Shown here one piece after another: positions 1 through 64,000 of a stretch of DNA of 64,000 nucleotides (positions are counted from its first letter, which is position 1; each line of letters begins with the position of its first letter). Made by a program: the position numbers and the translations under genes. Location of the stretch: positions 1,426,001-1,490,000 of the forward strand of contig NZ_CP027706.1 in NCBI RefSeq assembly GCF_003850565.1. The letters are read 5' to 3'. The notes below the pieces were generated by a model, which saw only the letters and a list, made by a program, of their open reading frames with translations, had not been told where the DNA came from and did not search any database. Source of the stretch: Pseudomonas sessilinigenes. Its GTDB lineage: Bacteria > Pseudomonadota > Gammaproteobacteria > Pseudomonadales > Pseudomonadaceae.

Positions 1-30
1 GGGGCTACCGTAGCGAGGGTGCCAGGTGCT

Positions 31-56
31 CATTCAGCCTGTACTTGGGCTGAATG
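31..56. terminator. Stem-loop, possible terminator of an upstream gene
   Basis: A perfect 9-bp inverted repeat (CATTCAGCC at 31-39, GGCTGAATG at 48-56) with an 8-nt loop. It is followed by a short run containing ATTTT. It may end a gene lying before the window. The T-run is weak, so a plain stem-loop is equally possible. Confidence 0.35.
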
Positions 57-137
57 AAAGCAATTTTATCCGGGCCGCGCCGTGACAGGTGTCAAGCTGC
101 GGAGTCTAATGATTTATTGTCCCTTGGAGTTGATCCT

Positions 138-602
138 ATGCGTAAGTCTGTTTTGCTGGTTGCGTCCTTTACCACGATGGCCATGTTGCTCGGCGGTTGC
201 GCCTCCAACCTGACCGGTGATTCCTATTCCCGTGATGAAGCGCGTCGTGTGCAAAACGTGCGTCTGGGCACCATCGAATCCCTGCGTCCAGTGAAGATCG
301 AAGGCACCAAGACCCCAATCGGCGGCGCTGCTGGCGCAGTGATCGGCGGTGTGGGTGGCAGCGCCATCGGCGGTGGCCGTGGCAGTATCGTCACTGCAGT
401 CATCGGTGCTGTGGCTGGCGGCCTGCTCGGCTCGGCTACCGAAGAAGGGCTGACCCGTACCCAGGGCGTGGAGATCACCGTGCGTGAAGACGACGGCAGC
501 ATGCGCGCCTATGTACAACAAGTTCAGGAAAACGAAGTGTTCCGTGTTGGCGACCGCGTTCGCATCATGACCGTCAACGGCACCAGTCGTGTAACTCGCT
601 GA
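138..602 (+). CDS. Glycine-zipper outer-membrane lipoprotein (SlyB/Pcp-like)
   Basis: A 154-residue lipoprotein. The N-terminus (MRKSVLLVASF...) is a lipoprotein signal with lipobox LLGGC. A glycine-zipper 2TM segment rich in GGxxGxxxGG-type repeats follows in the middle, and a small C-terminal domain ends in VTR. Such proteins of the SlyB/Pcp (rickettsial 17-kDa antigen) group sit in the outer membrane and help preserve envelope integrity. The ATG at 138 was chosen because GGAG lies about 8 nt upstream and the signal peptide begins there. An in-frame ATG at 54 would add 28 residues in front of the signal peptide and is unlikely. A strong terminator follows at once, so the gene is probably monocistronic. 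Confidence 0.85.
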   Translation: MRKSVLLVASFTTMAMLLGGCASNLTGDSYSRDEARRVQNVRLGTIESLRPVKIEGTKTPIGGAAGAVIGGVGGSAIGGGRGSIVTAVIGAVAGGLLGSATEEGLTRTQGVEITVREDDGSMRAYVQQVQENEVFRVGDRVRIMTVNGTSRVTR

Positions 603-617
603 TTTTCCATCAGCCAA

Positions 618-659
618 ACAAAACCCCGGCCAGGCGACTGACCGGGGTTTTGTTTTTTA
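618..659 (+). terminator. Rho-independent terminator
   Basis: A 12-bp perfect stem (ACAAAACCCCGG at 618-629, CCGGGGTTTTGT at 642-653) is followed by TTTTT. It lies 15 nt after the lipoprotein stop codon, and nhaA ends convergently at 680. The A-rich left flank lets it work in both directions. Confidence 0.85.
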
Positions 660-679
660 AGCCAGGGCTCCTTGGGATA

Positions 680-1867
680 TCAGGAGGCTACTGGATTGCT
701 CTTGCGGCTGGCGGCAGCCGTCACGGCATAACCGATCAGCGCGGCCAGCAGTGAGCCGGTGAGAATACCCATGCGATCCATGCCCGCGTATTCGCTGGCG
801 CCAGGTACAAAGGCCAGGGAACCGACGAACAGGCTCATGGTGAAGCCGATTCCGCAGAGAATCGCCACACCGAACACCTGTCCCCAATTGGCGCCGGCAG
901 GCAGTGCGGCAAGACCGGTCTTGACCGCCAGCCAGGTCAGGCCGAATACACCGACCGTCTTGCCCAGCAGCAGGCCGACGGCGATGCCCATCGGTACGAA
1001 GTGGGTGAAGCTCTCCAGCGTCACGCCGCTGAGCGACAGCCCGGCGTTGGCAAAGGCGAACAACGGCAAGATGCCGAACGACACCCAAGGGTGCAGCGCA
1101 TGCTCAAGGGCCAGCAGTGGCGACGGCTCGGCGTTACGAGTGCGCAGGGGAATGCAGAAGGCCAGGGTCACGCCTGCCAGGGTGGCATGGACACCGCTCT
1201 TGAGTACGCAGACCCAGAGGATCAGGCCGATGATCATGTAGGGTCCGAGCTTCACCACGCCCATTCGGTTCATCGCGACCAGGGCGGCGATGCAAGCTGC
1301 CGCCAGCATCAGCGACAGGGTCGACAGGGCGCCTGAATAGAAGATCGCAATGATCACGATCGCCCCCAGGTCATCGATGATCGCCAGGGTCATCAAGAAC
1401 AGCTTCAACGAGGTTGGTACCCGCTTGCCCAGCAGCGCCAGTACCCCGAGGGCGAAGGCGATGTCGGTGGCGGTAGGAATCGCCCAGCCGCTGAGGGCTG
1501 GCGGGTTGTCGCGGTTCAGGTACCAGTAGATCAATGCCGGCACCAGCATGCCGCCAATGGCCGCAGCGCCAGGCAGGACTATCTGCGAAGGCTTGGACAA
1601 CTGGCCATCGAGGACTTCCCGCTTGACCTCCAGGCCGATCAGCAGGAAGAACAGCGCCATCAGGCCGTCGTTGATCCACAGCAGTAACGGCTTGGCGATC
1701 TTCAAGGCGCCCACCTGGGCAACCACCGGGGTTTCCAGGAGGCCGTTGTACAGCCAGGACAACGGCGAGTTGTTGATGATCAAGGCCAGGACGGCAGCAG
1801 CGATCAACAGCAGTCCGCTGGCGGCTTCCATGGCAAAGAAACGGGTGAAAGTACTACGCAGAGGCAA
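680..1867 (-). CDS. nhaA: Na+/H+ antiporter NhaA
   Basis: Inner-membrane electrogenic sodium/proton antiporter used for sodium and alkaline pH tolerance. The product is 395 residues and mostly hydrophobic helices. Diagnostic NhaA motifs are visible: RSTFTRFF near the N-terminus, [13 protein letters not shown], the [10 protein letters not shown] segment carrying the transport-site aspartate, the adjacent aspartate pair in AIIDDLGAI, and the late lysine in LLGKTVG. The start is taken as TTG at 1867, because GGAGA stands 6-7 nt before it and the protein then begins [11 protein letters not shown] as in relatives. A GTG at 1903 would add 12 atypical residues. E. coli NhaA has 388 residues, so the length fits. 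Function assigned by family. Confidence 0.93.
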
Positions 1868-2189
1868 GGTCGCTCTCCATTTAAAACCAGACAAAGGTGG
1901 CACACCCTAACCCGTACACTTGGTTGTTAAAACAAAAGTTATATTCTTTTTTGTTATAAGCAGGAAGCAAGCGGCCTGCTGAAAAAGTCCGCTGGCAGTT
2001 GTGTTTCCAATTGCTTCACAGCTGTACCTGTCAGGGCTGGAAGATATTTCCTAACATGTCCATCCCCGTGGCTTGCAGGGCCTTTCCCGACAACGGGAAG
2101 TGCCTTGTCGTCCCGGGCCTGGATCACCTATGCAGGGTGCATTTCATCTTCTTGCGCCGGTATGGCGTTCGATCCGCAGAGAATAGAAC
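1868..2189. other. Intergenic region between divergent nhaA and the PLP enzyme
   Basis: 322 bases without a convincing gene. The AT-rich stretch near 1921-1965 (repeated AAAACAAAA / TTTTTTG tracts) is the likely promoter region for nhaA. The part next to 2190 should hold the promoter of the PLP enzyme. A small reading frame at 1999-2193 has no family signature and is not annotated. Confidence 0.4.
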
Positions 2190-3284
2190 ATGAGCGACAA
2201 TCGCCAGTGGGCCCGTGAGGCCATCCGCATCATCGAAGCCGATTTCCAGCGCAGCGCCGATACTCACCTGATCCCGTTGGCGTTGCCTGGGCGTCCGGGC
2301 ATCGAGCTGTACTTCAAGGACGAATCCAGCCATCCCACCGGTAGCCTCAAGCACCGCCTGGCCCGTTCGCTGTTCCTCTATGCCTTGTGCAATGGCTGGC
2401 TCAAGCCCGGGGCGCCGGTGATCGAAGCCTCCAGCGGCTCCACGGCGATTTCCGAGGCCTACTTCGCGCGACTGCTGGGCTTGCCCTTTATCGCGGTGAT
2501 GCCGGCCACCACCTCCCAGGAAAAGATCGCCCAGATCGCCTTCTATGGCGGCAAGAGCCATCTGGTGCAGGACCCCACGCAGATCTACACCGAGTCCGAG
2601 CGCTTGGCCCGTGAAAGCGGCGGGCACTTCATGGACCAGTTCACCTACGCCGAACGCGCTACCGACTGGCGGGCGAACAACAACATCGCCGAGTCGATCT
2701 TCCAGCAATTGCGCTTCGAGCGTTACCCGGAGCCTGCCTGGTTGATTTCCAGCCCGGGTACTGGCGGCACCACTGCAACCCTGGGGCGCTATGTGCGTTA
2801 CCGCCAGCACCAGACCCGGGTGCTGTGCGCCGATGCCGAGCGCTCGGTGTTCTTCGACTACTACAACAGCGGAGATGCCAGCTTGCGCCTGGATTGCGGT
2901 TCGCGGATCGAAGGCATTGGCCGGCCCCGGGTCGAAGCCTCGTTCCTGCCCCAGGTCATCGATGCCATGGTCAAGGTCCCGGACGCCCTGTCCCTGGCGG
3001 CCATGCACTACCTGGCCCAGCGCCTCGGGCGGCGGGTCGGTGGTTCCAGCGGCACCAACCTGATCGGTGCCCTGATGGCCGCGCAGCAGATGGCATCTGC
3101 CGGCGAGGCGGGGTCGATCGTGGCGATTCTCTGTGATGGTGGCGAGCGTTATGCGACCACCTACTACGATGAGCAGTGGCTGGCGGAGCAGGGCTATGAA
3201 TTGGCGGCCTTGATCGAGGCAGTGGCCGCGAGCGTAGAGCAGGGGGCTGCCTTGCCTGCCAGCGTATTGCGCGCTGGTATCTGA
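2190..3284 (+). CDS. PLP-dependent cysteine synthase-fold enzyme (Cds1-like L-cysteine desulfhydrase family)
   Basis: A 364-residue fold-type II PLP enzyme. The likely Schiff-base lysine is in HPTGSLKHR near residue 55. Phosphate and substrate loops appear as EASSGSTAIS and SPGTGGTTATLGRY, and a late serine loop as GGSSGTN. It is longer than CysK/CysM (about 310-325) and has an N-terminal extension. This resembles the cysteine-synthase-like group that includes fungal Cds1 L-cysteine desulfhydrases, which release H2S, pyruvate and ammonia. The reaction is inferred from the family, and a beta-replacement role cannot be excluded. The start ATG at 2190 follows a modest purine-rich region. It lies alone between nhaA (divergent) and a convergent FAD enzyme. 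Confidence 0.8.
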   Translation: MSDNRQWAREAIRIIEADFQRSADTHLIPLALPGRPGIELYFKDESSHPTGSLKHRLARSLFLYALCNGWLKPGAPVIEASSGSTAISEAYFARLLGLPFIAVMPATTSQEKIAQIAFYGGKSHLVQDPTQIYTESERLARESGGHFMDQFTYAERATDWRANNNIAESIFQQLRFERYPEPAWLISSPGTGGTTATLGRYVRYRQHQTRVLCADAERSVFFDYYNSGDASLRLDCGSRIEGIGRPRVEASFLPQVIDAMVKVPDALSLAAMHYLAQRLGRRVGGSSGTNLIGALMAAQQMASAGEAGSIVAILCDGGERYATTYYDEQWLAEQGYELAALIEAVAASVEQGAALPASVLRAGI

Positions 3285-3320
3285 ATGATGAGGGAGCTGC
3301 ACCGGCAGCTCCCTCATTCC
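3285..3320. terminator. Hairpin between convergent genes
   Basis: A 13-bp perfect stem (ATGAGGGAGCTGC at 3288-3300, GCAGCTCCCTCAT at 3305-3317) with a 4-nt loop starts right after the PLP enzyme stop codon. It stands before the end of the convergent FAD enzyme at 3325. It has no T-tract on the plus strand, so it may be a processing or Rho-assisted end rather than a classical terminator. Confidence 0.5.
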
Positions 3321-3324
3321 GACC

Positions 3325-4938
3325 TCAGCCTTGGATACCGAGGATGTTGCGGGCCACGGCTTCGGCGATACGGATGCCATCGACGCCGGCGGACAGGATG
3401 CCCCCGGCATAACCGGCGCCTTCACCGGCCGGGTACAAGCCCTTGAGGTTCAGGCTCTGCATCGAGGCATCGCGAGTGATGCGCAGTGGTGACGAGGTAC
3501 GGGTCTCGATCCCGGTCAGCACCGCGTCATGCAGGGAGTAACCCTTGATCTGCCGCTCGAAGGCCGGCAGGGCTTCGCGGATGGCTTCGATGGCGAAGTC
3601 CGGCAGGGCCAGCGCCAGGTCACCCAGGTTTACCCCAGGCTTGTAGGACGGCTCGACGCTGCCGATGGCGGTGCTGGGCTTGCCGGCGATGAAGTCACCC
3701 ACCAGCTGCGCCGGCGCCTGGTAATTGCTGCCGCCGAGGACGAAGGCGTGGGACTCCAGGCGTTCCTGAAGCTCGATACCCGCCAGCGGGCCGCCCGGAT
3801 AGTCCACTTCCGGGGTGATGCCCACCACGATGCCGGAGTTGGCGTTGCGCTCGTTACGCGAGTATTGGCTCATGCCGTTGGTGACCACGCGGTTCGGCTC
3901 GCTGGTAGCCGCCACCACGGTGCCTCCCGGGCACATGCAGAAGCTGTACACCGAGCGGCCGTTCTTGGCGTGGTGCACCAGCTTGTAGTCGGCGGCGCCG
4001 AGTTTCGGGTGCCCAGCGTACTTGCCCAGGCGGGCGCTGTCGATCAGTGATTGCGGGTGCTCGATGCGGAAGCCGACCGAGAACGGCTTGGCCTCCATGA
4101 ACACGCCCTTGGCGTGGAGCATGCGGAAGGTGTCGCGGGCGCTGTGGCCCAGGGCCAGGACCACATGGCGCGAATGCAACTGCTCGCCGCTTTCCAGGAC
4201 CACGCCGGTCAGTTGCTCGCCGTCCACCAGCAGGTCGGTGACTTTCTGCTCGAAGCGCACTTCACCGCCCAGGGCGATGATCTCTTCGCGCATCTTCTCC
4301 ACCATGCTGGTCAGGCGGAAGGTGCCGATGTGCGGCTTGTTGATGTAGAGGATCTCTTGCGGCGCGCCGGCCCGGACGAACTCAACCAGGACCTTGCGAC
4401 CGTGGTGCTGGGGGTCCTTGATCTGGCTGTACAGCTTGCCGTCGGAGAAGGTTCCGGCACCGCCCTCGCCGAACTGCACGTTGGACTCGGGGTTGAGCAC
4501 GCTCTTGCGCCACAGGCCCCAGGTGTCCTTGGTGCGCTGGCGCACTTCCTTGCCGCGCTCGAGGATGATCGGCTTGAAGCCCATTTGCGCCAGCAGCAGG
4601 CCGGCGAAGATCCCGCAGGGCCCGAAGCCCACTACGATCGGCCGTTCCTGGAGGTCGGCCGGGGCCTGGCCCACGACCTTGTAGCTGACATCCGGCGCCG
4701 GGTTGACGTTACGGTCGTCAGCGAACTTCTGCAGCAGGGCCGCCTCGTCGCGTACGGTGAGGTCGATGGTGTAGATGAACAACAGTTCCGAGGACTTCTT
4801 GCGCGCGTCGTAGCTGCGCTTGAACAAGGTGAAGTCCAGCAGGTCGTCGCTGGCGATGCCCAGGCGCTGCACGATGGCGGCGCGCAGGTCTTCATCGGGG
4901 TGGTCGAGCGGCAACTTGAGTTCGGTGATTCGTAACAT
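3325..4938 (-). CDS. FAD-dependent dehydrogenase (COG2509-type)
   Basis: A 537-residue flavoprotein. The N-terminal ~95 residues (MLRITELKLPLDHPDEDLRAA...) form a small domain typical of this family. A Rossmann FAD-binding motif follows in VGFGPCGIFAGLLLAQ, with the distal acidic residue in ILERG, then a NAD(P)/FAD oxidoreductase body and the C-terminal FAD motif GLYPAGEGAGYAGG. Members are widespread uncharacterised FAD dehydrogenases; the substrate is unknown. The start ATG at 4938 was chosen because the conserved N-terminal motif starts there. An upstream in-frame start at 4965 would add 9 unconserved residues. It is convergent with the PLP enzyme, and the lipoprotein upstream on the same strand is about 110 nt away. 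Confidence 0.82.
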   Translation of the reverse strand: MLRITELKLPLDHPDEDLRAAIVQRLGIASDDLLDFTLFKRSYDARKKSSELLFIYTIDLTVRDEAALLQKFADDRNVNPAPDVSYKVVGQAPADLQERPIVVGFGPCGIFAGLLLAQMGFKPIILERGKEVRQRTKDTWGLWRKSVLNPESNVQFGEGGAGTFSDGKLYSQIKDPQHHGRKVLVEFVRAGAPQEILYINKPHIGTFRLTSMVEKMREEIIALGGEVRFEQKVTDLLVDGEQLTGVVLESGEQLHSRHVVLALGHSARDTFRMLHAKGVFMEAKPFSVGFRIEHPQSLIDSARLGKYAGHPKLGAADYKLVHHAKNGRSVYSFCMCPGGTVVAATSEPNRVVTNGMSQYSRNERNANSGIVVGITPEVDYPGGPLAGIELQERLESHAFVLGGSNYQAPAQLVGDFIAGKPSTAIGSVEPSYKPGVNLGDLALALPDFAIEAIREALPAFERQIKGYSLHDAVLTGIETRTSSPLRITRDASMQSLNLKGLYPAGEGAGYAGGILSAGVDGIRIAEAVARNILGIQG

Positions 4939-5050
4939 GACAGGGTCCGGGTAGGCGGTGCGCAACAGTGCGCCGGCTTGCTTTGCACAAACCGGCGATT
5001 ATAAGCCGCAATCCACCCTTGCCGTGAGGCTAAAACGGTTGCTCGTCGAA

Positions 5051-5728
5051 TCAGTCGTTGCGCGAGGCCCCGAAATAACCGCAACCGCGCTGGACCTGGC
5101 CATCCACCCGCAGCTCCGCGCTCAGGTGCTGGACGCTGCCGGTGACGCTATCGACGCAGCGTTGTGGTGCAACCCACAGTTCCACGCGTTGGTGGTTGGC
5201 TTCGCTGGTGAGGTTGAAGCGGCCGTCGCCCAGCTGTTCTTCCAGATAGGGCAGGGCCAGGGTCGGTTGGCCGACTCGTTCGATCATCATGCCCCGGGTG
5301 CTGACATCGACGTTCCACACCGGGTTCTTGCCACTGGCCCGCAGGATCAGGCGCTGGAAGTTGGGATCGCCGCAGGCACTGGAACGCTCGACCCGATACA
5401 ACTGGCGCAGGTCCAGTTGGCCATCGCCGCTACCACTGGCAGAGAACTTGCCTCGCAGGTCGGCGAACAGCTTGCCCTGCTTTTCAGCCAGGGTCGCGGC
5501 CTCTTGCAGCACGCTGGTGCCCCCACCATCGGTGATGACGTAGCGGCGATCTTCACTGCAAGGCTTGAACAGCAACTGGCCGTCGGCGGCGCTGAGTTCG
5601 CCCTGCATCCGGGTCAGGCCGGCCATGGAAGGGGCGCTAGGCTGATCATTGAACAGGGGCAGCACCTGGCAGCCGGCAAACAGCGGCAACAAGGCAAAAC
5701 AAAGCAGGGAACGGGCGGTGCGCATCAT
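5051..5728 (-). CDS. COG3650-type envelope lipoprotein
   Basis: A 225-residue predicted lipoprotein. The signal sequence MMRTARSLLCFALLPLFAGC ends in lipobox LFAGC. The mature part reads like the COG3650 family of Pseudomonas envelope proteins, with a META-like beta-rich C-terminal half (RFNLTSEANHQRVELWVAPQRC...GCGYFGASRND). Four later cysteines could form two disulfides (ERRSSAC-type region, PQRC, RGCGY and KPCSEDR). No enzymatic motif is visible and the function is unknown. The MM start leaves two possible first codons. It is probably expressed alone, because the SDR gene next to it (5796-6395) has its own divergent promoter. Confidence 0.72.
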   Translation of the reverse strand: MMRTARSLLCFALLPLFAGCQVLPLFNDQPSAPSMAGLTRMQGELSAADGQLLFKPCSEDRRYVITDGGGTSVLQEAATLAEKQGKLFADLRGKFSASGSGDGQLDLRQLYRVERSSACGDPNFQRLILRASGKNPVWNVDVSTRGMMIERVGQPTLALPYLEEQLGDGRFNLTSEANHQRVELWVAPQRCVDSVTGSVQHLSAELRVDGQVQRGCGYFGASRND

Positions 5729-5795
5729 GGGGCCTCCAGGCGGAAGCCGACACGTTACGCAGCCCGACCGCTCACCACAACCCCGGATTCAGCGC

Positions 5796-6395
5796 TCAAC
5801 CGACGTGATAGGTCTGGCCGGTCTGCAAGCCTTCCACGCTCTTGGCATAGGCCAGGCCCACGTCGGCGCCCGCTACGGGCTTGAAGCCGCGGAAGTACGG
5901 AGCGTAGCTGTCCATGGCCTCCAGCAGCACGGTGGGGCTCACGGAGTTGACGCGCAGGCCCCGCGGCAGGTCGATGGCCGCCGCGCGGACAAAGCTGTCG
6001 ATGGCTCCGTTGACCAGGGCGGCCGAGGCCCCGCTGCGGATCGGGTCATGGCTCAGCACGCCGCTGGTGAACGTGAAGGAGCCTGCATCGTTGGCGTATT
6101 CGCGGCCGATCAACAGCAGGTTGACCTGGCCCATCAGTTTGTCTTGCAGGCCCAGTTGGAAATGCTCAGCGGTCATCTCCCCCAGGGGCGCGAAGGTGAC
6201 GTTGCCGGCGGCGCACACCAGGGCATCGAAGCGGCCGGTCTTCTCGAACAGGGCGCGGATCGACTGGCTGTCGCTGATATCCACCTGGAAGTCGCCGCTG
6301 CTGCGGCCGATACGGACGATTTCGTGGCGCTGTGCCAGTTCCCGGTCCACCGCCGAGCCAACAGTGCCGTTGGCACCGATCAGGAGAATCTTCAT
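5796..6395 (-). CDS. Short-chain dehydrogenase/reductase
   Basis: A 199-residue short SDR enzyme. The N-terminus MKILLIGANGTVGSAV carries the glycine-rich NAD(P)-binding turn. A mid-protein CAAGNVTF matches the SDR NAG-type motif. The usual YxxxK catalytic pair is not obvious; the region FTSGVLSHDPIRSGASAALVNGAIDSFVRAAA instead has the serine and a shortened active-site helix, as in small SDRs of the YdfG-unlike type. The start at 6395 has GAGGAA 7 nt upstream. It is transcribed divergently from a LysR regulator starting at 6501, a standard regulator-target arrangement, so that regulator probably controls it. The substrate is unknown. Confidence 0.85.
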   Translation of the reverse strand: MKILLIGANGTVGSAVDRELAQRHEIVRIGRSSGDFQVDISDSQSIRALFEKTGRFDALVCAAGNVTFAPLGEMTAEHFQLGLQDKLMGQVNLLLIGREYANDAGSFTFTSGVLSHDPIRSGASAALVNGAIDSFVRAAAIDLPRGLRVNSVSPTVLLEAMDSYAPYFRGFKPVAGADVGLAYAKSVEGLQTGQTYHVG

Positions 6396-6500
6396 GGGCT
6401 GTTCCTCGTGAGAAGGGAGATGAGGTTGCAGTCTAGAGTGGTTTTTTTCATGAATTAACGCGCTAATAGGCAACCTTTGGTTTTCTGGTGGAAACAATCC

Positions 6501-7409
6501 ATGAGCGAGATGGATGACCTCGCGGCTTTTGCCGTATTGGTGGAGGCAGGCAGTTTCACCTTGGCGGCCCAGCGCCTGGGGTGCAGCAAGGGCCAGTTGT
6601 CCAAGCGCATCAGCGCCCTGGAGGCGCGGTTCGCAGTGGTGCTGCTGCAACGCACCACCCGCCGCCTGGACCTGACCGCCGCCGGTGCCGCGCTGCTGCC
6701 CCAGGCCCAGGCGCTGGTGGCCCAGGTGGAGCGCGCCCACCAGGCCCTGGCCCGGCTCAAGGACGATGTCGCAGGCCCGGTGCGCCTGACGGTGCCGGTG
6801 TCCCTGGGGGAAACCTTTTTCGACGGCCTGTTGCTGGAGTTCTCCCGGCAGTATCCCCAGGTGCAGATCGAACTGGACCTGAGCAATGCCTACCGCGACC
6901 TGGCCCGGGAGGGCTTCGACCTGGCGGTGCGCTCCGCGGTGGACAATGACCAGCGCCTGGTGGCCCGGCCGCTGCTGGCCTGGCATGAAATGACCTGCGC
7001 CAGTCCGGCATACCTGGAGCAATACGGTGAGCCCCGCACACCCATGGAGCTGGCCAACCATCGCTGCCTGCTCAACAGTCACTACAGCGGGCGTGAGGAA
7101 TGGCTCTACCACCAGCGTCACGAGCTGTTGCGGGTGCGGGTCAACGGGCCGTTCGCCAGCAATCACTACAACCTGCTGAAAAAGGCCGCCCTGGTGGGGG
7201 CCGGTATCGCCCGGCTGCCATCCTATGTACTGCATGGCGAGCTGGCCGATGGTCGCCTGCGCTGGCTGCTGCGGGACTACCAGACCCGCAGCATGCCCAT
7301 GTACCTGGTGCATCCCTACCAGGGGGGATTACCCAGGCGCACCCAGGTCCTGGCCGATTACCTGATGGACTGGTTCCGCCGCAGCGGCGAAGCCCTGGAC
7401 CGCTTGTAG
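6501..7409 (+). CDS. LysR-family transcriptional regulator
   Basis: A 302-residue LysR-type regulator. It has an N-terminal winged helix-turn-helix (MSEMDDLAAFAVLVEAGSF, LGCSKGQLSKRISALE) followed by an effector-binding domain (VRLTVPVSLGETFFDG..., FDLAVRSA). The pattern resembles the CrgA/AaeR-like branch of one-domain substrate-sensing regulators. ATG at 6501 is preferred; an upstream start at 6477 would add 8 residues before the conserved HTH and lacks a better ribosome site. It is divergent from the SDR gene across 105 nt, which should contain the operator. Its ligand is unknown. Confidence 0.9.
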   Translation: MSEMDDLAAFAVLVEAGSFTLAAQRLGCSKGQLSKRISALEARFAVVLLQRTTRRLDLTAAGAALLPQAQALVAQVERAHQALARLKDDVAGPVRLTVPVSLGETFFDGLLLEFSRQYPQVQIELDLSNAYRDLAREGFDLAVRSAVDNDQRLVARPLLAWHEMTCASPAYLEQYGEPRTPMELANHRCLLNSHYSGREEWLYHQRHELLRVRVNGPFASNHYNLLKKAALVGAGIARLPSYVLHGELADGRLRWLLRDYQTRSMPMYLVHPYQGGLPRRTQVLADYLMDWFRRSGEALDRL

Positions 7410-7507
7410 CCGCCTCGAGCCGATCCGCCGGCCATGGCCACACGAAGCGAGCTTGGCGTAGGGCCTTTGCGCACGACCGCTCAGGCGGGTTCTCCGGACG
7501 ATCCTGC

Positions 7508-7550
7508 GGCAGCGGCTACACGAAACGAGTTGGCTGTTGTAGCCGCTGCC
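7508..7550. repeat. Intergenic inverted repeat (REP-like element)
   Basis: A perfect 13-bp inverted repeat (GGCAGCGGCTACA at 7508-7520, TGTAGCCGCTGCC at 7538-7550) sits in the 238-nt gap between the convergent LysR and DoxX genes. The TGTAGCCGCTGCC sequence is a type often scattered between Pseudomonas genes. It may also act as a bidirectional transcription barrier. The rest of the gap is GC-rich with no gene. Confidence 0.6.
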
Positions 7551-7647
7551 GAGCCTGCGAGGCTGCGCCAAGGTCCGCAGGAGCTTCCAGCGCCAGCCCG
7601 GCCAAGCTCATTATTCAATCGATCCGGCTACAGGATGCAGAGTCGCT

Positions 7648-8148
7648 TCAATGTCCAAGTCGGCGACGCAGCAGGTGGTCGACAGACAGCACCCCAGGCC
7701 CGCGAGCCATCAGCAACAGCAGAATGGCCATCCAGGTGCCATGGGTCGGGTAGGCGTCCGGGTAGACGAACAGCTGGATCACCAGGGTCATGCCCAGCAA
7801 CGCCAGGGCAGAAAAGCGCGTGGCCAGGCCGAACAGAATCAACACCGGGAAAAAATGCTCGGCAAAGGCCGCCAGGTGCGCCGCCAGTTCCGGAGCCAGT
7901 ATCGGCAAGTGGTACTCGCTCTGGAACAAGGGAATGGTCGAGTCCGCCAGGTGCGGCCAACCGAACTCGAACGTCCCGGAAACCAGGTCGATGGCCAGTC
8001 CTTCGACCTTGGTCTGCCCGGATTTCCAGAACACCGCGGCGATACTGAAGCGCGCGATGAAGGCCACCAGGCTGTAGGGGATGAGTTCCAGTTTCTGGCA
8101 GGCCCGCATCAGCAGGCTGGCGATAGGGGAGTGGGTCCGGGTATTCAT
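7648..8148 (-). CDS. DoxX-family membrane protein of the bufferin operon
   Basis: A 166-residue DoxX/DoxD-like integral membrane protein with about four helices. Family features include ARFSIAAVFWKSGQTKVEGL at the start of the first helix and the HLAAFAEHFFPVLILFGLATR segment. It is the last gene of a four-gene operon and begins 19 nt after the DUF2063 gene. DoxX proteins are common partners of MNIO/bufferin operons, where a redox or membrane role is suspected but not settled. The start at 8148 is chosen because MNTRTHSP leads directly into the first amphipathic segment. The open frame continues upstream into the DUF2063 gene only by chance. Confidence 0.82.
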   Translation of the reverse strand: MNTRTHSPIASLLMRACQKLELIPYSLVAFIARFSIAAVFWKSGQTKVEGLAIDLVSGTFEFGWPHLADSTIPLFQSEYHLPILAPELAAHLAAFAEHFFPVLILFGLATRFSALALLGMTLVIQLFVYPDAYPTHGTWMAILLLLMARGPGVLSVDHLLRRRLGH

Positions 8149-8167
8149 GATCGGTCTTCTTCTGCGG

Positions 8168-8920
8168 TTACAAGTCAATGAGTGCGCCGTGGCCAAGCAG
8201 CAGGCCCAGGCAACGGCCCAGGTCGAAGTCGGCTTGGGCGTCCAGGGCCTGGGCGGCGGCGACCGCCAGCGGTTGCCGGGTGCGCAGGCTGTCGGTGAAG
8301 GCCAGGCAGCCGGCATCCACGGCCAGTACCTCGACCTCCAGGGCGTTGCGTAGCACCAGGATGTGTTGTTCCCGATGCAGGTAGAACGATGGCCATTGCC
8401 GGCCATCCTGGTGCGCGGCCCACAGGCTGGCCACGGCGTAGTTCGATTGCAGACTGCGCAGCGATGGATGCAGGTGCAGGTGCAACCGGCCAAGCTGCTC
8501 CGGTCGGCTCATGGCTTCTTGCAGTTGCGCCGCTGCCAATGGCCGGGCATCGGCGGCGTGATAGCTCTCGACCCGCAAGCGTTCCAGGCGGGCGATATCG
8601 GCCAGGTAGGGCAAGGAGGCGGCCGGAGCGAAGTCATCGATGAATTCGGCAAACCCCTCGCCGTAATCGTTGAGCCGTGGGGTGCTGGGAGGCTGGCGCT
8701 CGATATAGGTTCGGGCCATGGCCCTGAAAAACGCTTGGCCCACCAGTTGCTCCACCACCGGGTAGCTGTCTGCCAGGGCGTTGATCAGCGAGCCCTGCAC
8801 ATTGTTGCGATAGACCGCGAAGCGGCTGGCCGGATCGGCGCCGTTGCTGCTGTACAGGCCCGGCGGGCAGGCCTGCCCGGTGTCCAGCAGGGCCCTGGTG
8901 AAATCAGCCTGGCTGCTCAT
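8168..8920 (-). CDS. DUF2063 protein, MNIO partner (BufC/HvfC-like)
   Basis: A 250-residue protein. The N-terminal DUF2063 domain is evident from [28 protein letters not shown] and a following [10 protein letters not shown] segment. A less conserved C-terminal half follows. In MNIO-type RiPP systems this protein binds the precursor leader and presents it to the DUF692 enzyme. Its start codon overlaps the stop of the DUF692 gene by 4 nt (8917-8920), showing translational coupling. It was formerly annotated as a putative DNA-binding protein; that label came from a structural resemblance and is not supported by the operon context. The role is inferred from characterised homologous operons. Confidence 0.85.
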
Positions 8921-9816
8921 GTGCGCTCCTTGAGCTGGCGCAGCAACGCCTCGGCCTTGCCGGCTTCGGCCTGGAGGGTGGCGAAGGGCGGAATGCGATT
9001 GTCCCTTTCGATCAGCGTGGCCATGGGGCCGATACGTTCCAGGACTTGCTGGTACAGGGCCCAGACGGCATCGTCCACCGGGGCGCCGTGGTCGTCGATC
9101 AACAGGCGATCTCCCAGCCCATCGCGGTCCTCGGCAAAGCCTGCCAGGTGGATTTCCCCTACGGCATGCAATGGCAGCGCCTGTAGGTAGGCCAGCGGCT
9201 CACGCTGGTGATTGACGCAGCAGACATGCAGGTTGTTGATGTCCAGCAAGAGGCCGCAACCGCTGCGGCGGACCACCTCGCTGATGAAGTCCGGCTCATC
9301 CAGGGTCGAGCGCTGGAACTGCAGGTAGGTGGCCGGGTTCTCCAGCAACAGCTGGCGACCCAGGCGTTGCTGTACCTGGTCGATGTGTTCGCAGACCCGT
9401 TGCAGGGTCGGTTGGTCATAGGCCAGGGGCAACAAGTCGTTGAGAAACACCGGGCCATGGCTGGACCAGGCCAGGTGCTCCGAAAAGGACTGGGGCTGGT
9501 AGCGCTCGATCAAGGCCGCCAGGCGCGCCAGGTGCTGGTTGTCCAGCGGGCCTTCGCCACCGATGGACAGGCCGACACCATGCAGCGACAGCGGGTAGTG
9601 CTCGCGAATCAGGCCCAGGTAGTGATGGAAGGGGCCGCCGTCCACCATGTAGTTCTCGGCATGGACCTCGAAGAAACCGATGTCGGGCCGTTGGCCGAGC
9701 ACTTGCTTGAAGTGCTCGGTCTTGAGCCCCAGGCCAGCACGAGGCGGCAGGCTTGGCGCCAAGGCCCGAGTGTCGTTGTGGCGGTGCGGGTTCAGGGGCA
9801 TGTTCATGATCGACAC
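8917..9816 (-). CDS. MNIO enzyme, DUF692 family (BufB/HvfB-like)
   Basis: A 299-residue TIM-barrel multinuclear non-haem iron oxidative enzyme. Metal-ligand blocks typical of DUF692 are visible in order: [62 protein letters not shown] and [11 protein letters not shown]. These enzymes use iron and oxygen to convert cysteine side chains of a precursor peptide into oxazolone or thiooxazole groups. Here the substrate should be the product of 9830-10132, whose stop is 13 nt upstream. The first possible start is GTG at 9816; ATG codons at 9807 and 9801 are alternatives and no clear ribosome site separates them. Confidence 0.92.
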
Positions 9817-9829
9817 TCAGGCCGCGGCA

Positions 9830-10132
9830 TCAGGACTTGGCCTTGAAGGCCGCGAGTTGGCCGAAGCCGGTGGGGGAGGTGCTGCTGGCGGTTTTCTCGC
9901 AGGTGCCCTTGGGCACCAGTTTCCAGGCGTTGGCCTGATGGTCGGTCTTCGAGGTGCCCGCGCAGGTGGTTCCAGCACCTGCCGCACAATCGTTCTTGCC
10001 CTTCATGGCGACGCCGAAGCACTTCTCCATGTCGCCCTCGGCATGGGCCGTGACCGGCAGGGCGGCGATGCTCAGGGCAGAGCCCAGCGCCAGGACCAGG
10101 GCAGTGGCGGACAGGGTACGAGGATGGCTCAT
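9830..10132 (-). CDS. DUF2282 bufferin-type RiPP precursor (BufA1-like)
   Basis: A 100-residue exported small protein. A Sec signal peptide (about residues 1-31, ending ALPVTAHA) is followed by a mature part with exactly four cysteines at 38, 49, 57 and 78. They sit in the family motifs [22 protein letters not shown] and PKGTCEK. In characterised bufferins these cysteines are modified by the MNIO enzyme and the product binds copper in the periplasm. The C-terminal tail after residue 80 is low-complexity. ATG at 10132 has GGAGAA 6-7 nt upstream. It is the first gene of the operon, with a candidate ECF-type promoter upstream. Copper binding here is inference from the family. Confidence 0.9.
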
Positions 10133-10186
10133 GTTGTTTCTCCAGGTTTGGGTTTGGACAAGGAAGCATTTGTGCTCGCTTGTCCT

Positions 10187-10215
10187 ACTAGAGATGGCAC
10201 CTGGCGATTCGTTAC
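10187..10215 (-). promoter_or_regulatory. Candidate ECF-sigma promoter of the bufferin operon
   Basis: On the minus strand GTAACG (10215-10210) and TCTAGT (10192-10187) are separated by 17 nt and lie about 55 nt before the precursor gene start. A GTAAC-type -35 element is common for ECF sigma factors, which control several known bufferin operons. No ECF sigma gene adjoins this operon in the window, so the assignment is tentative. Confidence 0.3.
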
Positions 10216-10242
10216 AGCCCCTGGCGATTTTTTATTGGCCCT

Positions 10243-10270
10243 GAAAAAAAACGGCCCCGAAGGGCCGTTT
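10243..10270 (-). terminator. Rho-independent terminator of braDEFG
   Basis: A 9-bp stem (AAACGGCCC at 10249-10257, GGGCCGTTT at 10262-10270) with a 4-nt loop is followed on the minus strand by a run of seven T. It lies 16 nt after the braG stop codon. Confidence 0.88.
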
Positions 10271-10286
10271 CTGGTTCCGCTGGCGC

Positions 10287-10988
10287 TTAGCCGCCGAGAT
10301 AGGCGTCGCGTACCTTGGGATCGGTCAGCAAGGCTTCGCCGGTGCCTTGCATCACCACCCGGCCGTTTTCCAGGACATAGGCGCGATCGGCGATCTTCAG
10401 CGCCTGGTTGGCGTTCTGCTCCACCAGGAACACCGTCACGCCGTCACGGCGCAGTTGTTCGATGATGTCGAAGATCTGCTGGATGATGATCGGCGCCAGG
10501 CCCAGGGACGGTTCGTCCAAGAGCAACAGCTTGGGCTTGCTCATCAACGCCCGGCCGATGGCGAGCATTTGCTGCTCGCCGCCGGACATGGTGCCGCCAC
10601 GCTGGGTGAAGCGCTCCTTGAGCCGTGGGAACAGGTGCAGGACCTTGTCCATCTGCTCCTGGAAGTCGCCCTTGTCGGTGAAGAAACCGCCCATGGCCAG
10701 GTTTTCCTCTACCGTCAGGCGGGCGAATACCCGGCGTCCTTCGGGCACCACGGCAATGCTCTTGCGCATGATGTGCGCCGAGCTTTGCCCTACCAATTCC
10801 TCGCCCAGGTAGCGGATGCTGCCGCTGTGGGCCTGGGGCGAACCACAGAGGGTCATCAGTAGGGTGGACTTGCCGGCGCCGTTGGCTCCGATCAGGGTGA
10901 CGATCTCGCCCTGGCGGATCTCGACGTTGACGCTGTGCAACGCCTGGATCTTGCCGTAGTAGGTGGAAACGTTCTCGAACTGCAGCAT
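10287..10988 (-). CDS. braG: Branched-chain amino acid ABC transporter ATPase BraG/LivF
   Basis: A 233-residue ABC ATPase of the leucine/isoleucine/valine importer. It shows Walker A GANGAGKST, signature MSGGEQQML and Walker B LLLLDEPSLGLAP, in normal order. It forms the cytoplasmic ATPase pair with BraF. Its start (10988) directly abuts the stop of braF (10989), so the two are translationally coupled at the end of the braDEFG run. The length equals that of known BraG/LivF proteins. A terminator follows. Confidence 0.95.
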   Translation of the reverse strand: MLQFENVSTYYGKIQALHSVNVEIRQGEIVTLIGANGAGKSTLLMTLCGSPQAHSGSIRYLGEELVGQSSAHIMRKSIAVVPEGRRVFARLTVEENLAMGGFFTDKGDFQEQMDKVLHLFPRLKERFTQRGGTMSGGEQQMLAIGRALMSKPKLLLLDEPSLGLAPIIIQQIFDIIEQLRRDGVTVFLVEQNANQALKIADRAYVLENGRVVMQGTGEALLTDPKVRDAYLGG

Positions 10989-11756
10989 TTACGCTTCCCC
11001 CAGGTAGGCTTTGATCACTTCGGGATTGTCGCGGATCTGCTCCGGCGTACCGTCGGCCAGTGGCGTGCCCTGGTTGATCACGACGATATGGTCGGAAATG
11101 CTCATGACCAGCTTCATGTCGTGCTCGATCAGCAGCACGGTGACGTTGTGCTCCTCGCGCAGCATGCTGATCAGGGCCTTGAGGTCCTCGGTCTCCTTGG
11201 GGTTGAGGCCGGCGGCCGGCTCGTCGAGCATGAGGATTCGCGGGCGAGTCATCATGCAGCGGGCGATTTCCAGGCGCCGTTGCTGACCATAGGCCAGGGT
11301 CCCGGCAGGGCGGTTGGCGAACTCGCGCAGGTTGACCTTGTCCAGCCAGTAGCCGGCGTACTCCATGGCCTCGCGCTCGCTCTTGCGAAACGCCGGGGTC
11401 TTGAACAGGCCGGACAGGAAGTTGGTGTTCAGGTGGCGATGCTGGGCGATCAAGAGGTTCTCGACCGCGGTCATGTCCTTGAACAACCGCACGTTCTGGA
11501 AGGTCCGTACCACTCCCTTGCGGGCGATCTTGTGGCCGGGCAAGCCCTGGATCGGCTCGCCGTCCAGCAGGATGCTGCCGGCGCTGGGCTGGTAGAAGCC
11601 GGTGAGGCAGTTGAACACGGTGGTCTTGCCGGCGCCGTTCGGGCCGATCAGCGCCACCACTTGTTTTTCCTTGACGGTCAGGGCCACGCCGTTAACCGCC
11701 AGCAGGCCGCCAAAACGCATGGACAGGCCGGTTACTTTGAGGATCTCGCGGCTCAT
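10989..11756 (-). CDS. braF: Branched-chain amino acid ABC transporter ATPase BraF/LivG
   Basis: A 255-residue ABC ATPase, partner of BraG. It has Walker [10 protein letters not shown], a Q-loop region around [21 protein letters not shown] as the variant signature typical of LivG, and Walker [14 protein letters not shown]. The C-terminal LivG-specific tail ends in [12 protein letters not shown]. The start overlaps the braE stop by 4 nt (11753-11756). Confidence 0.95.
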
Positions 11757-13009
11757 TTTCGCAGCTCCATGTGAGGGCGTTGCATGGGCAGCAGACCTTG
11801 GGGACGCCAGATCATCATCAGCACCATCATGGCGCCGAACATCAACATCCGGTATTCGCTGAATTCACGCATCAGTTCAGGCAGGAGGATCATCACGATC
11901 GCCGCGAGGATCACCCCCAGTTGCGAGCCCATGCCACCGAGCACCACGATGGCGAGGATGATCGCCGACTCGATGAAGGTGAAGGACTCCGGGGTCACCA
12001 GGCCCTGGCGAGCAGCGAAGAAGCTGCCGGCGAAACCGGCGAAGCAGGCACCCAGGGTGAACGCCGAGAGCTTGATCACGGTGGGGTTCAGGCCCAGGGC
12101 GCGGCAGGCGATCTCGTCTTCACGCAGGGCTTCCCAGGCACGCCCGATCGGCATGCGCAGCAGGCGGTTGATCACGAACAGCGCCAACAAGGCCAGCAGC
12201 AGTGCCACCAGGTACAGGAAGATCACCTTGTTGATCGAGTTGTATTCCAGGCCGAAGAACTCATGGAAGGTCTGCAGGCCTTCTGCAGCCTTGCGCTCGA
12301 AGGTCAGGCCGAAGAAGGTCGGCTTCTCGATGTTGCTGATGCCGTTGGGGCCACCGGTGAGGTCGGTCATGTTGCGCAGCAGCAGGCGGATGATTTCACC
12401 GAAGCCCAGGGTCACGATCGCCAGGTAGTCACCGCGCAGGCGCAGCACCGGGAAGCCCAGCAGGAAGCCGAAGGTGGCCGCCATCAGGCCAGCGATCGGC
12501 AGGCAGATCCAGAAGCTCAGGCCGAAGTAGTGCGACAGCAGCGCGTAGCTGTAGGCGCCAACGGCATAGAACCCCACATAGCCCAGGTCCAGCAGGCCGG
12601 CCAGGCCTACGACGATGTTCAGGCCCAGGCCGAGCATCACGTAGATCAGGATCAGCGTGGCAATGTCCACCGCTCCCCGGGAGCCGAAGAACGGCCAGAC
12701 CAGGGCGCCGACGATCAGGGCCAGGATGAGCCAGCGCTGGGTGCTCGGCAGGGTCAGGAAGTTGCTGGCCTTGGCCGGGATCAGCGGCATTTTCGGCGAG
12801 GACTTCCACATGGCGCTGACCTGGGTATGGAACAGCACCCGCAGGAACATCAGCACCGAACACACCGCAATGGTGGTGAGGATGGCCGGGCTGGTGCCGT
12901 GGACTTCCAGGTTGATGCCGACGATGCTCAGTTTCAGGCCCAGGATCGGATACGCCACGGCCCATACCAAGAGTGCGCTGAAGAGCGCTTGCTTAATATT
13001 CCTAGTCAT
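11753..13009 (-). CDS. braE: Branched-chain amino acid ABC permease BraE/LivM
   Basis: A 418-residue inner-membrane permease with many hydrophobic helices. The LivM permease signature is clear in [25 protein letters not shown] (positions shown in part), and the EAA-like coupling loop appears as [20 protein letters not shown]. The N-terminal ~90 residues form the extra membrane segment seen in Pseudomonas BraE and LivM. The start overlaps braD by 4 nt (13006-13009). Confidence 0.95.
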
Positions 13010-13929
13010 ACTTTCTCAACCTCCGGACGGCCCAGAATGCCGGTCGGCCGGAACAACAGCACCAGAACCAACAGGCCGAACGCCACGACATCCTTGTACT
13101 GGTCGCCGAACACGTCGGCACCAAAGGCTTCGGCCACCCCCAGCACCAGCCCGCCGAGCATCGCGCCCGGGATACTGCCGATGCCGCCCAAGACCGCCGC
13201 CGTGAAGGCCTTCAGGCCCACCAGGAAGCCGGCGTTGGGGTTGATCACGCCATACTGCATGCTCAGCAGCACGGCGGCGATGGCCGCCAGCGCAGCACCG
13301 ATCACGAAGGTCAGGGCGATGATGTTGTTGGTATTGATCCCCAGCAGGTTGGCCATCCGGATGTCCTCGGCGCAGGCACGGCAGGCGCGGCCCAGGCGAG
13401 AGCGGGAGATGAACAGGGTCAGGCCGAGCATGGCGATGAGGGTCACCACGAACACCACGATCTGCATGTAGGAGATCAGCACTTCTTGTGCGCCACCCGG
13501 CCCGATGGAAAAGCTGCCCGGGATCAGGTTGGGAATGGACTTGTCCTTGGAGTCCTGTGCCAGCAGAACGGTGTTCTGCAGGAAGATCGACATACCGATG
13601 GCGGAGATCAGCGGGATCAGGCGGTTACTGCCACGCAAGGGGCGGTAGGCGATCCGTTCGATACTGTAGCCATAGGCACTGGTGACGACGATGCTCGCGA
13701 TGAAGGCTGCGGTCATCAGGAGTGGGACGCTGTCGAGTCCCATCATGGCCAGCCCCGCGATGGCGATGAACGCCACATAGGAACCGATCATGTAGACCTC
13801 GCCGTGGGCGAAGTTGATCATTCCAATGATGCCGTAGACCATCGTATAGCCGATGGCGATCAGGGCATACGTGCTGCCAACGGTCAGGCCGTTAACCAGC
13901 TGTTGGAAGAAGTGATAGATGTCAGGCAT
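13006..13929 (-). CDS. braD: Branched-chain amino acid ABC permease BraD/LivH
   Basis: A 307-residue inner-membrane permease. The N-terminus contains [34 protein letters not shown] (quoted in part), diagnostic of LivH, and the coupling loop reads [20 protein letters not shown]. It pairs with BraE to form the transport channel. It is separated from braC by 230 nt containing an attenuating hairpin. Confidence 0.95.
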
Positions 13930-14103
13930 TACAACGCTCCTAAAAACCTGATACGCATTTCACTGGTGGAGTCATTTTCCCGCCCAGGCCCCGTGGGTCT
14001 GCACCCACTTCGGGCTGGACTTTGCCAGCGAACCGCTGATGACGGTTTTGAGATTTTCAGGTGGACAGGCTTCCGGATCACGGGAGCACGGCCCATAGAT
14101 TCG

Positions 14104-14133
14104 TAAAACAAAGCCCACGGCAAGCCGTGGGCT
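14104..14133 (-). terminator. Attenuator/terminator between braC and braD
   Basis: A 10-bp perfect stem (AGCCCACGGC at 14112-14121, GCCGTGGGCT at 14124-14133) is followed on the minus strand by TTTGTTTTA. It lies just after braC and before braDEFG. Such a hairpin normally lets the binding protein be made in excess over the membrane components. Confidence 0.75.
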
Positions 14134-14159
14134 CTATCGGCAGTCAGCCAGGCGCAGCC

Positions 14160-15287
14160 TTACTGGGGCGAGACTTGGGTCTTGGGCTTACCGAAGTGCC
14201 ACTCGTAGACCACGAACTTGAAGTCCTTCAGGTCGCCCTTGGAGTCGAAGCTCAGGTCGCCAGTCGGGGTCTTGAAGGTACCGGCGTGGATGGCTTCAGC
14301 CACCTTGGCCGCGTCTTCGCTCTTGGCGTTGGTGATGGCGCCGGCGATGACTTCAACTGCGGAGTAGGAAGGGAATACGAAAGGACCGCTCGGGTCTTCT
14401 TTCTTGGCTTTGAAGGCGTCAGCCAGGGCGACGTTGGCCGGGTCCTGGTCGAAGGATTTCGGCAGGGTGACCAGCAAGCCCTCGGAGGACTCCTTGGCGA
14501 TCTGCGAGATGGAGTCGTTGCCCACGCCCTCCGGACCCATGAACTTGGCGTTCAGGCCTTTTTCCTGGGCTTGGCGCAGGATCAGGCCCAGCTCTGGGTG
14601 GTAGCCGCCGTAGTAGACGAAATCGACGTTGGCTTGCTTGAGCTTGGCAATCAGGGAGGAGAAGTCCTTGTCGCCGGCATTGATGCCTTCGAACACCGCA
14701 ACCTTGGTGCCTTTTTTCTCCAGGGTCTGCTTCACGGCGGTGGCGATGCCTTCACCGTACTGCTGCTTGTCGTGGAGCACGGCGACGATCTTGGGCTTCA
14801 CGTGGTCGGCGATGTAGTTGCCGGCGGCCGGGCCCTGGGCGCTGTCCAGGCCGATGGTGCGGAACACCATCTTGTAGCCACGGGAGGTGATGTCCGGGCT
14901 GGTGGCGGCGGGGGTGATCATGACCACGCCTTCATCTTCATAGATGTCGGAGGCTGGTTGAGTGGAGCTGGAGCAGAGGTGGCCGACGACAAACTTGACG
15001 CCGTCGTTGACTACCTTGTTGGCGACTGCGACGGCTTGTTTTGGATCGCAGGCGTCGTCGTATTCGACGGCTTCGAGTTTCTTGCCGTTGACGCCGCCCT
15101 TGGCGTTGATCTGTTCAATGGCCATCTTGGCACCACTGAACTGCATGTCTCCGTACTGTGCTACAGGGCCGGTTTTGGGGCCGGCGATACCGATCTTGAT
15201 GGTGTCAGCTGCGAACGAATGGCCGGCAACACCTGCCAGGACCATAGCGGCAAACAGTTTGGAAATCTGCTTAGTAGCCTTATTCAT
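14160..15287 (-). CDS. braC: Periplasmic branched-chain amino acid-binding protein BraC/LivK
   Basis: A 375-residue periplasmic solute-binding protein. The Sec signal peptide ends at GHSFA/ADTIKIG. The mature protein has the type I periplasmic fold, with IGIAGPKTGPVAQYGDMQ at the ligand cleft and the conserved disulfide pair (DDACDP and VGHLCSS). It delivers leucine, isoleucine, valine (and often alanine) to BraDE. The ATG at 15287 has GTGGAG 6-7 nt upstream. Two perfect palindromes lie 66-115 nt upstream. Confidence 0.95.
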   Translation of the reverse strand: MNKATKQISKLFAAMVLAGVAGHSFAADTIKIGIAGPKTGPVAQYGDMQFSGAKMAIEQINAKGGVNGKKLEAVEYDDACDPKQAVAVANKVVNDGVKFVVGHLCSSSTQPASDIYEDEGVVMITPAATSPDITSRGYKMVFRTIGLDSAQGPAAGNYIADHVKPKIVAVLHDKQQYGEGIATAVKQTLEKKGTKVAVFEGINAGDKDFSSLIAKLKQANVDFVYYGGYHPELGLILRQAQEKGLNAKFMGPEGVGNDSISQIAKESSEGLLVTLPKSFDQDPANVALADAFKAKKEDPSGPFVFPSYSAVEVIAGAITNAKSEDAAKVAEAIHAGTFKTPTGDLSFDSKGDLKDFKFVVYEWHFGKPKTQVSPQ

Positions 15288-15352
15288 AGTGCTCCACTCT
15301 TACTGTTGTAATTTTTATAGTTCCGGCGGCCTTGAGTCGCAGAACCGAGTCA

Positions 15353-15366
15353 GATATCGCGATATC
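15353..15366. promoter_or_regulatory. Perfect palindrome upstream of braC
   Basis: GATATCGCGATATC is a 14-bp perfect palindrome 66 nt upstream of the braC start codon. It could be an operator; the regulator is unknown. Confidence 0.4.
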
Positions 15367-15386
15367 CCTCGGAAATGTCCCTGGCA

Positions 15387-15402
15387 ACTGTACCGGTACA
15401 GT
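15387..15402. promoter_or_regulatory. Perfect palindrome upstream of braC
   Basis: ACTGTACCGGTACAGT is a 16-bp perfect palindrome 100 nt upstream of the braC start. Its centre lies 35 nt (about three and a third helical turns) from that of the other palindrome. It could be an operator for an amino-acid-responsive regulator; the regulator is not identified. Confidence 0.45.
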
Positions 15403-15625
15403 GTAGTGCGCCGGTCGTTCGCTTGAAAAGCTGGCTGCTGGGGGCAAAAACGCGGAATGTCGCTTGCTTGAAAGAAAAAGACAGATTTGCGGCGTGGCTT
15501 TCGCAACGAATCGGCGTCAATCCCTGGCGCTTCTGAGCTTCTCGATCTTTGACGCTTTTGCTTCTGGGTTTTTCTGCCAGGGCACCGACGTTATGATTGC
15601 GCCGATTTCTTTTCTGGACAGTCCC

Positions 15626-15931
15626 ATGACTCAAGAACCTAGCACCCTCTATGCCAAGCTGCTTGGTGAGACCGCATCGATCAGTTGGAAGGAACTGGAA
15701 CCGTTCTTCGCCAAGGGTGCCCTATTGTGGGTCGATGCCGACCTGGATCTGATCGAAGCCGCCCAGGCGGTGGCCGAGAATCAGGCGGAAAAAGTGGCGG
15801 CCTGGTTGGCCGAAGGGAAGGTTGAAAAGCTGTCTGCGACGCGGGCATCCGATCTATTGGAGCGTGATCCGACGCTGTGGGCGGTGGTGGTATCGCCCTG
15901 GATCCTGACCCAGGAACGAGCGTCGAGCTGA
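15626..15931 (+). CDS. DUF2288 family protein
   Basis: A 101-residue cytosolic protein, uncharacterised. Family features are LLGETASISWKELEPFFAKGALLWVDADLDLIEAA near the N-terminus and DPTLWAVVVSPWILTQER at the C-terminus. The start ATG at 15626 (MTQEPSTLYAKLLG) is where family homology begins. The open frame extends upstream without conserved sequence. It lies alone, divergent from braC and convergent with the tubulin-like gene. Confidence 0.8.
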   Translation: MTQEPSTLYAKLLGETASISWKELEPFFAKGALLWVDADLDLIEAAQAVAENQAEKVAAWLAEGKVEKLSATRASDLLERDPTLWAVVVSPWILTQERASS

Positions 15932-16144
15932 GGCTGTGCGCCGATCTGGTGCGTGCTTTTGTCGGACAAAAGTGTGTAGCCGAGTAACCGTGAATCCAGT
16001 GATGGCATCTTGCCGTAGAGAAACGCCCCACCCGTTATTCGGCCAGGGTGACGTTCACGGAATGGGAACAGTTTCAAGCCCAGCCGACGGGCTGCTCAAT
16101 TGTTGTGCAACCTGAACATGCCAGCCGGCCTTGAGCGATTCATT

Positions 16145-16213
16145 CGCTGGCTCGCCGGCTCGTGCGTCACCGAGGCTGCTGCCTCGGTTCGTAGTGGAGC
16201 CGGCGGGCTGGCG
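16145..16213. repeat. Nested inverted repeat between convergent genes
   Basis: An outer imperfect 17-bp inverted repeat (16145-16161 with 16197-16213) encloses a perfect inner hairpin (CCGAGGC 16170-16176, GCCTCGG 16181-16187). It sits just 6 nt from the end of the tubulin-like gene, so it may stabilise or end that transcript. It may also be a REP-type element. Confidence 0.5.
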
Positions 16214-16218
16214 AGGCC

Positions 16219-18399
16219 TCAATAGGCGGTCTTGCCGGTGTGGCTATTCAGGGAGATGACCCGGGTCTTGCCGATGCGATGACGGTAGATTTCCCGCAGG
16301 TACTTGATGGCCTTCTTCACGCAATCCCGGGATAGGCGGATGTCATTGATCGAGACGAACTTGTCCTTGTCGTTGATCAGTTCGCGGTACTTCTTCTCGT
16401 ACATCGGCTTGATCGCATACCAGTTGGTATCCAGGATCTTCGCCGGGTTCTCGAACTCGTTGAGCAAGTCGTCGATACGGTCTTCTTCGAAGTGGTCGCT
16501 GGTGATGAAATCCAGGACGGAATTGTCCAGGGTGTCGTCGAAGCGGTACGGATTGCGTGCGAAGCAGCGCTTGATGAAGGCCACGATCAGGGTCAGGAAG
16601 TCATCCGACAGGCAGGGGCTCTTGGCGATCAGGGTGGTCAGCGACAAGTTGGCCGAGGCGCCGATCACCAACGCGTAGCGCTTGAGCGTGGTGTTGGGGA
16701 ACAGGCTGTTGAGGTGGGTCTTGAGCCGGTTCAGGTCCATGTAGGACAGCTTGTAGTCCTTGGGCAGCGAGACGATGGACACCACCGACGAGCAGTTCTT
16801 GAAGAAGTGCAGGTCGTGCAGCGCCGCGGCGTCGAAGCCCGAGGCCTTGTATTGCTCCAGTGCCGCGCGATAGCGCTTGGACTCTATGGGCAGCAGGCTG
16901 ATGCCCTCGATGGCCTGGGTCTGCTTGTTGAAGTGCGGCAGGTCGATGGAGCGGAAGAACAGGTCGTCGATGTTCAGGCGCTGCGGCTCTTTCTCGAACA
17001 CCTTGAACTTGTCGCCAGTGGGCACCGGTTGCTCGGGCACCACGGACTCGGCATAGGCGATCGCCACCGGGCCGGCCAGGCTCATGAACAGGTCGTTGGC
17101 ATCCAGGCGGATGGTCTCGCCGATATCGATACCGGCGCGGCGGAAGTAGTTCTGGTCGTAGTCGGTGGTCACCGCCTGGGCGGTGAGGATGTTGAAGATC
17201 TGCTGGGAGATGTACTGGTTGGCGTGCTTCTCCATGGCGTTGACGTCGATGTTCTGGATGTTGCCGTCATCGCTTTCTTCGGCGTAGCGCATGATGTCGT
17301 TGGAGATCAGCATCATCGCGTTCCATGGGCGGATCCGCCCCATCACGCTGGCTTCGCTGCTGTCTTCGTTATCAAAGTTGTAGGAGAAGTCCCACTCCTC
17401 GGACAGGTACTTGCACAACAGGCGGCCGGCGTTGATGTGCAGGGCCTCGGACATCTCGCTGCGATGGTCGGAGATGTTCGGCAGCACGCAGATGCCGCTG
17501 GTGAAGATCGGCTCGAAGACGAAGGAGTGCCCGCTCTTGCTGTCGTGCTCGTCCATCGGCTTGGTGTCGAAGGTCTTGTTCATGTACGAGTACTGCTGGG
17601 CCAGGCCGAACTCCGAGGCCATGCCCGAACCCGTACCGCCACCGGCGCTGAAGATCGAGAAATACAGGCGCGACTGGTTGGCCTTGATCCCGCAGGAATC
17701 GATCAGGTACGAGTGGATCATCTTCCAGTCGGGGCTGGAGAAACGCTGGGTGTCCTTGTTGAGGATGATCTTGGCCAGGTACTGGCCGAGGATCGGTGCG
17801 TTACCGGCACCGCCAGCATGGACCTCGGAGAGGTCCATGATCTTCATCTTGCTGTAGTCGCGGATGAAGCCGCTCTTTTCACCCTTGCGGGAAAAACGGA
17901 TACGGCCGGCGATGTCCTTGTCCAGGTCGCCGAGCATCACCAGCGGTTCGACCAGGAACACCGGCTTGCTGGCCTTGTTCTGTCCCAGGCGCAGGTTCTG
18001 GCGGATCCACTGGCCGGGGCTGTAGCTGCCCTCGTAGGCCTTGTCCTCATTGTTGAATTCGTTGAGGTAGAACTTGCGGGCGTTGTACACCAGCTCCGCG
18101 ACGTCCAGGGCGATATTGGAGCCGCAGCGGCCCAGACCGATCAGGCAGACCGAAGGGAACTCCTGGTCGCGGCGGTTTTCCTGCTCGTCCTCCAGGTGCG
18201 CCGGGCGCGGGAAAACGGTGTCGCGCAGGCCGTCGAGGTTGTCGAGGATGCGGTCGGTATTGGTTTCGGTGAAGTACAGGTATTGCTGGGGCGACTGAGG
18301 GCGTGAACTGGACAATGGCTTCGTATCTGAGTGGCTTGGAAGGGGAGAGGTCAGCGTCATCTCGGAAACTGCGTTGGCAGGATTATTCTTAGAAGTCAT
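16219..18399 (-). CDS. Tubulin/FtsZ-superfamily GTPase-like protein
   Basis: A 726-residue protein with the landmarks of a tubulin/FtsZ nucleotide fold. A glycine-rich first loop reads CLIGLGRCGSN (residues 85-95). HAGGAGN (194-200) follows in the place of the T3 loop. The tubulin signature SAGGGTGSGM is at 251-260. WNAMMLISNDIM (359-370) matches the guanine-recognition region. GETIRLDANDL (427-437) resembles the catalytic T7 loop. Residues 1-80 are polar and probably disordered. The C-terminal 280 residues have no recognised motif. It is much longer than FtsZ (about 390) and fits the poorly studied Tubulin_2-like bacterial group. The gene has normal GC-rich codon use and stands alone, convergent with DUF2288 and divergent from a dehydrogenase. 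GTP binding and polymerisation are inferred. No good ribosome site precedes ATG 18399. Confidence 0.75.
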   Translation of the reverse strand: MTSKNNPANAVSEMTLTSPLPSHSDTKPLSSSRPQSPQQYLYFTETNTDRILDNLDGLRDTVFPRPAHLEDEQENRRDQEFPSVCLIGLGRCGSNIALDVAELVYNARKFYLNEFNNEDKAYEGSYSPGQWIRQNLRLGQNKASKPVFLVEPLVMLGDLDKDIAGRIRFSRKGEKSGFIRDYSKMKIMDLSEVHAGGAGNAPILGQYLAKIILNKDTQRFSSPDWKMIHSYLIDSCGIKANQSRLYFSIFSAGGGTGSGMASEFGLAQQYSYMNKTFDTKPMDEHDSKSGHSFVFEPIFTSGICVLPNISDHRSEMSEALHINAGRLLCKYLSEEWDFSYNFDNEDSSEASVMGRIRPWNAMMLISNDIMRYAEESDDGNIQNIDVNAMEKHANQYISQQIFNILTAQAVTTDYDQNYFRRAGIDIGETIRLDANDLFMSLAGPVAIAYAESVVPEQPVPTGDKFKVFEKEPQRLNIDDLFFRSIDLPHFNKQTQAIEGISLLPIESKRYRAALEQYKASGFDAAALHDLHFFKNCSSVVSIVSLPKDYKLSYMDLNRLKTHLNSLFPNTTLKRYALVIGASANLSLTTLIAKSPCLSDDFLTLIVAFIKRCFARNPYRFDDTLDNSVLDFITSDHFEEDRIDDLLNEFENPAKILDTNWYAIKPMYEKKYRELINDKDKFVSINDIRLSRDCVKKAIKYLREIYRHRIGKTRVISLNSHTGKTAY

Positions 18400-18596
18400 T
18401 GTGCGCCATATGCCTGGTCAGGTTGGCTCGGGGACAAGGTGTCGTCGAACCATCACGGAATGGGACCTCGTCGCTGGGTGGAGCGCGAATTTTGCCCAAG
18501 GCGCCAAAGGTTTTCTGAAAGACGCTCGGGGGAATCCTTTCCTGAATCATCATGGATCGGCCAGTATTCAATGATCTTTAATCCAATGAGGGCAAT

Positions 18597-19490
18597 ATGA
18601 TGTCAGCGTTACCTTCGCTCGGTTTTGCCGGAATTGGCCTGATGGGCCTGCCAATGTGCCGGCGCCTGCTGGCTGCGGGCTATTCGCTGACGGTGTGGAA
18701 CCGCGATCCGCGAAAGTGCGCACCGCTGGTGGCCGCCGGGGCGCGACAAGTTGCCGCGCCGTCGCAGCTCTGCGAGCAGGCCGACCTGGTGCTGTTGTGC
18801 CTGGCCAATACCGAGGTGGTACGCGAGGTGGTCTTTGGCGCCGCCGGCATCGCCGAGGGCGCCAGACCTGGCCAACTGTTGCTGGACCTGTCGAGCCTGG
18901 AGCCGGCCGCTACCCGGGAAATGGCCGCCACGCTGGCCCGCGATACCGGCATGGGCTGGGTCGACGCTCCGGTGTCCGGGGGGACCCAGGGGGCGGAGGC
19001 CGGGAGCCTGGCGATCATGGTCGGTGGCGAGCCGGCAGACGTCGAGCGAGTGCGTCCGGTGCTGCTGGCCATGGGGCAGCGGGTGACACACATGGGGGCC
19101 GTGGGGGCGGGTCAGGTGACCAAGGCCTGCAACCAGATGATCGTTGCCTGCAACGCCCTGGTGATTGCTGAGGTCGTGGCCTTGGCCGAGCGATCCGGGG
19201 TCGACGCACGCTTGTTGGCCGAGGCCCTGGCAGGAGGGTTCGCCGACTCCAGGCCTTTGCAGATCCTGGCGCCGCAAATGGCCGAAAGCCGTTTCGAACC
19301 CGTGAAGTGGCATGTGCGCACCCTGCTCAAGGACCTGGACGGCGCGGTGAAGCTGTCCCGGGAGCAGGGCGCCGCGACGCCGATCAGCGGGTTAGCTGCG
19401 CAGTTGATGCGCTTGCATGGTGGGCAAGGCTATCTGGAAAAAGATCCAGCGACTCTGGTTCGGCTATTCCGAGACCCGTCAGCGGGTTGA
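18597..19490 (+). CDS. Beta-hydroxyacid dehydrogenase (3-hydroxyisobutyrate / tartronate semialdehyde reductase family)
   Basis: A 297-residue NAD(P)-dependent dehydrogenase. It has the N-terminal Rossmann motif GFAGIGLMGLPMCRRL, the substrate motif DAPVSGGTQGAEAGSLAIMVGG, and the catalytic lysine in GAGQVTKACNQMIV. The C-terminal helical domain follows. Enzymes of this family oxidise 3-hydroxyisobutyrate or reduce 2-hydroxy-3-oxopropionate; which one applies cannot be told from sequence alone. A GAGG ribosome site precedes the ATG-ATG start at 18597. Its last 107 nt overlap the 3' end of the convergent MHYT-GGDEF-EAL gene. Confidence 0.88.
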   Translation: MMSALPSLGFAGIGLMGLPMCRRLLAAGYSLTVWNRDPRKCAPLVAAGARQVAAPSQLCEQADLVLLCLANTEVVREVVFGAAGIAEGARPGQLLLDLSSLEPAATREMAATLARDTGMGWVDAPVSGGTQGAEAGSLAIMVGGEPADVERVRPVLLAMGQRVTHMGAVGAGQVTKACNQMIVACNALVIAEVVALAERSGVDARLLAEALAGGFADSRPLQILAPQMAESRFEPVKWHVRTLLKDLDGAVKLSREQGAATPISGLAAQLMRLHGGQGYLEKDPATLVRLFRDPSAG

Positions 19491-21660
19491 CACCACCGGC
19501 ATGGCGCTGGTCGAGCTCCTCCAGCACGGCATGCAATTCCTGCAGCGTGACCGGGCGACTGAGCAGGTAGCCCTGCAGGTAGTCGCAGCCGTAGTGCTCG
19601 AGGAACTGTTGCTGCTCCAGGGTCTCGACCCCTTCGGTGACCACCTGCAAATGCAGGGTATGGGCCATGACGATGATCGCCTGGACGATTTCCATGTCCT
19701 GGGTCGACTTGGGAATGTCCTGGATGAACGAGCGGTCGATCTTCAAGGTATTGAGTGGCAGGCGCTTGAGGTAGGCCAGGGATGAATAGCCGGTGCCGAA
19801 GTCGTCGATCGACAACGACACGCCCAGGCCGCGAATCTGCTTGAGCAATGCCAGGGTGCTGGAGATGTTGCCCATCAAGGCGTTCTCCGTGACCTCCAGC
19901 TCCAGGCGTTGCGGCGCTACCTGGGCGTTGTGCAGGGCGCTTTCGATTTCTCCTGCCAGTTCCTCGCGAGTCAGGTTCAGGGCCGAGCAATTGACTGCGA
20001 TCTTCAACTCGCCACGGCCGTGGCGCGAGAGGTAGGCCAGGTCCTGGCAGGCCTTGCGCAGCACCCAGTTATCCAGCTCGGCGATCATGCCGTTGGCCTC
20101 GGCGATGCTGATGAAGCGATCCGGGCTCAGCAGGCCGTGCTGCGGATGTTGCCAGCGCACCAGGGCTTCGAGCTTGGTGACCCTGGCGCCCTTGAGATCG
20201 TAGATCGGCTGGTAGTACAGCTGCAGCCCCTGGTTGTCACGCAGGGCGTTACGCAGTTCCTCCTCCAGTTGCAGCTCCAGGGTGGCCCTGGTCTTGAGGC
20301 TGGAACTGAAGAAGTGCAGGTTGTTGCGACCTGCATCCTTGGATTGGTAAAGGGCCAGGTCGGCGTTCTTCAGCAGTTCCTCGCACGTCTTGCCGTCGTC
20401 GGGAAAGATACTGATGCCGATGCTGGTGGTCATCACCATGCGCCGGCCGCCCAGCTCGATCGGCTCCTTCATCTTTTGCATGATGCGATGGGCCATGTTC
20501 CGTGCCTCTTCGCGGTCATACAGGTTGATGAGGATGCAGAACTCATCGCCCCCCAGGCGCGCTACCACGTCCTCGTGATTGCGGGTGGAGTTCTTGATAT
20601 GCCCGGCAATCACCTTGAGCAGTTCGTCCCCAGCATCGTGGCCGAGACTGTCGTTGATACGCTTGAAGTGGTCGATATCGAGGAACATCACCGCCAGCAT
20701 GCCGCCGAAGGTGGACTTTTCCATGAGTTTTTCAGCGAACAGCTGGTTGAATCCGCGTCGGTTGATCAGGTTGGTCAGGGCGTCGTAGTGGGCCACGTGT
20801 TGCAGCGACACCCGGGCCTGGTCCAGTTGCGAGAGCAGGGTATTGACCCGGCGCAGGTCGCGTTCCTTGTGCTGCAGCTTCTTGTCCGCAAGGGCTGCGC
20901 TGATACCGCTGCCAATGATCAGCAGAATGATCACGCACAGGGTCAGCCCCAGTTGCAGGTGGCCGTTGGGCACTATCGGGCCGGGCGGGTTGCCGGCTGG
21001 CAGGACGAGGGTCATGGACCACATGCCGGTGAAGTGCATGAGTACGATGGCGCCACCCAGTACCAGGCTGCTGGCGTACTTGAGCAATTGATGGAACATT
21101 CCACTGCCGTCACGCAAATAGCGTGAAAGCAGCAGGGCGGCGAGGCTGCAGGCGATAGCCACCAGCAGCGACAACACCATGAGCGAAGGTTCGTAGTACT
21201 GGCTGGCGACCGAGCGGATGGCCGCCATGCCCACGTAGTGCATGGCGCTGATGCCCAGGCCGATCCACAACGAGGCCAGCGCATAGCGCCATAGCGGCAA
21301 CTGGGCGTGGCTCAGGGTATCCATCGCCATCCAGGCCGCGACCAGGGCGATGAACAGTGACAACAGGGTCAGGGGCAGGTCGTAGCTGATCTCGAAGGGG
21401 GCCTCGAATGCCAGCATGGCGATGAAGTGCATGGCCCAGATACCGCCAGCCAGGCAGCAGGCGCCGACCCAGCGCCACAGGCGTTGGCTGGTGGCGTGTT
21501 CGACATGGCTGACGCGCTCGGCCATGTCGAGCGTGGCGAAGCTGGCGGCGCAGGCCACCAGGTAAGCCAGGAGTACCAGCACCGGATTGTGGCTGCAATG
21601 GAGAACCACCTGCCCGCTGTCCGGAAGCTCGGTAATGAAATGCAAACCCAGCCAATCCAT
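19384..21660 (-). CDS. MHYT-GGDEF-EAL c-di-GMP enzyme (MucR/NbdA-like)
   Basis: A 758-residue membrane-bound second-messenger enzyme. The N-terminal ~250 residues form seven-helix MHYT sensing modules with the copper/gas-ligand motifs AMHFIAM (76-82), AMHYVGM (139-145) and LMHFTGM (207-213). A diguanylate cyclase domain follows with an intact RLGGDEF (368-374), then a phosphodiesterase domain with an intact EALVR (498-502). P. aeruginosa MucR and NbdA share this layout; MucR links c-di-GMP to alginate. Both catalytic motifs look functional. The ~40-residue tail beyond the EAL domain is encoded in the stretch that overlaps the convergent dehydrogenase gene. Confidence 0.93.
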   Translation of the reverse strand: MDWLGLHFITELPDSGQVVLHCSHNPVLVLLAYLVACAASFATLDMAERVSHVEHATSQRLWRWVGACCLAGGIWAMHFIAMLAFEAPFEISYDLPLTLLSLFIALVAAWMAMDTLSHAQLPLWRYALASLWIGLGISAMHYVGMAAIRSVASQYYEPSLMVLSLLVAIACSLAALLLSRYLRDGSGMFHQLLKYASSLVLGGAIVLMHFTGMWSMTLVLPAGNPPGPIVPNGHLQLGLTLCVIILLIIGSGISAALADKKLQHKERDLRRVNTLLSQLDQARVSLQHVAHYDALTNLINRRGFNQLFAEKLMEKSTFGGMLAVMFLDIDHFKRINDSLGHDAGDELLKVIAGHIKNSTRNHEDVVARLGGDEFCILINLYDREEARNMAHRIMQKMKEPIELGGRRMVMTTSIGISIFPDDGKTCEELLKNADLALYQSKDAGRNNLHFFSSSLKTRATLELQLEEELRNALRDNQGLQLYYQPIYDLKGARVTKLEALVRWQHPQHGLLSPDRFISIAEANGMIAELDNWVLRKACQDLAYLSRHGRGELKIAVNCSALNLTREELAGEIESALHNAQVAPQRLELEVTENALMGNISSTLALLKQIRGLGVSLSIDDFGTGYSSLAYLKRLPLNTLKIDRSFIQDIPKSTQDMEIVQAIIVMAHTLHLQVVTEGVETLEQQQFLEHYGCDYLQGYLLSRPVTLQELHAVLEELDQRHAGGVNPLTGLGIAEPESLDLFPDSLAHHASASTAQLTR

Positions 21661-21802
21661 AGCGTGCCCATTATTGAGTCATCTGGCATTGGCGGACTCG
21701 TGCGCCAATAAGTGCTTGGAGTATAGAAGGCACCCGGTGGCTGCAATGGGCGGTGGCACTTTGGTTCTAATGATTTGCTTATTGAACCTATCGCCAATAG
21801 TG

Positions 21803-22171
21803 CTAAGCGCTTTCCTCGTACCAGGGCTCGTCGTTTGCCGGTTCCAGCGGGGCGAGGCCGAAGGCGGCGCGGGCTGCATCGCAATCGCCGTTGTGCTGGC
21901 CGTCGACCCAGGAGGCCTCGAATTCCCGGCACGGACTGGCGCGCTGGGCGTATATCGAGCAGCTCACGCCTTTGCCGACCTCCCCTTCAAGGGCGATGCA
22001 GCGTGGCGACTTGCAGTCGGTGCCCAGCATCGCCACCCGGCTGGGGCTGATGCTCTGGACCAGTTCGTCGGGGACCGTTCCGCCCGAGGAGGCGCATTCG
22101 CCCCAGAAAAAAGACACACGAAAGTATGAACAGCAGGCACCGCAATTCAGACACGGACTGGCTTCGGACAT
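21803..22171 (-). CDS. YkgJ-family cysteine cluster protein
   Basis: A 122-residue Fe/Zn-cluster-type protein. The N-terminal CLNCGACC, later cysteines in TDCKSPRC, VSCSIY and SPCREF, and a final GDC give the eight-cysteine pattern of the YkgJ family. The function is unknown; metal binding is likely. ATG at 22171 is preferred; an in-frame TTG at 22183 would add four residues. It lies alone upstream of the MHYT gene on the same strand, with about 140 nt between them. Confidence 0.8.
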   Translation of the reverse strand: MSEASPCLNCGACCSYFRVSFFWGECASSGGTVPDELVQSISPSRVAMLGTDCKSPRCIALEGEVGKGVSCSIYAQRASPCREFEASWVDGQHNGDCDAARAAFGLAPLEPANDEPWYEESA

Positions 22172-22484
22172 AGGCGTATTCAACGGAGGAAGGTGTGGAT
22201 GAGGGGGCAGGCAAGGCGGCTATTCTAGGCTTCGCATCGGCCTTGGGAAGGGGGGGCGCAAGGTATTTTTTTGACCTCTGCCAAGCCCTTGAAAAGACTA
22301 GCAAAGCCCCGGGATGCGGGGGCTGTGGCGACGTTCGAGAGCCTGGCGCAGGCGCCTCTGCGAGAGCCTGGCGGGATGCCCGGGTATCAGGCTGGCGAAT
22401 GATCACAGACAGGCGCGGCGCGGCTGACTAGATTGCAGTGTCCAGGCTCGTGCCTGGTCCAATAACAATAAAAGAGGTCGACCC
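22172..22484. other. Intergenic region between divergent YkgJ and MFS genes
   Basis: 313 bases without a credible gene. The last 25 bases form the A-rich leader and AGAGGT ribosome site of the MFS gene. The rest is GC-rich with no clear promoter or repeat that I can name. Confidence 0.4.
22461..22473 (+). promoter_or_regulatory. Candidate Crc/Hfq (CA) motif
   Basis: AATAACAATAAAA contains overlapping AAnAANAA-type motifs immediately before the AGAGGT ribosome site of the MFS gene at 22485. In Pseudomonas such motifs bind Hfq/Crc and repress translation when preferred carbon sources are present. Assigned by pattern only. Confidence 0.55.
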
Positions 22485-23831
22485 ATGGATAACTCGACTC
22501 AAGCGGCAAATGCCTGGCGCATCCTGTTCCTGTTGTTCCTGGCCAACCTGTTCAATTTCTTCGATCGCACCATCCCCGCGATCATCATCGAACCGATCCG
22601 CATGGAATGGCACTTGAGCGATTTCCAGCTGGGGATCATCGGCACCGCCTTCACCATCGTCTACGCCATCGCCGGCCTGCCCCTGGGGCGGATGGCCGAT
22701 ACCGGCTCGCGCAGCAAACTGATGGGGTGGGGGCTGGCGGTCTGGAGTGGGCTGACTGCGGTCAATGGCATGGTCGGCAGCTTCTGGAGCTTCCTGCTGG
22801 TGCGCATGGGCGTCGGCATCGGTGAGGCCAGCTACGCTCCGGCGGCCAACTCGCTGATCGGCGATTTGTTCCCGGCCCACCGTCGGGCCCGGGCCATGGG
22901 CATCTTCATGCTTGGCCTGCCCCTGGGCCTGTTGCTGGCCTTCTTCACCATCGGCGCCATGGTCAAGGCATTCGATAGCTGGCGCGCGCCGTTCTTCATC
23001 GCCGCAGTACCGGGCCTGCTGCTGGCGGTGTTCATGTTCTTCATCAAGGAGCCCAAGCGTGGGGCAGCGGAAGCGACCAAGGTGTCCCAGGAGCGAATCG
23101 AGCGGCCGATCCGCCGGGTACTGGCGATCCCGACCTTTCTCTGGCTGACCTTGGCGGGCCTGACCTTCAACTTCGCTACCTATGCCTGCAACTCGTTCCT
23201 GGTGCCGATGCTGCAGCGCTACTTCCTGATGCCCTTGCAGGAGGCGGCGGTGGCTACGGGGCTGATCGTCGGGGTAACCGGCCTGGTCGGCCTGACCCTG
23301 GGGGGATGGGGGGCCGACAAGATTCACCAGCGCGTCGCCAACGGCCGGTTGTTGTTCGCCGCCGCCAGCCTGCTGATTTCTACCCTGTGCACGGCCTGGG
23401 CCCTGCATGCGGGAAGGATCGAGATTGGCGTGTTCGTGGCGGTGTTCAGTATCGGTTGGTTGTTTGCCTACAACTTCTATACCTGCGTCTACACCGCGAT
23501 CCAGGATGTGGTGGAGCCCCGTTTGCGGGCCACCGCCATGGCGCTGTTCTTCGCCGGTCTGTACCTGCTGGGGGGCGGCCTGGGGCCGGTGGTGGTGGGG
23601 GCGCTGTCCGATCACTTCGCCCATTCGGCGATGTATGCCGCCGAGGCGGGGCAGATGACCGAAGCGTTCAAGGCCATCGGCCTGCACGACGCCATGTACC
23701 TGATCCCGGTGGCGCTGCTGTTGACCTTGGTGTTCCTGCTCATGGCTTCACGCAGCTTCGTGCGTGATGCCCAGCGCATGCGCGAGGGGCTGGCGCCGGG
23801 CGAACCGGTTGGAGCGCCAGCGACCGCCTGA
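22485..23831 (+). CDS. MFS transporter (spinster-type)
   Basis: A 448-residue inner-membrane carrier with about twelve helices. The N-terminus has NLFNFFDRTIPAIIIEPI, and the loop 2-3 motif is GRMADTGSRSKLMGWG. The conserved VRMGVGIGEASYAPAANSLIGDLFP region (quoted in part) places it near the spinster-like MFS group. The substrate is unknown; the A-rich leader suggests control by catabolite repression, which would fit uptake of a secondary carbon source. It is monocistronic with a terminator 21 nt downstream. Confidence 0.88.
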   Translation: MDNSTQAANAWRILFLLFLANLFNFFDRTIPAIIIEPIRMEWHLSDFQLGIIGTAFTIVYAIAGLPLGRMADTGSRSKLMGWGLAVWSGLTAVNGMVGSFWSFLLVRMGVGIGEASYAPAANSLIGDLFPAHRRARAMGIFMLGLPLGLLLAFFTIGAMVKAFDSWRAPFFIAAVPGLLLAVFMFFIKEPKRGAAEATKVSQERIERPIRRVLAIPTFLWLTLAGLTFNFATYACNSFLVPMLQRYFLMPLQEAAVATGLIVGVTGLVGLTLGGWGADKIHQRVANGRLLFAAASLLISTLCTAWALHAGRIEIGVFVAVFSIGWLFAYNFYTCVYTAIQDVVEPRLRATAMALFFAGLYLLGGGLGPVVVGALSDHFAHSAMYAAEAGQMTEAFKAIGLHDAMYLIPVALLLTLVFLLMASRSFVRDAQRMREGLAPGEPVGAPATA

Positions 23832-23852
23832 TCGCTCCTACGGACGACGATA

Positions 23853-23880
23853 AAAAAGGCCCGCATGAGCGGGCCTTTTT
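23853..23880. terminator. Bidirectional rho-independent terminator
   Basis: A 12-bp perfect stem (AAAAAGGCCCGC at 23853-23864, GCGGGCCTTTTT at 23869-23880) with a 4-nt loop. It serves the MFS gene on the plus strand and rapA on the minus strand. Confidence 0.9.
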
Positions 23881-23900
23881 CATGGCGGCGCAACCGGTGG

Positions 23901-26750
23901 TCAGCCGGCCACCAGGACCCGGATCGCTTCCAGGCGCAGGGCGGCTTTTTCGAGCATGGCCAGGCCTTGCTCGCGCTGCTTGCGCAAGGCGACCAGTTCA
24001 CTGTCGCGGACGGTAGGGTTGACCGCCTGCAACGCGGTCAGGCGCGCCAGTTCTTCATCGGTATCGGCGGCCAGGCGACGCTGGGCCTCGGCCACGCGCT
24101 CGGCGTGACGGGGGGCGACCTTGGCCTCGCCGGCGTTGATTTTCGGCGCCAGCTGGTCGCGCTGGGCCTGGATGAACTTGTTGGCGCTGGCCTTGGGCAC
24201 GCTTTCCAATTGGTCGTTCAGGGTTTCGAAGGCCACCCGTGGCGACAGGTCGTTGCCATTGGCGTCCAGCAGGCAGCGCAGGGCGGCCGGCGGCAGGTAG
24301 CGGCCCAGTTGCAGCGAGCGCGGAGCCACTACTTCGCTGACGTAGAGCAATTCCAGCAGCACGGTACCGGGCTTGAGCGCCTTGTTCTTGATCAGCGCCA
24401 CGGCGGTGTTGCCCATGGACCCGGACAGCACCAGGTCCATGCCGCCCTGCACCATCGGGTGTTCCCAGGTGATGAACTGCATGTCCTCGCGGGACAGGGC
24501 CTGGCCGCGGTCGTAGGTGATGGTCACGCCTTCGTCGTCGCCCAGGGGGAAGCTGGCGTCGAGCATCTTCTCGCTGGGCTTGAGGATCAGGGCGTTTTCC
24601 GAATGGTCCTCGCTGTCGATGCCGAACGCGTCGAACAGGGTCTCCATGTAGATCGGCAGGGCGAACTGGTCGTCCTGCTCGAGGATCGCTTCCACCAGGG
24701 ACTCGCCTTCGCCGGCACCACCGGAGTTCAGCTCCAGCAGGCGGTCGCGACCTGCGTGCAGCTCCGATTCCAGGCTCTCGCGTTCACCACGGGCTTCGTC
24801 GATCAGGGCTTGCCACTGGCCGTCGTCGGCGTTTTCCAGCAATGGCAGCAGGCGTGGGCCGAACTGGTGCTGCAGGGCATTGCCGGTCGGGCAGGTATTG
24901 AGGAAGGCGTTCAGCGCCTCGTGGTACCACTGGAACAGGCGCTCTTGCGGGCTGGTCTCCAGGTACGGCACATGCAGCTCGATCACGTGCTTCTGGCCGA
25001 TCCGGTCCAGGCGGCCGATCCGCTGTTCCAGCAGGTCCGGGTGCGAGGGCAGGTCGAACATCACCAGGTGATGGGCGAACTGGAAGTTGCGGCCTTCACT
25101 GCCGATTTCCGAACAGATCAGCACCTGGGCGCCGAACTCTTCGTCGGCGAAGTAGGCGGCGGCGCGGTCGCGCTCGAGGATGTTCATGCCTTCGTGGAAG
25201 ACCGTGGCCGGGATGCCGGACCGTACGCGCAGCGCGTCCTCCAGGTCCATGGCGGTCTCGGCGTGGGCGCAGATCACCAGGACCTTGGTGCGCTTGAGCA
25301 TCTTCAGTTGGTCGATCAGCCACTCGACCCGAGGGTCGAACTTCCACCAGCGCTGTTCGTCGTCGCCGGCATCGGGCTGGGCCTGGAAGCTGACTTCCGG
25401 GTACAGCTCGGCGTGTTCGCCCAGGGGCAGTTCCAGGTATTCGTCCGGGCACGGCAGCGGATAGGCGTGCAGCTTGCGCTCCGGGAAGCCCTGGACCGCG
25501 GCGCGGGTATTACGGAACAGCACGCGGCCGGTGCCGTGGCGGTCCAGCAGTTCGCGTACCAGGCGTGCGCTGGCTTCGCTGTCGCCATCATTGACGGCGG
25601 CCAGCAGGGCTTCACCTTCGTTGCCGAGGAAGCCCTGGATGGTCTTGTGCGCTTCGGGAGACAGGCGGCCCTGGTCCAGCAGTTCTTGCACGGCCTCGGC
25701 CACCGGCCGATAGTTCTCGCTCTCGGCGCGGAAAGCCGCCAGATCGTGGAAACGGTTCGGGTCCAGCAGGCGTAGGCGGGCGAAGTGGCTATCCTGGCCC
25801 AGTTGTTCCGGGGTCGCAGTCAGCAGCAGCACCCCAGGGATGGTCTCGGCCAGTTGCTCGACCAGGGCGTATTCCGGGCTGGCTTGTTCTTCGTGCCAGA
25901 CCAGGTGGTGGGCTTCGTCCACCACCATCAGGTCCCAGCCGGCGGCGAACAGCGCGTCCTGGGCCTTTTCGTCGTCCACCAGCCATTCCAGCGCCACCAG
26001 GGCCAACTGGGTGTCTTCGAACGGGTTGCTGGCATCGCTTTCGATGAAGCGTTCTTCGTCGAACAGTGCGACCTGCAGGTTGAAGCGCCGGCGCATTTCC
26101 ACCAGCCACTGGTGCTGCAGGTTCTCCGGAACCAGGATCAGCACCCGGCTGGCACGGCCCGACAGCAGCTGGCGATGGATCACCAGGCCGGCCTCGATGG
26201 TCTTGCCCAGGCCCACTTCGTCCGCCAGCAGGACCCGTGGCGCGATACGGTCGGCGACTTCACGGGCGATATGCAACTGGTGGGCAATGGGTTGGGCACG
26301 CACGCCGCCCAGGCCCCAGAGTGGCGATTGCAGCTGGCGGCTGGTGTGTTCCAGGGTGTGGTAGCGCAGCGAGAACCAGGCCAGCGGGTCGATCTGCCCG
26401 GCGAACAGGCGATCGCTGGCCAGGCGGAACTGGATGAAGTTCGACAGCTGGGTTTCCGGCAGGGTGACCGGTTCGTTCTGCCCATTGAGGCCGTGGTAGA
26501 CCAGCAGGCCGTCGACGTCCTCGACTTCCTGGACGGTCATTTTCCAGCCTTCGAAGTGGGTGATGCTGTCACCCGGCGAGAACCTCACGCGAGTGAGGGG
26601 CGCATTCCGTAGCGCATACTGGCGAGTGTCGCCAGTGGCCGGATAGAGCACGGTCAGCAAGCGGCCGTCCTGTGCCAGAACGGTGCCTAGACCTAGCTCG
26701 GCTTCGCTGTCACTGATCCAGCGTTGCCCCGGTTGATACTGCTGCGCCAT
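23901..26750 (-). CDS. rapA: RNA polymerase-associated ATPase RapA
   Basis: A 949-residue SWI2/SNF2 ATPase that binds RNA polymerase and helps recycle it after transcription. The N-terminal Tudor-like pair covers about residues 1-110. Walker A DEVGLGKT is at 177-184 and the DEAH box at 278-281. The second RecA lobe shows [24 protein letters not shown] and the helicase motif [13 protein letters not shown]. The C-terminal RapA-specific domain ends at VLVAG. Its length matches E. coli RapA (968). It is convergent with the MFS gene and probably monocistronic. Confidence 0.96.
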
Positions 26751-26968
26751 GCTGCCTGACTCCCGCTTTGAAAAAGCCGACTATCTTAACGGAACGTAGC
26801 TTGCAGTCCAAAGAACTCTGATTAAAACCCTTGGAGAAAAAGTAGCGTAAGCGGCGTATTCGTCGGGGCGCAGGGCACTATTGGCTGACGACTGGGTCAC
26901 ACTTTTGCGACCGATGGCTCAAGTCGCCCATGCCGCGGCCGACAGCCTGCCGACAGGAGACCAATAAC

Positions 26969-27310
26969 ATGTTGCCACCGATGCTCCCCTTGAGCGCCGT
27001 GCCCGTCACCTCCCAGCAGGATCCGATCCGCCAGCGACCGGATATCCCGCCTGTGGTGCCGGTGCAGGAGAGCTCCAACGAAAGCACGATCGACCTGCAA
27101 AAGCGCGATGCCGAGCAGTCGGCCCTGCTTTTGCGCGAGGAGCAGCAACGCCAGCAGGAGCGGCAACGTCGCCAGCGTGAAGAGCACGAGGATCCGGAGC
27201 AGCATCTGGCGGTGCCCGGCGACGAATTGAATGCCGACAACACGGTGCCGGTGGTGCCATTGATCGAAGATGCCCCGCGTCAGGGGTTGTGGGTCGACGT
27301 CGAGGTCTGA
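26969..27310 (+). CDS. Small hydrophilic conserved protein
   Basis: A 113-residue protein of unknown function. It starts MLPPMLPLSAVPVTS after an AGGAGA ribosome site. A long charged stretch rich in Q, R and E (about residues 45-75, EEQQRQQERQRRQREEHE) probably forms a coiled coil. There is no signal peptide or domain. Homologues in Pseudomonas are sometimes mislabelled as aspartate-semialdehyde dehydrogenase, which is not supported by this sequence. Its last 31 nt overlap the end of the convergent PLP enzyme gene. Confidence 0.65.
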   Translation: MLPPMLPLSAVPVTSQQDPIRQRPDIPPVVPVQESSNESTIDLQKRDAEQSALLLREEQQRQQERQRRQREEHEDPEQHLAVPGDELNADNTVPVVPLIEDAPRQGLWVDVEV

Positions 27311-28512
27311 CTCCCGGGGCCGCAAGCGGCCCGTTCCCGAAGCGCTTGCAGCAGGCGCTCGATTTCTTCCTCGCCGGTCAAGTGGCTCAGGGCGATCCGC
27401 GCAATGCTGGTCAGGCCGCGGGCCTGCATGTCCAGCGGGGTGTAGGCCACGCCGTTGGCTCCGATATTGATGCCCTGGCGCGCCAGCTGTGCCTTGAGGG
27501 CAAAACTGTCCCAACCTGCCAGCGTGAAGGCGATCAACCCCGATTGCTGCCCGGGTGTGCCCAGGTCCTGGCGTTGCAGGCCGGGGATGCGGTCCAGGGC
27601 CGGGCGCAGCCGGTCGCTGAGGTCTCGGATGCGCTGGTGGATGGCCGCGATGCCGATCGCGTTGAGTTCCTGCAGGGCATTGGCCAGTCCGGCCAGCAGT
27701 ACTTGTGACATCTCGCTGGTTTCAAAGCGCCTGGCATCGCCACGCAGGCTGAAGCCTTGCCCATTCCAGGGGGCCGACAGCACATCCCGGGGCTGGGGTT
27801 GCAAGCGTTCGAGGAAGCCAGGCCTGATATAGAGCAGTGCAGTGCCCCGTGGGCCGCGCAGGTACTTGCGTCCAGCGCCCTTGAGCACGTCGCAGCCCAG
27901 GGCCTGGACATCGCAGGGTATCTGCCCCAGGGCCTGCCCGGCATCGATGAAGTAGGGAATGCGCCAGCGGCGCGCCACCTGGCCAATGGCAGCCGCCGGA
28001 TTGATCAGGCCGCCATTGGCCGGAAGCCAGGTGAGGGCGATCAGCCGGACTCGGGCATCGAGCATGGACTCCAATGCCGACACCGATACCGCGCCATGGC
28101 TGTCGCAGGGAATCACCTCCAGTTGGGCGCCGGCCGCCACGGCACTGGCCATGCAGGCCAGGTTGCCGCCCCATTCATGTCGTCCCACGAGGATTCGATC
28201 GCCGGGTTGCCAGCGGGGCAGGGCGCTGAAGGCCATGCCCCAGGCAGCCGAGCCACTGCTGGTCAAGGCGATGGCGGTAGTTGAAGTATTGAGCAGGCGG
28301 GCTGCGGCCTGGCGGGCTTGTTCCGACCAGTCTGTAGCCGTTGCGGCCTCCATCGGCCCTGCATGGGCCTCGTGTTGCAGTTGCCCAAGCATGGCATCCA
28401 GGGTGCCCTGGCTGGGTAGCGACGCTCCGGCGTGGTTGAAGTGGCAGACCCGGGCGCAGCCAGGGGTCGCCTGGCGCAAACGAGCGAGGTGCCCCGGGTC
28501 CAGATTGTTCAT
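27280..28512 (-). CDS. Aminotransferase class V-fold PLP enzyme
   Basis: A 410-residue cysteine-desulfurase-like PLP enzyme. The N-terminus has CHFNHAGASLPSQGTLDAM. The cofactor aspartate is in PYFIDAGQALGQ, and the Schiff-base lysine lies in LKGAGRKYLRGPRGTALL. A cysteine-desulfurase active-site cysteine loop is not evident, so transamination, epimerisation or C-S/C-N lyase chemistry is more likely. It overlaps the upstream RidA gene by 4 nt (28509-28512), so the two are coupled. A RidA partner suggests that the enzyme releases an enamine/imine intermediate. The substrate is unknown. Confidence 0.85.
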   Translation of the reverse strand: MNNLDPGHLARLRQATPGCARVCHFNHAGASLPSQGTLDAMLGQLQHEAHAGPMEAATATDWSEQARQAAARLLNTSTTAIALTSSGSAAWGMAFSALPRWQPGDRILVGRHEWGGNLACMASAVAAGAQLEVIPCDSHGAVSVSALESMLDARVRLIALTWLPANGGLINPAAAIGQVARRWRIPYFIDAGQALGQIPCDVQALGCDVLKGAGRKYLRGPRGTALLYIRPGFLERLQPQPRDVLSAPWNGQGFSLRGDARRFETSEMSQVLLAGLANALQELNAIGIAAIHQRIRDLSDRLRPALDRIPGLQRQDLGTPGQQSGLIAFTLAGWDSFALKAQLARQGINIGANGVAYTPLDMQARGLTSIARIALSHLTGEEEIERLLQALRERAACGPGSQTSTSTHNP

Positions 28513-28979
28513 GGCCTGAGCTCGAAGATCGCGTCCACTTCTACGGCAACACCGGCCGGCAAGCTGGCCACTCCAACGGCGGTACGGGCATGCCGCCCTT
28601 TCTCCCCGAGGGCGTTGACCAGCAGGTTGGAGGCGCCATTGGCCACGGTGCTGTGGTCCTGGAAGTCGCCGCTGGCGGCAATGAAGACGCCCAGCCGGTC
28701 GATGCGTTGCAGTTGTGCCAAGTCATCGTCCAGGGCCGCCCCCAGTTGGGCCAGCAAGCCCAGTGCGGCCAGCTCGGCAGCCTCGGCGCCCTGTTCCGGC
28801 GAGAGGCTTTCGCCAAGCCGCCCGAGCAGGGCCGGGCGGCCCTGTTGCAGGGGAATCTGCCCGGAAATGAACAGCAGGTTCTGGCTGCGCACCTGGTTGA
28901 CGTAGTTGGCGGCGGGCTGGCTGGGTTCAGGCAGTTCCAGGCCCAGTTGTCGTATGCGCTGCTTGAGTGAGTCGTGCAT
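28509..28979 (-). CDS. RidA-family enamine/imine deaminase
   Basis: A 156-residue YjgF/YER057c/UK114 protein of the longer subgroup. Family segments are NYVNQVRSQNLLFISGQIPL and the C-terminal ARTAVGVASLPAGVAVEVDAIFEL. These proteins hydrolyse reactive enamines or imines released by PLP enzymes. It is first in a two-gene unit with the class V PLP enzyme, linked by an ATGA overlap. The start ATG at 28979 was chosen for the homology start; the upstream open frame is unconserved. Confidence 0.87.
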   Translation of the reverse strand: MHDSLKQRIRQLGLELPEPSQPAANYVNQVRSQNLLFISGQIPLQQGRPALLGRLGESLSPEQGAEAAELAALGLLAQLGAALDDDLAQLQRIDRLGVFIAASGDFQDHSTVANGASNLLVNALGEKGRHARTAVGVASLPAGVAVEVDAIFELRP

Positions 28980-29044
28980 GGTCGGTCCTCGAGTGGAAGG
29001 CTGGCAGCTTCGGCCTTCGCTCCAGGAGCGACAAACGGATAGAT

Positions 29045-29935
29045 CTAATCCGACGTATCTATATTTCTCATGGGTGCCTGTCCCGATAACCATTGGGCGA
29101 AACACTGCGCCGCCGGATTCAGCCGATCTTCGGCGCTGACCAGCCAGTAGCCGATCTGGCTTTCCAGGGCGGGCAGGTCGAACGCATCTACCAGGCTGCC
29201 CTGGGCCAGGTGGCGCTGGATCAGTTGGCGGCGCCCCATGGCGATGCCCTGGCCGGCTACCGCAGCTTCCACCACGATGTTGTAGTCGTGCAGCATCACC
29301 TGCGGGTGCGGGGCGAGGTTGACGCCGTACCTGGCGCTCCAGTCGTCCCATTCAAAGGGCTGGTGGGAGCGGGACATCAACAGCGGTGCCTGAGCCAGGG
29401 TGGTGGCCTTGAGTTCAGGGCTGCAGACGGGAGACAACTGCTCGGCGAGAAAACGTGTGGCATGGACCTTCGGCCAGGGGCCCTTGCCGTAGCGAATGGC
29501 CAGGTCGACTTCGGCGCCGGCGACGTTCGCCAGTTCGATGGCCGGCTGCAGTTCCAGCTGGATCTCTGGATGGCGTCGGCTGAAGTCCGTCAGTCGCGGT
29601 GCCAGCCACAAGGTGGCAAAGGAGGCCAGCAGGCCCACGCGCAGGACCTGCCGGGTGCTGGGGGCGAGCAGCTCCTGGGTTGCCAGGGCGATTTGCTCCA
29701 GGGCTGGACGGATCTGTTGGTAATAGGCGGCTCCCACGGCAGTCAGGTCGATGGCCCGGGTGCGGCGGACGAACAGCGATTGACCCAGGTAGTCCTCAAG
29801 CTTGTGGACTTGATGGCTGACTGCGCTTTGGCTCACGCACAGTTCGTGGGCGGCCTTGATAAAGCTCAGGTGGCGGGCCACGGCTTCGAAGGCGCGTAGC
29901 GCCAACAGTGGCGGCAGGTGCTTGGGCATGTCCAC
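29045..29935 (-). CDS. LysR-family regulator (GcvA-like)
   Basis: A 296-residue LysR regulator. The N-terminal HTH reads LLALRAFEAVARHLSFIKAAHELCVSQSAVSHQVHKLE, quoted here only to mark its span (about residues 10-47). The effector domain contains DLAIRYGKGPWP and AVAGQGIAMGRRQLI, as in the GcvA/AmpR branch. It lies 65 nt upstream of the RidA gene on the same strand, so it probably controls that pair, possibly in one transcript. The start is either ATG at 29935 or the ATG two codons later (MPKHLPPL). Confidence 0.9.
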   Translation of the reverse strand: MDMPKHLPPLLALRAFEAVARHLSFIKAAHELCVSQSAVSHQVHKLEDYLGQSLFVRRTRAIDLTAVGAAYYQQIRPALEQIALATQELLAPSTRQVLRVGLLASFATLWLAPRLTDFSRRHPEIQLELQPAIELANVAGAEVDLAIRYGKGPWPKVHATRFLAEQLSPVCSPELKATTLAQAPLLMSRSHQPFEWDDWSARYGVNLAPHPQVMLHDYNIVVEAAVAGQGIAMGRRQLIQRHLAQGSLVDAFDLPALESQIGYWLVSAEDRLNPAAQCFAQWLSGQAPMRNIDTSD

Positions 29936-30099
29936 TAAGCGTTTCCTGGGGCGGTTCCGAATGGGCCATTGTGCGGATAAAAAATCCCGGCGGCAGCGAT
30001 TTTATAGCCCGGTTGCGGGTCTGATGGCTGGTCAGGGGCCGCGTCAAACCGCATTATTGATCCCATTCGCCATTGAACCTCTGTGATACCAGGCAAGCC

Positions 30100-30261
30100 A
30101 TGAATCAAGAACCCAAGCTGATCGATCTGAATGCCGAACGCGCCAAGCGCGTACATGACCTCAATGAGAAGCGCCTGAATGAAGTACGCCAGGCTTTCGA
30201 ACAGGCGATGCCCTTGGGCAAGACCAAGAAAAAGCCAAAAAACAAACCGAAAAAGCGCTGA
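30100..30261 (+). CDS. Small lysine-rich conserved protein
   Basis: A 53-residue basic protein. The first ~35 residues look like an amphipathic helix (IDLNAERAKRVHDLNEKRL). The tail is almost entirely lysine with proline and asparagine (KTKKKPKNKPKKR), suggesting nucleic-acid contact. The function is unknown. ATG at 30100 is preferred over the upstream 30073 start because MNQEPKLIDLNAERAKR is the conserved beginning. Confidence 0.65.
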   Translation: MNQEPKLIDLNAERAKRVHDLNEKRLNEVRQAFEQAMPLGKTKKKPKNKPKKR

Positions 30262-30276
30262 TCAGGGCGTTTTCCG

Positions 30277-30290
30277 TTGATATAGGTCAG
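30277..30290. promoter_or_regulatory. Anr/Fnr-like box, distal
   Basis: TTGATATAGGTCAG fits the Anr/Fnr pattern TTGAT-N4-ATCAA at eight of ten defined positions. It lies 129 nt upstream of ccoM. Confidence 0.4.
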
Positions 30291-30326
30291 TTATTCCCCC
30301 TTCCTCGTTCCCCGTCTTTGGCGTCA

Positions 30327-30340
30327 TTGACGCCGGTCAA
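30327..30340. promoter_or_regulatory. Anr/Fnr-like box, proximal, upstream of ccoM
   Basis: TTGACGCCGGTCAA is a symmetric Anr/Fnr-type site. Its centre is about 41 nt before a plausible start point that would follow a TTAACT -10 element (30362-30367). This is the class II activator position expected for oxygen-limited expression of an oxidase subunit. Confidence 0.55.
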
Positions 30341-30405
30341 TTTTCCCCTGCGCCTCTTTGGTTAACTTAGCTCCATCGCAACGAGGCACGAGCAGGAGGC
30401 TGGTC

Positions 30406-30522
30406 ATGTTTTTCGACAATGTGGTGTTCGCCGGAGTGCTGACAGTCGGCCTCATGGTTTTGTTCTTCGCAGGTTTTGGATTCTTCATCTGGAAAGACGC
30501 AAACAAGCGTAAAAAACCTTAA
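30406..30522 (+). CDS. ccoM: cbb3-type cytochrome c oxidase subunit CcoM
   Basis: A 38-residue single-helix membrane protein (begins MFFDNVVFAGVLTVGLMV, then FFAGFGFFIWKD and a lysine-rich end). The sequence closely resembles CcoM, a small subunit found in the cbb3 oxidase of Pseudomonas stutzeri that aids assembly and stability. A strong AGGAGG ribosome site lies 6 nt before the ATG. Two Anr/Fnr-like boxes stand upstream and a terminator follows. The main cbb3 genes are not in this window. It is easily missed because of its size. Confidence 0.85.
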   Translation: MFFDNVVFAGVLTVGLMVLFFAGFGFFIWKDANKRKKP

Positions 30523-30556
30523 GTCTCTCCAGAGCAACGAGCACGCAAGGCATTTT

Positions 30557-30582
30557 GGGCAACTTCGGTTGCCCTTTTTTTT
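30557..30582 (+). terminator. Rho-independent terminator of ccoM
   Basis: Stem GGGCAA (30557-30562) with TTGCCC (30569-30574), a loop containing CTTCGG, followed by eight T. It lies 34 nt after the ccoM stop. Confidence 0.9.
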
Positions 30583-30620
30583 GCCCGCGAAAAAGTGGTC
30601 CGGCATTGAATGCCAGGCAT

Positions 30621-30652
30621 AAAAAAGGTGCGCCCTGGGGCGCACCTTTTTT
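30621..30652. terminator. Terminator of pitA, bidirectional
   Basis: A 15-bp near-perfect inverted repeat (AAAAAAGGTGCGCCC at 30621-30635, GGGCGCACCTTTTTT at 30638-30652). On the minus strand it ends the pit gene at 30671. Confidence 0.88.
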
Positions 30653-30670
30653 CTGGCCGGGACTCGCTCG

Positions 30671-32146
30671 TCAGCTGCCCAGGACCTTGGAAGCGGCCCA
30701 GAACAGGCCGGCCGACAGGGCTACGGTGGCGGGCAGGGTCAGGACCCAGGCCATCAGGATGGTCTTCACCGTGCCGCTCTGCAGGCCGCTCTTGTTGGCG
30801 ACCATGGTCCCGGCCACGCCGGAGGAGAGCACGTGGGTGGTGGAGACGGGCAGGCTGAACACGTTGGCCAGGCCGATCAGGCCGGCTGCGGTGATCTGCG
30901 CCGACATGCCCTGTGCATAGGTCATGCCTTGCTTGCCGATCTTCTCGCCGATGGTCTGCACCACGCGTTTCCAGCCGATCATGGTGCCCAGGCCCAGGGC
31001 CAGGGCCACGGCCAGGATCACCCAGAATGGTGCGTACTCGGTGGTGGCGGTCAGGTCCTTGCGCAGCTTGTCCAGGTCGGCCTTTTCACGGGCGGCCAGG
31101 CCAGGCAGCTTGCCGACCTTTTTCGCCGTGTCGTCCAGGCACAGCAGGTAGCGACGCACTTCGATACGGTCTTCCGGGGACAGCGAGTGGTAGTCGGAAA
31201 CGCCTTTGAGGCTGCTCAGCAGGGCGCTGATGGTCGGTTCGGTCTGCTGTGGGTTGCAGCGGAACTTGCCGGGAAGGTCGTCCTTCACGCTCTTGCCCAG
31301 GGCCAGGAACTCGCCCAGGGATTCATGGTTGCGCTGGTAGAACTGGCTCAGGTGCAGGGTGGCGTCGCGGGTACGCTCGATCTGGTAGGTGGTGCTGTTG
31401 AGGTCCAGCACGAATTGCGCGGGCACGATGCCGATCAGCACCAGCATGATCAGGCCGATGCCTTTCTGGCCATCATTGGAGCCGTGGACGAAGCTTACGG
31501 CCATGGCCGAGATCACCAGTACCAGGCGGTTCCAGAACGGTGGGTGCTTCTTGTCGTCGACCTTGCGCCGTTGCTCCGGGGTCTTGTGCATCTTCGAGAT
31601 CGGGCGCCACCACTTCAGGCCGATCAATACCAGCGCTGCAATAATGAAGCCGGCCATGGGCGAGAACACCAGGGATGCACCGATATCGATCGCCTTCTGC
31701 CAGTTCACCCCGTCGCCCAGGGGGATGTCGTTGAGCAGGGCATTGGCCAGGCCGACACCGAGGATCGAGCCGATCAAGGTATGAGAGCTGGAAGCCGGGA
31801 TGCCGAAGTACCAGGTGCCCAGGTTCCAGGCGATGGCCGCGGCCAGCAAGGAGAAGACCATGGCCAGGCCGTGGCCGGTGTTGACGTTGATCAGCAACTC
31901 GACCGGCAGCAGATGGACGATGGCATAGGCCACGCCGACACCGCCAAGGAGCACGCCGAGGAAATTGAATACACCGGAAAAGAATACGGCCAGGTGCGGC
32001 GGCATGGCTTTGGTGTAGATAACAGTGGCAACCGCATTTGCGGTGTCATGAAAGCCGTTGATGAACTCGTAGGCGAGGACAAAAGCCAGGGCGAGCAAGA
32101 GGCTCACAAGCACCCAAGCATCCAGTCCGCTGAATAAATCGATCAT
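30671..32146 (-). CDS. pitA: Low-affinity inorganic phosphate transporter (Pit family)
   Basis: A 491-residue inner-membrane carrier for metal-phosphate with proton symport. Both halves carry the Pit signature: N-terminal FINGFHDTANAVATVIYT and the second copy SFVHGSNDGQKGIGLIMLVLIG (quoted in part). A long hydrophilic loop (about residues 230-400) separates the two membrane halves. E. coli PitA has 499 residues. It is monocistronic, with a strong terminator downstream. No PhoB box was recognised upstream, which suits a constitutive transporter. Confidence 0.92.
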   Translation of the reverse strand: MIDLFSGLDAWVLVSLLLALAFVLAYEFINGFHDTANAVATVIYTKAMPPHLAVFFSGVFNFLGVLLGGVGVAYAIVHLLPVELLINVNTGHGLAMVFSLLAAAIAWNLGTWYFGIPASSSHTLIGSILGVGLANALLNDIPLGDGVNWQKAIDIGASLVFSPMAGFIIAALVLIGLKWWRPISKMHKTPEQRRKVDDKKHPPFWNRLVLVISAMAVSFVHGSNDGQKGIGLIMLVLIGIVPAQFVLDLNSTTYQIERTRDATLHLSQFYQRNHESLGEFLALGKSVKDDLPGKFRCNPQQTEPTISALLSSLKGVSDYHSLSPEDRIEVRRYLLCLDDTAKKVGKLPGLAAREKADLDKLRKDLTATTEYAPFWVILAVALALGLGTMIGWKRVVQTIGEKIGKQGMTYAQGMSAQITAAGLIGLANVFSLPVSTTHVLSSGVAGTMVANKSGLQSGTVKTILMAWVLTLPATVALSAGLFWAASKVLGS

Positions 32147-32521
32147 GAAGGTTTTCTGACCCGGTCATAAGGGGGCGCGATTATGCCAGAAAACCCTGCT
32201 AATCAATGCACAAGGTGCTCACCGGTAACATTCTTCAACGAAAAAGCTGACCCAGGGCAGAGTTTTTTCCGATCCACAACAGAGGCCGCAACCCACTGAT
32301 TTCACTGGGGGAGGGCGGGTTGAACGCAAGTCGGAGCCAGGTTTTCTCGAGGTTAAAACGTTTGTATGAAATTTCAGGGAAAGGGCTTGTCGGGTGCTGT
32401 CTCTCGCCAGGATGGAGCTAGACAGAGAGCGGCTCGGGGTGTTGAGCGTCGATGACTGGCCTGGCCGTCGAGATCATCGATCGGACCAGGAGCAAGCCCC
32501 AGGCGTGTCAGGCCGATAACG
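32147..32521. other. Intergenic region upstream of pitA
   Basis: 375 bases without a supported gene. The first ~80 bases (AT-rich) are the likely pitA promoter. A reading frame at 32374-32694 overlaps the small protein at 32522-32722 and has no family feature. I see no repeat or riboswitch. Confidence 0.4.
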
Positions 32522-32722
32522 TCACGGTTGTTCGGTCTTGAGCTCTTTTTCCATCTTTTGCAGTTCTTGGCTGAAGGCTTGGTCGGCGATGCTTGCACGT
32601 TTGCGCCAAGGTTTACGTTCAGGCTCTGGTTGGGCGGCATAAAGGGTGACTTCGCCACCGTAAACTTCCTTGTAACGTTGTTCCTGGCGCTCAAGTTCCG
32701 CGCGCAGTTCGTCTTTCGTCAC
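32522..32722 (-). CDS. Small conserved hydrophilic protein
   Basis: A 66-residue charged protein (starts [25 protein letters not shown]; ends [10 protein letters not shown]). No domain is recognised; the helical, highly charged ends suggest a coiled coil. GTG at 32722 is chosen because AGGTAA precedes it by 7 nt and the upstream in-frame codons are not conserved-looking. The function is unknown. Confidence 0.55.
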
Positions 32723-33378
32723 AGTGTTACCTAATTGAGTAAAGGTCCATCCCGGTGTAACGCATGGCTGGGTACGGCTGTAAAGAGCTTGGGCATCGCC
32801 CACTAGAGCTCCTTGCTCCTGGCTCTTTCGCTCGTACCTTCTTGTTGTATGCGGCTACGCCACCGGATGAAGACAACTGTCGTAGCAACAGTGTTGTTTG
32901 TTGCAGGCGAATGAACCGAATCTAGTTTAGGGTCAAGCGCTTGCATTCGGCGACCAACTAAAGCTTGAGGTCACCTGGGCGAGATATCGCAGAACTGATT
33001 CTGCACTCCACACTCGACTAGTATAGCTTTGCTAAAGAATAACTCTATGACTGAGAAGCTTAAAATAGCCAACTTTATTATGAGAGTTTTGTTACATAGA
33101 AGTGTAATGGTTGCTCAAAAAAGGAGCGCCTAGTGTCGGTTTGTACAAGTCCAAATGAAGTGAATCTACCGGTTACGGGTTACAAAAATGGCATTGCAGC
33201 GCATAGAGCTTCCACTGGCAGCGATGCGGGCCCATGAAGCAGGGATACCGTGCCCGAATCCATAGGCTACGATGAGCGCCCCATAGTTCGATAATCGCCC
33301 TGGGTCGCTGGCAAGAACTTGTACTGCATCTCCAATGCAGTTTGTAATACGGCAGAATTTCGCCGCACAGAGCCCGCC
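32723..33378. other. Long AT-richer intergenic region upstream of pcaR
   Basis: 656 bases without a supported gene. 32990-33130 is markedly AT-rich compared with its neighbours and may be promoter DNA or an old insertion scar. A PcaR-type box lies at 33286-33300. No tRNA, repeat or terminator was recognised. Confidence 0.45.
33286..33300 (+). promoter_or_regulatory. PcaR box upstream of pcaR
   Basis: GTTCGATAATCGCCC matches the known PcaR site GTTCGATAATCGCAC at 14 of 15 positions and lies 79 nt before pcaR, consistent with autoregulation. Confidence 0.8.
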
Positions 33379-34221
33379 ATGAACGACCAGATGCGCAACT
33401 CCTTCACCTCGGCGGCGCCGCCGATCGTAGCGTCCGCGGCGAAGAGGATTCAGGCATTTGCCGGTGACCCGGACTTCATGACCTCCCTGGCCCGGGGCCT
33501 GGCGGTGATACAGGCGTTTCAGGAGCGCAAGCGGCACCTGACGATTGCCCAGATCAGCCACCGTACGGAGATTCCCCGGGCAGCGGTGCGGCGTTGCCTG
33601 CACACCCTGATCAAGCTTGGCTATGCCACTACCGACGGGCGTACCTACTCGTTGTTGCCCAAGGTCCTGACCCTGGGCCACGCGTATCTGTCGTCCACGC
33701 CCCTGGCCGTGTCCGCGCAGCCTTACCTCGATCGCATGAGCGAGCAACTGCACGAAGCTTGCAACATGGCCACCCTGGAGGGGGATGACATCCTTTATAT
33801 CGCTCGTTCGGCCACCACCCAGCGGCTGATTTCCGTCGACCTTTCGGTGGGCGGGCGGTTGCCAGCCTATTGCACCTCCATGGGTCGGATCCTGCTGGCT
33901 GCGCTGGATGACTCATCGTTGCGTGAGTACCTCGAGCGTGCCGATCTGCAAGCCAAGACCAGTCGTACCCTGCATACCCCAGAGGCCCTGCTCGAGTGTT
34001 TGCACCAGGTTCGCCAGCAGGGTTGGTGCATTGTCGATCAGGAACTGGAGCAAGGGCTGCGTTCTATCGCGGTGCCGGTGTACGACGCTTCGGGGCAGGT
34101 GCTGGCGGCGCTGAATGTCAGCACCCATGCTGCTCGGGTCAGCCATGGCGAACTGGAGCAACGTTTCCTGCCTGGCCTACTCAGCGCTAGTCGTGAGCTC
34201 AGTGCCCAGTTGTTCGCTTAA
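33379..34221 (+). CDS. pcaR: IclR-family activator PcaR of the beta-ketoadipate pathway
   Basis: A 280-residue IclR-type regulator. The winged HTH contains HLTIAQISHRTEIPRAAVRRCLHTLIKLGYA (about residues 55-90) and the effector domain has NMATLEGDDILYIARSA and PAYCTSMGRILLAA. The sequence is close to P. putida PcaR, which activates pca genes in response to beta-ketoadipate and represses its own gene. ATG at 33379 is chosen because the conserved N-terminal APPIVAS segment follows. PcaR boxes precede pcaR itself, pcaK and catI/pcaI. Confidence 0.95.
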   Translation: MNDQMRNSFTSAAPPIVASAAKRIQAFAGDPDFMTSLARGLAVIQAFQERKRHLTIAQISHRTEIPRAAVRRCLHTLIKLGYATTDGRTYSLLPKVLTLGHAYLSSTPLAVSAQPYLDRMSEQLHEACNMATLEGDDILYIARSATTQRLISVDLSVGGRLPAYCTSMGRILLAALDDSSLREYLERADLQAKTSRTLHTPEALLECLHQVRQQGWCIVDQELEQGLRSIAVPVYDASGQVLAALNVSTHAARVSHGELEQRFLPGLLSASRELSAQLFA

Positions 34222-34224
34222 GTC

Positions 34225-34239
34225 GTTCGATAAACGCAC
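34225..34239 (+). promoter_or_regulatory. PcaR box upstream of pcaK
   Basis: GTTCGATAAACGCAC matches the PcaR consensus GTTCGATAATCGCAC at 14 of 15 positions, 97 nt before pcaK. Confidence 0.8.
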
Positions 34240-34325
34240 GAATATGCCGTTGGTGAATTGACGCTGTTTCCCCTGGCTCTTTAATGTCGCTGCAGCGAGA
34301 TGGGTGACCTGTGTTCCAGCCTGGA

Positions 34326-34333
34326 AACAATAA
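34326..34333 (+). promoter_or_regulatory. Crc/Hfq (CA) motif at the pcaK start
   Basis: AACAATAA ends 2 nt before the pcaK ATG, inside the ribosome-binding region, where Hfq/Crc binding would block translation during catabolite repression. Confidence 0.6.
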
Positions 34334-34335
34334 CA

Positions 34336-35682
34336 ATGAACCAGCCGCAATCCGTTGTAGGAAACTGCCTGGATGTGCAGTCCTTTATCAATAACCAGCC
34401 CTTGTCGCTGTATCAGTGGCGCGTGGTGCTGTTGTGTTTCCTGATTGTCTTCCTCGATGGCCTGGACACCGCGGCGATGGGCTTTATCGCCCCGGCGCTG
34501 TCCCTGGACTGGGGGATCGAGCGCGCCAGCCTTGGCCCAGTGATGAGCGCCGCATTGATCGGCATGGTATTTGGAGCCCTGGGCTCCGGCCCGCTGGCTG
34601 ACCGTTTCGGGCGCAAGATGGTCTTGGTAGGCGCGGTGCTGCTATTTGGCATCTTTAGCCTCGCCTCGGCCTATAGCACTAGCGTCGATCAGTTGCTGGT
34701 GCTGCGTTTTCTGACCGGGTTGGGGCTGGGAGCGGGAATGCCCAACGCCACTACGTTGCTTGCCGAGTACACCCCCGAACGCCACAAGTCGTTGTTGGTG
34801 ACCGGCATGTTTTGCGGTTTCAACCTGGGCATGGCCGGTGGCGGATTCATTTCTGCCACATTGATCCCCACCTTCGGTTGGCACAGCTTGCTGCTGGTGG
34901 GTGGCATCTTGCCGATCTTCCTGGCCCTGGTGCTGATGGTGTGGTTGCCGGAGTCGGCGCGTTACCTGGTGGTTCGCCATCATGCTCCCGACAAGGTGCG
35001 CAAGGCCCTGGCACCGATCGCTCCGTCCATGGTCCATCAGGCCGGCAGTTTCAGTGTGCCGGAACTGCAAGCGGTCAAGGCGCGCAATGTCTTGGCCGTG
35101 ATCTTTGGCGCGACCAGCGGCATCGGCACCTTGCTGCTGTGGCTGACTTATTTCATGGGGCTGGTGATTGTCTACCTGCTTACCAGCTGGTTGCCCACCT
35201 TGATGCGCGACAGCGGGGCGAGCATGGAGCAGTCAGCCGTCATCGGCGCCCTGTTCCAGTTGGGGGGCGTGCTCAGCGCGGTGCTGGTGGGGTGGGCGAT
35301 GGATCGCTGTGATCCGCACCGGGTCATTGGAGCCTGCTACCTGCTGGCCGGGGTCCTGGCTTATGCCATCGGCCAGAGCCTGGGCAATATCACATTGCTC
35401 GCCACCCTGGTGCTGATCGCCGGGATGTGCGTCAACGGCGCGCAGTCGGCGATGCCATCCCTGGCCGCACGCTTCTATCCCACCCAGGGCCGGGCCACTG
35501 GAGTCTCGTGGATGCTGGGCATCGGTCGTTTCGGCGCCATCCTCGGAGCCTGGATGGGTGCGACCCTGTTGGGCCTGGGGTGGAGCTTCGAGCAAGTCCT
35601 GACGGCCCTGGTGGTTCCAGCAGTCCTGGCCACTGCCGCGGTCGTGATCAAGGGCCTGGTCAGCCGGGCTGATGCCACCTGA
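34336..35682 (+). CDS. pcaK: 4-hydroxybenzoate transporter PcaK (MFS, AAHS family)
   Basis: A 448-residue MFS carrier for aromatic acids. It has the AAHS signature FLIVFLDGLDTAAMGFIAPAL in helix 1 (quoted in part), loop 2-3 GPLADRFGRK, and GLGLGAGMPNATTLLAEYTP. PcaK imports 4-hydroxybenzoate and takes part in chemotaxis to it in P. putida. ATG at 34336 follows an A-rich leader rather than a strong ribosome site, a feature shared with catabolite-repressed genes. A PcaR box lies upstream. Confidence 0.93.
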   Translation: MNQPQSVVGNCLDVQSFINNQPLSLYQWRVVLLCFLIVFLDGLDTAAMGFIAPALSLDWGIERASLGPVMSAALIGMVFGALGSGPLADRFGRKMVLVGAVLLFGIFSLASAYSTSVDQLLVLRFLTGLGLGAGMPNATTLLAEYTPERHKSLLVTGMFCGFNLGMAGGGFISATLIPTFGWHSLLLVGGILPIFLALVLMVWLPESARYLVVRHHAPDKVRKALAPIAPSMVHQAGSFSVPELQAVKARNVLAVIFGATSGIGTLLLWLTYFMGLVIVYLLTSWLPTLMRDSGASMEQSAVIGALFQLGGVLSAVLVGWAMDRCDPHRVIGACYLLAGVLAYAIGQSLGNITLLATLVLIAGMCVNGAQSAMPSLAARFYPTQGRATGVSWMLGIGRFGAILGAWMGATLLGLGWSFEQVLTALVVPAVLATAAVVIKGLVSRADAT

Positions 35683-35823
35683 AATCCACCGTTGGCGATT
35701 GCAGGTCGCGCCTGGCCGCCGGGGAGGGTCATTGCGAGGGCAAGCGCCTGTCAGAGCCGACAGACCTGTCCAGGACCCGGAATTCCCGCGCTGAAAGAGC
35801 AATCGATAGCTTTGCAAGAATAT

Positions 35824-35838
35824 GTTCGATAATCGAAC
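35824..35838 (+). promoter_or_regulatory. PcaR box upstream of catI/pcaI
   Basis: GTTCGATAATCGAAC is a fully symmetric version of the PcaR site, 113 nt before the CoA-transferase gene. A weaker second copy lies at 35843-35857 with the core CGATTATCG in inverted orientation. Confidence 0.8.
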
Positions 35839-35950
35839 ACTTAGTCGATTATCGGATTGTTCGACGTTTTTGCCCGGCTTAACCTTCAGCCACTGCCAGG
35901 CGCCACGGCGTCTTTTTCCAGTCGCTGGACACCAACCGGGAGATCCATCC

Positions 35951-36811
35951 ATGGCTGCAATCCTCTCGCTACGCGAGGCCGTGAAGCAGTTCATCCACGA
36001 CGGCGATACCGTCGCGCTTGAAGGCTTCACCCACCTGATCCCTACGGCCGCAGGCCATGAAATCATTCGCCAGGGCAAGCAGGACCTGACCCTGGTGCGG
36101 ATGACCCCGGACCTGATCTACGACCAGTTGATCGGTGCCGGCTGTGCTCGCAAGCTGGTGTTTTCCTGGGGGGGCAATCCTGGAGTGGGGTCGCTGCACC
36201 GCCTGCGCGATGCCGTGGAGAAACACTGGCCGCGGCCATTGGAGATCGAAGAACACAGCCATGCCGACCTGGCCAACGCCTATGTCGCCGGTGCTTCGGG
36301 CTTGCCGTTCGCGGTGCTTCGCGCCTATGCCGGCTCCGACCTGCCCAAGGTCAATCCGCTGATCAAGAGCGTGACGTGCCCCTTTACTGGCGAGGTGCTG
36401 GCGGCAGTACCTTCGGTTCGTCCCGATGTCACGGTGATTCATGCCCAGAAGGCCGACCGCAAGGGCAATGTGTTGCTGTGGGGCATCCTCGGGGTACAGA
36501 AGGAAGCAGCCCTGGCGGCCAAGCGCTGCATTGTCACCGTCGAGGAAATCGTCGACGACCTGGCCGCGCCGATGAACGCCTGTGTGCTGCCGACCTGGGC
36601 CTTGAGTGCGGTCTGCCATGTGCCGGGCGGTGCTCATCCGTCCTACGCCCATGGTTACTCCGAGCGTGACAACCGTTTCTATCAGGCCTGGGACCCGATT
36701 GCCCGGGATCGCGAGACGTTCACCGCATGGATCGACCACTACATCCGCGGCACCGCCGATTTCAGTGAATTCCAGGCCAAGCTGGCCGCAGCCCCGGAGG
36801 CCAAGCAATGA
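35951..36811 (+). CDS. catI: 3-oxoadipate CoA-transferase subunit A (CatI/PcaI)
   Basis: A 286-residue alpha subunit that, with the next gene, moves CoA from succinyl-CoA to beta-ketoadipate. It matches the longer CatI-type subunit known from P. knackmussii rather than the ~230-residue PcaI of P. putida. Family segments are VALEGFTHLIPTAAGHE, FSWGGNPGVGSLHR and VIHAQKADRKGNVLLWG. The start ATG at 35951 follows GGGAGA. The stop overlaps catJ by 4 nt. It is the first gene of the catIJ-pcaF unit. Confidence 0.93.
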   Translation: MAAILSLREAVKQFIHDGDTVALEGFTHLIPTAAGHEIIRQGKQDLTLVRMTPDLIYDQLIGAGCARKLVFSWGGNPGVGSLHRLRDAVEKHWPRPLEIEEHSHADLANAYVAGASGLPFAVLRAYAGSDLPKVNPLIKSVTCPFTGEVLAAVPSVRPDVTVIHAQKADRKGNVLLWGILGVQKEAALAAKRCIVTVEEIVDDLAAPMNACVLPTWALSAVCHVPGGAHPSYAHGYSERDNRFYQAWDPIARDRETFTAWIDHYIRGTADFSEFQAKLAAAPEAKQ

Positions 36812-37587
36812 CCTACTCCACGAGTGAGATGATGACTGTCGCTGCGGCCCGGCGGTTGCAGAACGGCTCGGTGTGTTTCGTCGGTATCGGCCTGCCATCC
36901 AAGGCCGCCAACCTGGCGCGCCTGACTTCCTCGCCCGATGTGGTGCTGATCTATGAGTCTGGTCCCATCGGTGCCAAGCCCAGTGTCCTGCCGCTGTCCA
37001 TTGGCGATGGCGAGCTGGCGGAGACCGCCGATACCGTGGTGCCCACCGGTGAGATTTTCCGCTACTGGCTGCAGGGTGGGCGGATCGACGTAGGATTTCT
37101 CGGTGCAGCCCAGGTCGACCGTTTCGGCAACATCAACACCACGGTAGTCGGTGACTACCACCAACCCAAGGTTCGCCTGCCCGGGGCCGGTGGTGCTCCG
37201 GAGATCGCCGGCTCGGCAAAAAGCGTGCTGATCATCCTCAAGCAGTCCGCTCGTTCCTTCGTCGACAAACTGGACTTCGTGACTTCGGTCGGCCACGGCG
37301 AGGGCGGTGATTCACGCAAGCGCCTGGGGCTGCCGGGAGCCGGGCCGGTGGGGATCATCACCGACCTGTGCATCATGGAGCCCGAGGCCGATAGCAACGA
37401 GTTCATCGTCACCTCCCTGCACCCTGGGGTCACTCGCGAGCAGGTAACGGCCGCCACCGGCTGGGCCATTCGTTTCGCCGATGAAGTCGCCGAGACCGCC
37501 GCTCCCACCGCTCGCGAGCTGACGGCCTTGCGTGAGCTGGAGGCGCGCACCGCCCAGGCCCATGGCCAAGCCCCAGGAGAAGCCTGA
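36808..37587 (+). CDS. catJ: 3-oxoadipate CoA-transferase subunit B (CatJ/PcaJ)
   Basis: A 259-residue beta subunit. The active-site glutamate of class I CoA-transferases is expected in [32 protein letters not shown] and the C-terminal HPGVTREQV segment are typical of CatJ. It starts inside the ATGA overlap with catI and ends in a TGATG overlap with pcaF, so all three are translationally coupled. Confidence 0.93.
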
Positions 37588-38789
37588 TGCGCGACGTATT
37601 CATCTGCGATGCCATTCGCACCCCCATCGGCCGCTTTGGCGGTGGTTTGTCGACTGTACGGGCCGATGACCTGGCGGCGCTGCCCATCACGGCACTCATG
37701 GAGCGCAATCCACGAGTGGACTGGAGTGCGCTGGATGAAGTGTTCCTCGGTTGTGCCAACCAGGCTGGCGAGGACAATCGCAACGTGGCGCGCATGGCCC
37801 TGTTGCTCGCCGGCCTGCCCGACAGCGTACCGGGGGTGACCCTGAACCGCCTTTGTGCCTCGGGCATGGACGCCATCGGCACGGCGTTTCGCGCCATTGC
37901 CTGCGGTGAGATGGAGCTGGCCATCGCCGGCGGTGTCGAGTCCATGTCGCGCGCGCCCTTTGTCATGGGCAAGGCCGACAGTGCCTTTTCCCGCAGCATG
38001 CAGCTGGAGGACACCACCATCGGTTGGCGTTTCATCAATCCGCTGCTCAAGGCCCAGTACGGCGTGGATGCCATGCCACAGACCGCCGACAACGTGGCAG
38101 ACGACTATCGGGTCTCCCGGGCAGACCAGGACGCCTTCGCCTTGCGCAGCCAGCAACGCGCCGCTGCCGCTCAGGCCGCTGGCTTCTTCGCCGAGGAAAT
38201 CGTTGCGGTGCGGATCGTCCACAAGAAGGGCGAGACGCTGTTGGCACAGGATGAGCATCCCCGCGCGGATACCAGCCTGGAGGCGCTGGGGCAGCTCAAG
38301 CCGATCAACGGGCCAGGCAAGACCGTCACCGCCGGCAATGCTTCTGGAGTCAACGACGGCGCTGCGGCGCTGATCCTGGCCTCTGCCGAGGCGGTGCACA
38401 AGCATGGCCTGACACCCAGGGCCAGGGTACTGGGCATGGCCAGTGCAGGAGTCGCGCCGCGGGTCATGGGTATCGGTCCGGTACCGGCGGTACGCAAGCT
38501 CACCGAGCGCCTGGGCCTGGCAGTCGATGCCTTCGACGTGATCGAGCTCAACGAGGCGTTCGCCAGCCAGGGCCTGGCGGTATTGCGTGAGTTGGGGCTG
38601 GCCGACGATGCGCCGCAGGTCAATCCCAATGGCGGGGCCATCGCCCTGGGGCATCCCTTGGGCATGAGCGGCGCGCGACTGGTACTGACGGCCCTGCATC
38701 AGCTGGAGAAGACCGGCGGTAAGCGAGGCCTGGCCACCATGTGCGTGGGGGTGGGCCAAGGCCTGGCGTTGGCCATCGAGCGGGTTTGA
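37587..38789 (+). CDS. pcaF: 3-oxoadipyl-CoA thiolase PcaF
   Basis: A 400-residue thiolase that cleaves beta-ketoadipyl-CoA to succinyl-CoA and acetyl-CoA. The nucleophilic cysteine is in [13 protein letters not shown] (C90). The histidine motif is [19 protein letters not shown], and the second cysteine is in MCVGVGQG near the C-terminus. It is the last step of the pathway, coupled to catJ by a one-base overlap. The length equals that of known PcaF. Confidence 0.96.
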
Positions 38790-38862
38790 TGCGGTGCGCC
38801 AGTGGCCGCCGCAGCGGCTGCTGGCCGCTGTTCACTGATTGCGTGGAACGGGAATGTTGCCA

Positions 38863-38882
38863 AGTGTGTCTAGACTCACACT
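38863..38882. promoter_or_regulatory. Inverted repeat upstream of pcaT
   Basis: AGTGTG and CACACT are separated by 8 nt, ending 21 nt before the pcaT start. A possible operator or leader structure; the regulator is unknown. No PcaR box was found here. Confidence 0.35.
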
Positions 38883-38903
38883 GTCCCCCATGAGTGAAAA
38901 GAC

Positions 38904-40199
38904 ATGACTACAACGACAAGTCACTACACCGGAGAGGAACGCAGCAAAAGGATCTTTGCCATCGTCGGCGCTTCGTCCGGCAACCTGGTGGAATGGTTCG
39001 ACTTCTATGTCTACGCCTTCTGTGCCATTTACTTTGCCCCGGCTTTCTTCCCTTCCGACGACCCTACGGTGCAGTTGCTCAATACCGCCGGGGTATTCGC
39101 CGCCGGGTTCCTGATGCGTCCGATAGGTGGCTGGTTGTTCGGCCGGGTCGCCGATCGCCATGGGCGCAAGAACTCGATGATGATCTCGGTCTTGATGATG
39201 TGCGCCGGTTCCCTGGTCATCGCCTTTTTGCCCACCTACGCCAGTATCGGTGCCTGGGCGCCGTTCCTGCTGCTGATGGCACGCCTGTTCCAGGGGTTGT
39301 CGGTGGGGGGCGAGTACGGCACCACTGCGACCTACATGAGTGAAGTGGCGCTCAAGGGCCAGCGTGGCTTCTTCGCCTCTTTCCAGTACGTGACCCTGAT
39401 TGGTGGGCAATTGCTGGCGGTGCTGGTCCTGGTGATCATCCAGCAATTTCTCGACGAGGCTGAGCTCAAGGCCTGGGGTTGGCGCATTCCGTTCGTGATC
39501 GGCGCCATTGCCGCGTTGATCTCGCTGCTGTTGCGGCGTTCGCTGAAGGAAACCAGCAGCAGGGAAACCCGCGAGGACAAGGAAGCCGGCAGCGTTGCCG
39601 CCTTGTTCAAGCATCATTCGGCGGCGTTCATTACTGTTTTGGGGTACACCGCCGGCGGTTCGCTGATTTTCTATACCTTTACCACCTACATGCAGAAGTA
39701 CCTGGTGAATACCGCCGGCATGCCGGCCAAGACGGCCAGCTATGTAATGACTGGCGCGCTGTTCCTGTACATGTGCATGCAGCCGTTGTTCGGCATGCTG
39801 GCGGACCGGATCGGCCGGCGTAACTCCATGCTCTGGTTCGGTGCTTTGGGCACGTTGTTCACGGTGCCGTTGCTGTTGAGCCTGAAGACCGTCAGCAGCC
39901 CGTTCCTGGCTTTCGTTCTGATCACCCTGGCCCTGGCCATCGTCAGTTTCTACACCTCAATCAGCGGTCTGGTGAAGGCCGAGATGTTTCCGCCACAGGT
40001 GCGGGCGCTGGGGGTAGGGCTGGCTTACGCGGTGGCCAATGCGATCTTCGGCGGCTCGGCGGAATGGGTGGCCCTGAATTTCAAGAACATGGGCATGGAG
40101 AACACCTTCTACTGGTACGTTACGGCGATGATGGCGATCGCCTTCCTGTTCAGTCTGCGATTGCCCAAGCAAGCCGCGTACCTGCACCACGATCTTTGA
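38904..40199 (+). CDS. pcaT: Dicarboxylate/beta-ketoadipate transporter PcaT (MFS, MHS family)
   Basis: A 431-residue metabolite:H+ symporter. MHS-family features are [16 protein letters not shown] in helix 1, [18 protein letters not shown] in loop 2-3, and [19 protein letters not shown]. In P. putida PcaT takes up beta-ketoadipate. Its position between pcaF and pcaBDC matches the PA0228-PA0232 order in P. aeruginosa, as I recall it. pcaB starts 48 nt downstream, so pcaTBDC may be one transcript. Confidence 0.92.
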
Positions 40200-40247
40200 C
40201 TGGCCGACCTGCACCGCTACAGGGAGCAGGTTGCCAAAGGACTGTTT

Positions 40248-41612
40248 ATGACCCCAGCTGCGAGCAACCAACTGTTCGATGCTTATTTCATTGCCCGGGA
40301 AATGCGCGGCGTGTTCTGCGACCAGGGGCGGGTCCAGGGCATGCTCGACTTCGAAGCCGGGCTGGCCCGAGCCGGAGTGCGGGCTGGGCTGGTTCCGGCC
40401 AGTGCGCTAGGGCCTATCGAGGCTGCCTGCCAAGCCGGCCTTTATGATCTTGAGGCCCTGGGCGAGGCCATCGCCACGGCCGGCAATCCGGCCATTCCCC
40501 TGGTCAAGGCCCTGGGCCAGCAGGTGGCTCAGCACAGTATCGAGGCCGAGCGTTATGTGCATCTGGGAGCCACCAGCCAGGACGCGATGGACAGCGGGCT
40601 GGTCCTGCAATTACGCAGTGCCTTGTTCTTGCTGGAGCAGGACCTGCAGCGCCTGGGCGATGTGCTCGCTACCCAGGCCCAGCGCCATGCCCTGACCCCT
40701 CTGGCAGGCCGGACCTGGTTGCAACAGGCCACTCCGGTGACCCTGGGGATGAAGATCGCTGGTTGGCTGGGGGCGCTGACGCGCAGTCGCGAGCGCCTGC
40801 AACAACTCAAGCCGCGCCTTCTGGTGCTGCAGTTTGGCGGCGCCTCCGGCACCCTGGCGGCCTTGGGCGAGCAGGCACTGCCGGTGGCCCGGGCCCTGGC
40901 CGAGGAGTTGCAACTGCGCCTGCCGGAACAGCCCTGGCACACCCAGCGCGACCGCCTGGTGGAGTTCGCCTCGGTGCTGGGCTTGCTGGCCGGTAGCCTG
41001 GGCAAGTTGGGGCGGGACGTCAGCCTGTTGATGCAGACCGAAACTGCGGAAGTATTCGAGCCTGCGGCGGCGGGCAAGGGCGGTTCATCCACCATGCCCC
41101 ATAAGCGCAATCCGGTGGGCTCGGCCGTGCTGATCAGCGCAGCGACCCGGATTCCCGGGTTACTGGCGACCCTGTTCAGTGTCATGCCCCAGGAGCATGA
41201 GCGCAGCCTGGGGTTATGGCATGCGGAATGGGAAACCCTTCCAGAGATCTGCTGCCTGGTTTCTGGCGCCTTGCGCCAGGGCCTGTTGTTGGTGGAAGGC
41301 CTGGAGGTGGATGGACAACGCATGGCTCGCAATCTGGAGCTGACCCAGGGATTGGTATTGGCCGAGGCAGTGAGTATCGCCCTGGCCCAACGGCTGGGGC
41401 GGGAGGCCGCCCATCATCTGCTGGAGCAGTGTTGCAGGCGTGCGGTGGCCGAACAGCGCCATCTGCGTGCGGTATTGGGCGACGATGAAAAGGTCGCCGC
41501 CGAACTGTCGGCGGCGGAACTGGATCGCCTCTTGGACCCGGCGCATTACCTGGGCCAGGCGCAAGCCTGGATCGAGTGCGCCGTGGCTGAACATTTTGCC
41601 TTTAAGGCCTGA
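40248..41612 (+). CDS. pcaB: 3-carboxy-cis,cis-muconate cycloisomerase PcaB
   Basis: A 454-residue fumarase/aspartase-superfamily enzyme that lactonises 3-carboxymuconate to 4-carboxymuconolactone. The superfamily signature GKGGSSTMPHKRNP is intact, and the earlier HLGATSQDAMDSG segment carries the second conserved block. Start ATG at 40248 has AAAGGAC upstream. pcaD begins 11 nt after the stop. Confidence 0.95.
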   Translation: MTPAASNQLFDAYFIAREMRGVFCDQGRVQGMLDFEAGLARAGVRAGLVPASALGPIEAACQAGLYDLEALGEAIATAGNPAIPLVKALGQQVAQHSIEAERYVHLGATSQDAMDSGLVLQLRSALFLLEQDLQRLGDVLATQAQRHALTPLAGRTWLQQATPVTLGMKIAGWLGALTRSRERLQQLKPRLLVLQFGGASGTLAALGEQALPVARALAEELQLRLPEQPWHTQRDRLVEFASVLGLLAGSLGKLGRDVSLLMQTETAEVFEPAAAGKGGSSTMPHKRNPVGSAVLISAATRIPGLLATLFSVMPQEHERSLGLWHAEWETLPEICCLVSGALRQGLLLVEGLEVDGQRMARNLELTQGLVLAEAVSIALAQRLGREAAHHLLEQCCRRAVAEQRHLRAVLGDDEKVAAELSAAELDRLLDPAHYLGQAQAWIECAVAEHFAFKA

Positions 41613-41623
41613 AGGAGAAAGCC

Positions 41624-42412
41624 GTGGGATTCGTGAAACTCGCCGGGGGCGAACTGCACTATCAACTGGAAGGCCCGGCGCAGGCGCCGGTGCTGGTGTT
41701 GTCCAATTCCCTGGGTACCAACCTGCACATGTGGGACAAGCAGATGCCGATCTTCAGCCAGCACTGGCGGGTGCTGCGCATGGATACGCGGGGTCATGGC
41801 CGGTCCCTGGTCACCGATGGGCCCTACAGCATCGAGCAACTGGGGCGCGATGTCCTGGCCTTGCTCGATGCCCTGGATATCCCGCGAGCTCATTTTTGTG
41901 GCCTATCCATGGGTGGGCTGATCGGCCAGTGGCTGGGGATCAACGCCGGTGAACGCCTGGACAAGCTGGTGGTGTGCAACACCGCCGCGAAGATCGCTGA
42001 TCCTACGGTGTGGAACCCGCGGATCGAGACGGTCTTGCGTGACGGCCAGGCTGCGATGGTAGCCCTGCGGGATGCCTCCATCGCTCGCTGGTTCACTGCC
42101 GATTACGCCGAGGCCCATCCGGACCAGGCCAAGCTGATCACCGATATGCTGGCCGCCACCTCGCCCGAGGGCTATGCGGCCAACTGTGCGGCGGTGCGTG
42201 ATGCCGACTTGCGCGAACAACTGGCGGCGATCAAGGTGCCGACCCTGGTGATCGCCGGCAGCGAGGATGCGGTGACTCCACCTGCCGGAGGGCGCTTTAT
42301 CCAGCAGCAGGTAGCGGGTGCCGAGTACGCCGAGTTTCGTGCCGCGCACCTTTCCAATGTCCAGGCTGCCGATGCGTTCAGCGCTCGGGTCGTGGATTTC
42401 CTGCTGGCTTGA
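41624..42412 (+). CDS. pcaD: 3-oxoadipate enol-lactonase PcaD
   Basis: A 262-residue alpha/beta hydrolase. The oxyanion region is SNSLGTNLHMWDKQ, the nucleophile elbow is GLSMGG (Ser95), the acid is expected around VIAGSEDAVTPP, and the histidine in AAHLSNVQ. It hydrolyses beta-ketoadipate enol-lactone to beta-ketoadipate. It uses a GTG start at 41624 with GAAGGAGA 6 nt upstream. Between pcaB and pcaC in one operon. Confidence 0.95.
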   Translation: MGFVKLAGGELHYQLEGPAQAPVLVLSNSLGTNLHMWDKQMPIFSQHWRVLRMDTRGHGRSLVTDGPYSIEQLGRDVLALLDALDIPRAHFCGLSMGGLIGQWLGINAGERLDKLVVCNTAAKIADPTVWNPRIETVLRDGQAAMVALRDASIARWFTADYAEAHPDQAKLITDMLAATSPEGYAANCAAVRDADLREQLAAIKVPTLVIAGSEDAVTPPAGGRFIQQQVAGAEYAEFRAAHLSNVQAADAFSARVVDFLLA

Positions 42413-42433
42413 GATCGATCGAAGGAGCCTTGC

Positions 42434-42832
42434 ATGGATGAGAAACAGCGTTATGCCGAAGGTCTGGAAGTACGGCGTGCGGTCTTGGGCGATGCCCATG
42501 TCGAGCGCAGCCTGGCGGCCCTGACCGAGTTCAATTCGGAGTTCCAGGACATGATTACCCGCCATGCCTGGGGCGACATCTGGACCCGTCCGGGCTTACC
42601 ACGGCATACCCGCAGCCTGGTGACCATCGCCATGCTGATCGGCATGAATCGCAACGAGGAACTCAAGCTGCACCTGCGGGCGGCTGCCAACAATGGTGTG
42701 AGCCGGGGGGAAATCAAGGAGGTGATCATGCAAAGCGCGATCTACTGCGGGATTCCTGCGGCCAACGCCACCTTTCACCTGGCCGAGTCAGTGTGGGACG
42801 AGTTGGGAGTGGAGTCTCGCCGGGCGCCTTAG
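42434..42832 (+). CDS. pcaC: 4-carboxymuconolactone decarboxylase PcaC
   Basis: A 132-residue AhpD-fold enzyme. It shows the CMD family pattern WGDIWTRPGLPRHTRSLVTIAM and ELKLHLRAAANNGVSRGEIKEV. It decarboxylates 4-carboxymuconolactone to the enol-lactone used by PcaD. GAAGGAG precedes the ATG. It is the last gene of the pca operon, with a terminator 29 nt downstream. Confidence 0.96.
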   Translation: MDEKQRYAEGLEVRRAVLGDAHVERSLAALTEFNSEFQDMITRHAWGDIWTRPGLPRHTRSLVTIAMLIGMNRNEELKLHLRAAANNGVSRGEIKEVIMQSAIYCGIPAANATFHLAESVWDELGVESRRAP

Positions 42833-42861
42833 GCGAGGGGGCGTGGCGTTCAGGTACAAAC

Positions 42862-42889
42862 GAAAAACCCACCGTCAGGTGGGTTTTTC
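42862..42889. terminator. Bidirectional terminator between pcaC and ttgC
   Basis: A 12-bp perfect stem (GAAAAACCCACC at 42862-42873, GGTGGGTTTTTC at 42878-42889) with a 4-nt loop; A/T tracts on both sides serve both convergent operons. Confidence 0.92.
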
Positions 42890-42907
42890 ATGCAGCCAGG
42901 TCAGGCT

Positions 42908-44371
42908 TTAGAACAGGTGCAGCGCGGGGGCTTTCTTTTCCGCCGTTTGCTCGTTCTTCGCGGTCTGCTCGCTCCAACCGCCACCTAGGGCCTTGTACAG
43001 GTTGACCTCGCTGGTCAGCTGCGCCAGGCGATCGGTGATCAGCGCTTGTTGAGCACTGAACAGCGAGCGCTGGGCGTCGAGGAAGGTCAGGTTGCTGTCG
43101 ACCCCGATGCGGTAGCGGCGCTCGGCCAGACGGTAGTAGTCCTGGTTGGCGCTGACGAAATCACGCTGGGCCTGCAACTGCTGGTTGTAGGTCTGGCGTG
43201 CGGCCAGGCCATCGGAGACTTCCTGGAAGGCGGTCTGGATGGACTTCTCGTACTGCGCGACGCTGATGTCCTTCTGGATCTTGGAGTAGTCCAGGCTGGC
43301 GCGCAGGCTGCCGGCGTTGAAGATCGGCAGGTTGATCTGCGGCTGGAACAACCAGGTACCCGAGCCGCCCTTGAACAGGCCGGAGAGATCCGGGCTCAGG
43401 CTGCCGGCGTTGGCCGTCAGGCTGATGCGCGGGAAGAATGCCGCGCGGGCCGCGCCGATATTGGCGTTGGCTGCCTTGAGCTTGTACTCGGCCTCGAGGA
43501 TGTCCGGACGGCGTTGTAGCAATTCCGACGGCAGGCCCGCTGGCAGTTCGCTCAGCAGGTCGGCCGACAGCGGTTGCGAGGCTGACAGGTTGGCCGGGAT
43601 CGCAGTGCCCAACAGCAGGGTCAGGCTGTTTTCATCCTGGGCCACCTGGCGGGTGTAGCGGGCCAGTTGCACCCGGGCGTTTTCCACTGAGGTACGCGAC
43701 TGGCTCAGGTCCAGGGCGGAAGCGACGCCGACCTCGTTGCTGCGGGAAGTCAGGCGGTAGCTTTCTTCGTAGGTCGCCAGGGTTTCCTGGGTCAGCTTCA
43801 GCAGTTCCTTGTCGGCCTGCCAGGTGATGTAGGCGTTGGCAACGCTGGCCACCAGGCTGATCTGGGTGCTGCGCCGCGCTTCTTCAGTGGAGAAGTAGTT
43901 CTGCAGCGCTTGCTCGCTCAGGCTGCGCACGCGACCGAACAGGTCCAGCTCGTAGGCACTGATGCCCACGGTAGCCGAGTGCTGGCCGGTGATCCGGTCC
44001 TCACCTGTCCCGTTTACCCGGGCCGGCGTGCGTTGGCGCTGGCCGCTGACGTTGGCGGAAACCGCGGGGAACAGGTCCGCCCGCTGGATCTGGTACTGCG
44101 CCGCATAGGCATCGATGTTCAGCGCCGCGACCTTCAGGTCGCGGTTGTTTTCCAGGGAAACCTGGATCAGCTGCTGCAGCGCCGGGTCATGGAAGAACTG
44201 CCGCCAGCCCTGTTCGGCGGCCGCCACGTTGGCGGCCTCCTTTGGCGAGTAGGCCGGGCCTTGGGGGAATTGCGCCGCCACCGGCGCGTCCGGGCGCTGA
44301 TAATCCGGTATCAGCGAGCAACCACTTAGCGCGATGGCGGTGATTGCCAGGGAGAGTAGCGACTTGCTCAT
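42908..44371 (-). CDS. ttgC: RND efflux outer-membrane channel (TtgC/EmhC/OprM family)
   Basis: A 487-residue outer-membrane factor lipoprotein. The signal ends in lipobox ALSGC ([13 protein letters not shown]), and two TolC-like repeats follow (e.g. [31 protein letters not shown] in the second, quoted in part). It forms the exit duct for the TtgAB pump. Its start overlaps ttgB by 4 nt. The C-terminal tail is rich in lysine and glutamate. Names in other fluorescent pseudomonads include EmhC. Confidence 0.94.
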
Positions 44372-47300
44372 TGGCCAGCCTCATTAGAATTTTCAGTGGT
44401 TTCTGATTGGTCCGCTTTCCTGCGGCCCATGGACGACACGACGACGAAGAACAGCGGGACCCAGAAGATCGCCAGGATCGTCGCGGTAAGCATACCGCCA
44501 ATTACACCGGTACCGATGGCATGCTGGCTACCGGCACCTGCACCACTGGAGGTGGCCAGGGGCACGACCCCGAGGACGAAGGCCAGGGAGGTCATGATGA
44601 TCGGCCGCAGGCGCATGCGGCAGGCTTCGACCGCGGCATCGATCAGAGAGCGTCCCTGCTCGTGCAGTTCCTTGGCGAACTCGACGATCAGGATGGCGTT
44701 CTTCGCCGCAAGGCCGATGGTCACCAACAGACCTACCTGGAAGTACACGTCGTTGGACAGGCCGCGCAGGCTGGTGGCCATCAGCGCACCGATGATCCCC
44801 AGTGGTACCACGAGCATGACCGCGATCGGAATCGACCAGCTTTCATACAGGGCCGCCAGGCACAGGAACACCATCAACAGGGACAAGGCGTACAGCGCTG
44901 GCGCCTGGGAACCCGAGAGGCGTTCCTCGTAGGACAGGCCGGTCCAGGAGATACCGACACCTGGCGGCAGCTTGGCGGCAATGGCCTCGACCTCGGCCAT
45001 GGCTTCACCGGTGGTGTAGCCAGGAGCCGGGGCCCCGAGGATCTCCATGGCCTCCACACCGTTGTAACGGGCCAGCTTCGGCGAACCGTAGATCCACTCA
45101 CCCTTGGCGAAGGACGAGAACGGCACCATGGTCCCGGCGCTGTTGCGCACGTACCACTTCTTCAGGTCCTCGGGGCTCATGCGCGCACCGGGTTGGCCCT
45201 GGATGTACACCTTCTTCACCCGACCGCGGTCGATGAAGTCGTTGACGTAGCTACTACCCAGGGCGATCGACAGGGTGTTGTTGATATCGCTGAGGGTCAC
45301 GCCCAGGGCGCTGGCGCGCTCGTCGTCGATGGTCAGCTGGTATTGCGGCTCGTCGTTCAGGCCGTTCGGACGGACCTGCGACAGCACCTTGCTCTGGGCT
45401 GCCATGCCGAGGAACTGGTTGCGTGCAGCCATCAGTTTCTCGTGGCCGATACCGGCGCGGTCCTGGAGGAACACGTCGAAACCGGTGGCGTTACCCAACT
45501 CCAGTACCGCAGGCGGGGCGAAGGCAAACACCATCGCGTCGCGGAAACTGAAGAAGTGCATCTGCGCGCGCTGGGCCAGGTTGAACACGCTGTTTTGCGC
45601 AGAGCGCTCGCCCCATGGCTTGAGCATGATGAAGGCCATGCCGGAGCTCTGGCCGCGGCCGGCGAAGTTGAAGCCGTTCACGGTGAACACCGAGGCAACG
45701 GTGTCCTTTTCCTTGTCCAGCAGGTAGGAACGCATTTCGTCGACCACCACCTGGGTCCGCTCGGCACTGGAGCCGGCTGGCGTCTGTACCTGGGCGAACA
45801 GTACGCCCTGGTCTTCTTCCGGCAGGAACGCGGTCGGGATACGGGTGAACAGCCACATCATGCCCACCACGATCAGCAGGTAGGCCAGCAGGTACGGCGC
45901 CTTGTGCCGCAGGATGCTGGCGACGCCGCGCTCGTAGCGTTTTACGCTGTAGTCGAAGGTACGGTTGAACCAGCCGAAGAAGCCGCGCTTCTCGCCATGG
46001 CCTTCAGGGATGGCCTTGAGCATGGTGGCGCACAGGGCTGGGGTGAAGATCAGGGCTACCAGTACCGACAGGGCCATGGCCGAAACCACGGTGATCGAGA
46101 ACTGCTTGTAGATCACGCCGGTGGAGCCGCTGAAGAACGCCATCGGCAGCAATACAGCCGACAGCACCAGGGCGATACCCACCAGGGCGCCCTGGATCTG
46201 GCCCATGGACTTCTTGGTCGCTTCCTTGGGCGACAGGCCTTCCTCCTGCATCACCCGCTCGACGTTCTCCACCACGACGATGGCGTCGTCCACCAGCAAG
46301 CCGATGGCCAGTACCATGCCGAACATGGTCAGGGTGTTGATGCTGAATCCGGCTGCCGCGAGGATGCCGAAGGTACCCAGCAGTACTACCGGAACCGTCA
46401 TGGTGGTGATCACCGTGGCGCGGAAGTTCTGCAGGAACAGGAACATCACCAGGAACACCAGGACGATGGCCTCCACCAGCGTCTCGACCACGCTCTTGAT
46501 CGATTCGGTCACCACCGGGGTGGTGTCGTACGGGAATACCACCTTCATGCCTTGCGGGAAGAAGGGTTCCAGATCGCTGATGGTCTTGCGCAGTGCTTTT
46601 GCGGTATCCAGGGCGTTGGCACCGTTGGCCAGCTTCACCGCCAGGCCGGAAGCCGGATTACCGTTGAACTGGGCGCTGATGGCGTAGTTCTCGCCACCCA
46701 GGGCCACATCTGCAACGTCACCCAGGCGTACCTGCGAACCATCCTTGTTGACCTTCAGCAGGATCGCCTTGAACTGCTCGGCAGTCTGCAGGCGGGTCTT
46801 GCCGATGATGGTGGCGTTCAGTTGCTGGCCAGGCATGGCAGGCAGGCCGCCGAGCTGGCCGGAGGACACTTGCACGTTCTGTGCGGCAACCGCGGTCTTC
46901 ACATCCACCGGGGTCATGTTGAAGTTGTTCAACTTGGCCGGGTCGAGCCAGATACGCATGGCGTACTGGGCACCGAACACCTGGAAGTCACCGACGCCCG
47001 GAGTCCGGGAAATCGGGTCTTGCATGTTCGACACGATGTAGTTCGACAGGTCGTCCTTGGACATGCTGCCGTCCTCGGATACCACGCCGATCACCAGCAG
47101 GAAGTTCTTCACGGCCTTGGTAACGCGGATACCTTGTTGCTGCACTTCCTGGGGCAGCAGCGGGGTGGCCAGGTTCAGCTTGTTCTGTACCTGGACCTGC
47201 GCGGTGTCCGAGTTGGTGCCCTGCTCGAAGGTGGCAGTGATGGTCATGCTGCCGTCGGAGTTACTTTCCGAGGACACATAACGCAGGTTGTCGATACCGT

Positions 47301-47508
47301 TGAGCTGTTGCTCGATCACCTGGACCACGGTGTCCTGCACGGTTTGTGCAGAAGCACCTGGGTAGGTCACGGAGATCGCGATCGATGGTGGTGCGATGCT
47401 CGGGTATTGGTTGATCGGTAGTTTGAGGATCGCTAGAGCCCCGACCAACATGATCACCAGGGCGATTACCCAGGCGAAGATCGGACGGTCGATAAAGAAT
47501 TTCGACAT
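44368..47508 (-). CDS. ttgB: RND multidrug/solvent efflux pump (TtgB/EmhB/MexB family)
   Basis: A 1046-residue HAE1 RND transporter. The N-terminus [20 protein letters not shown] is standard. The proton-relay aspartate pair is in [14 protein letters not shown], and the relay lysine in [16 protein letters not shown]. The large periplasmic loops and twelve helices are of normal length. Such pumps expel antibiotics, phenolics and solvents. It lies 3 nt after ttgA and overlaps ttgC by 4 nt, forming a tight ttgABC operon under TtgR control. Confidence 0.96.
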
Positions 47509-47511
47509 GGT

Positions 47512-48669
47512 TTACTCCCCTTTGCCGCCTGCAGTCTTGTCAGTTGCCTGTGCAGGGGCCGGGTTCTTCGCAGGTACGTTGGTGGCTTCGCTGGCCTTGA
47601 CTTCAATGCCCGGCTTGACGAACTGCAGGCCTTCGGTGATCAGGCGGTCGCCGGCCTTCAGGCCGTCTTCAACCAGCCACTGGCTGCCGACGGTGCGGCT
47701 GGCCTTGAGCTGGCGCAGCTCGACCTTGTTGTCGGCACCCACTACCAGCGCGGTAGGGGCACCCTTGAGGTCACGGGTCACGCCTTGCTGTGGCGCCAGG
47801 ATCGCCGCGCTGTTCACCCCGGCTTGCAACTGGGCATGTACGAACATGCCAGGCAACAGGGTGTGTTCCGGGTTCGGGAACACTGCACGCAGGGTCACCG
47901 AGCCGGTGGTCTCGTCCACCGAGACTTCGGAGAACTCCAGCTTGCCGTCGAGCTTGTACTGGCTGCCGTCTTCCAGGGTCAGCTTGACCTTGGCAGCGTT
48001 GTCGCCAACTTTCTGCAGGCGACCGCTTTCCAGCTCGCGCCGCAGCTCCAGCAACTCAACCGAGGACTGGGTGACATCGACGTAGATCGGATCCAACTGC
48101 TGGATCACTGCCATGGCAGTAGCCTGGCCGTTGCTCACCAGGGCGCCCTCGGTCACCGAGGAGCGGCCAATGCGGCCGGTCAGTGGCGACAGCACTTTGG
48201 TATAGCGCAGGTTGATCTGGGCGTTTTGCAGCGAGGCCTCGGACTGCAGGCGGTTGGCCACGGCAGTGTCGTATTCCTGGCGGCTCACGGCCTGTTCACT
48301 GACCAGTTGCTTGTAGCGATCGGAAATCGACTTGGTCGACTGCAGGTTCGCTTCGGCACTTTTCAGCGTGGCTTCATAGATCGATGGATCGATCTGATAA
48401 AGCTGCTGGCCTTCCTTCACATCACCGCCTTCCTTGAACAGGCGCTTGAGAATGATCCCGTTTACCTGTGGACGAACTTCAGCAATACGGAACGCAGTGG
48501 TCCGCCCCGGGAGTTCGGAGGTCAAGGTAAAGGCTTGTGGTTGCAAGGTGACGACGCCGACCTGAGGGGCTTGAGGGGCAGGGGCCGCCTCTTCCTTTTT
48601 ACATCCGCTGAGCAGCGATGCCAGGGCGACGGCAGTGACCAGGGCGGTAACAGCTGGCTTGAATTGCAT
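47512..48669 (-). CDS. ttgA: RND efflux periplasmic adaptor (TtgA/EmhA family)
   Basis: A 385-residue membrane fusion lipoprotein. The start ATG at 48669 (MQFKPAVTALVTAV) gives a clean signal with lipobox LLSGC followed by KKEEAAPAP. Adaptor features are the barrel-sandwich hybrid (LYQIDPSIYEATLKSAEANL) and the later TEGALVSNGQ segment. An upstream in-frame start at 48705 would bury the signal peptide and is rejected. First gene of ttgABC; the TtgR operator lies about 90-130 nt upstream. Confidence 0.95.
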   Translation of the reverse strand: MQFKPAVTALVTAVALASLLSGCKKEEAAPAPQAPQVGVVTLQPQAFTLTSELPGRTTAFRIAEVRPQVNGIILKRLFKEGGDVKEGQQLYQIDPSIYEATLKSAEANLQSTKSISDRYKQLVSEQAVSRQEYDTAVANRLQSEASLQNAQINLRYTKVLSPLTGRIGRSSVTEGALVSNGQATAMAVIQQLDPIYVDVTQSSVELLELRRELESGRLQKVGDNAAKVKLTLEDGSQYKLDGKLEFSEVSVDETTGSVTLRAVFPNPEHTLLPGMFVHAQLQAGVNSAAILAPQQGVTRDLKGAPTALVVGADNKVELRQLKASRTVGSQWLVEDGLKAGDRLITEGLQFVKPGIEVKASEATNVPAKNPAPAQATDKTAGGKGE

Positions 48670-48758
48670 GAAGATCCTCGGGTCAGGCACGCAAGATGCG
48701 CACAAGAAAAGTGGAAGGATAAAAAGAATTGGCTGAGTGGATTAGTAGCTTGCTAATG

Positions 48759-48797
48759 AATATACTTACGTACATGGTTGTTTGTAAATACCTTAGC
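48759..48797. promoter_or_regulatory. TtgR operator in the ttgA-ttgR intergenic region
   Basis: This 39-bp stretch agrees nearly base for base with the known P. putida TtgR operator in reverse orientation. Key pieces are GAATATACTTAC at its left end and CATGGTTGTTTGTAAATAC in the right part. It lies between divergent ttgA and ttgR, so one bound repressor can control both. Confidence 0.88.
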
Positions 48798-48934
48798 GGA
48801 GTACCCATCCGGTTAAAAAAGCTCCCGCTGGTGTTGAATTGTAGGCTGGGTAAACGGCACCCGAGATGTCGTTCCATATTTATTCAGAAGGCCCTCGCGT
48901 ATCGTTGGAGGGACCTGATCGAGGTTTTACTGCC

Positions 48935-49567
48935 ATGGTCCGTCGTACCAAAGAGGAAGCTCAAGAAACCCGTGCCCAGATACTCGAAGCGGCCGAAAAG
49001 GCCTTTTACGAACGTGGCGTGGCGCGTACTACCCTGGCCGATATTGCGACGCTGGCAGGCGTGACGCGCGGGGCGATCTATTGGCACTTCAGTAACAAGG
49101 CCGACCTGGTGCAGGCCATGTTCGACAGCATGCGCGAACCCTTGAGCGAAATGGCGGCCGCCGGTGAAAATGTAGAAGAGTTGGATCCATTGGGTTGGAT
49201 GCGCAAGCTGCTCATTCATCTGTTTCATCAAATAGCCCTGGACCCGAAAACCCGACGCATCAATGAAATTCTGTTTCATAAGTGTGAGTTCACCGATGAA
49301 ATGTGCGACCTGCGTCGTCAGCGCCGTGCGGCCAGCCTGGAGTGCAACCTGCATATCGAACTGGTGCTGAGCAACGCAGTCAATCGCGGCCAGTTGCCGG
49401 AAAACCTCGATACAAGGCGGGCGGCTATCAGCATGCGGGCCTTTATCGATGGCATTCTCTACCAGTGGCTGTTGGCCCCGGACAGTTTTGCCCTGCATAC
49501 CGAAGCGGAGCGCTGGATTGACATTGGACTCGACATGTTGCGCCTGAGTCCGAACCTTCGTCATTAA
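48935..49567 (+). CDS. ttgR: TetR-family repressor TtgR/EmhR of the efflux operon
   Basis: A 210-residue TetR-type repressor. The N-terminal HTH reads [23 protein letters not shown] and the protein begins [21 protein letters not shown] as in TtgR. The ligand-binding part includes [18 protein letters not shown] and ends in [17 protein letters not shown]. In P. putida TtgR is released from DNA by flavonoids, chloramphenicol and other aromatic compounds. ATG at 48935 is preferred over the upstream start at 48866, which lies within regulatory DNA. Divergent from ttgABC. Confidence 0.94.
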
Positions 49568-49729
49568 GACAAAATGCGTAATTGAATCTGGTTGTGTCAA
49601 GATTTATGACAAGGGAGTTCACTCTTGCTCTCGCCAGGTCGCGGCGGGGTGCTTTTATATACCGTGCCAGGCATATCTTGATAGATAGCGAGCTACGTAT
49701 TTTGTAGGTAATTTGTTGCGGGTGTGTGA

Positions 49730-50614
49730 ATGAGTGTGAGTCCTTCACCGTTCAACGACACAGAGCAGCCCCTGAAGGGGATTGTCCTGATTTGCCTGGC
49801 CGTCTTGCTTTTTGCCAGCCACGACACCCTGTCCAAGTACCTCTCGGCCTTTTACCCCATCGTCATGGTGGTATGGGCTCGCTATGTGGTGCATACCTTG
49901 CTGATGCTGGTGGTGTTCGTGCCGCGTAGCGGTTTTTCCGCGGTGGTGCGGACCAAGCGTCCCGGCTTGCAGTTTCTCCGGGCCTTGTGCCTGATCGGAA
50001 CCAGCATGCTGTTCACCAATGGCCTGCGCTACATCCCCCTGGCCGAGGCTACCGCCGTCAACTTTCTCGCTCCCTTGCTGGTTACAGCCCTGTCCGTACC
50101 GTTGCTGGGCGAACGGGTCGGCCGTGGCCAATGGCTGGCCGTACTGGCCGGGTTTGTCGGGGTGCTGATCGTGGTGCGTCCCGGTGGCGCCTTGTTCACC
50201 CCGGCGATCCTGCTACCCCTGGGATCGGCTCTGTGCTTCGGTTTCTATCAATTGCTGACCCGCAAGCTCAGTGGCATCGACAGCCCGACCACCAGCAACT
50301 TCCTCACTGGAATCCTCAACAGCCTGATCATGAGCGCACTGCTGCCGTTCTTCTGGAGTACACCGACGTTGCTCCATGGCCTGTTCATGATTGGCCTGGG
50401 CACTTGCGGCATGCTCGGCCACCTGCTGCTGACCCAGGCGTTCCGCCATGCTGCGCCCGCCATGCTGGCTCCCTTCAGTTACGGGCAGATCCTGTTTGCC
50501 GGGATGTACGGCTACCTGATCTTTGGCCATACCCCGGACAACTATGGGCTCGTGGGGATCACGGTGATCTGCCTCAGCGGCCTGGCAGTGGCCTGGACCC
50601 AACGCAAGCGCTGA
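49730..50614 (+). CDS. DMT-superfamily transporter (EamA family)
   Basis: A 294-residue inner-membrane protein with ten predicted helices in two EamA repeats (e.g. ILICLAVLLFASHDTLSKYL-like first helix and the later LGHLLLTQAFRHAAPAMLAPFSYGQIL, shown in part). The conserved PLAEATAVNFLAPLLVTALS motif is typical of metabolite exporters. The substrate is unknown. It is on the same strand as ttgR but 162 AT-rich bases away, so it has its own promoter. A terminator follows. Confidence 0.87.
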   Translation: MSVSPSPFNDTEQPLKGIVLICLAVLLFASHDTLSKYLSAFYPIVMVVWARYVVHTLLMLVVFVPRSGFSAVVRTKRPGLQFLRALCLIGTSMLFTNGLRYIPLAEATAVNFLAPLLVTALSVPLLGERVGRGQWLAVLAGFVGVLIVVRPGGALFTPAILLPLGSALCFGFYQLLTRKLSGIDSPTTSNFLTGILNSLIMSALLPFFWSTPTLLHGLFMIGLGTCGMLGHLLLTQAFRHAAPAMLAPFSYGQILFAGMYGYLIFGHTPDNYGLVGITVICLSGLAVAWTQRKR

Positions 50615-50668
50615 ACCCGAGTCGCTGCCATATGCGGCACCGGGATCGAATGATCGACAGGCAATAAA

Positions 50669-50700
50669 AAGCCCCGGCTCTGGCGAGTCGGGGCTTCTTT
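50669..50700. terminator. Terminator between DMT transporter and xenB
   Basis: A 12-bp stem with one G-T pair (50669-50680 with 50685-50696), GC-rich, followed by CTTT on the plus strand and preceded by AATAAAA, which gives a T-run on the minus strand for xenB. Confidence 0.82.
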
Positions 50701-50711
50701 CTCACGGGGCC

Positions 50712-51761
50712 TTACAGCACCGGGTAGTCGATGTAGCCGACCGGGCCCTTGGCGTAGAAGGTTTCCGGATGCGGCTCGTTCAATGGAGCATCGGCTTTCA
50801 GGCGGGCAGGCAGGTCCGGGTTGGCGATGAAGGGCACGCCGAAGGCCACGGCATCGGCCTTGCCTTCGGCCAGCCAGGCATTGGCGCTGTCCTTGGTGAA
50901 GCGTTCATTGGCGATGTACAGGCCGCTGAAGGCTTCCTTGAGCTGTGGCCCGAGGCTGTCAGAACCTTCCTTCTCGCGAGCACAGATGAAGGCGATGCCA
51001 CGCTTGCCCAGTTCACGGGCGACATAAAGGAAGGTTTGTGCCAGGTCGGCATCGCCCATGTCATGCAGGTCGGCACGTGGCGACAGGTGCACGCCGACGC
51101 GGCCGGCGCCCCAGATCTCGATCATGGCATCGGTGACTTCCAGCAGCAGGCGGGCACGGTTCTCCAGGGAGCCACCGTACTGGTCGGTACGCTGGTTGGT
51201 CGTGCTTTGCAGGAACTGGTCCAGCAGGTAGCCGTTGGCGGCGTGGACTTCCACACCGTCGAAGCCGGCGGCCTTGGCGTTCTCCGCACCGACGCGGTAG
51301 GCCTCGATCACATCGGCGATCTCGGCGGTTTCCAGGGCCCGTGGCGTTGGGAAGTCGGCCAGTGGCCGCACCAGGCTGACATGTCCCTTGGGCTGGATGG
51401 CGCTGGGTGCCACTGGCGCCTCGCCGTCCAGGTAGATCGGATGGGAAATCCGTCCCACATGCCACAGTTGCATGAAGATCTTGCCGCCGGCGCCGTGCAC
51501 TGCCTTGGTCACGTTGGCCCAGCCGCGGACCTGGTCGTTGGACCAGATGCCAGGGGTATCGGGATAGCCGACGCCGATCGGCGTCACCGACGTGGCTTCA
51601 CTGAGAATCAGCCCGGCCGAGGCCCGCTGTACGTAGTACTCGGCCATTAGGGCATTGGGCACCCGGCCGGCATCGGCACGGCAGCGGGTCAGCGGCGCCA
51701 TGATGATGCGGTTGGGCAGTTCGATGTCGCCGAGTTTGAGCGGATCAAAGAGAGTGGTCAT
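50712..51761 (-). CDS. xenB: Old yellow enzyme-type ene-reductase XenB
   Basis: A 349-residue FMN-dependent NADPH reductase, close to xenobiotic reductase B of P. fluorescens. It reduces activated alkenes, quinones and nitro compounds or nitrate esters. FMN and substrate motifs are IMAPLTRCRADAGRVPNALMAEYY, QLWHVGRISHP, and the His/Asn pair region VEVHAANGYLLDQFL. It is last in a three-gene operon after arsR and the MFS gene, and begins 33 nt after the MFS stop. Confidence 0.93.
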   Translation of the reverse strand: MTTLFDPLKLGDIELPNRIIMAPLTRCRADAGRVPNALMAEYYVQRASAGLILSEATSVTPIGVGYPDTPGIWSNDQVRGWANVTKAVHGAGGKIFMQLWHVGRISHPIYLDGEAPVAPSAIQPKGHVSLVRPLADFPTPRALETAEIADVIEAYRVGAENAKAAGFDGVEVHAANGYLLDQFLQSTTNQRTDQYGGSLENRARLLLEVTDAMIEIWGAGRVGVHLSPRADLHDMGDADLAQTFLYVARELGKRGIAFICAREKEGSDSLGPQLKEAFSGLYIANERFTKDSANAWLAEGKADAVAFGVPFIANPDLPARLKADAPLNEPHPETFYAKGPVGYIDYPVL

Positions 51762-51794
51762 GGAATGCAGCCTTCTTTAAAGGAAAGGAACGTT

Positions 51795-52961
51795 TCAGTG
51801 AGTCGCAGGGGCCAGTTCGGCATTGCCGCCCTGGCGGAAAGTGATCAGCGTCACCAGCAGGGCCAGGATCGCTAGCGCTGCGGCTGCCAGCGGCACGCTG
51901 GTGAGTCCGAAACCGTGGGCGATGACGCTGCCGCCGACCCAGGCGCCCAGGGCGTTGCCGATGTTGAAGGCGCCGATGTTCAGGGTCGAAACCAGGTTGG
52001 GCGCGGCCTTGCCGAAGGTCACTACGTTGACCTGCAGGGCCGGGACCGCGGCGAAGGAGGCGGTGGCCCAGAGGAACAGGGTGATCTCCGTGGGGATCAG
52101 CGCGACGCTGGTCCAGGTCAGCACGGTGGAGACCACGGCCATGGCCGCGAACACGCCCACCAGGGTGGCGCCCAGGCGCTTGTCGGCCATCTTGCCGCCG
52201 ATGATGTTGCCCAGGGTCAGGCCCAGGCCGATCAGCAGCAGGGTCCAGGTCACGCCCTTGGGCGATACGCCAGTGACTTCGCCCAGCAGCGGGGCCACGT
52301 AGGTGAACAGGGTGAACATCGAGGCTGCGAACAGTGCGGTCATGCCCAGGGACAGCCAGATCCCGGCACCCTTGAGGGCCGCCAGTTCCGCACGCATGTC
52401 GAGTTTCTCCTCGTCGCGCTTGGCTGGCAGGAACCGCAGCAGGCCAATCAACGCTACCACGCCGATCACCGTCACCGCCCAGAAGGTCGAGCGCCAGCCG
52501 GCTTCCTGGCCCAGCGCAGTTCCCAGGGGGACGCCGAGCACGTTGGCCAGCGTCAGGCCGGTGAACATCAGGGCCACGGCCGAGGCGCGCTTGTTGGCCG
52601 GCACCAGGCCGGCTGCCACCACTGAACCGATACCGAAGAAGGCTCCGTGGCACAGCGCCGTAATCACCCGTGCGAACATCAGCACGTTGTAATCACTGGC
52701 CAGTGCACACAGCAGGTTACCGATAATGAATATCCCCATCAGGGTCACCAGGGCGGCCTTGCGTGGCAGCCGGGCGGTGGCCAGGGCCATGAATGGCGCG
52801 CCGATGGCCACGCCCAGGGCGTAGCCGGTCACCAGCCAGCCTGCGCCGGGAATCGACACCCCGAGGTCCGCCGCCACATCGGGCAGCAAGCCCATGATGA
52901 CGAACTCGGTGGTGCCGATGGCGAAGGCACTCAAGGCCAGGATGAGAAGCGAAAGGGGCAT
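51795..52961 (-). CDS. MFS efflux transporter (AraJ/YdhP-like, DHA1 family)
   Basis: A 388-residue twelve-helix carrier. The N-terminus ALSAFAIGTTEFVIMGLLPDVAADLGVS is diagnostic of the sugar/drug-efflux DHA1 group, and loop 2-3 contains TARLPRKAALVT. The gene sits between arsR (18 nt upstream) and xenB (33 nt downstream) on the same strand, so it likely exports the electrophile or product dealt with by XenB. The actual substrate is unknown. Confidence 0.88.
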   Translation of the reverse strand: MPLSLLILALSAFAIGTTEFVIMGLLPDVAADLGVSIPGAGWLVTGYALGVAIGAPFMALATARLPRKAALVTLMGIFIIGNLLCALASDYNVLMFARVITALCHGAFFGIGSVVAAGLVPANKRASAVALMFTGLTLANVLGVPLGTALGQEAGWRSTFWAVTVIGVVALIGLLRFLPAKRDEEKLDMRAELAALKGAGIWLSLGMTALFAASMFTLFTYVAPLLGEVTGVSPKGVTWTLLLIGLGLTLGNIIGGKMADKRLGATLVGVFAAMAVVSTVLTWTSVALIPTEITLFLWATASFAAVPALQVNVVTFGKAAPNLVSTLNIGAFNIGNALGAWVGGSVIAHGFGLTSVPLAAAALAILALLVTLITFRQGGNAELAPATH

Positions 52962-52979
52962 TATCGGGTCCTTGTCAGA

Positions 52980-53282
52980 TCAGAGCTGTTGGCTCATTTG
53001 CGTGAGGAACTGCTGGATGGTGTCCTCGTTGCGTTTAAAAAAATGCCATTGGCCGACTTTGCGGCTGGTGACCAGGCCGGCGCGCTGCAAGGTGGCCAGG
53101 TGGGCCGATACGGTCGACTGCGACAGGCCGCAGCGTTGATCGATCTGCCCGGCGCAGACACCGTGCTCGTTGCTGTGGGCCTGGTCGGGGAATTCGACTG
53201 TCGGGTCTTTCAGCCAGTGCAGGATTTCCCTGCGAACCGGGTGCGCCAGGGCTTTTATTATTTCGTCGAGGTCGATGGACAT
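52980..53282 (-). CDS. ArsR-family repressor of the MFS-xenB operon
   Basis: A 100-residue winged-helix regulator. The core LAHPVRREILHWLKDP and recognition helix GLSQSTVSAHLATLQRAGLVTSRKVGQWHFF are typical. Two cysteines (HGVCAGQ and QRCGLSQ) lie just before the recognition helix. They are not the metal-site CxCxxC, so redox or electrophile sensing is possible. It is first in the operon with the MFS carrier and xenB. Inverted repeats upstream (53312-53395) are candidate operators. Confidence 0.9.
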   Translation of the reverse strand: MSIDLDEIIKALAHPVRREILHWLKDPTVEFPDQAHSNEHGVCAGQIDQRCGLSQSTVSAHLATLQRAGLVTSRKVGQWHFFKRNEDTIQQFLTQMSQQL

Positions 53283-53323
53283 GGCGTTGCTCGCTTTTCC
53301 ATGAAACGTTGTATCGCGATGAG

Positions 53324-53347
53324 GCGAAATTTAAATCGTTATTTCGC
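53324..53347. promoter_or_regulatory. Inverted repeat, candidate ArsR operator
   Basis: GCGAAAT and ATTTCGC are separated by 10 nt, 42 nt upstream of arsR. Flanking TATCGCGA (53312-53319) and TCGCGATA (53344-53351) form a second nested pair. The region also separates arsR from divergent acpH. Confidence 0.5.
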
Positions 53348-53395
53348 GATATACCAATATGATTTTGATCTTACTTAAGCATTTATCGGTATATC
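53348..53395. promoter_or_regulatory. Long-spaced inverted repeat in the arsR-acpH gap
   Basis: GATATACC (53348-53355) and GGTATATC (53388-53395) are perfect complements 32 nt apart in an AT-rich stretch. With the repeat at 53324-53347 they suggest several binding sites for one regulator. Confidence 0.4.
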
Positions 53396-53436
53396 GGGTT
53401 ATAACGATATGGTGGGCGCGGTGCTAAGCTGCGCAA

Positions 53437-54027
53437 ATGAATTATCTCGCACATCTGCACCTCGGCGGCCAGCGCCCGGGTCAATTACTTGGCAGCCTCT
53501 ACGGCGACTTCGTCAAAGGCCGCCTGCAAGGGGAGTTCACCCCGGAGGTCGAGGCGGCGATCCAGCTGCATCGGCGTATCGACACCTACACCGACAGCCA
53601 TGCGCTGGTGACGGCGGCGTTGGGACGTTTTTCCCTGACCCGGCGGCGTTACGCCGGCATCGTCATCGACGTGTTCTTCGATCACTGCCTGGCCCGGGAC
53701 TGGGTCCAGTACGCCGATCACCCGCTGCAGTCGTTCACTGCCAATGTGTACCAGGTATTGGCCGCCGAGCCGCAGCTACCAGGGCGCCTGGCACAGATCG
53801 CGCCCTACATGGCGGCCGATGACTGGCTGGGGTCCTATCGGGATTTTCAGGTGCTGGAGCAGGTTCTGAGGGGCATTGCCCGGCGTCTGTCGCGGCCTGA
53901 GGAACTGACCGCGGCGATGGGCGAGCTGGAGCGGCTATACCAGCCCTTGAGCGAGGATTTTCGCGAGTTCTACCCGCAGTTGCAGGCCTTCGCCGCGCAG
54001 TACACCGCCCCGTCGCCGGGGCGCTGA
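53437..54027 (+). CDS. acpH: Acyl carrier protein phosphodiesterase AcpH
   Basis: A 196-residue HD-like hydrolase (DUF479) that removes phosphopantetheine from acyl carrier protein. Family motifs are MNYLAHLHL, LLGSLYGDFVKG, AIQLHRRIDTYTDSHA and VIDVFFDHCLARDW. Length agrees with E. coli AcpH (193). It is divergent from arsR and convergent with olsA, whose end is only 7 nt away. Confidence 0.93.
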   Translation: MNYLAHLHLGGQRPGQLLGSLYGDFVKGRLQGEFTPEVEAAIQLHRRIDTYTDSHALVTAALGRFSLTRRRYAGIVIDVFFDHCLARDWVQYADHPLQSFTANVYQVLAAEPQLPGRLAQIAPYMAADDWLGSYRDFQVLEQVLRGIARRLSRPEELTAAMGELERLYQPLSEDFREFYPQLQAFAAQYTAPSPGR

Positions 54028-54034
54028 AGCCCTT

Positions 54035-54829
54035 TCAGGCGGCGACCAGTTCGCCATTGCGGCGCGGTTCGTCTGGCTGCAATACATCATCGAACAGGGC
54101 TTTGTGCACCGCCTGCTGGGCCTGGAAGGCCAGCGCCGCGCGTTCCTGGCCCAGGCAGGGAATCGGCTTGAGCAGGTGGATTTCCACCTGGCCCTGGTCG
54201 TTGGCGAACAGGCGCAGCAGGTGGGACAGCAGGTCATCGTCGCCCACGAAGGGTGCCAGGTTATCGATCTGGCCATCGCGCAGGTAACGGATCGCCACCG
54301 GCTGCAGGCACACCTCGGCCTCGATGGCACTGGCCAGCAAGCGACCATGGAAGGTACGCAGGCCCCGGCCGTCGGTCGTGGTGCCTTCGGGAAACAGCAG
54401 CAGGGGATGCTGCTCCTGCAGGTGCCGGGTCATTTGCTTGCGGATCAATTGGCTATCCCCGGCGCCGCGGCGGATGAACAGGCTGCCGGCCTTGGCGGCC
54501 AACCATCCGGCCACGGGCCAGGTACGCACTTCAGCCTTGGACAGGAACGACAACGGCGCGAGCATGCCCAGCAGCGGAATATCGGTCCAGGACACATGGT
54601 TGCTGACCCAGAGCATCGGCTGGCTTGGCAAGTCACCATGTACCCTGACCTGGAAAGGCAGGGCGTTGCTCAGGCGAGCCATGAAGAAGCGCGACCAGCG
54701 TTGGCGCCGGACCATGGAGTGGCTCACCCTCAGGCGTTCCAGTACCCCGAAGACGCTGGCCATGCTCAGGCCCAGCGCCACCACCAGCAGCACCCGGGCG
54801 ATGCGCCCGTAGACCCGGAGCCGGCGCAT
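54035..54829 (-). CDS. olsA: Lyso-ornithine lipid O-acyltransferase OlsA
   Basis: A 264-residue PlsC-type acyltransferase. It has an N-terminal membrane helix, the HX4D catalytic motif NHVSWTDIP, and the LLFPEGTTTDG motif. It adds a fatty acid to lyso-ornithine lipid made by OlsB, completing the phosphorus-free ornithine lipid in the inner membrane. Start at 54829 gives a TGATG overlap with the olsB stop, so the two are coupled; an upstream in-frame start at 54868 is rejected. Confidence 0.92.
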   Translation of the reverse strand: MRRLRVYGRIARVLLVVALGLSMASVFGVLERLRVSHSMVRRQRWSRFFMARLSNALPFQVRVHGDLPSQPMLWVSNHVSWTDIPLLGMLAPLSFLSKAEVRTWPVAGWLAAKAGSLFIRRGAGDSQLIRKQMTRHLQEQHPLLLFPEGTTTDGRGLRTFHGRLLASAIEAEVCLQPVAIRYLRDGQIDNLAPFVGDDDLLSHLLRLFANDQGQVEIHLLKPIPCLGQERAALAFQAQQAVHKALFDDVLQPDEPRRNGELVAA

Positions 54830-55584
54830 CAGACAGCCGCCTTGAAGTGCCGGGCATAGCGTGGGCACAGTTCGTCGCGCTTGAGCAGGATGAAGACGTC
54901 CGCCACCTGGAAGTCCTGGTCCCAGCAGGGCTCGCCGCAGATCTTCGCGCCCAGGCGCATATAGGCCTTGAGCAGTGGCGGCATCTCGGCGATGACGTTG
55001 GAAGGAATGTCCAGGCTCGGCAGTGGGTGCTTGGGTTCGGCGCGCAGGTGCTCGTTGCTCAGGTAGCGTTCGCGCAGGCGCTGCATGATGGCATGGGCCT
55101 GCACGCCACCGTCTTGCATGGGGATGCTGGCGCAGCCCATCAGGTAGCTGTAGCCACCTTCGTTGAGGACTTCGGCCAGTTCGCCCCAGAGCACCGCGAT
55201 GGTGCCGCCATTACGGTAGGCCGGGTCGACGCAAGTGCGGCCGATTTCCAGGATCGGCCCCTGCAACTGCACCAGGCCGTGCAGGCTGAACTCTTCCTCA
55301 CTATAGAAACGCCCCAGGCTGCTGGCGGCCTGGTGGTCCAGCAGGCGGGTGGTGGCCACCAGGCGCCCGGTGTTCAGATCGCGCACACCGATATGGCTGC
55401 AGTGAACGTCGTAGTCATCCATGTCCAGGCCCAGTTCAGCGCCCTTGAGCTTGGCGTTGAACTCATCACTGAAGACGTTGAAACGCAGGGCCTGGGCTTC
55501 CAGCAGGGCTTGGGCGCCGATCAGGCGCTCGGCTTGCAGGCGGCGTTCAGTGCCGGTGTCGCTGATGCGGGCGATCTGAGTCAT
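54829..55584 (-). CDS. olsB: Ornithine N-acyltransferase OlsB
   Basis: A 251-residue GNAT-fold enzyme of the hemolysin-like group. It transfers a 3-hydroxyacyl chain from ACP to ornithine to make lyso-ornithine lipid. Family segments are [22 protein letters not shown] and [23 protein letters not shown]. It is coupled to olsA. In many bacteria olsBA is induced by phosphate starvation; no convincing PhoB box is visible here. Confidence 0.93.
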
Positions 55585-55725
55585 CGTGAATCTCCGTGCG
55601 GGCTACCGACCCGCCTTGGGTTGCAGCCAATCGACTTTGTTGTGCAAAGTCAGGCTATGTAGCCGCGGTGTCATCGCCATGAAACTTTGGTGATGCTTAT
55701 GTGACAGCCCCTGAGGATCTTCGAA

Positions 55726-56622
55726 ATGCCCTGGCAAGCCCTGCTCGAGACTCGTGAACGAATGCCCGCCAACCCCGATCTGGCGGAGGGTTACGGCGCT
55801 TTGCTGGCCCATCTTGGCGCGGTCACGCCTTTCGAACTGGCGGTGCTTGGCGGGCGCTTGATGGCGACGCCGGGGTTGGCGTTCCTGGTGGGATACCAGG
55901 CGGCATTGCGCATGTTGTGGCCCAGCGCGCCGCCCAGCCTGGGGGCCTTGTGCGCGACCGAGCGTCGCAGCCTGCGCCCGGCGGACATGCAGACGCGGTT
56001 GCAGGATTTGCGCCTGCACGGGCGCAAGGATTTCGTCACCGCCGGGGATGCCGCCGACTGGCTGCTGGTGGCGGCACGCAGCGAGGCCCCTGGCGAGCAG
56101 CCAGGGCTGCGCCTGACCGTGGTCTACCCGGGGGAGCCGGGCGTGAAGGTCCAGACCCTGCCGGCTATCGCCTTGATGCCGGAGATCAGCCACGGTTGCC
56201 TGCTGCTGGACAACGCCGCCTGCGAGCTGCTGGCCGGTGATGGCTGGGATGCCTATGTCAAACCCTTCCGCACCCTGGAAGATATCTATGTACTGAGTGC
56301 CATGGGCGCCTGGCTCTACGGGGTCGGCCAGGACAGCGGCTGGCCGCAGCCCCTGTTGTTGCAATTGTTGGGGTTGCTGGCCGGTTGTGCCGAAGCCAGC
56401 CGGCAGAACCCGGCCCTGGCCAGTGGGCATGTCCTGTTGGGCGGGCTGTTCGTGCAGTTCGAAGCGTTGAAGCCGGAGATCGCCATGGCGTTCGCCCAGG
56501 GCCCCGAGTTCTGGCGCGAGCAGTGGACCCGCGACCAGGCCCTGCTCGACCTGGCTTCCGGCGCCCGAGCCAAACGCCTGGCCAAGGCCCTGGCGACCTT
56601 GCACGAGCCGGCGGGGCGCTGA
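55726..56622 (+). CDS. Acyl-CoA dehydrogenase-like protein, short and divergent
   Basis: A 298-residue protein. The middle part (RLHGRKDFVTAGDAADWLLVAARS, then a beta-rich stretch ending LAGDGWDAYVKPFRTLEDIYV) resembles the beta domain and start of the C-terminal helical domain of acyl-CoA dehydrogenases. It is about 80-100 residues shorter than normal members, and no clear catalytic glutamate is visible. It may be a degenerate, non-catalytic relative. It is divergent from olsBA and not obviously in an operon. Confidence 0.6.
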   Translation: MPWQALLETRERMPANPDLAEGYGALLAHLGAVTPFELAVLGGRLMATPGLAFLVGYQAALRMLWPSAPPSLGALCATERRSLRPADMQTRLQDLRLHGRKDFVTAGDAADWLLVAARSEAPGEQPGLRLTVVYPGEPGVKVQTLPAIALMPEISHGCLLLDNAACELLAGDGWDAYVKPFRTLEDIYVLSAMGAWLYGVGQDSGWPQPLLLQLLGLLAGCAEASRQNPALASGHVLLGGLFVQFEALKPEIAMAFAQGPEFWREQWTRDQALLDLASGARAKRLAKALATLHEPAGR

Positions 56623-56692
56623 GCGCGCCAATGCAGTGAAACTGTCATCGGCCTGGGCTAGGCTCGGTCATTGGTTTTCTTGAGTGCCCTCC

Positions 56693-57790
56693 ATGTCCAA
56701 AGGCTCCTTCTTGCTGGTGCTGCTTGCCTGGCTCGGTCTACCGGCCTGGGCCGAGGAGTGGCCGGCAGAGCAGTGGAGTCGGGCCGCACAAGCCTCGGGG
56801 CCGGCGCTCCAGGCACTGGAGGACTATGCCTTTACGCCTCGCGACGATGAGTCGCGCCAGGGCGTGCGTACCGATGCCCTGCTGGTGGTGCACGATGGCC
56901 GCCTGCTCTACGAGCGCTATGCCGGCCCGACCGGACCGCAAACCCCGCACCTGATCTGGTCCGCCAGCAAGAGCGTACTGGCGGTGGTCATGGGGGTCGC
57001 CTATGGCGAGGGGCGCTTTACCCTGCAGGACCGGGCAGCGGGTTTCTACCCGGCGCTCAAGTCCCACCCGGACATCACCCTGGCCGACCTGCTGCACTGG
57101 GGCTCGGGGCTGGCCTGGCAGGAAGACTACGAATATGCGCCGCTCAACTCGTCGGTGGTGGCCATGCTCTACACCCGTGGCCATGGTGATATGGCGGCCT
57201 TCGCCGCGCAGCAAGCGGCGGCGTCTGCCCCCGGCCAGGTCTTTCGTTATTCCAGCGGCGACAGCAACCTGCTGGCCGCCAGCCTGCGTGCGATGGTGGG
57301 GGCGCAGCAATATGCCGACTATCCGTGGCATGCCCTGTTCGAACCCCTGGGCATTAGCCAGGCGGTGTGGGAGCGCGATGGCGCCGGAACCTTCGTGGCC
57401 TCGTCCTACCTCTACATGAGCGCACCTGACCTGGCCCGCATTGGCCTGTTGATGCAGCGCGAGGGCCGCTGGCGCGACCGGCAACTGTTACCCAAGGCCT
57501 GGGTCGAGTTCTGCCGCACTCCTTTCTCTGGCTACCGAGCGGGCCAGGATGTAGCGGTGGCCGGTGGGCACTGGTGGCTCAACCGTGCGTTGGACGGCGC
57601 TTCGCGGCCCTGGCCCGATGCTCCCGCCGAGACCTACGCGGCCCTGGGGCATTGGGGGCAAGCCCTGTATGTATTGCCGCAGCAGCGCCTGGTGATCGTG
57701 CGCTATGGCGACGATCGCGACGGCAGCTACCAGCACAACGAGTTGCTCAAGCGGGTGCTGGCAGCCTTTCCCGGTTCGCAGCAGCCATGA
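56693..57790 (+). CDS. Periplasmic serine hydrolase (beta-lactamase class C fold)
   Basis: A 365-residue exported serine hydrolase. The signal peptide ends in LPAWA/EE. The SxxK nucleophile motif is S90-A-S-K93 (WSASKSVLAV), the YxN/S-type motif is RYSSGDSN, and the third motif is HWG (ALGHWGQ). This is the EstB / 6-aminohexanoate-dimer hydrolase / PBP-like branch. The substrate is unknown. Start ATG at 56693 fits the signal; a GTG three codons earlier is possible. Its stop overlaps the next gene by 4 nt (57787-57790), so the two are coupled. Confidence 0.85.
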   Translation: MSKGSFLLVLLAWLGLPAWAEEWPAEQWSRAAQASGPALQALEDYAFTPRDDESRQGVRTDALLVVHDGRLLYERYAGPTGPQTPHLIWSASKSVLAVVMGVAYGEGRFTLQDRAAGFYPALKSHPDITLADLLHWGSGLAWQEDYEYAPLNSSVVAMLYTRGHGDMAAFAAQQAAASAPGQVFRYSSGDSNLLAASLRAMVGAQQYADYPWHALFEPLGISQAVWERDGAGTFVASSYLYMSAPDLARIGLLMQREGRWRDRQLLPKAWVEFCRTPFSGYRAGQDVAVAGGHWWLNRALDGASRPWPDAPAETYAALGHWGQALYVLPQQRLVIVRYGDDRDGSYQHNELLKRVLAAFPGSQQP

Positions 57791-58116
57791 GCCGGCCCAG
57801 CCTGGTCCTGCGTCATCCGTGGCTATGCCTGCTGCTGGTCGGGTTGCTGGCGCTGGCGGCGTGGGCCTGGCAGCAGCGAGTGGCCCTGCAAGCCTTCCCG
57901 GATATCCTCGGCGCCTATACCGCCAAGGAGTACTGCTCCTGCCGCTACGTGATGGGGAACCCGGCCGACTATTGTCGCGCCTACGTCCGCCAGTACCTGC
58001 CCATCAGCGACTTCAACGATGACTCCCAGGCCCGACGCGTCACCGCCAGTGCCCTGGGGCGCACCCATGGCGCGTCCTGGCTGGGGCCACGGGAAGGCTG
58101 TCGCCTCGACCCCTGA
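57787..58116 (+). CDS. Small membrane-anchored four-cysteine protein
   Basis: A 109-residue protein. One membrane helix covers about residues 10-30, then a periplasmic part with four cysteines (50, 52, 63 and 105) in KEYCSCRYVMGNPADYC and REGC. No known domain is recognised. The CxC pair close to a third cysteine suggests disulfides or metal binding. It is translationally coupled to the serine hydrolase, so it probably acts with it in the periplasm. Confidence 0.7.
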   Translation: MSRPSLVLRHPWLCLLLVGLLALAAWAWQQRVALQAFPDILGAYTAKEYCSCRYVMGNPADYCRAYVRQYLPISDFNDDSQARRVTASALGRTHGASWLGPREGCRLDP

Positions 58117-58126
58117 GCCATCCTTC

Positions 58127-58145
58127 GGTTCCATCCAGCGGAACC
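58127..58145. promoter_or_regulatory. IclR-type palindrome upstream of the M20 amidohydrolase
   Basis: GGTTCC and GGAACC separated by 7 nt form a perfect 19-bp operator-like palindrome, 125 nt before the amidohydrolase gene. A near copy lies at 63193-63211 before the porin gene, with the IclR regulator gene just upstream of that copy. Confidence 0.7.
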
Positions 58146-58230
58146 AGATTCGATTGTCCTGTGCATCGGCCCGCGGTTATCTAGCGCAGAGCGTCGCGCA
58201 CGCCCTGAGATCCCGTGCCGCGCCCCGTAC

Positions 58231-58238
58231 AACAAGAA
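58231..58238 (+). promoter_or_regulatory. Candidate Crc/Hfq (CA) motif before the M20 gene
   Basis: AACAAGAA fits the AAnAAnAA pattern 32 nt before the start codon, in the untranslated leader. Confidence 0.4.
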
Positions 58239-58270
58239 CGGGAACCCACCCGGCCCAGAGGACAGACGCC

Positions 58271-59446
58271 ATGACCCGACATCAGCACATCCTTGCCTGG
58301 CTCGACGACATCGCCGGCGACCTGCGGGACATCCGCCAGGACATCCATGCCCACCCTGAACTGGGCTTCCAGGAAAATCGTACCGCCGCACTGGTGGCCC
58401 GCTTCCTGGAGGATTGGGGATTCGAGGTGCATCGGGGCGTTGGCTGCACCGGAGTGGTGGGTGTCCTGCGCAATGGCCAAAGCTCGCGAGCCCTGGGCTT
58501 GCGGGCGGACATGGACGCGCTGCCGATCGTCGAGGACAGCGACGTACCCTATAGCAGCCGTCATCGTGGCTGCATGCACGCCTGCGGCCATGACGGCCAT
58601 ACCACGATCCTGCTGGGAGCTGCCCGTTACCTGGCGGCCACTCGGCAGTTCGATGGCACCCTGAACCTGATCTTCCAGCCGGCGGAAGAAGGGCAGGGCG
58701 GTGCCGAGGCCATGCTTGCCGATGGCCTGTTGGAGCGCTTCCCCTGTGATGCCTTGTTCGGGTTGCACAATATGCCTGGCTTGCCGGCCGGGCACCTGGG
58801 GTTTCGCCAGGGGCCGATGATGGCCTCCCAGGACCTGCTTGAAGTGGTGGTCGAGGGCGTCGGCGGCCACGGTTCCATGCCACACCTGGCGGTGGACCCG
58901 TTGGTGGCGGCGGCCAGCATGGTCATGGCCCTGCAAACGGTGGTGGCGCGCAATATCGATGCCCAGCAGGCGGCGGTGGTCACCGTCGGTGCGTTGCAGG
59001 CCGGCGAGGCCGCCAACGTGATCCCCCAGCAGGCGTTGTTGCGCTTGAGCCTGCGCGCCCTCAATGCCCCCGTGCGCGAGCAGATGCTGGAACGGGTCAA
59101 GGCAATCATCCAGACCCAGGCCGAAAGCTTCGGCTGCAGCGCCAGCATCCTGCACCGCCCGGCATACCCGGTGCTGGTCAACAGCCCGGAGCAAACCGAG
59201 TTCGCCCGGCAAGTGGCGGTGGAACTGTTGGGCGAGGCCGCGGTGGATGGCAACACGCCAAAACTGATGGGCAGCGAAGACTTCGGCTGGATGCTACAGC
59301 GCTGCCCGGGCAGCTACCTGTTCATCGGCAATGGCGTGGGGCAGCCGATGGTGCATAACCCCAGCTATGACTTCAACGACGACATCCTGCTCACCGGTGC
59401 GGCTTATTGGTGCGCCCTGGCGGAAAGCTGGCTCAAGCCTTTCTGA
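58271..59446 (+). CDS. M20-family amidohydrolase (hippurate/N-acyl-amino acid hydrolase type)
   Basis: A 391-residue metal-dependent amidase. M20D landmarks are DIHAHPELGFQE, LGLRADMDALPI, MHACGHDGHT with the metal histidines, the catalytic glutamates in FQPAEEGQGGA, and a lid domain with VGGHGSMPH. It cleaves N-acyl amino acids, hippurate or similar amides. It heads a catabolic group with an MHS transporter, an amidase, an IclR regulator and a porin, which suggests uptake and hydrolysis of an amide-linked nutrient. ATG at 58271 has GAGGAC upstream. Confidence 0.92.
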   Translation: MTRHQHILAWLDDIAGDLRDIRQDIHAHPELGFQENRTAALVARFLEDWGFEVHRGVGCTGVVGVLRNGQSSRALGLRADMDALPIVEDSDVPYSSRHRGCMHACGHDGHTTILLGAARYLAATRQFDGTLNLIFQPAEEGQGGAEAMLADGLLERFPCDALFGLHNMPGLPAGHLGFRQGPMMASQDLLEVVVEGVGGHGSMPHLAVDPLVAAASMVMALQTVVARNIDAQQAAVVTVGALQAGEAANVIPQQALLRLSLRALNAPVREQMLERVKAIIQTQAESFGCSASILHRPAYPVLVNSPEQTEFARQVAVELLGEAAVDGNTPKLMGSEDFGWMLQRCPGSYLFIGNGVGQPMVHNPSYDFNDDILLTGAAYWCALAESWLKPF

Positions 59447-59545
59447 CCCCACCCTCTTCCTGTTCCCGATTACCCGGGCGCGCCTGCGTGCGCCCGGCAC
59501 TTTCCCGAGCCCGCAAGAAGGCTCAAAAGTAGCCAAGGAGCCGCC

Positions 59546-60856
59546 ATGAGCGTTTCGATACCCACTGCCTCCAAGACCCGGCAAGTGATTGCTGCCGTCG
59601 TCGGCAATGCCCTGGAATGGTACGACTTCATCATCTATGGCTTTCTCGCCAGTTTCATCGCCCGGCAGTTCTTCCCGGGTGGCGATGAGTACACCTCGCT
59701 GCTGATGGCCCTGGCCACCTTCGGCGTGGGTTTCTTCATGCGTCCGGTAGGCGGTGTGCTGCTGGGGATCTATTCCGATCGCAAGGGGCGCAAGGCGGCG
59801 ATGCTGCTGATCATGCAACTGATGACCCTGGCCATCGCGATCATAGTGTTCACCCCCGGTTACGCGGCTATCGGCGTTGGGGCGCCGTTGCTGATCGTGG
59901 TCGCGCGCATGCTCCAGGGGTTCGCCACCGGTGGCGAGTATGCCAGCGCCACGGCCTACCTGGTGGAGAGTGCGCCGCCCCACCGCAAAGGCTTGTATGG
60001 TTCCTGGCAGTTGGTCGGGCAGTGCCTGGCGGTGTTCAGTGGCGCGGCGATGGCTGCGGCGGTGACGCATTTTTTCTCGTCACAGACCTTGGAGCAGTGG
60101 GGATGGCGCCTGCCGTTCGTGGTGGGCCTGCTGATCGGCCCGGTGGGGCTGTGGATTCGCAAGTACATGGAAGAGCCCGATGCCTTTGTCGAGGCGCGCA
60201 AGCACGTGCGCGGCAACGGACCTGGGTTGCTGGAGGTGATCCGCACCCAGCGTCGGGGAATCCTGGTCGCAATGGGCCTGGGGTGCGGCGGCACCGTATC
60301 GTTCTATGTCCTGCTGGTGAACATGCCGACCTTCGCCCATAACAATCTCGGCCTGCCCCTGGACCAGGTGCTGCTGGTTCAGATGCTCGCCGTGGCACTG
60401 ATGACCCTGGTCATCCCCCTGACGGGAGCCCTGTCGGATCGTTATGGCCGGCGGCCGGTGCTGATGGTCTTCACCCTGGCATTCTTCGTGCTGGTCTACC
60501 CCCTGTACGCCTGGGTCGCTGCTGCCCCGTCCATTGAGCGCCTGCTGGTGATGCAACTGCTGTTGTGCGCTGCCATCGGCGGTTCTTTCGGGCCTGCACC
60601 CACGGCCCTGGCCGAGCAATTTCCCATCGAGGTGCGTTCCACCGGAGTGTCGGTGGCGTATAACGTCACCGTGATGCTGTTCGGTGGTTTCGCACCGTTG
60701 GTCGTGACCTGGCTCAGCAAGACCCTGGCCACGCCGGTAGCGCCTGCCTTCTATGTGTTGTTGACTTCGGTCCTGAGCCTGCTAGCCATCTACTGCCTGC
60801 ATGACCCGCTCAGGACCGTCAAACCCAATGCCCTGCCCCTGGGAGGTGAGTCTTGA
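59546..60856 (+). CDS. MFS transporter, metabolite:H+ symporter (MHS) family
   Basis: A 436-residue twelve-helix symporter. The N-terminus VVGNALEWYDFIIYGFLASFIA and the loop RPVGGVLLGIYSDRKGRKAAM mark the MHS family (citrate, tricarballylate, dicarboxylates, betaines), and QGFATGGEYASATAYLVES is conserved. It lies 99 nt after the amidohydrolase and is coupled to the following amidase (60853-60856 overlap). The likely cargo is the amide or the acid released from it. Confidence 0.9.
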   Translation: MSVSIPTASKTRQVIAAVVGNALEWYDFIIYGFLASFIARQFFPGGDEYTSLLMALATFGVGFFMRPVGGVLLGIYSDRKGRKAAMLLIMQLMTLAIAIIVFTPGYAAIGVGAPLLIVVARMLQGFATGGEYASATAYLVESAPPHRKGLYGSWQLVGQCLAVFSGAAMAAAVTHFFSSQTLEQWGWRLPFVVGLLIGPVGLWIRKYMEEPDAFVEARKHVRGNGPGLLEVIRTQRRGILVAMGLGCGGTVSFYVLLVNMPTFAHNNLGLPLDQVLLVQMLAVALMTLVIPLTGALSDRYGRRPVLMVFTLAFFVLVYPLYAWVAAAPSIERLLVMQLLLCAAIGGSFGPAPTALAEQFPIEVRSTGVSVAYNVTVMLFGGFAPLVVTWLSKTLATPVAPAFYVLLTSVLSLLAIYCLHDPLRTVKPNALPLGGES

Positions 60857-62316
60857 GCAAGCCCCATGAACCCTCGACGAACGATTCGATCGTCGAGCTC
60901 GACGCCCTGGCATTGTCCCGGGCGATCCATGGCCGTGAGCTGTCCTGTCGGGAAGTGATGCAGGCCTATCTGGCACAGATCGAACGTCTCAACCCTGAGG
61001 TCAACGCACTGGTATCGCTCTGTGAGCCCGAGATCCTGCTGGACCAGGCCGACGAGCGTGATCGGCAACTGCTCCAGGGACAATCGCAGGGCTGGATGCA
61101 TGGCATGCCCCAGGCGATCAAGGACCTGGCAGCGACCGCTGGCATGACCACCAGCATGGGGTCGCCGCTGTTCGCCGATCAGGTGCCGCAGGTCGACGCG
61201 ATCAGCGTGGCACGGGTGCGAGCCCAGGGTGCGATCATCGTCGGCAAGAGCAACGTTCCTGAGTTCGGCCTTGGCTCGCACACCTACAACCAGCTGTTCG
61301 GGACCACCGGTAATGCCTACGACAGCAGCCTGAGTGCTGGCGGCAGCAGCGGTGGGGCGGCCGTTGCCCTGGCCTTGCGCATGCTGCCGGTGGCCGACGG
61401 CAGCGACATGATGGGTTCGCTGCGCAATCCGGCAGCGTTCAACAATGTATTCGGCATGCGGCCGTCCCTGGGCCGGGTGCCCCACGGCCCGGCCCCCGAG
61501 CTGTTCGTCCAGCAACTGGCCACGGAAGGGCCGATGGGCCGCACCGTGGCCGATGTGGCACGGTTGCTGGCGACCCAGTCTGGCTACGATCCTCGCTCGC
61601 CCCTGTCGTTGAAGGAAGACCCGTCGCTGCTCGCGGCGCCCCTGCAGCGCGATGTTCGCGGGCTGCGCCTGGGATGGCTGGGGGACTACAACGGTTACCT
61701 GCCCATGGAGCATGGGGTGCTGGATCTGTGTGAGAAGGCCCTGGGGGACTTCGTCAGCCTGGGCTGTGAAGTGGAGCGCTGTCAGCCGGAGTTCTCCCTG
61801 GCGCAACTCTGGGATTGCTGGCTGGTGCATCGCCACTGGTTGATCCAGGGTTCCCTCGGCCTGCTGTACAACGACCCGGACAAGCGTCGCTGGCTCAAGC
61901 CCGAGGCCCGCTGGGAGGTGGAGGGCGGGGCCAGCCTCGGCGCCGCCGATGTGTACCGGGCGTGCCAGAGTCGCAGTGATTGGTATCGGGCTTTGCTGCA
62001 CTTGTTCGAGCGTTACGATTTCCTGCTGCTGCCCACCGCCCAAGTGTTCCCTTTCGATGCACGACAGGCCTGGCCACGCCAGGTGAATGGGCAGGAAATG
62101 GACACTTATCATCGCTGGATGGAGGTCGTGATCGGCCCGACCCTGGCGGGCTTGCCTTGCATCAGCATTCCCGTGGGCTTCAACCTGGCCGGGTTACCCA
62201 TGGGGATGCAGATCATCGGCCCGCCCCAGGCCGACCTCGCGGTGCTGCAGCTGGCCCATGCCCATGAACAGTTGACGCAATGGGTCCGGCAGCGGCCTCC
62301 CGGCAACATCCGGTAA
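60853..62316 (+). CDS. Amidase signature-family enzyme
   Basis: A 487-residue amidase. The Ser-cisSer-Lys triad is present: the lysine in MPQAIKDLAAT, the cis-serine and nucleophile serine regions in SAGGSSGGAA and GSDMMGSLRNPA. The family's usual GTDxGGS is here GSDMMGS, an unusual substitution. The start is TTG at 60853 in a TTGA overlap with the MFS gene, with GGGAGGTGAG as ribosome site. It probably acts in the same pathway as the M20 enzyme; the substrate is unknown. Confidence 0.9.
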   Translation: MSKPHEPSTNDSIVELDALALSRAIHGRELSCREVMQAYLAQIERLNPEVNALVSLCEPEILLDQADERDRQLLQGQSQGWMHGMPQAIKDLAATAGMTTSMGSPLFADQVPQVDAISVARVRAQGAIIVGKSNVPEFGLGSHTYNQLFGTTGNAYDSSLSAGGSSGGAAVALALRMLPVADGSDMMGSLRNPAAFNNVFGMRPSLGRVPHGPAPELFVQQLATEGPMGRTVADVARLLATQSGYDPRSPLSLKEDPSLLAAPLQRDVRGLRLGWLGDYNGYLPMEHGVLDLCEKALGDFVSLGCEVERCQPEFSLAQLWDCWLVHRHWLIQGSLGLLYNDPDKRRWLKPEARWEVEGGASLGAADVYRACQSRSDWYRALLHLFERYDFLLLPTAQVFPFDARQAWPRQVNGQEMDTYHRWMEVVIGPTLAGLPCISIPVGFNLAGLPMGMQIIGPPQADLAVLQLAHAHEQLTQWVRQRPPGNIR

Positions 62317-62400
62317 TCGGGCAAGGACCTCGGGATCAAAGCCGGGGCCCGTATCTTGCTGGGAAATTTTTCACCCACCCTCAAGCCAGGAGTCCGGGCC

Positions 62401-63174
62401 ATGGCCAGCAAGGTAGAAAGCGGCAGTGTGCGTTCCGTGGAGCGGGCCCTGGCCATCGTCGAGCTGCTGGGCCAGCACCAGGCCCTGGGCCTGGAGGAGT
62501 TGCACTACCTGACCGGCCTGCCCAAGGCCACGGTGTCGCGCCTGCTACTGACCTTGCAGGAACAAGGCTGGATCTACCGTGGGCTGAGCGACCGGCGCTA
62601 CTGCCTGAGTGCCCGCAGCCTGTTCGGTGACAGCCGGCAGCGCTCCAAGCGCCAGTTGGCGGAGCAGGCCGGGCCCTGGCTGCTGCAACTCAGTGCCCGC
62701 ACCGGCCTGGTGAGCGACCTGTCGAGTTTCGATGGCGAGCATCTGGAGGTGCTGGAAAGCGTGGTGCCCGAGGTGTTGCGCAAGCGCTATCCCAGCAGTA
62801 GCAGTCGGGTGGTCGGCCAACATGCCAGCCTGTTTCATTCGGCCATGGGCAAGGCTTGCCTAGGGGCCTTGCCTTGGGAGGAAGTCGAGCGCCTGGCCGT
62901 GCGTGAGGCCGTGTCACTCGACACCTGGCAACACTCCGGCCTGCAGTTCCAACAGCTAGGGTTCGGCCAGCGTACCGAGGGTTATTGGGAGTACCCGATG
63001 CGCCTGCCGTTCCTGATTCGCGCGGTGGCCCTGCCGCTGCAGGTCGAGGGTCGGGTGGTGGGCAGTATCGCGCTGCATTGGCCGCAGGATCTGTCCTTTG
63101 TGGAGCAGGTGCGCCACCGGCACCTGGCGTTGTTGGCCGAAACCGTCATGCAATTGCAGAAACACCTCGCCTGA
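62401..63174 (+). CDS. IclR-family transcriptional regulator of the amide cluster
   Basis: A 257-residue IclR-type regulator. The N-terminal winged HTH has VRSVERALAIVELLG, GLEELHYLTGLPKATVSRLLLTLQ, and the C-terminal effector domain has SALGKA-like HSAMGKACLGALP and AVALPLQVEGRVVGSIALHW. Start ATG at 62401 follows CAGGAG. It lies between the amidase and porin genes on the same strand. Two matching palindromes flank the cluster, before the M20 gene and before the porin gene, and are the likely operators. Confidence 0.92.
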   Translation: MASKVESGSVRSVERALAIVELLGQHQALGLEELHYLTGLPKATVSRLLLTLQEQGWIYRGLSDRRYCLSARSLFGDSRQRSKRQLAEQAGPWLLQLSARTGLVSDLSSFDGEHLEVLESVVPEVLRKRYPSSSSRVVGQHASLFHSAMGKACLGALPWEEVERLAVREAVSLDTWQHSGLQFQQLGFGQRTEGYWEYPMRLPFLIRAVALPLQVEGRVVGSIALHWPQDLSFVEQVRHRHLALLAETVMQLQKHLA

Positions 63175-63192
63175 TCTCATCCGCTGCCCATG

Positions 63193-63211
63193 GGTTCCAC
63201 CCTGCGGAATC
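63193..63211. promoter_or_regulatory. IclR-type palindrome upstream of the porin gene
   Basis: GGTTCC and GGAATC separated by 7 nt (16 of 19 positions equal to the site at 58127-58145), 100 nt before the porin start. Confidence 0.65.
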
Positions 63212-63288
63212 AATGATCGTTGCCCTTTGCCTGGCGGCCCCGACAATAGCTGCCAGGCCACCTTGGCGATGGCCATGACACCCATTCC

Positions 63289-63299
63289 AAGAATAAGAA
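63289..63299 (+). promoter_or_regulatory. Crc/Hfq (CA) motif at the porin start
   Basis: AAGAATAAGAA contains two overlapping AAnAAnAA motifs directly before the AGGTG ribosome site of the porin gene, where Hfq/Crc could block translation. Confidence 0.6.
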
Positions 63300-63310
63300 C
63301 AGGTGATTCC

Positions 63311-64000
63311 ATGCGTGCGCAGCAGCGTTGTCTAGCGGGTGTGTTGTGCTGTCTGTTGGGGGGCGGGGCGGGGGCTGAGGACTTTATCCAGGACAGTCGC
63401 ATGTCCTTGCGCTACGGCCAGTCCTACTGGAAAGAAAATGCCAACGGCGGTGTCGGTCCGACCCGGGATGAATGGGTACAGGCCGCGCAGTTCAACTTCA
63501 GCTCCGGCTGGTACCGCGATGTGCTGGGGCTGGATTACAGCTATGGGCTGGCCGATGCCCTGCATGTGGGAAGCAAGGCCGACAGCATCAGCAACTTGCG
63601 GGCCGACCGCAGCGTGCAGAACCCCCACGGTATCGCCAAGCCCCTGGCGTTGTATGTGCGTGGGCGCTGGGTCGAAGAAGGCTGGACCCTGAGTGGCGGA
63701 GTGGGGAAAAAGAGCCGCCAGCTCGAGCTGTACACCGACGACCGCTTTACCCGAATCCTGCCGGCAGCGAGCCTGGGCCAGGACCTGGGGTATGAGCGAG
63801 GGGGCTTGAGCCTCAACCTGAGCCGTATCGAGGGTTTCAGCCCGCGCAACGAGTCGGGCTGGAGCCAGGACCTGCGCAATTATCGAGGGCAAAAGATCGA
63901 TGACCTGCGGATCTATGCCCTGGGTTATGTCTTTCCCGATGGCAGCAAGCTGCGTGTGGAGCATGGCGTGGCCCGGGACTACCTGCGCAGTTCCACGGTG
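63311..64000 (+). CDS. OprD-family outer-membrane porin (partial, cut by window end)
   Basis: The first 230 residues of an exported beta-barrel protein with no stop before the window end. A short signal peptide (about residues 1-22, ending GGAGA/ED) is followed by alternating beta-strand sequence with aromatic residues, e.g. FIQDSRMSLRYGQSYWKEN, GWYRDVLGLDYSYGLAD and GVGKKSRQLELYTDDRF. The DEWVQAAQFNFSSGWYRD-like segment and ADSISNLR resemble the OprD/OpdX specific-porin group. These admit amino acids, aromatic acids or other small acids. It follows the amide catabolic cluster and carries an IclR-type operator, so it is likely the outer-membrane entry for that substrate. Confidence 0.75.
   Translation, partial: MRAQQRCLAGVLCCLLGGGAGAEDFIQDSRMSLRYGQSYWKENANGGVGPTRDEWVQAAQFNFSSGWYRDVLGLDYSYGLADALHVGSKADSISNLRADRSVQNPHGIAKPLALYVRGRWVEEGWTLSGGVGKKSRQLELYTDDRFTRILPAASLGQDLGYERGGLSLNLSRIEGFSPRNESGWSQDLRNYRGQKIDDLRIYALGYVFPDGSKLRVEHGVARDYLRSSTV

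Follow-up and report, generated by a model that had tools for sequence, protein, structure and literature searches.

We predict that the gene at 16219..18399 of the 64,000-nucleotide stretch of DNA that we analysed (the window) encodes a GTPase of the FtsZl2 family, within the tubulin/FtsZ superfamily, and that a FliA (sigma-28) promoter drives it in the fluorescens lineage of Pseudomonas, the protein forming a filament or scaffold in swimming cells. For this joint reading, whose promoter part is drawn from sequence, we estimate a probability of about 0.55. The family is already published: Makarova & Koonin named FtsZ-like 2 in 2010 after a motif search, with PFL_1302 of P. fluorescens Pf-5 as its type (PMC2875224). 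What is new here, as far as the literature searched goes, is the flagellar promoter. Text searches of the literature found no later mention of FtsZl2 since 2010, no functional clue from that time on, and no tubulin-family member of the FliA (class IV) regulon; one candidate mention (PMC7327170) was rejected, the matching text being the mutant name FtsZ L272E. The predicted promoter is the first concrete regulatory hint and makes the function of FtsZl2 testable, in a soil bacterium that is easy to handle. If the reading is right, a tubulin-family GTPase is part of the flagellar programme and would be, to our knowledge, the first tubulin tied to the flagellar regulon.

The 726-residue frame of the original prediction is confirmed. 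It lies on the minus strand, which that prediction did not mention, opening with the ATG at 18399 and running to its stop codon with no internal stops. The gene stands alone, between a convergent DUF2288 gene and a divergent hydroxyisobutyrate-dehydrogenase-like gene (hibD). The features discussed below are listed here; the names T1-, T2-, T3- and T6-like are our assignments, presumed by analogy with tubulin-type loops.

18556..18580, minus strand: predicted sigma-28 (FliA/RpoF) promoter TAAAG-N14-GCCGAT, directed at FtsZl2 and ending 156 nt before the ATG
16219..18399, minus strand: predicted FtsZl2-type tubulin-superfamily gene, 726 aa plus stop
18160..18399, minus strand: variable N-terminal head, residues 1-80, of which 1-40 are hardly conserved and have low model confidence
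18115..18138, minus strand: T1-like loop GLGRCGSN (88-95), from alignment and motif
17914..17928, minus strand: T2-like DLDKD (158-162), from alignment and motif
17800..17820, minus strand: T3-like HAGGAGN (194-200), from alignment and motif
17620..17649, minus strand: T4 signature SAGGGTGSGM (251-260), from alignment and motif
17290..17307, minus strand: T6-like ISNDIM (365-370), from alignment and motif
17089..17112, minus strand: T7-like IRLDANDL (430-437), R431 and D433 invariant, D436 nearly invariant
16222..17061, minus strand: C-terminal region of about 280 residues (447-726), highly conserved from about 471, with no family matches

When 81 upstream regions were aligned, one conserved block stood out, TAAAG-N14-GCCGAT, reading toward FtsZl2. 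Both halves of this box and its 14-nt spacing agree with the published FliA consensus, TAAAGTTT-N11-GCCGATAA (PMC7286023), and the predicted FtsZl2 promoter fits the FliA (class IV) flagellar regulon; the P. syringae RpoF site has been reported as TAAAAGN15GCCGATA (PMC3247240). Of the 81 regions, 80 have the exact box and the remaining one differs from it at a single base, whereas 1620 shuffled controls contained no exact box and six with one mismatch. Column identity is 1.0 in the box core as against 0.71 in the spacer and 0.63 and 0.67 in the flanks. After collapsing into clusters the exact box is present in 8/8 at 70% identity, 15/16 at 80% and 35/36 at 90%. A second set, drawn from whole-genome regions, gave 18/21 exact and 3/21 one-mismatch boxes, 78-158 nt from the ATG; four of the 21 duplicate DNA of first-set loci, and without them the counts are 14/17 exact and 3/17 with one mismatch. 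Among five additional bearers, one had an exact box, two had a box with one mismatch and two had none; nine diverged loci had none (0/9). The 36 whole-genome bearers, the window included, comprise 20 with an exact box, 5 with one mismatch and 11 without a box within one mismatch. Presence of the box tracks FtsZl2 protein identity (at least 87% with box, at most 84% without); seven of the 11 diverged bearers without it are Pseudomonas, and G092 has only 143 nt of upstream sequence.

Within one mismatch, the box occurs in 80/80 FtsZl2 upstream regions but in 0/809 upstream regions of 13 neighbouring genes (those, among 1040 possible gene-locus pairs, with usable upstream sequence). A two-mismatch box is found upstream of the DUF2288 gene in 22/46 regions. 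Flagellar genes of the same genome served as positive controls. The fliC gene has TAAAG-N14-GACGAT (one mismatch) 83 nt upstream, and a box with at most two mismatches was found for 8/32 receptor and flagellin genes versus 0/32 in reversed regions (30 of 37 receptors plus two PF00669 genes, several of the loci being short of upstream sequence). Genome-wide the pattern occurs at chance frequency, so it is conservation that carries the promoter argument. A sigma-70 promoter scan found none, two terminator-like sites compare with a shuffle mean of 2.1, and Rfam gave no match on 15900-18700. We regard the block as a predicted FliA-type promoter, found in the fluorescens lineage only.

Within the long leader of about 150 nt (about 18400-18555 of the window) GTCGCGA...TCCGTG is conserved as well, and several of the displayed loci have a 6-codon frame that overlaps the start. 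In L106 and L118 the region upstream of FtsZl2 lacks the FliA box and has a conserved CTGTATATAGTGCT stretch, which could be an ordinary -10 or LexA-like box.

What might FtsZl2 do in swimming cells? Because its promoter is predicted to be read by FliA, the protein would be made once the hook is finished and FlgM exported, alongside flagellin, stators and chemoreceptors. It would bind GTP and assemble head-to-tail, each active site being completed by the T7 loop of the preceding subunit. The product would be a filament or a scaffold at the pole, with cargo or a site contacted by the unique C-terminal domain and the flexible head. Candidate sites are the flagellar pole, the chemosensory array, or the division apparatus (were division coordinated with motility). 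We think it somewhat probable that FtsZl2 is a GTP-dependent polymer or scaffold, and put its action in motile cells at even odds. The narrower proposal, a FliA-controlled cytomotive filament or scaffold confined to swimming cells that organises the flagellated pole, the chemosensory arrays or the changeover between swimming and dividing, is tentative.

Flagellin was found over cut-off in the window's own genome and in 9/10 bearers tested, out of 37 seen, compared with 57/114 class-wide; this bearer sample is small and weighted to Pseudomonas (5/5, others 4/5 including G787, whose FtsZl2 is broken). The draft genome G048 had a weak flagellin match only (21.7 bits).

Alternatively, FtsZl2 could be a GTPase that serves the cytoskeleton or membrane remodelling in general and has no particular tie to flagella, the box reflecting one lineage's timing or a secondary promoter. 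The 11 diverged bearers without a box and the one without a clear flagellin fit this view, as does the title of the 2010 paper, which sets both new families under membrane remodelling, although its text gives no context for FtsZl2 (PMC2875224). It is nevertheless doubtful, for in the fluorescens lineage no upstream element is better conserved than the box (rank 0 of 195 positions), which persists where hibD, YkgJ or the GGDEF-EAL gene is missing. Less probable is that the block is an operator, or part of the divergent hibD gene, and not a FliA promoter. It does lie 16-41 nt before the hibD start in the window, and the same sequence could serve another regulator. However, the core is 0.99 identical in 23 loci without a detected upstream hibD, halves and spacing match the published consensus, and the one-mismatch variants of the second set and further bearers differ solely at the second base of GCCGAT (5/5), the position at which the fliC box differs too.

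The assignment of the protein to the tubulin superfamily starts from its loops. The motifs on which the original prediction relied are at the residues and in the order it gave. In an alignment of 74 sequences, which are 54-93% identical to the query, GLGRCGSN, DLDKD, HAGGAGN, SAGGGTGSGM, ISNDIM and IRLDAN are invariant at most positions and nearly so or, in a few cases, variable at the others; since the loop residues are mostly invariant, these motifs are not, on the alignment, a product of chance. GGGTG(S/T)G is described as the signature GTP-binding loop (PMC2875224). Scanning the genome with a back-translated GGGTGxG pattern (second codon base after GGGTG C or G, next codon RY) gave seven matches, three of them with S or T: the FtsZl2 gene, FtsZ and one 93-residue frame, so that only the first two are in long frames. 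We take D433 and D436 of the T7-like loop to be the synergy-loop acids, by analogy with FtsZ. The alignment shows a conserved putative nucleotide site and a T7-type loop with acids of catalytic type.

As published, FtsZl2 has the full set of nucleotide loops together with T7 and H7, a long T1-T4 region, a tail of about 300 residues of alpha/beta type and no coiled coil, is encoded by a stand-alone gene in Proteobacteria, and belongs to those tubulin-superfamily branches that have diverged furthest (PMC2875224). Compared by this description, the window gene showed no differences: it has GGGTG(S/T)G with T1, T4, T6 and T7 loops (assigned by motif, and in the case of T6 and T7 by analogy) and a mixed alpha/beta C-terminal part of about 300 aa without matches to other families (from a partly moderate-confidence model), and it is a stand-alone gene in a proteobacterium. 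We infer that it is very probably the orthologue of PFL_1302, because there is one match per genome in 28/28 bearers, it is the sole such long frame besides FtsZ, and P. protegens FD6 has a 98% identical copy. The original prediction was right about the tubulin-superfamily motifs, about a size exceeding that of FtsZ, TubZ and PhuZ, and about the role not being established, but it missed the named family.

It had also proposed HMM searches, in which one of Tubulin and Tubulin_2 does rank top but always under cut-off. The query scores 18.4 bits against Tubulin (cut-off 33) and 15 bits against Tubulin_2 (cut-off 27). Both profiles are listed for 10/10 diverged members, one of the two ranking top in each (best 24.8 bits, E 3.1e-5; weakest E about 0.3), so that neither the query nor these ten members match the superfamily at a curated cut-off. 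Profile searches of ncbifam and padloc with the protein gave nothing, phrogs one match only (E 0.42), and the PDB only uL23 noise with tubulins absent; hhalign against FtsZ sequences from 12/30 loci aligned T4 alone (probability 1.8%). For PFL_1302 an HHpred match to PF00091 was reported at E 0.0033 (PMC2875224), and a 2023 survey put Tubulin_2 'FtsZ-like' sequences aside (PMC9871819). In 3/10 members (P0105, P0132, P0147) residues about 302-413 give weak DUF6562 matches (15-16 bits, cut-off 25).

AlphaFold returned poor, low-confidence models both for the full protein (74 sequences) and for residues 78-460 (100 sequences), a probable reason being the uniformity of the family (at least 54% identity in the 74-sequence alignment). 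The fold check suggested originally thus gave models of low confidence; that of the GTPase region has what appears to be the strand, loop and helix order of tubulin. With this model VIA-align listed 50 rows, 48 of them tubulin entries by title and chain length (13 of these align over about model residues 4-225, the other 35 reach about 367-374, and each begins at chain residue 1-3). Foldseek on the 78-460 model gave 311 matches, none with E <0.04; a GPN-loop GTPase came top and tubulins were within the top 20. The full-protein model yielded no usable result with Foldseek or VIA-align. Convergence of GGGTGSG in a protein that is not tubulin-like would account for the sub-cut-off Pfam scores, the poor models and the negative PDB profile searches, but it is very improbable given several largely invariant loops in the right order, a poor model that still lists mainly tubulins, and the published HHpred match.

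The C-terminal region, of mixed helix and strand in a model of partly moderate confidence (about 470-710), had been described as an unknown tail. It is indeed without a family match, but its conservation nearly equals that of the GTPase part (mean commonest-residue frequency 0.83 versus 0.88), and because it is conserved yet matches no family it is likely to be the partner-binding part.

Bacterial FtsZ (PF00091 plus FtsZ_C) shares the nucleotide loops in order, but the window protein is nearly twice as long, lacks FtsZ's combination of PF00091 over cut-off with FtsZ_C or any Pfam match over cut-off, and is encoded at another locus; the genome has its own FtsZ, its single PF00091 match over cut-off. 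FtsZl1/Tubulin_2 (PF13809) is similar in profile, weakly and under cut-off; unlike it, FtsZl2 is described without a coiled coil and without a vWA/kinase/GTPase operon (PMC2875224).

In fluorescens-lineage loci FtsZl2 lies between DUF2288-livKHMGF and hibD/MHYT-GGDEF-EAL/YkgJ/MFS/rapA, with hibD, the GGDEF-EAL gene and YkgJ variably present. Across these loci identity is 91-99% for FtsZl2, 78-95% for hibD and 69-90% for the GGDEF-EAL protein, and the GC3 of the window gene (0.886) is higher than that of four compared neighbours. From locus context, identities and GC3 we judge the gene to be native, strongly conserved and stand-alone. The scanned neighbours include no phage or plasmid families, in keeping with the resident gene, free of mobile genes, that had been proposed. 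Outside the genus Pseudomonas the neighbours vary. No conserved operon partner was seen, the six non-fluorescens loci listed having differing neighbours except for the L114/L121 pair, which share genes that we take to be ppx-like and rho-like. In another Pseudomonas branch (L105/L117, L119, L120) hibD is on the other flank of FtsZl2 and the FliA box was not seen. Three lineages encode GGDEF-EAL proteins near FtsZl2, and the sensors of these proteins differ (MHYT, Amt, PAS/GAF; window 19384-21660; L121:6567-9629; L116:2056-4791); as GGDEF-EAL genes are common, this may be coincidence.

At E <=0.001, three homologue searches counted 666, 647 and 647 related proteins and listed the top 120 of each; the listed matches include proteins from Pseudomonas, Marinomonas, Rheinheimera, Arsukibacterium, Cellvibrio, Celerinatantimonas and Paraglaciecola, and a few are UniProt entries already labelled 'tubulin-like'. 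A scan of genome contigs confirmed 565 stretches and retained the top 80. Counting the own genome each time, FtsZl2 is present in 27/36 same-genus genomes, 28/57 relatives, 2/369 class-wide and 9/398 phylum-wide genomes (one copy broken); a family search around G092 found it in 1/3. The term 'housekeeping-style' therefore suits the gene within the lineage but not beyond, and 'housekeeping' is too strong because relatives live without it. TubZ and PhuZ, likewise tubulin-superfamily GTPases, are shorter and plasmid- or phage-borne. FtsZl2 relatives were found in none of 72,556 plasmid records and 50,697 phage records, nor among the 85 stretches from a viral contig scan with the alignment. That FtsZl2 is a partition tubulin of TubZ/PhuZ type or a phage tubulin picked up by the chromosome, or a GTPase of anti-phage defence, is hardly credible on these absences, the lack of a PADLOC match, the single conserved chromosomal locus in the fluorescens lineage and the high GC3, even though the distribution is patchy and Pseudomonas phage tubulins exist (PMC3678025).

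At L115:9192-11607 (G787) FtsZl2 is broken by in-frame stops, its pieces split by a 210-aa frame of unrelated look. Elsewhere in the window (8168-10132, minus strand), genes for DUF2063, an MbnB/TglH/ChrH-type RiPP enzyme and DUF2282 are consecutive. This row resembles a metal-binding modified-peptide cluster.
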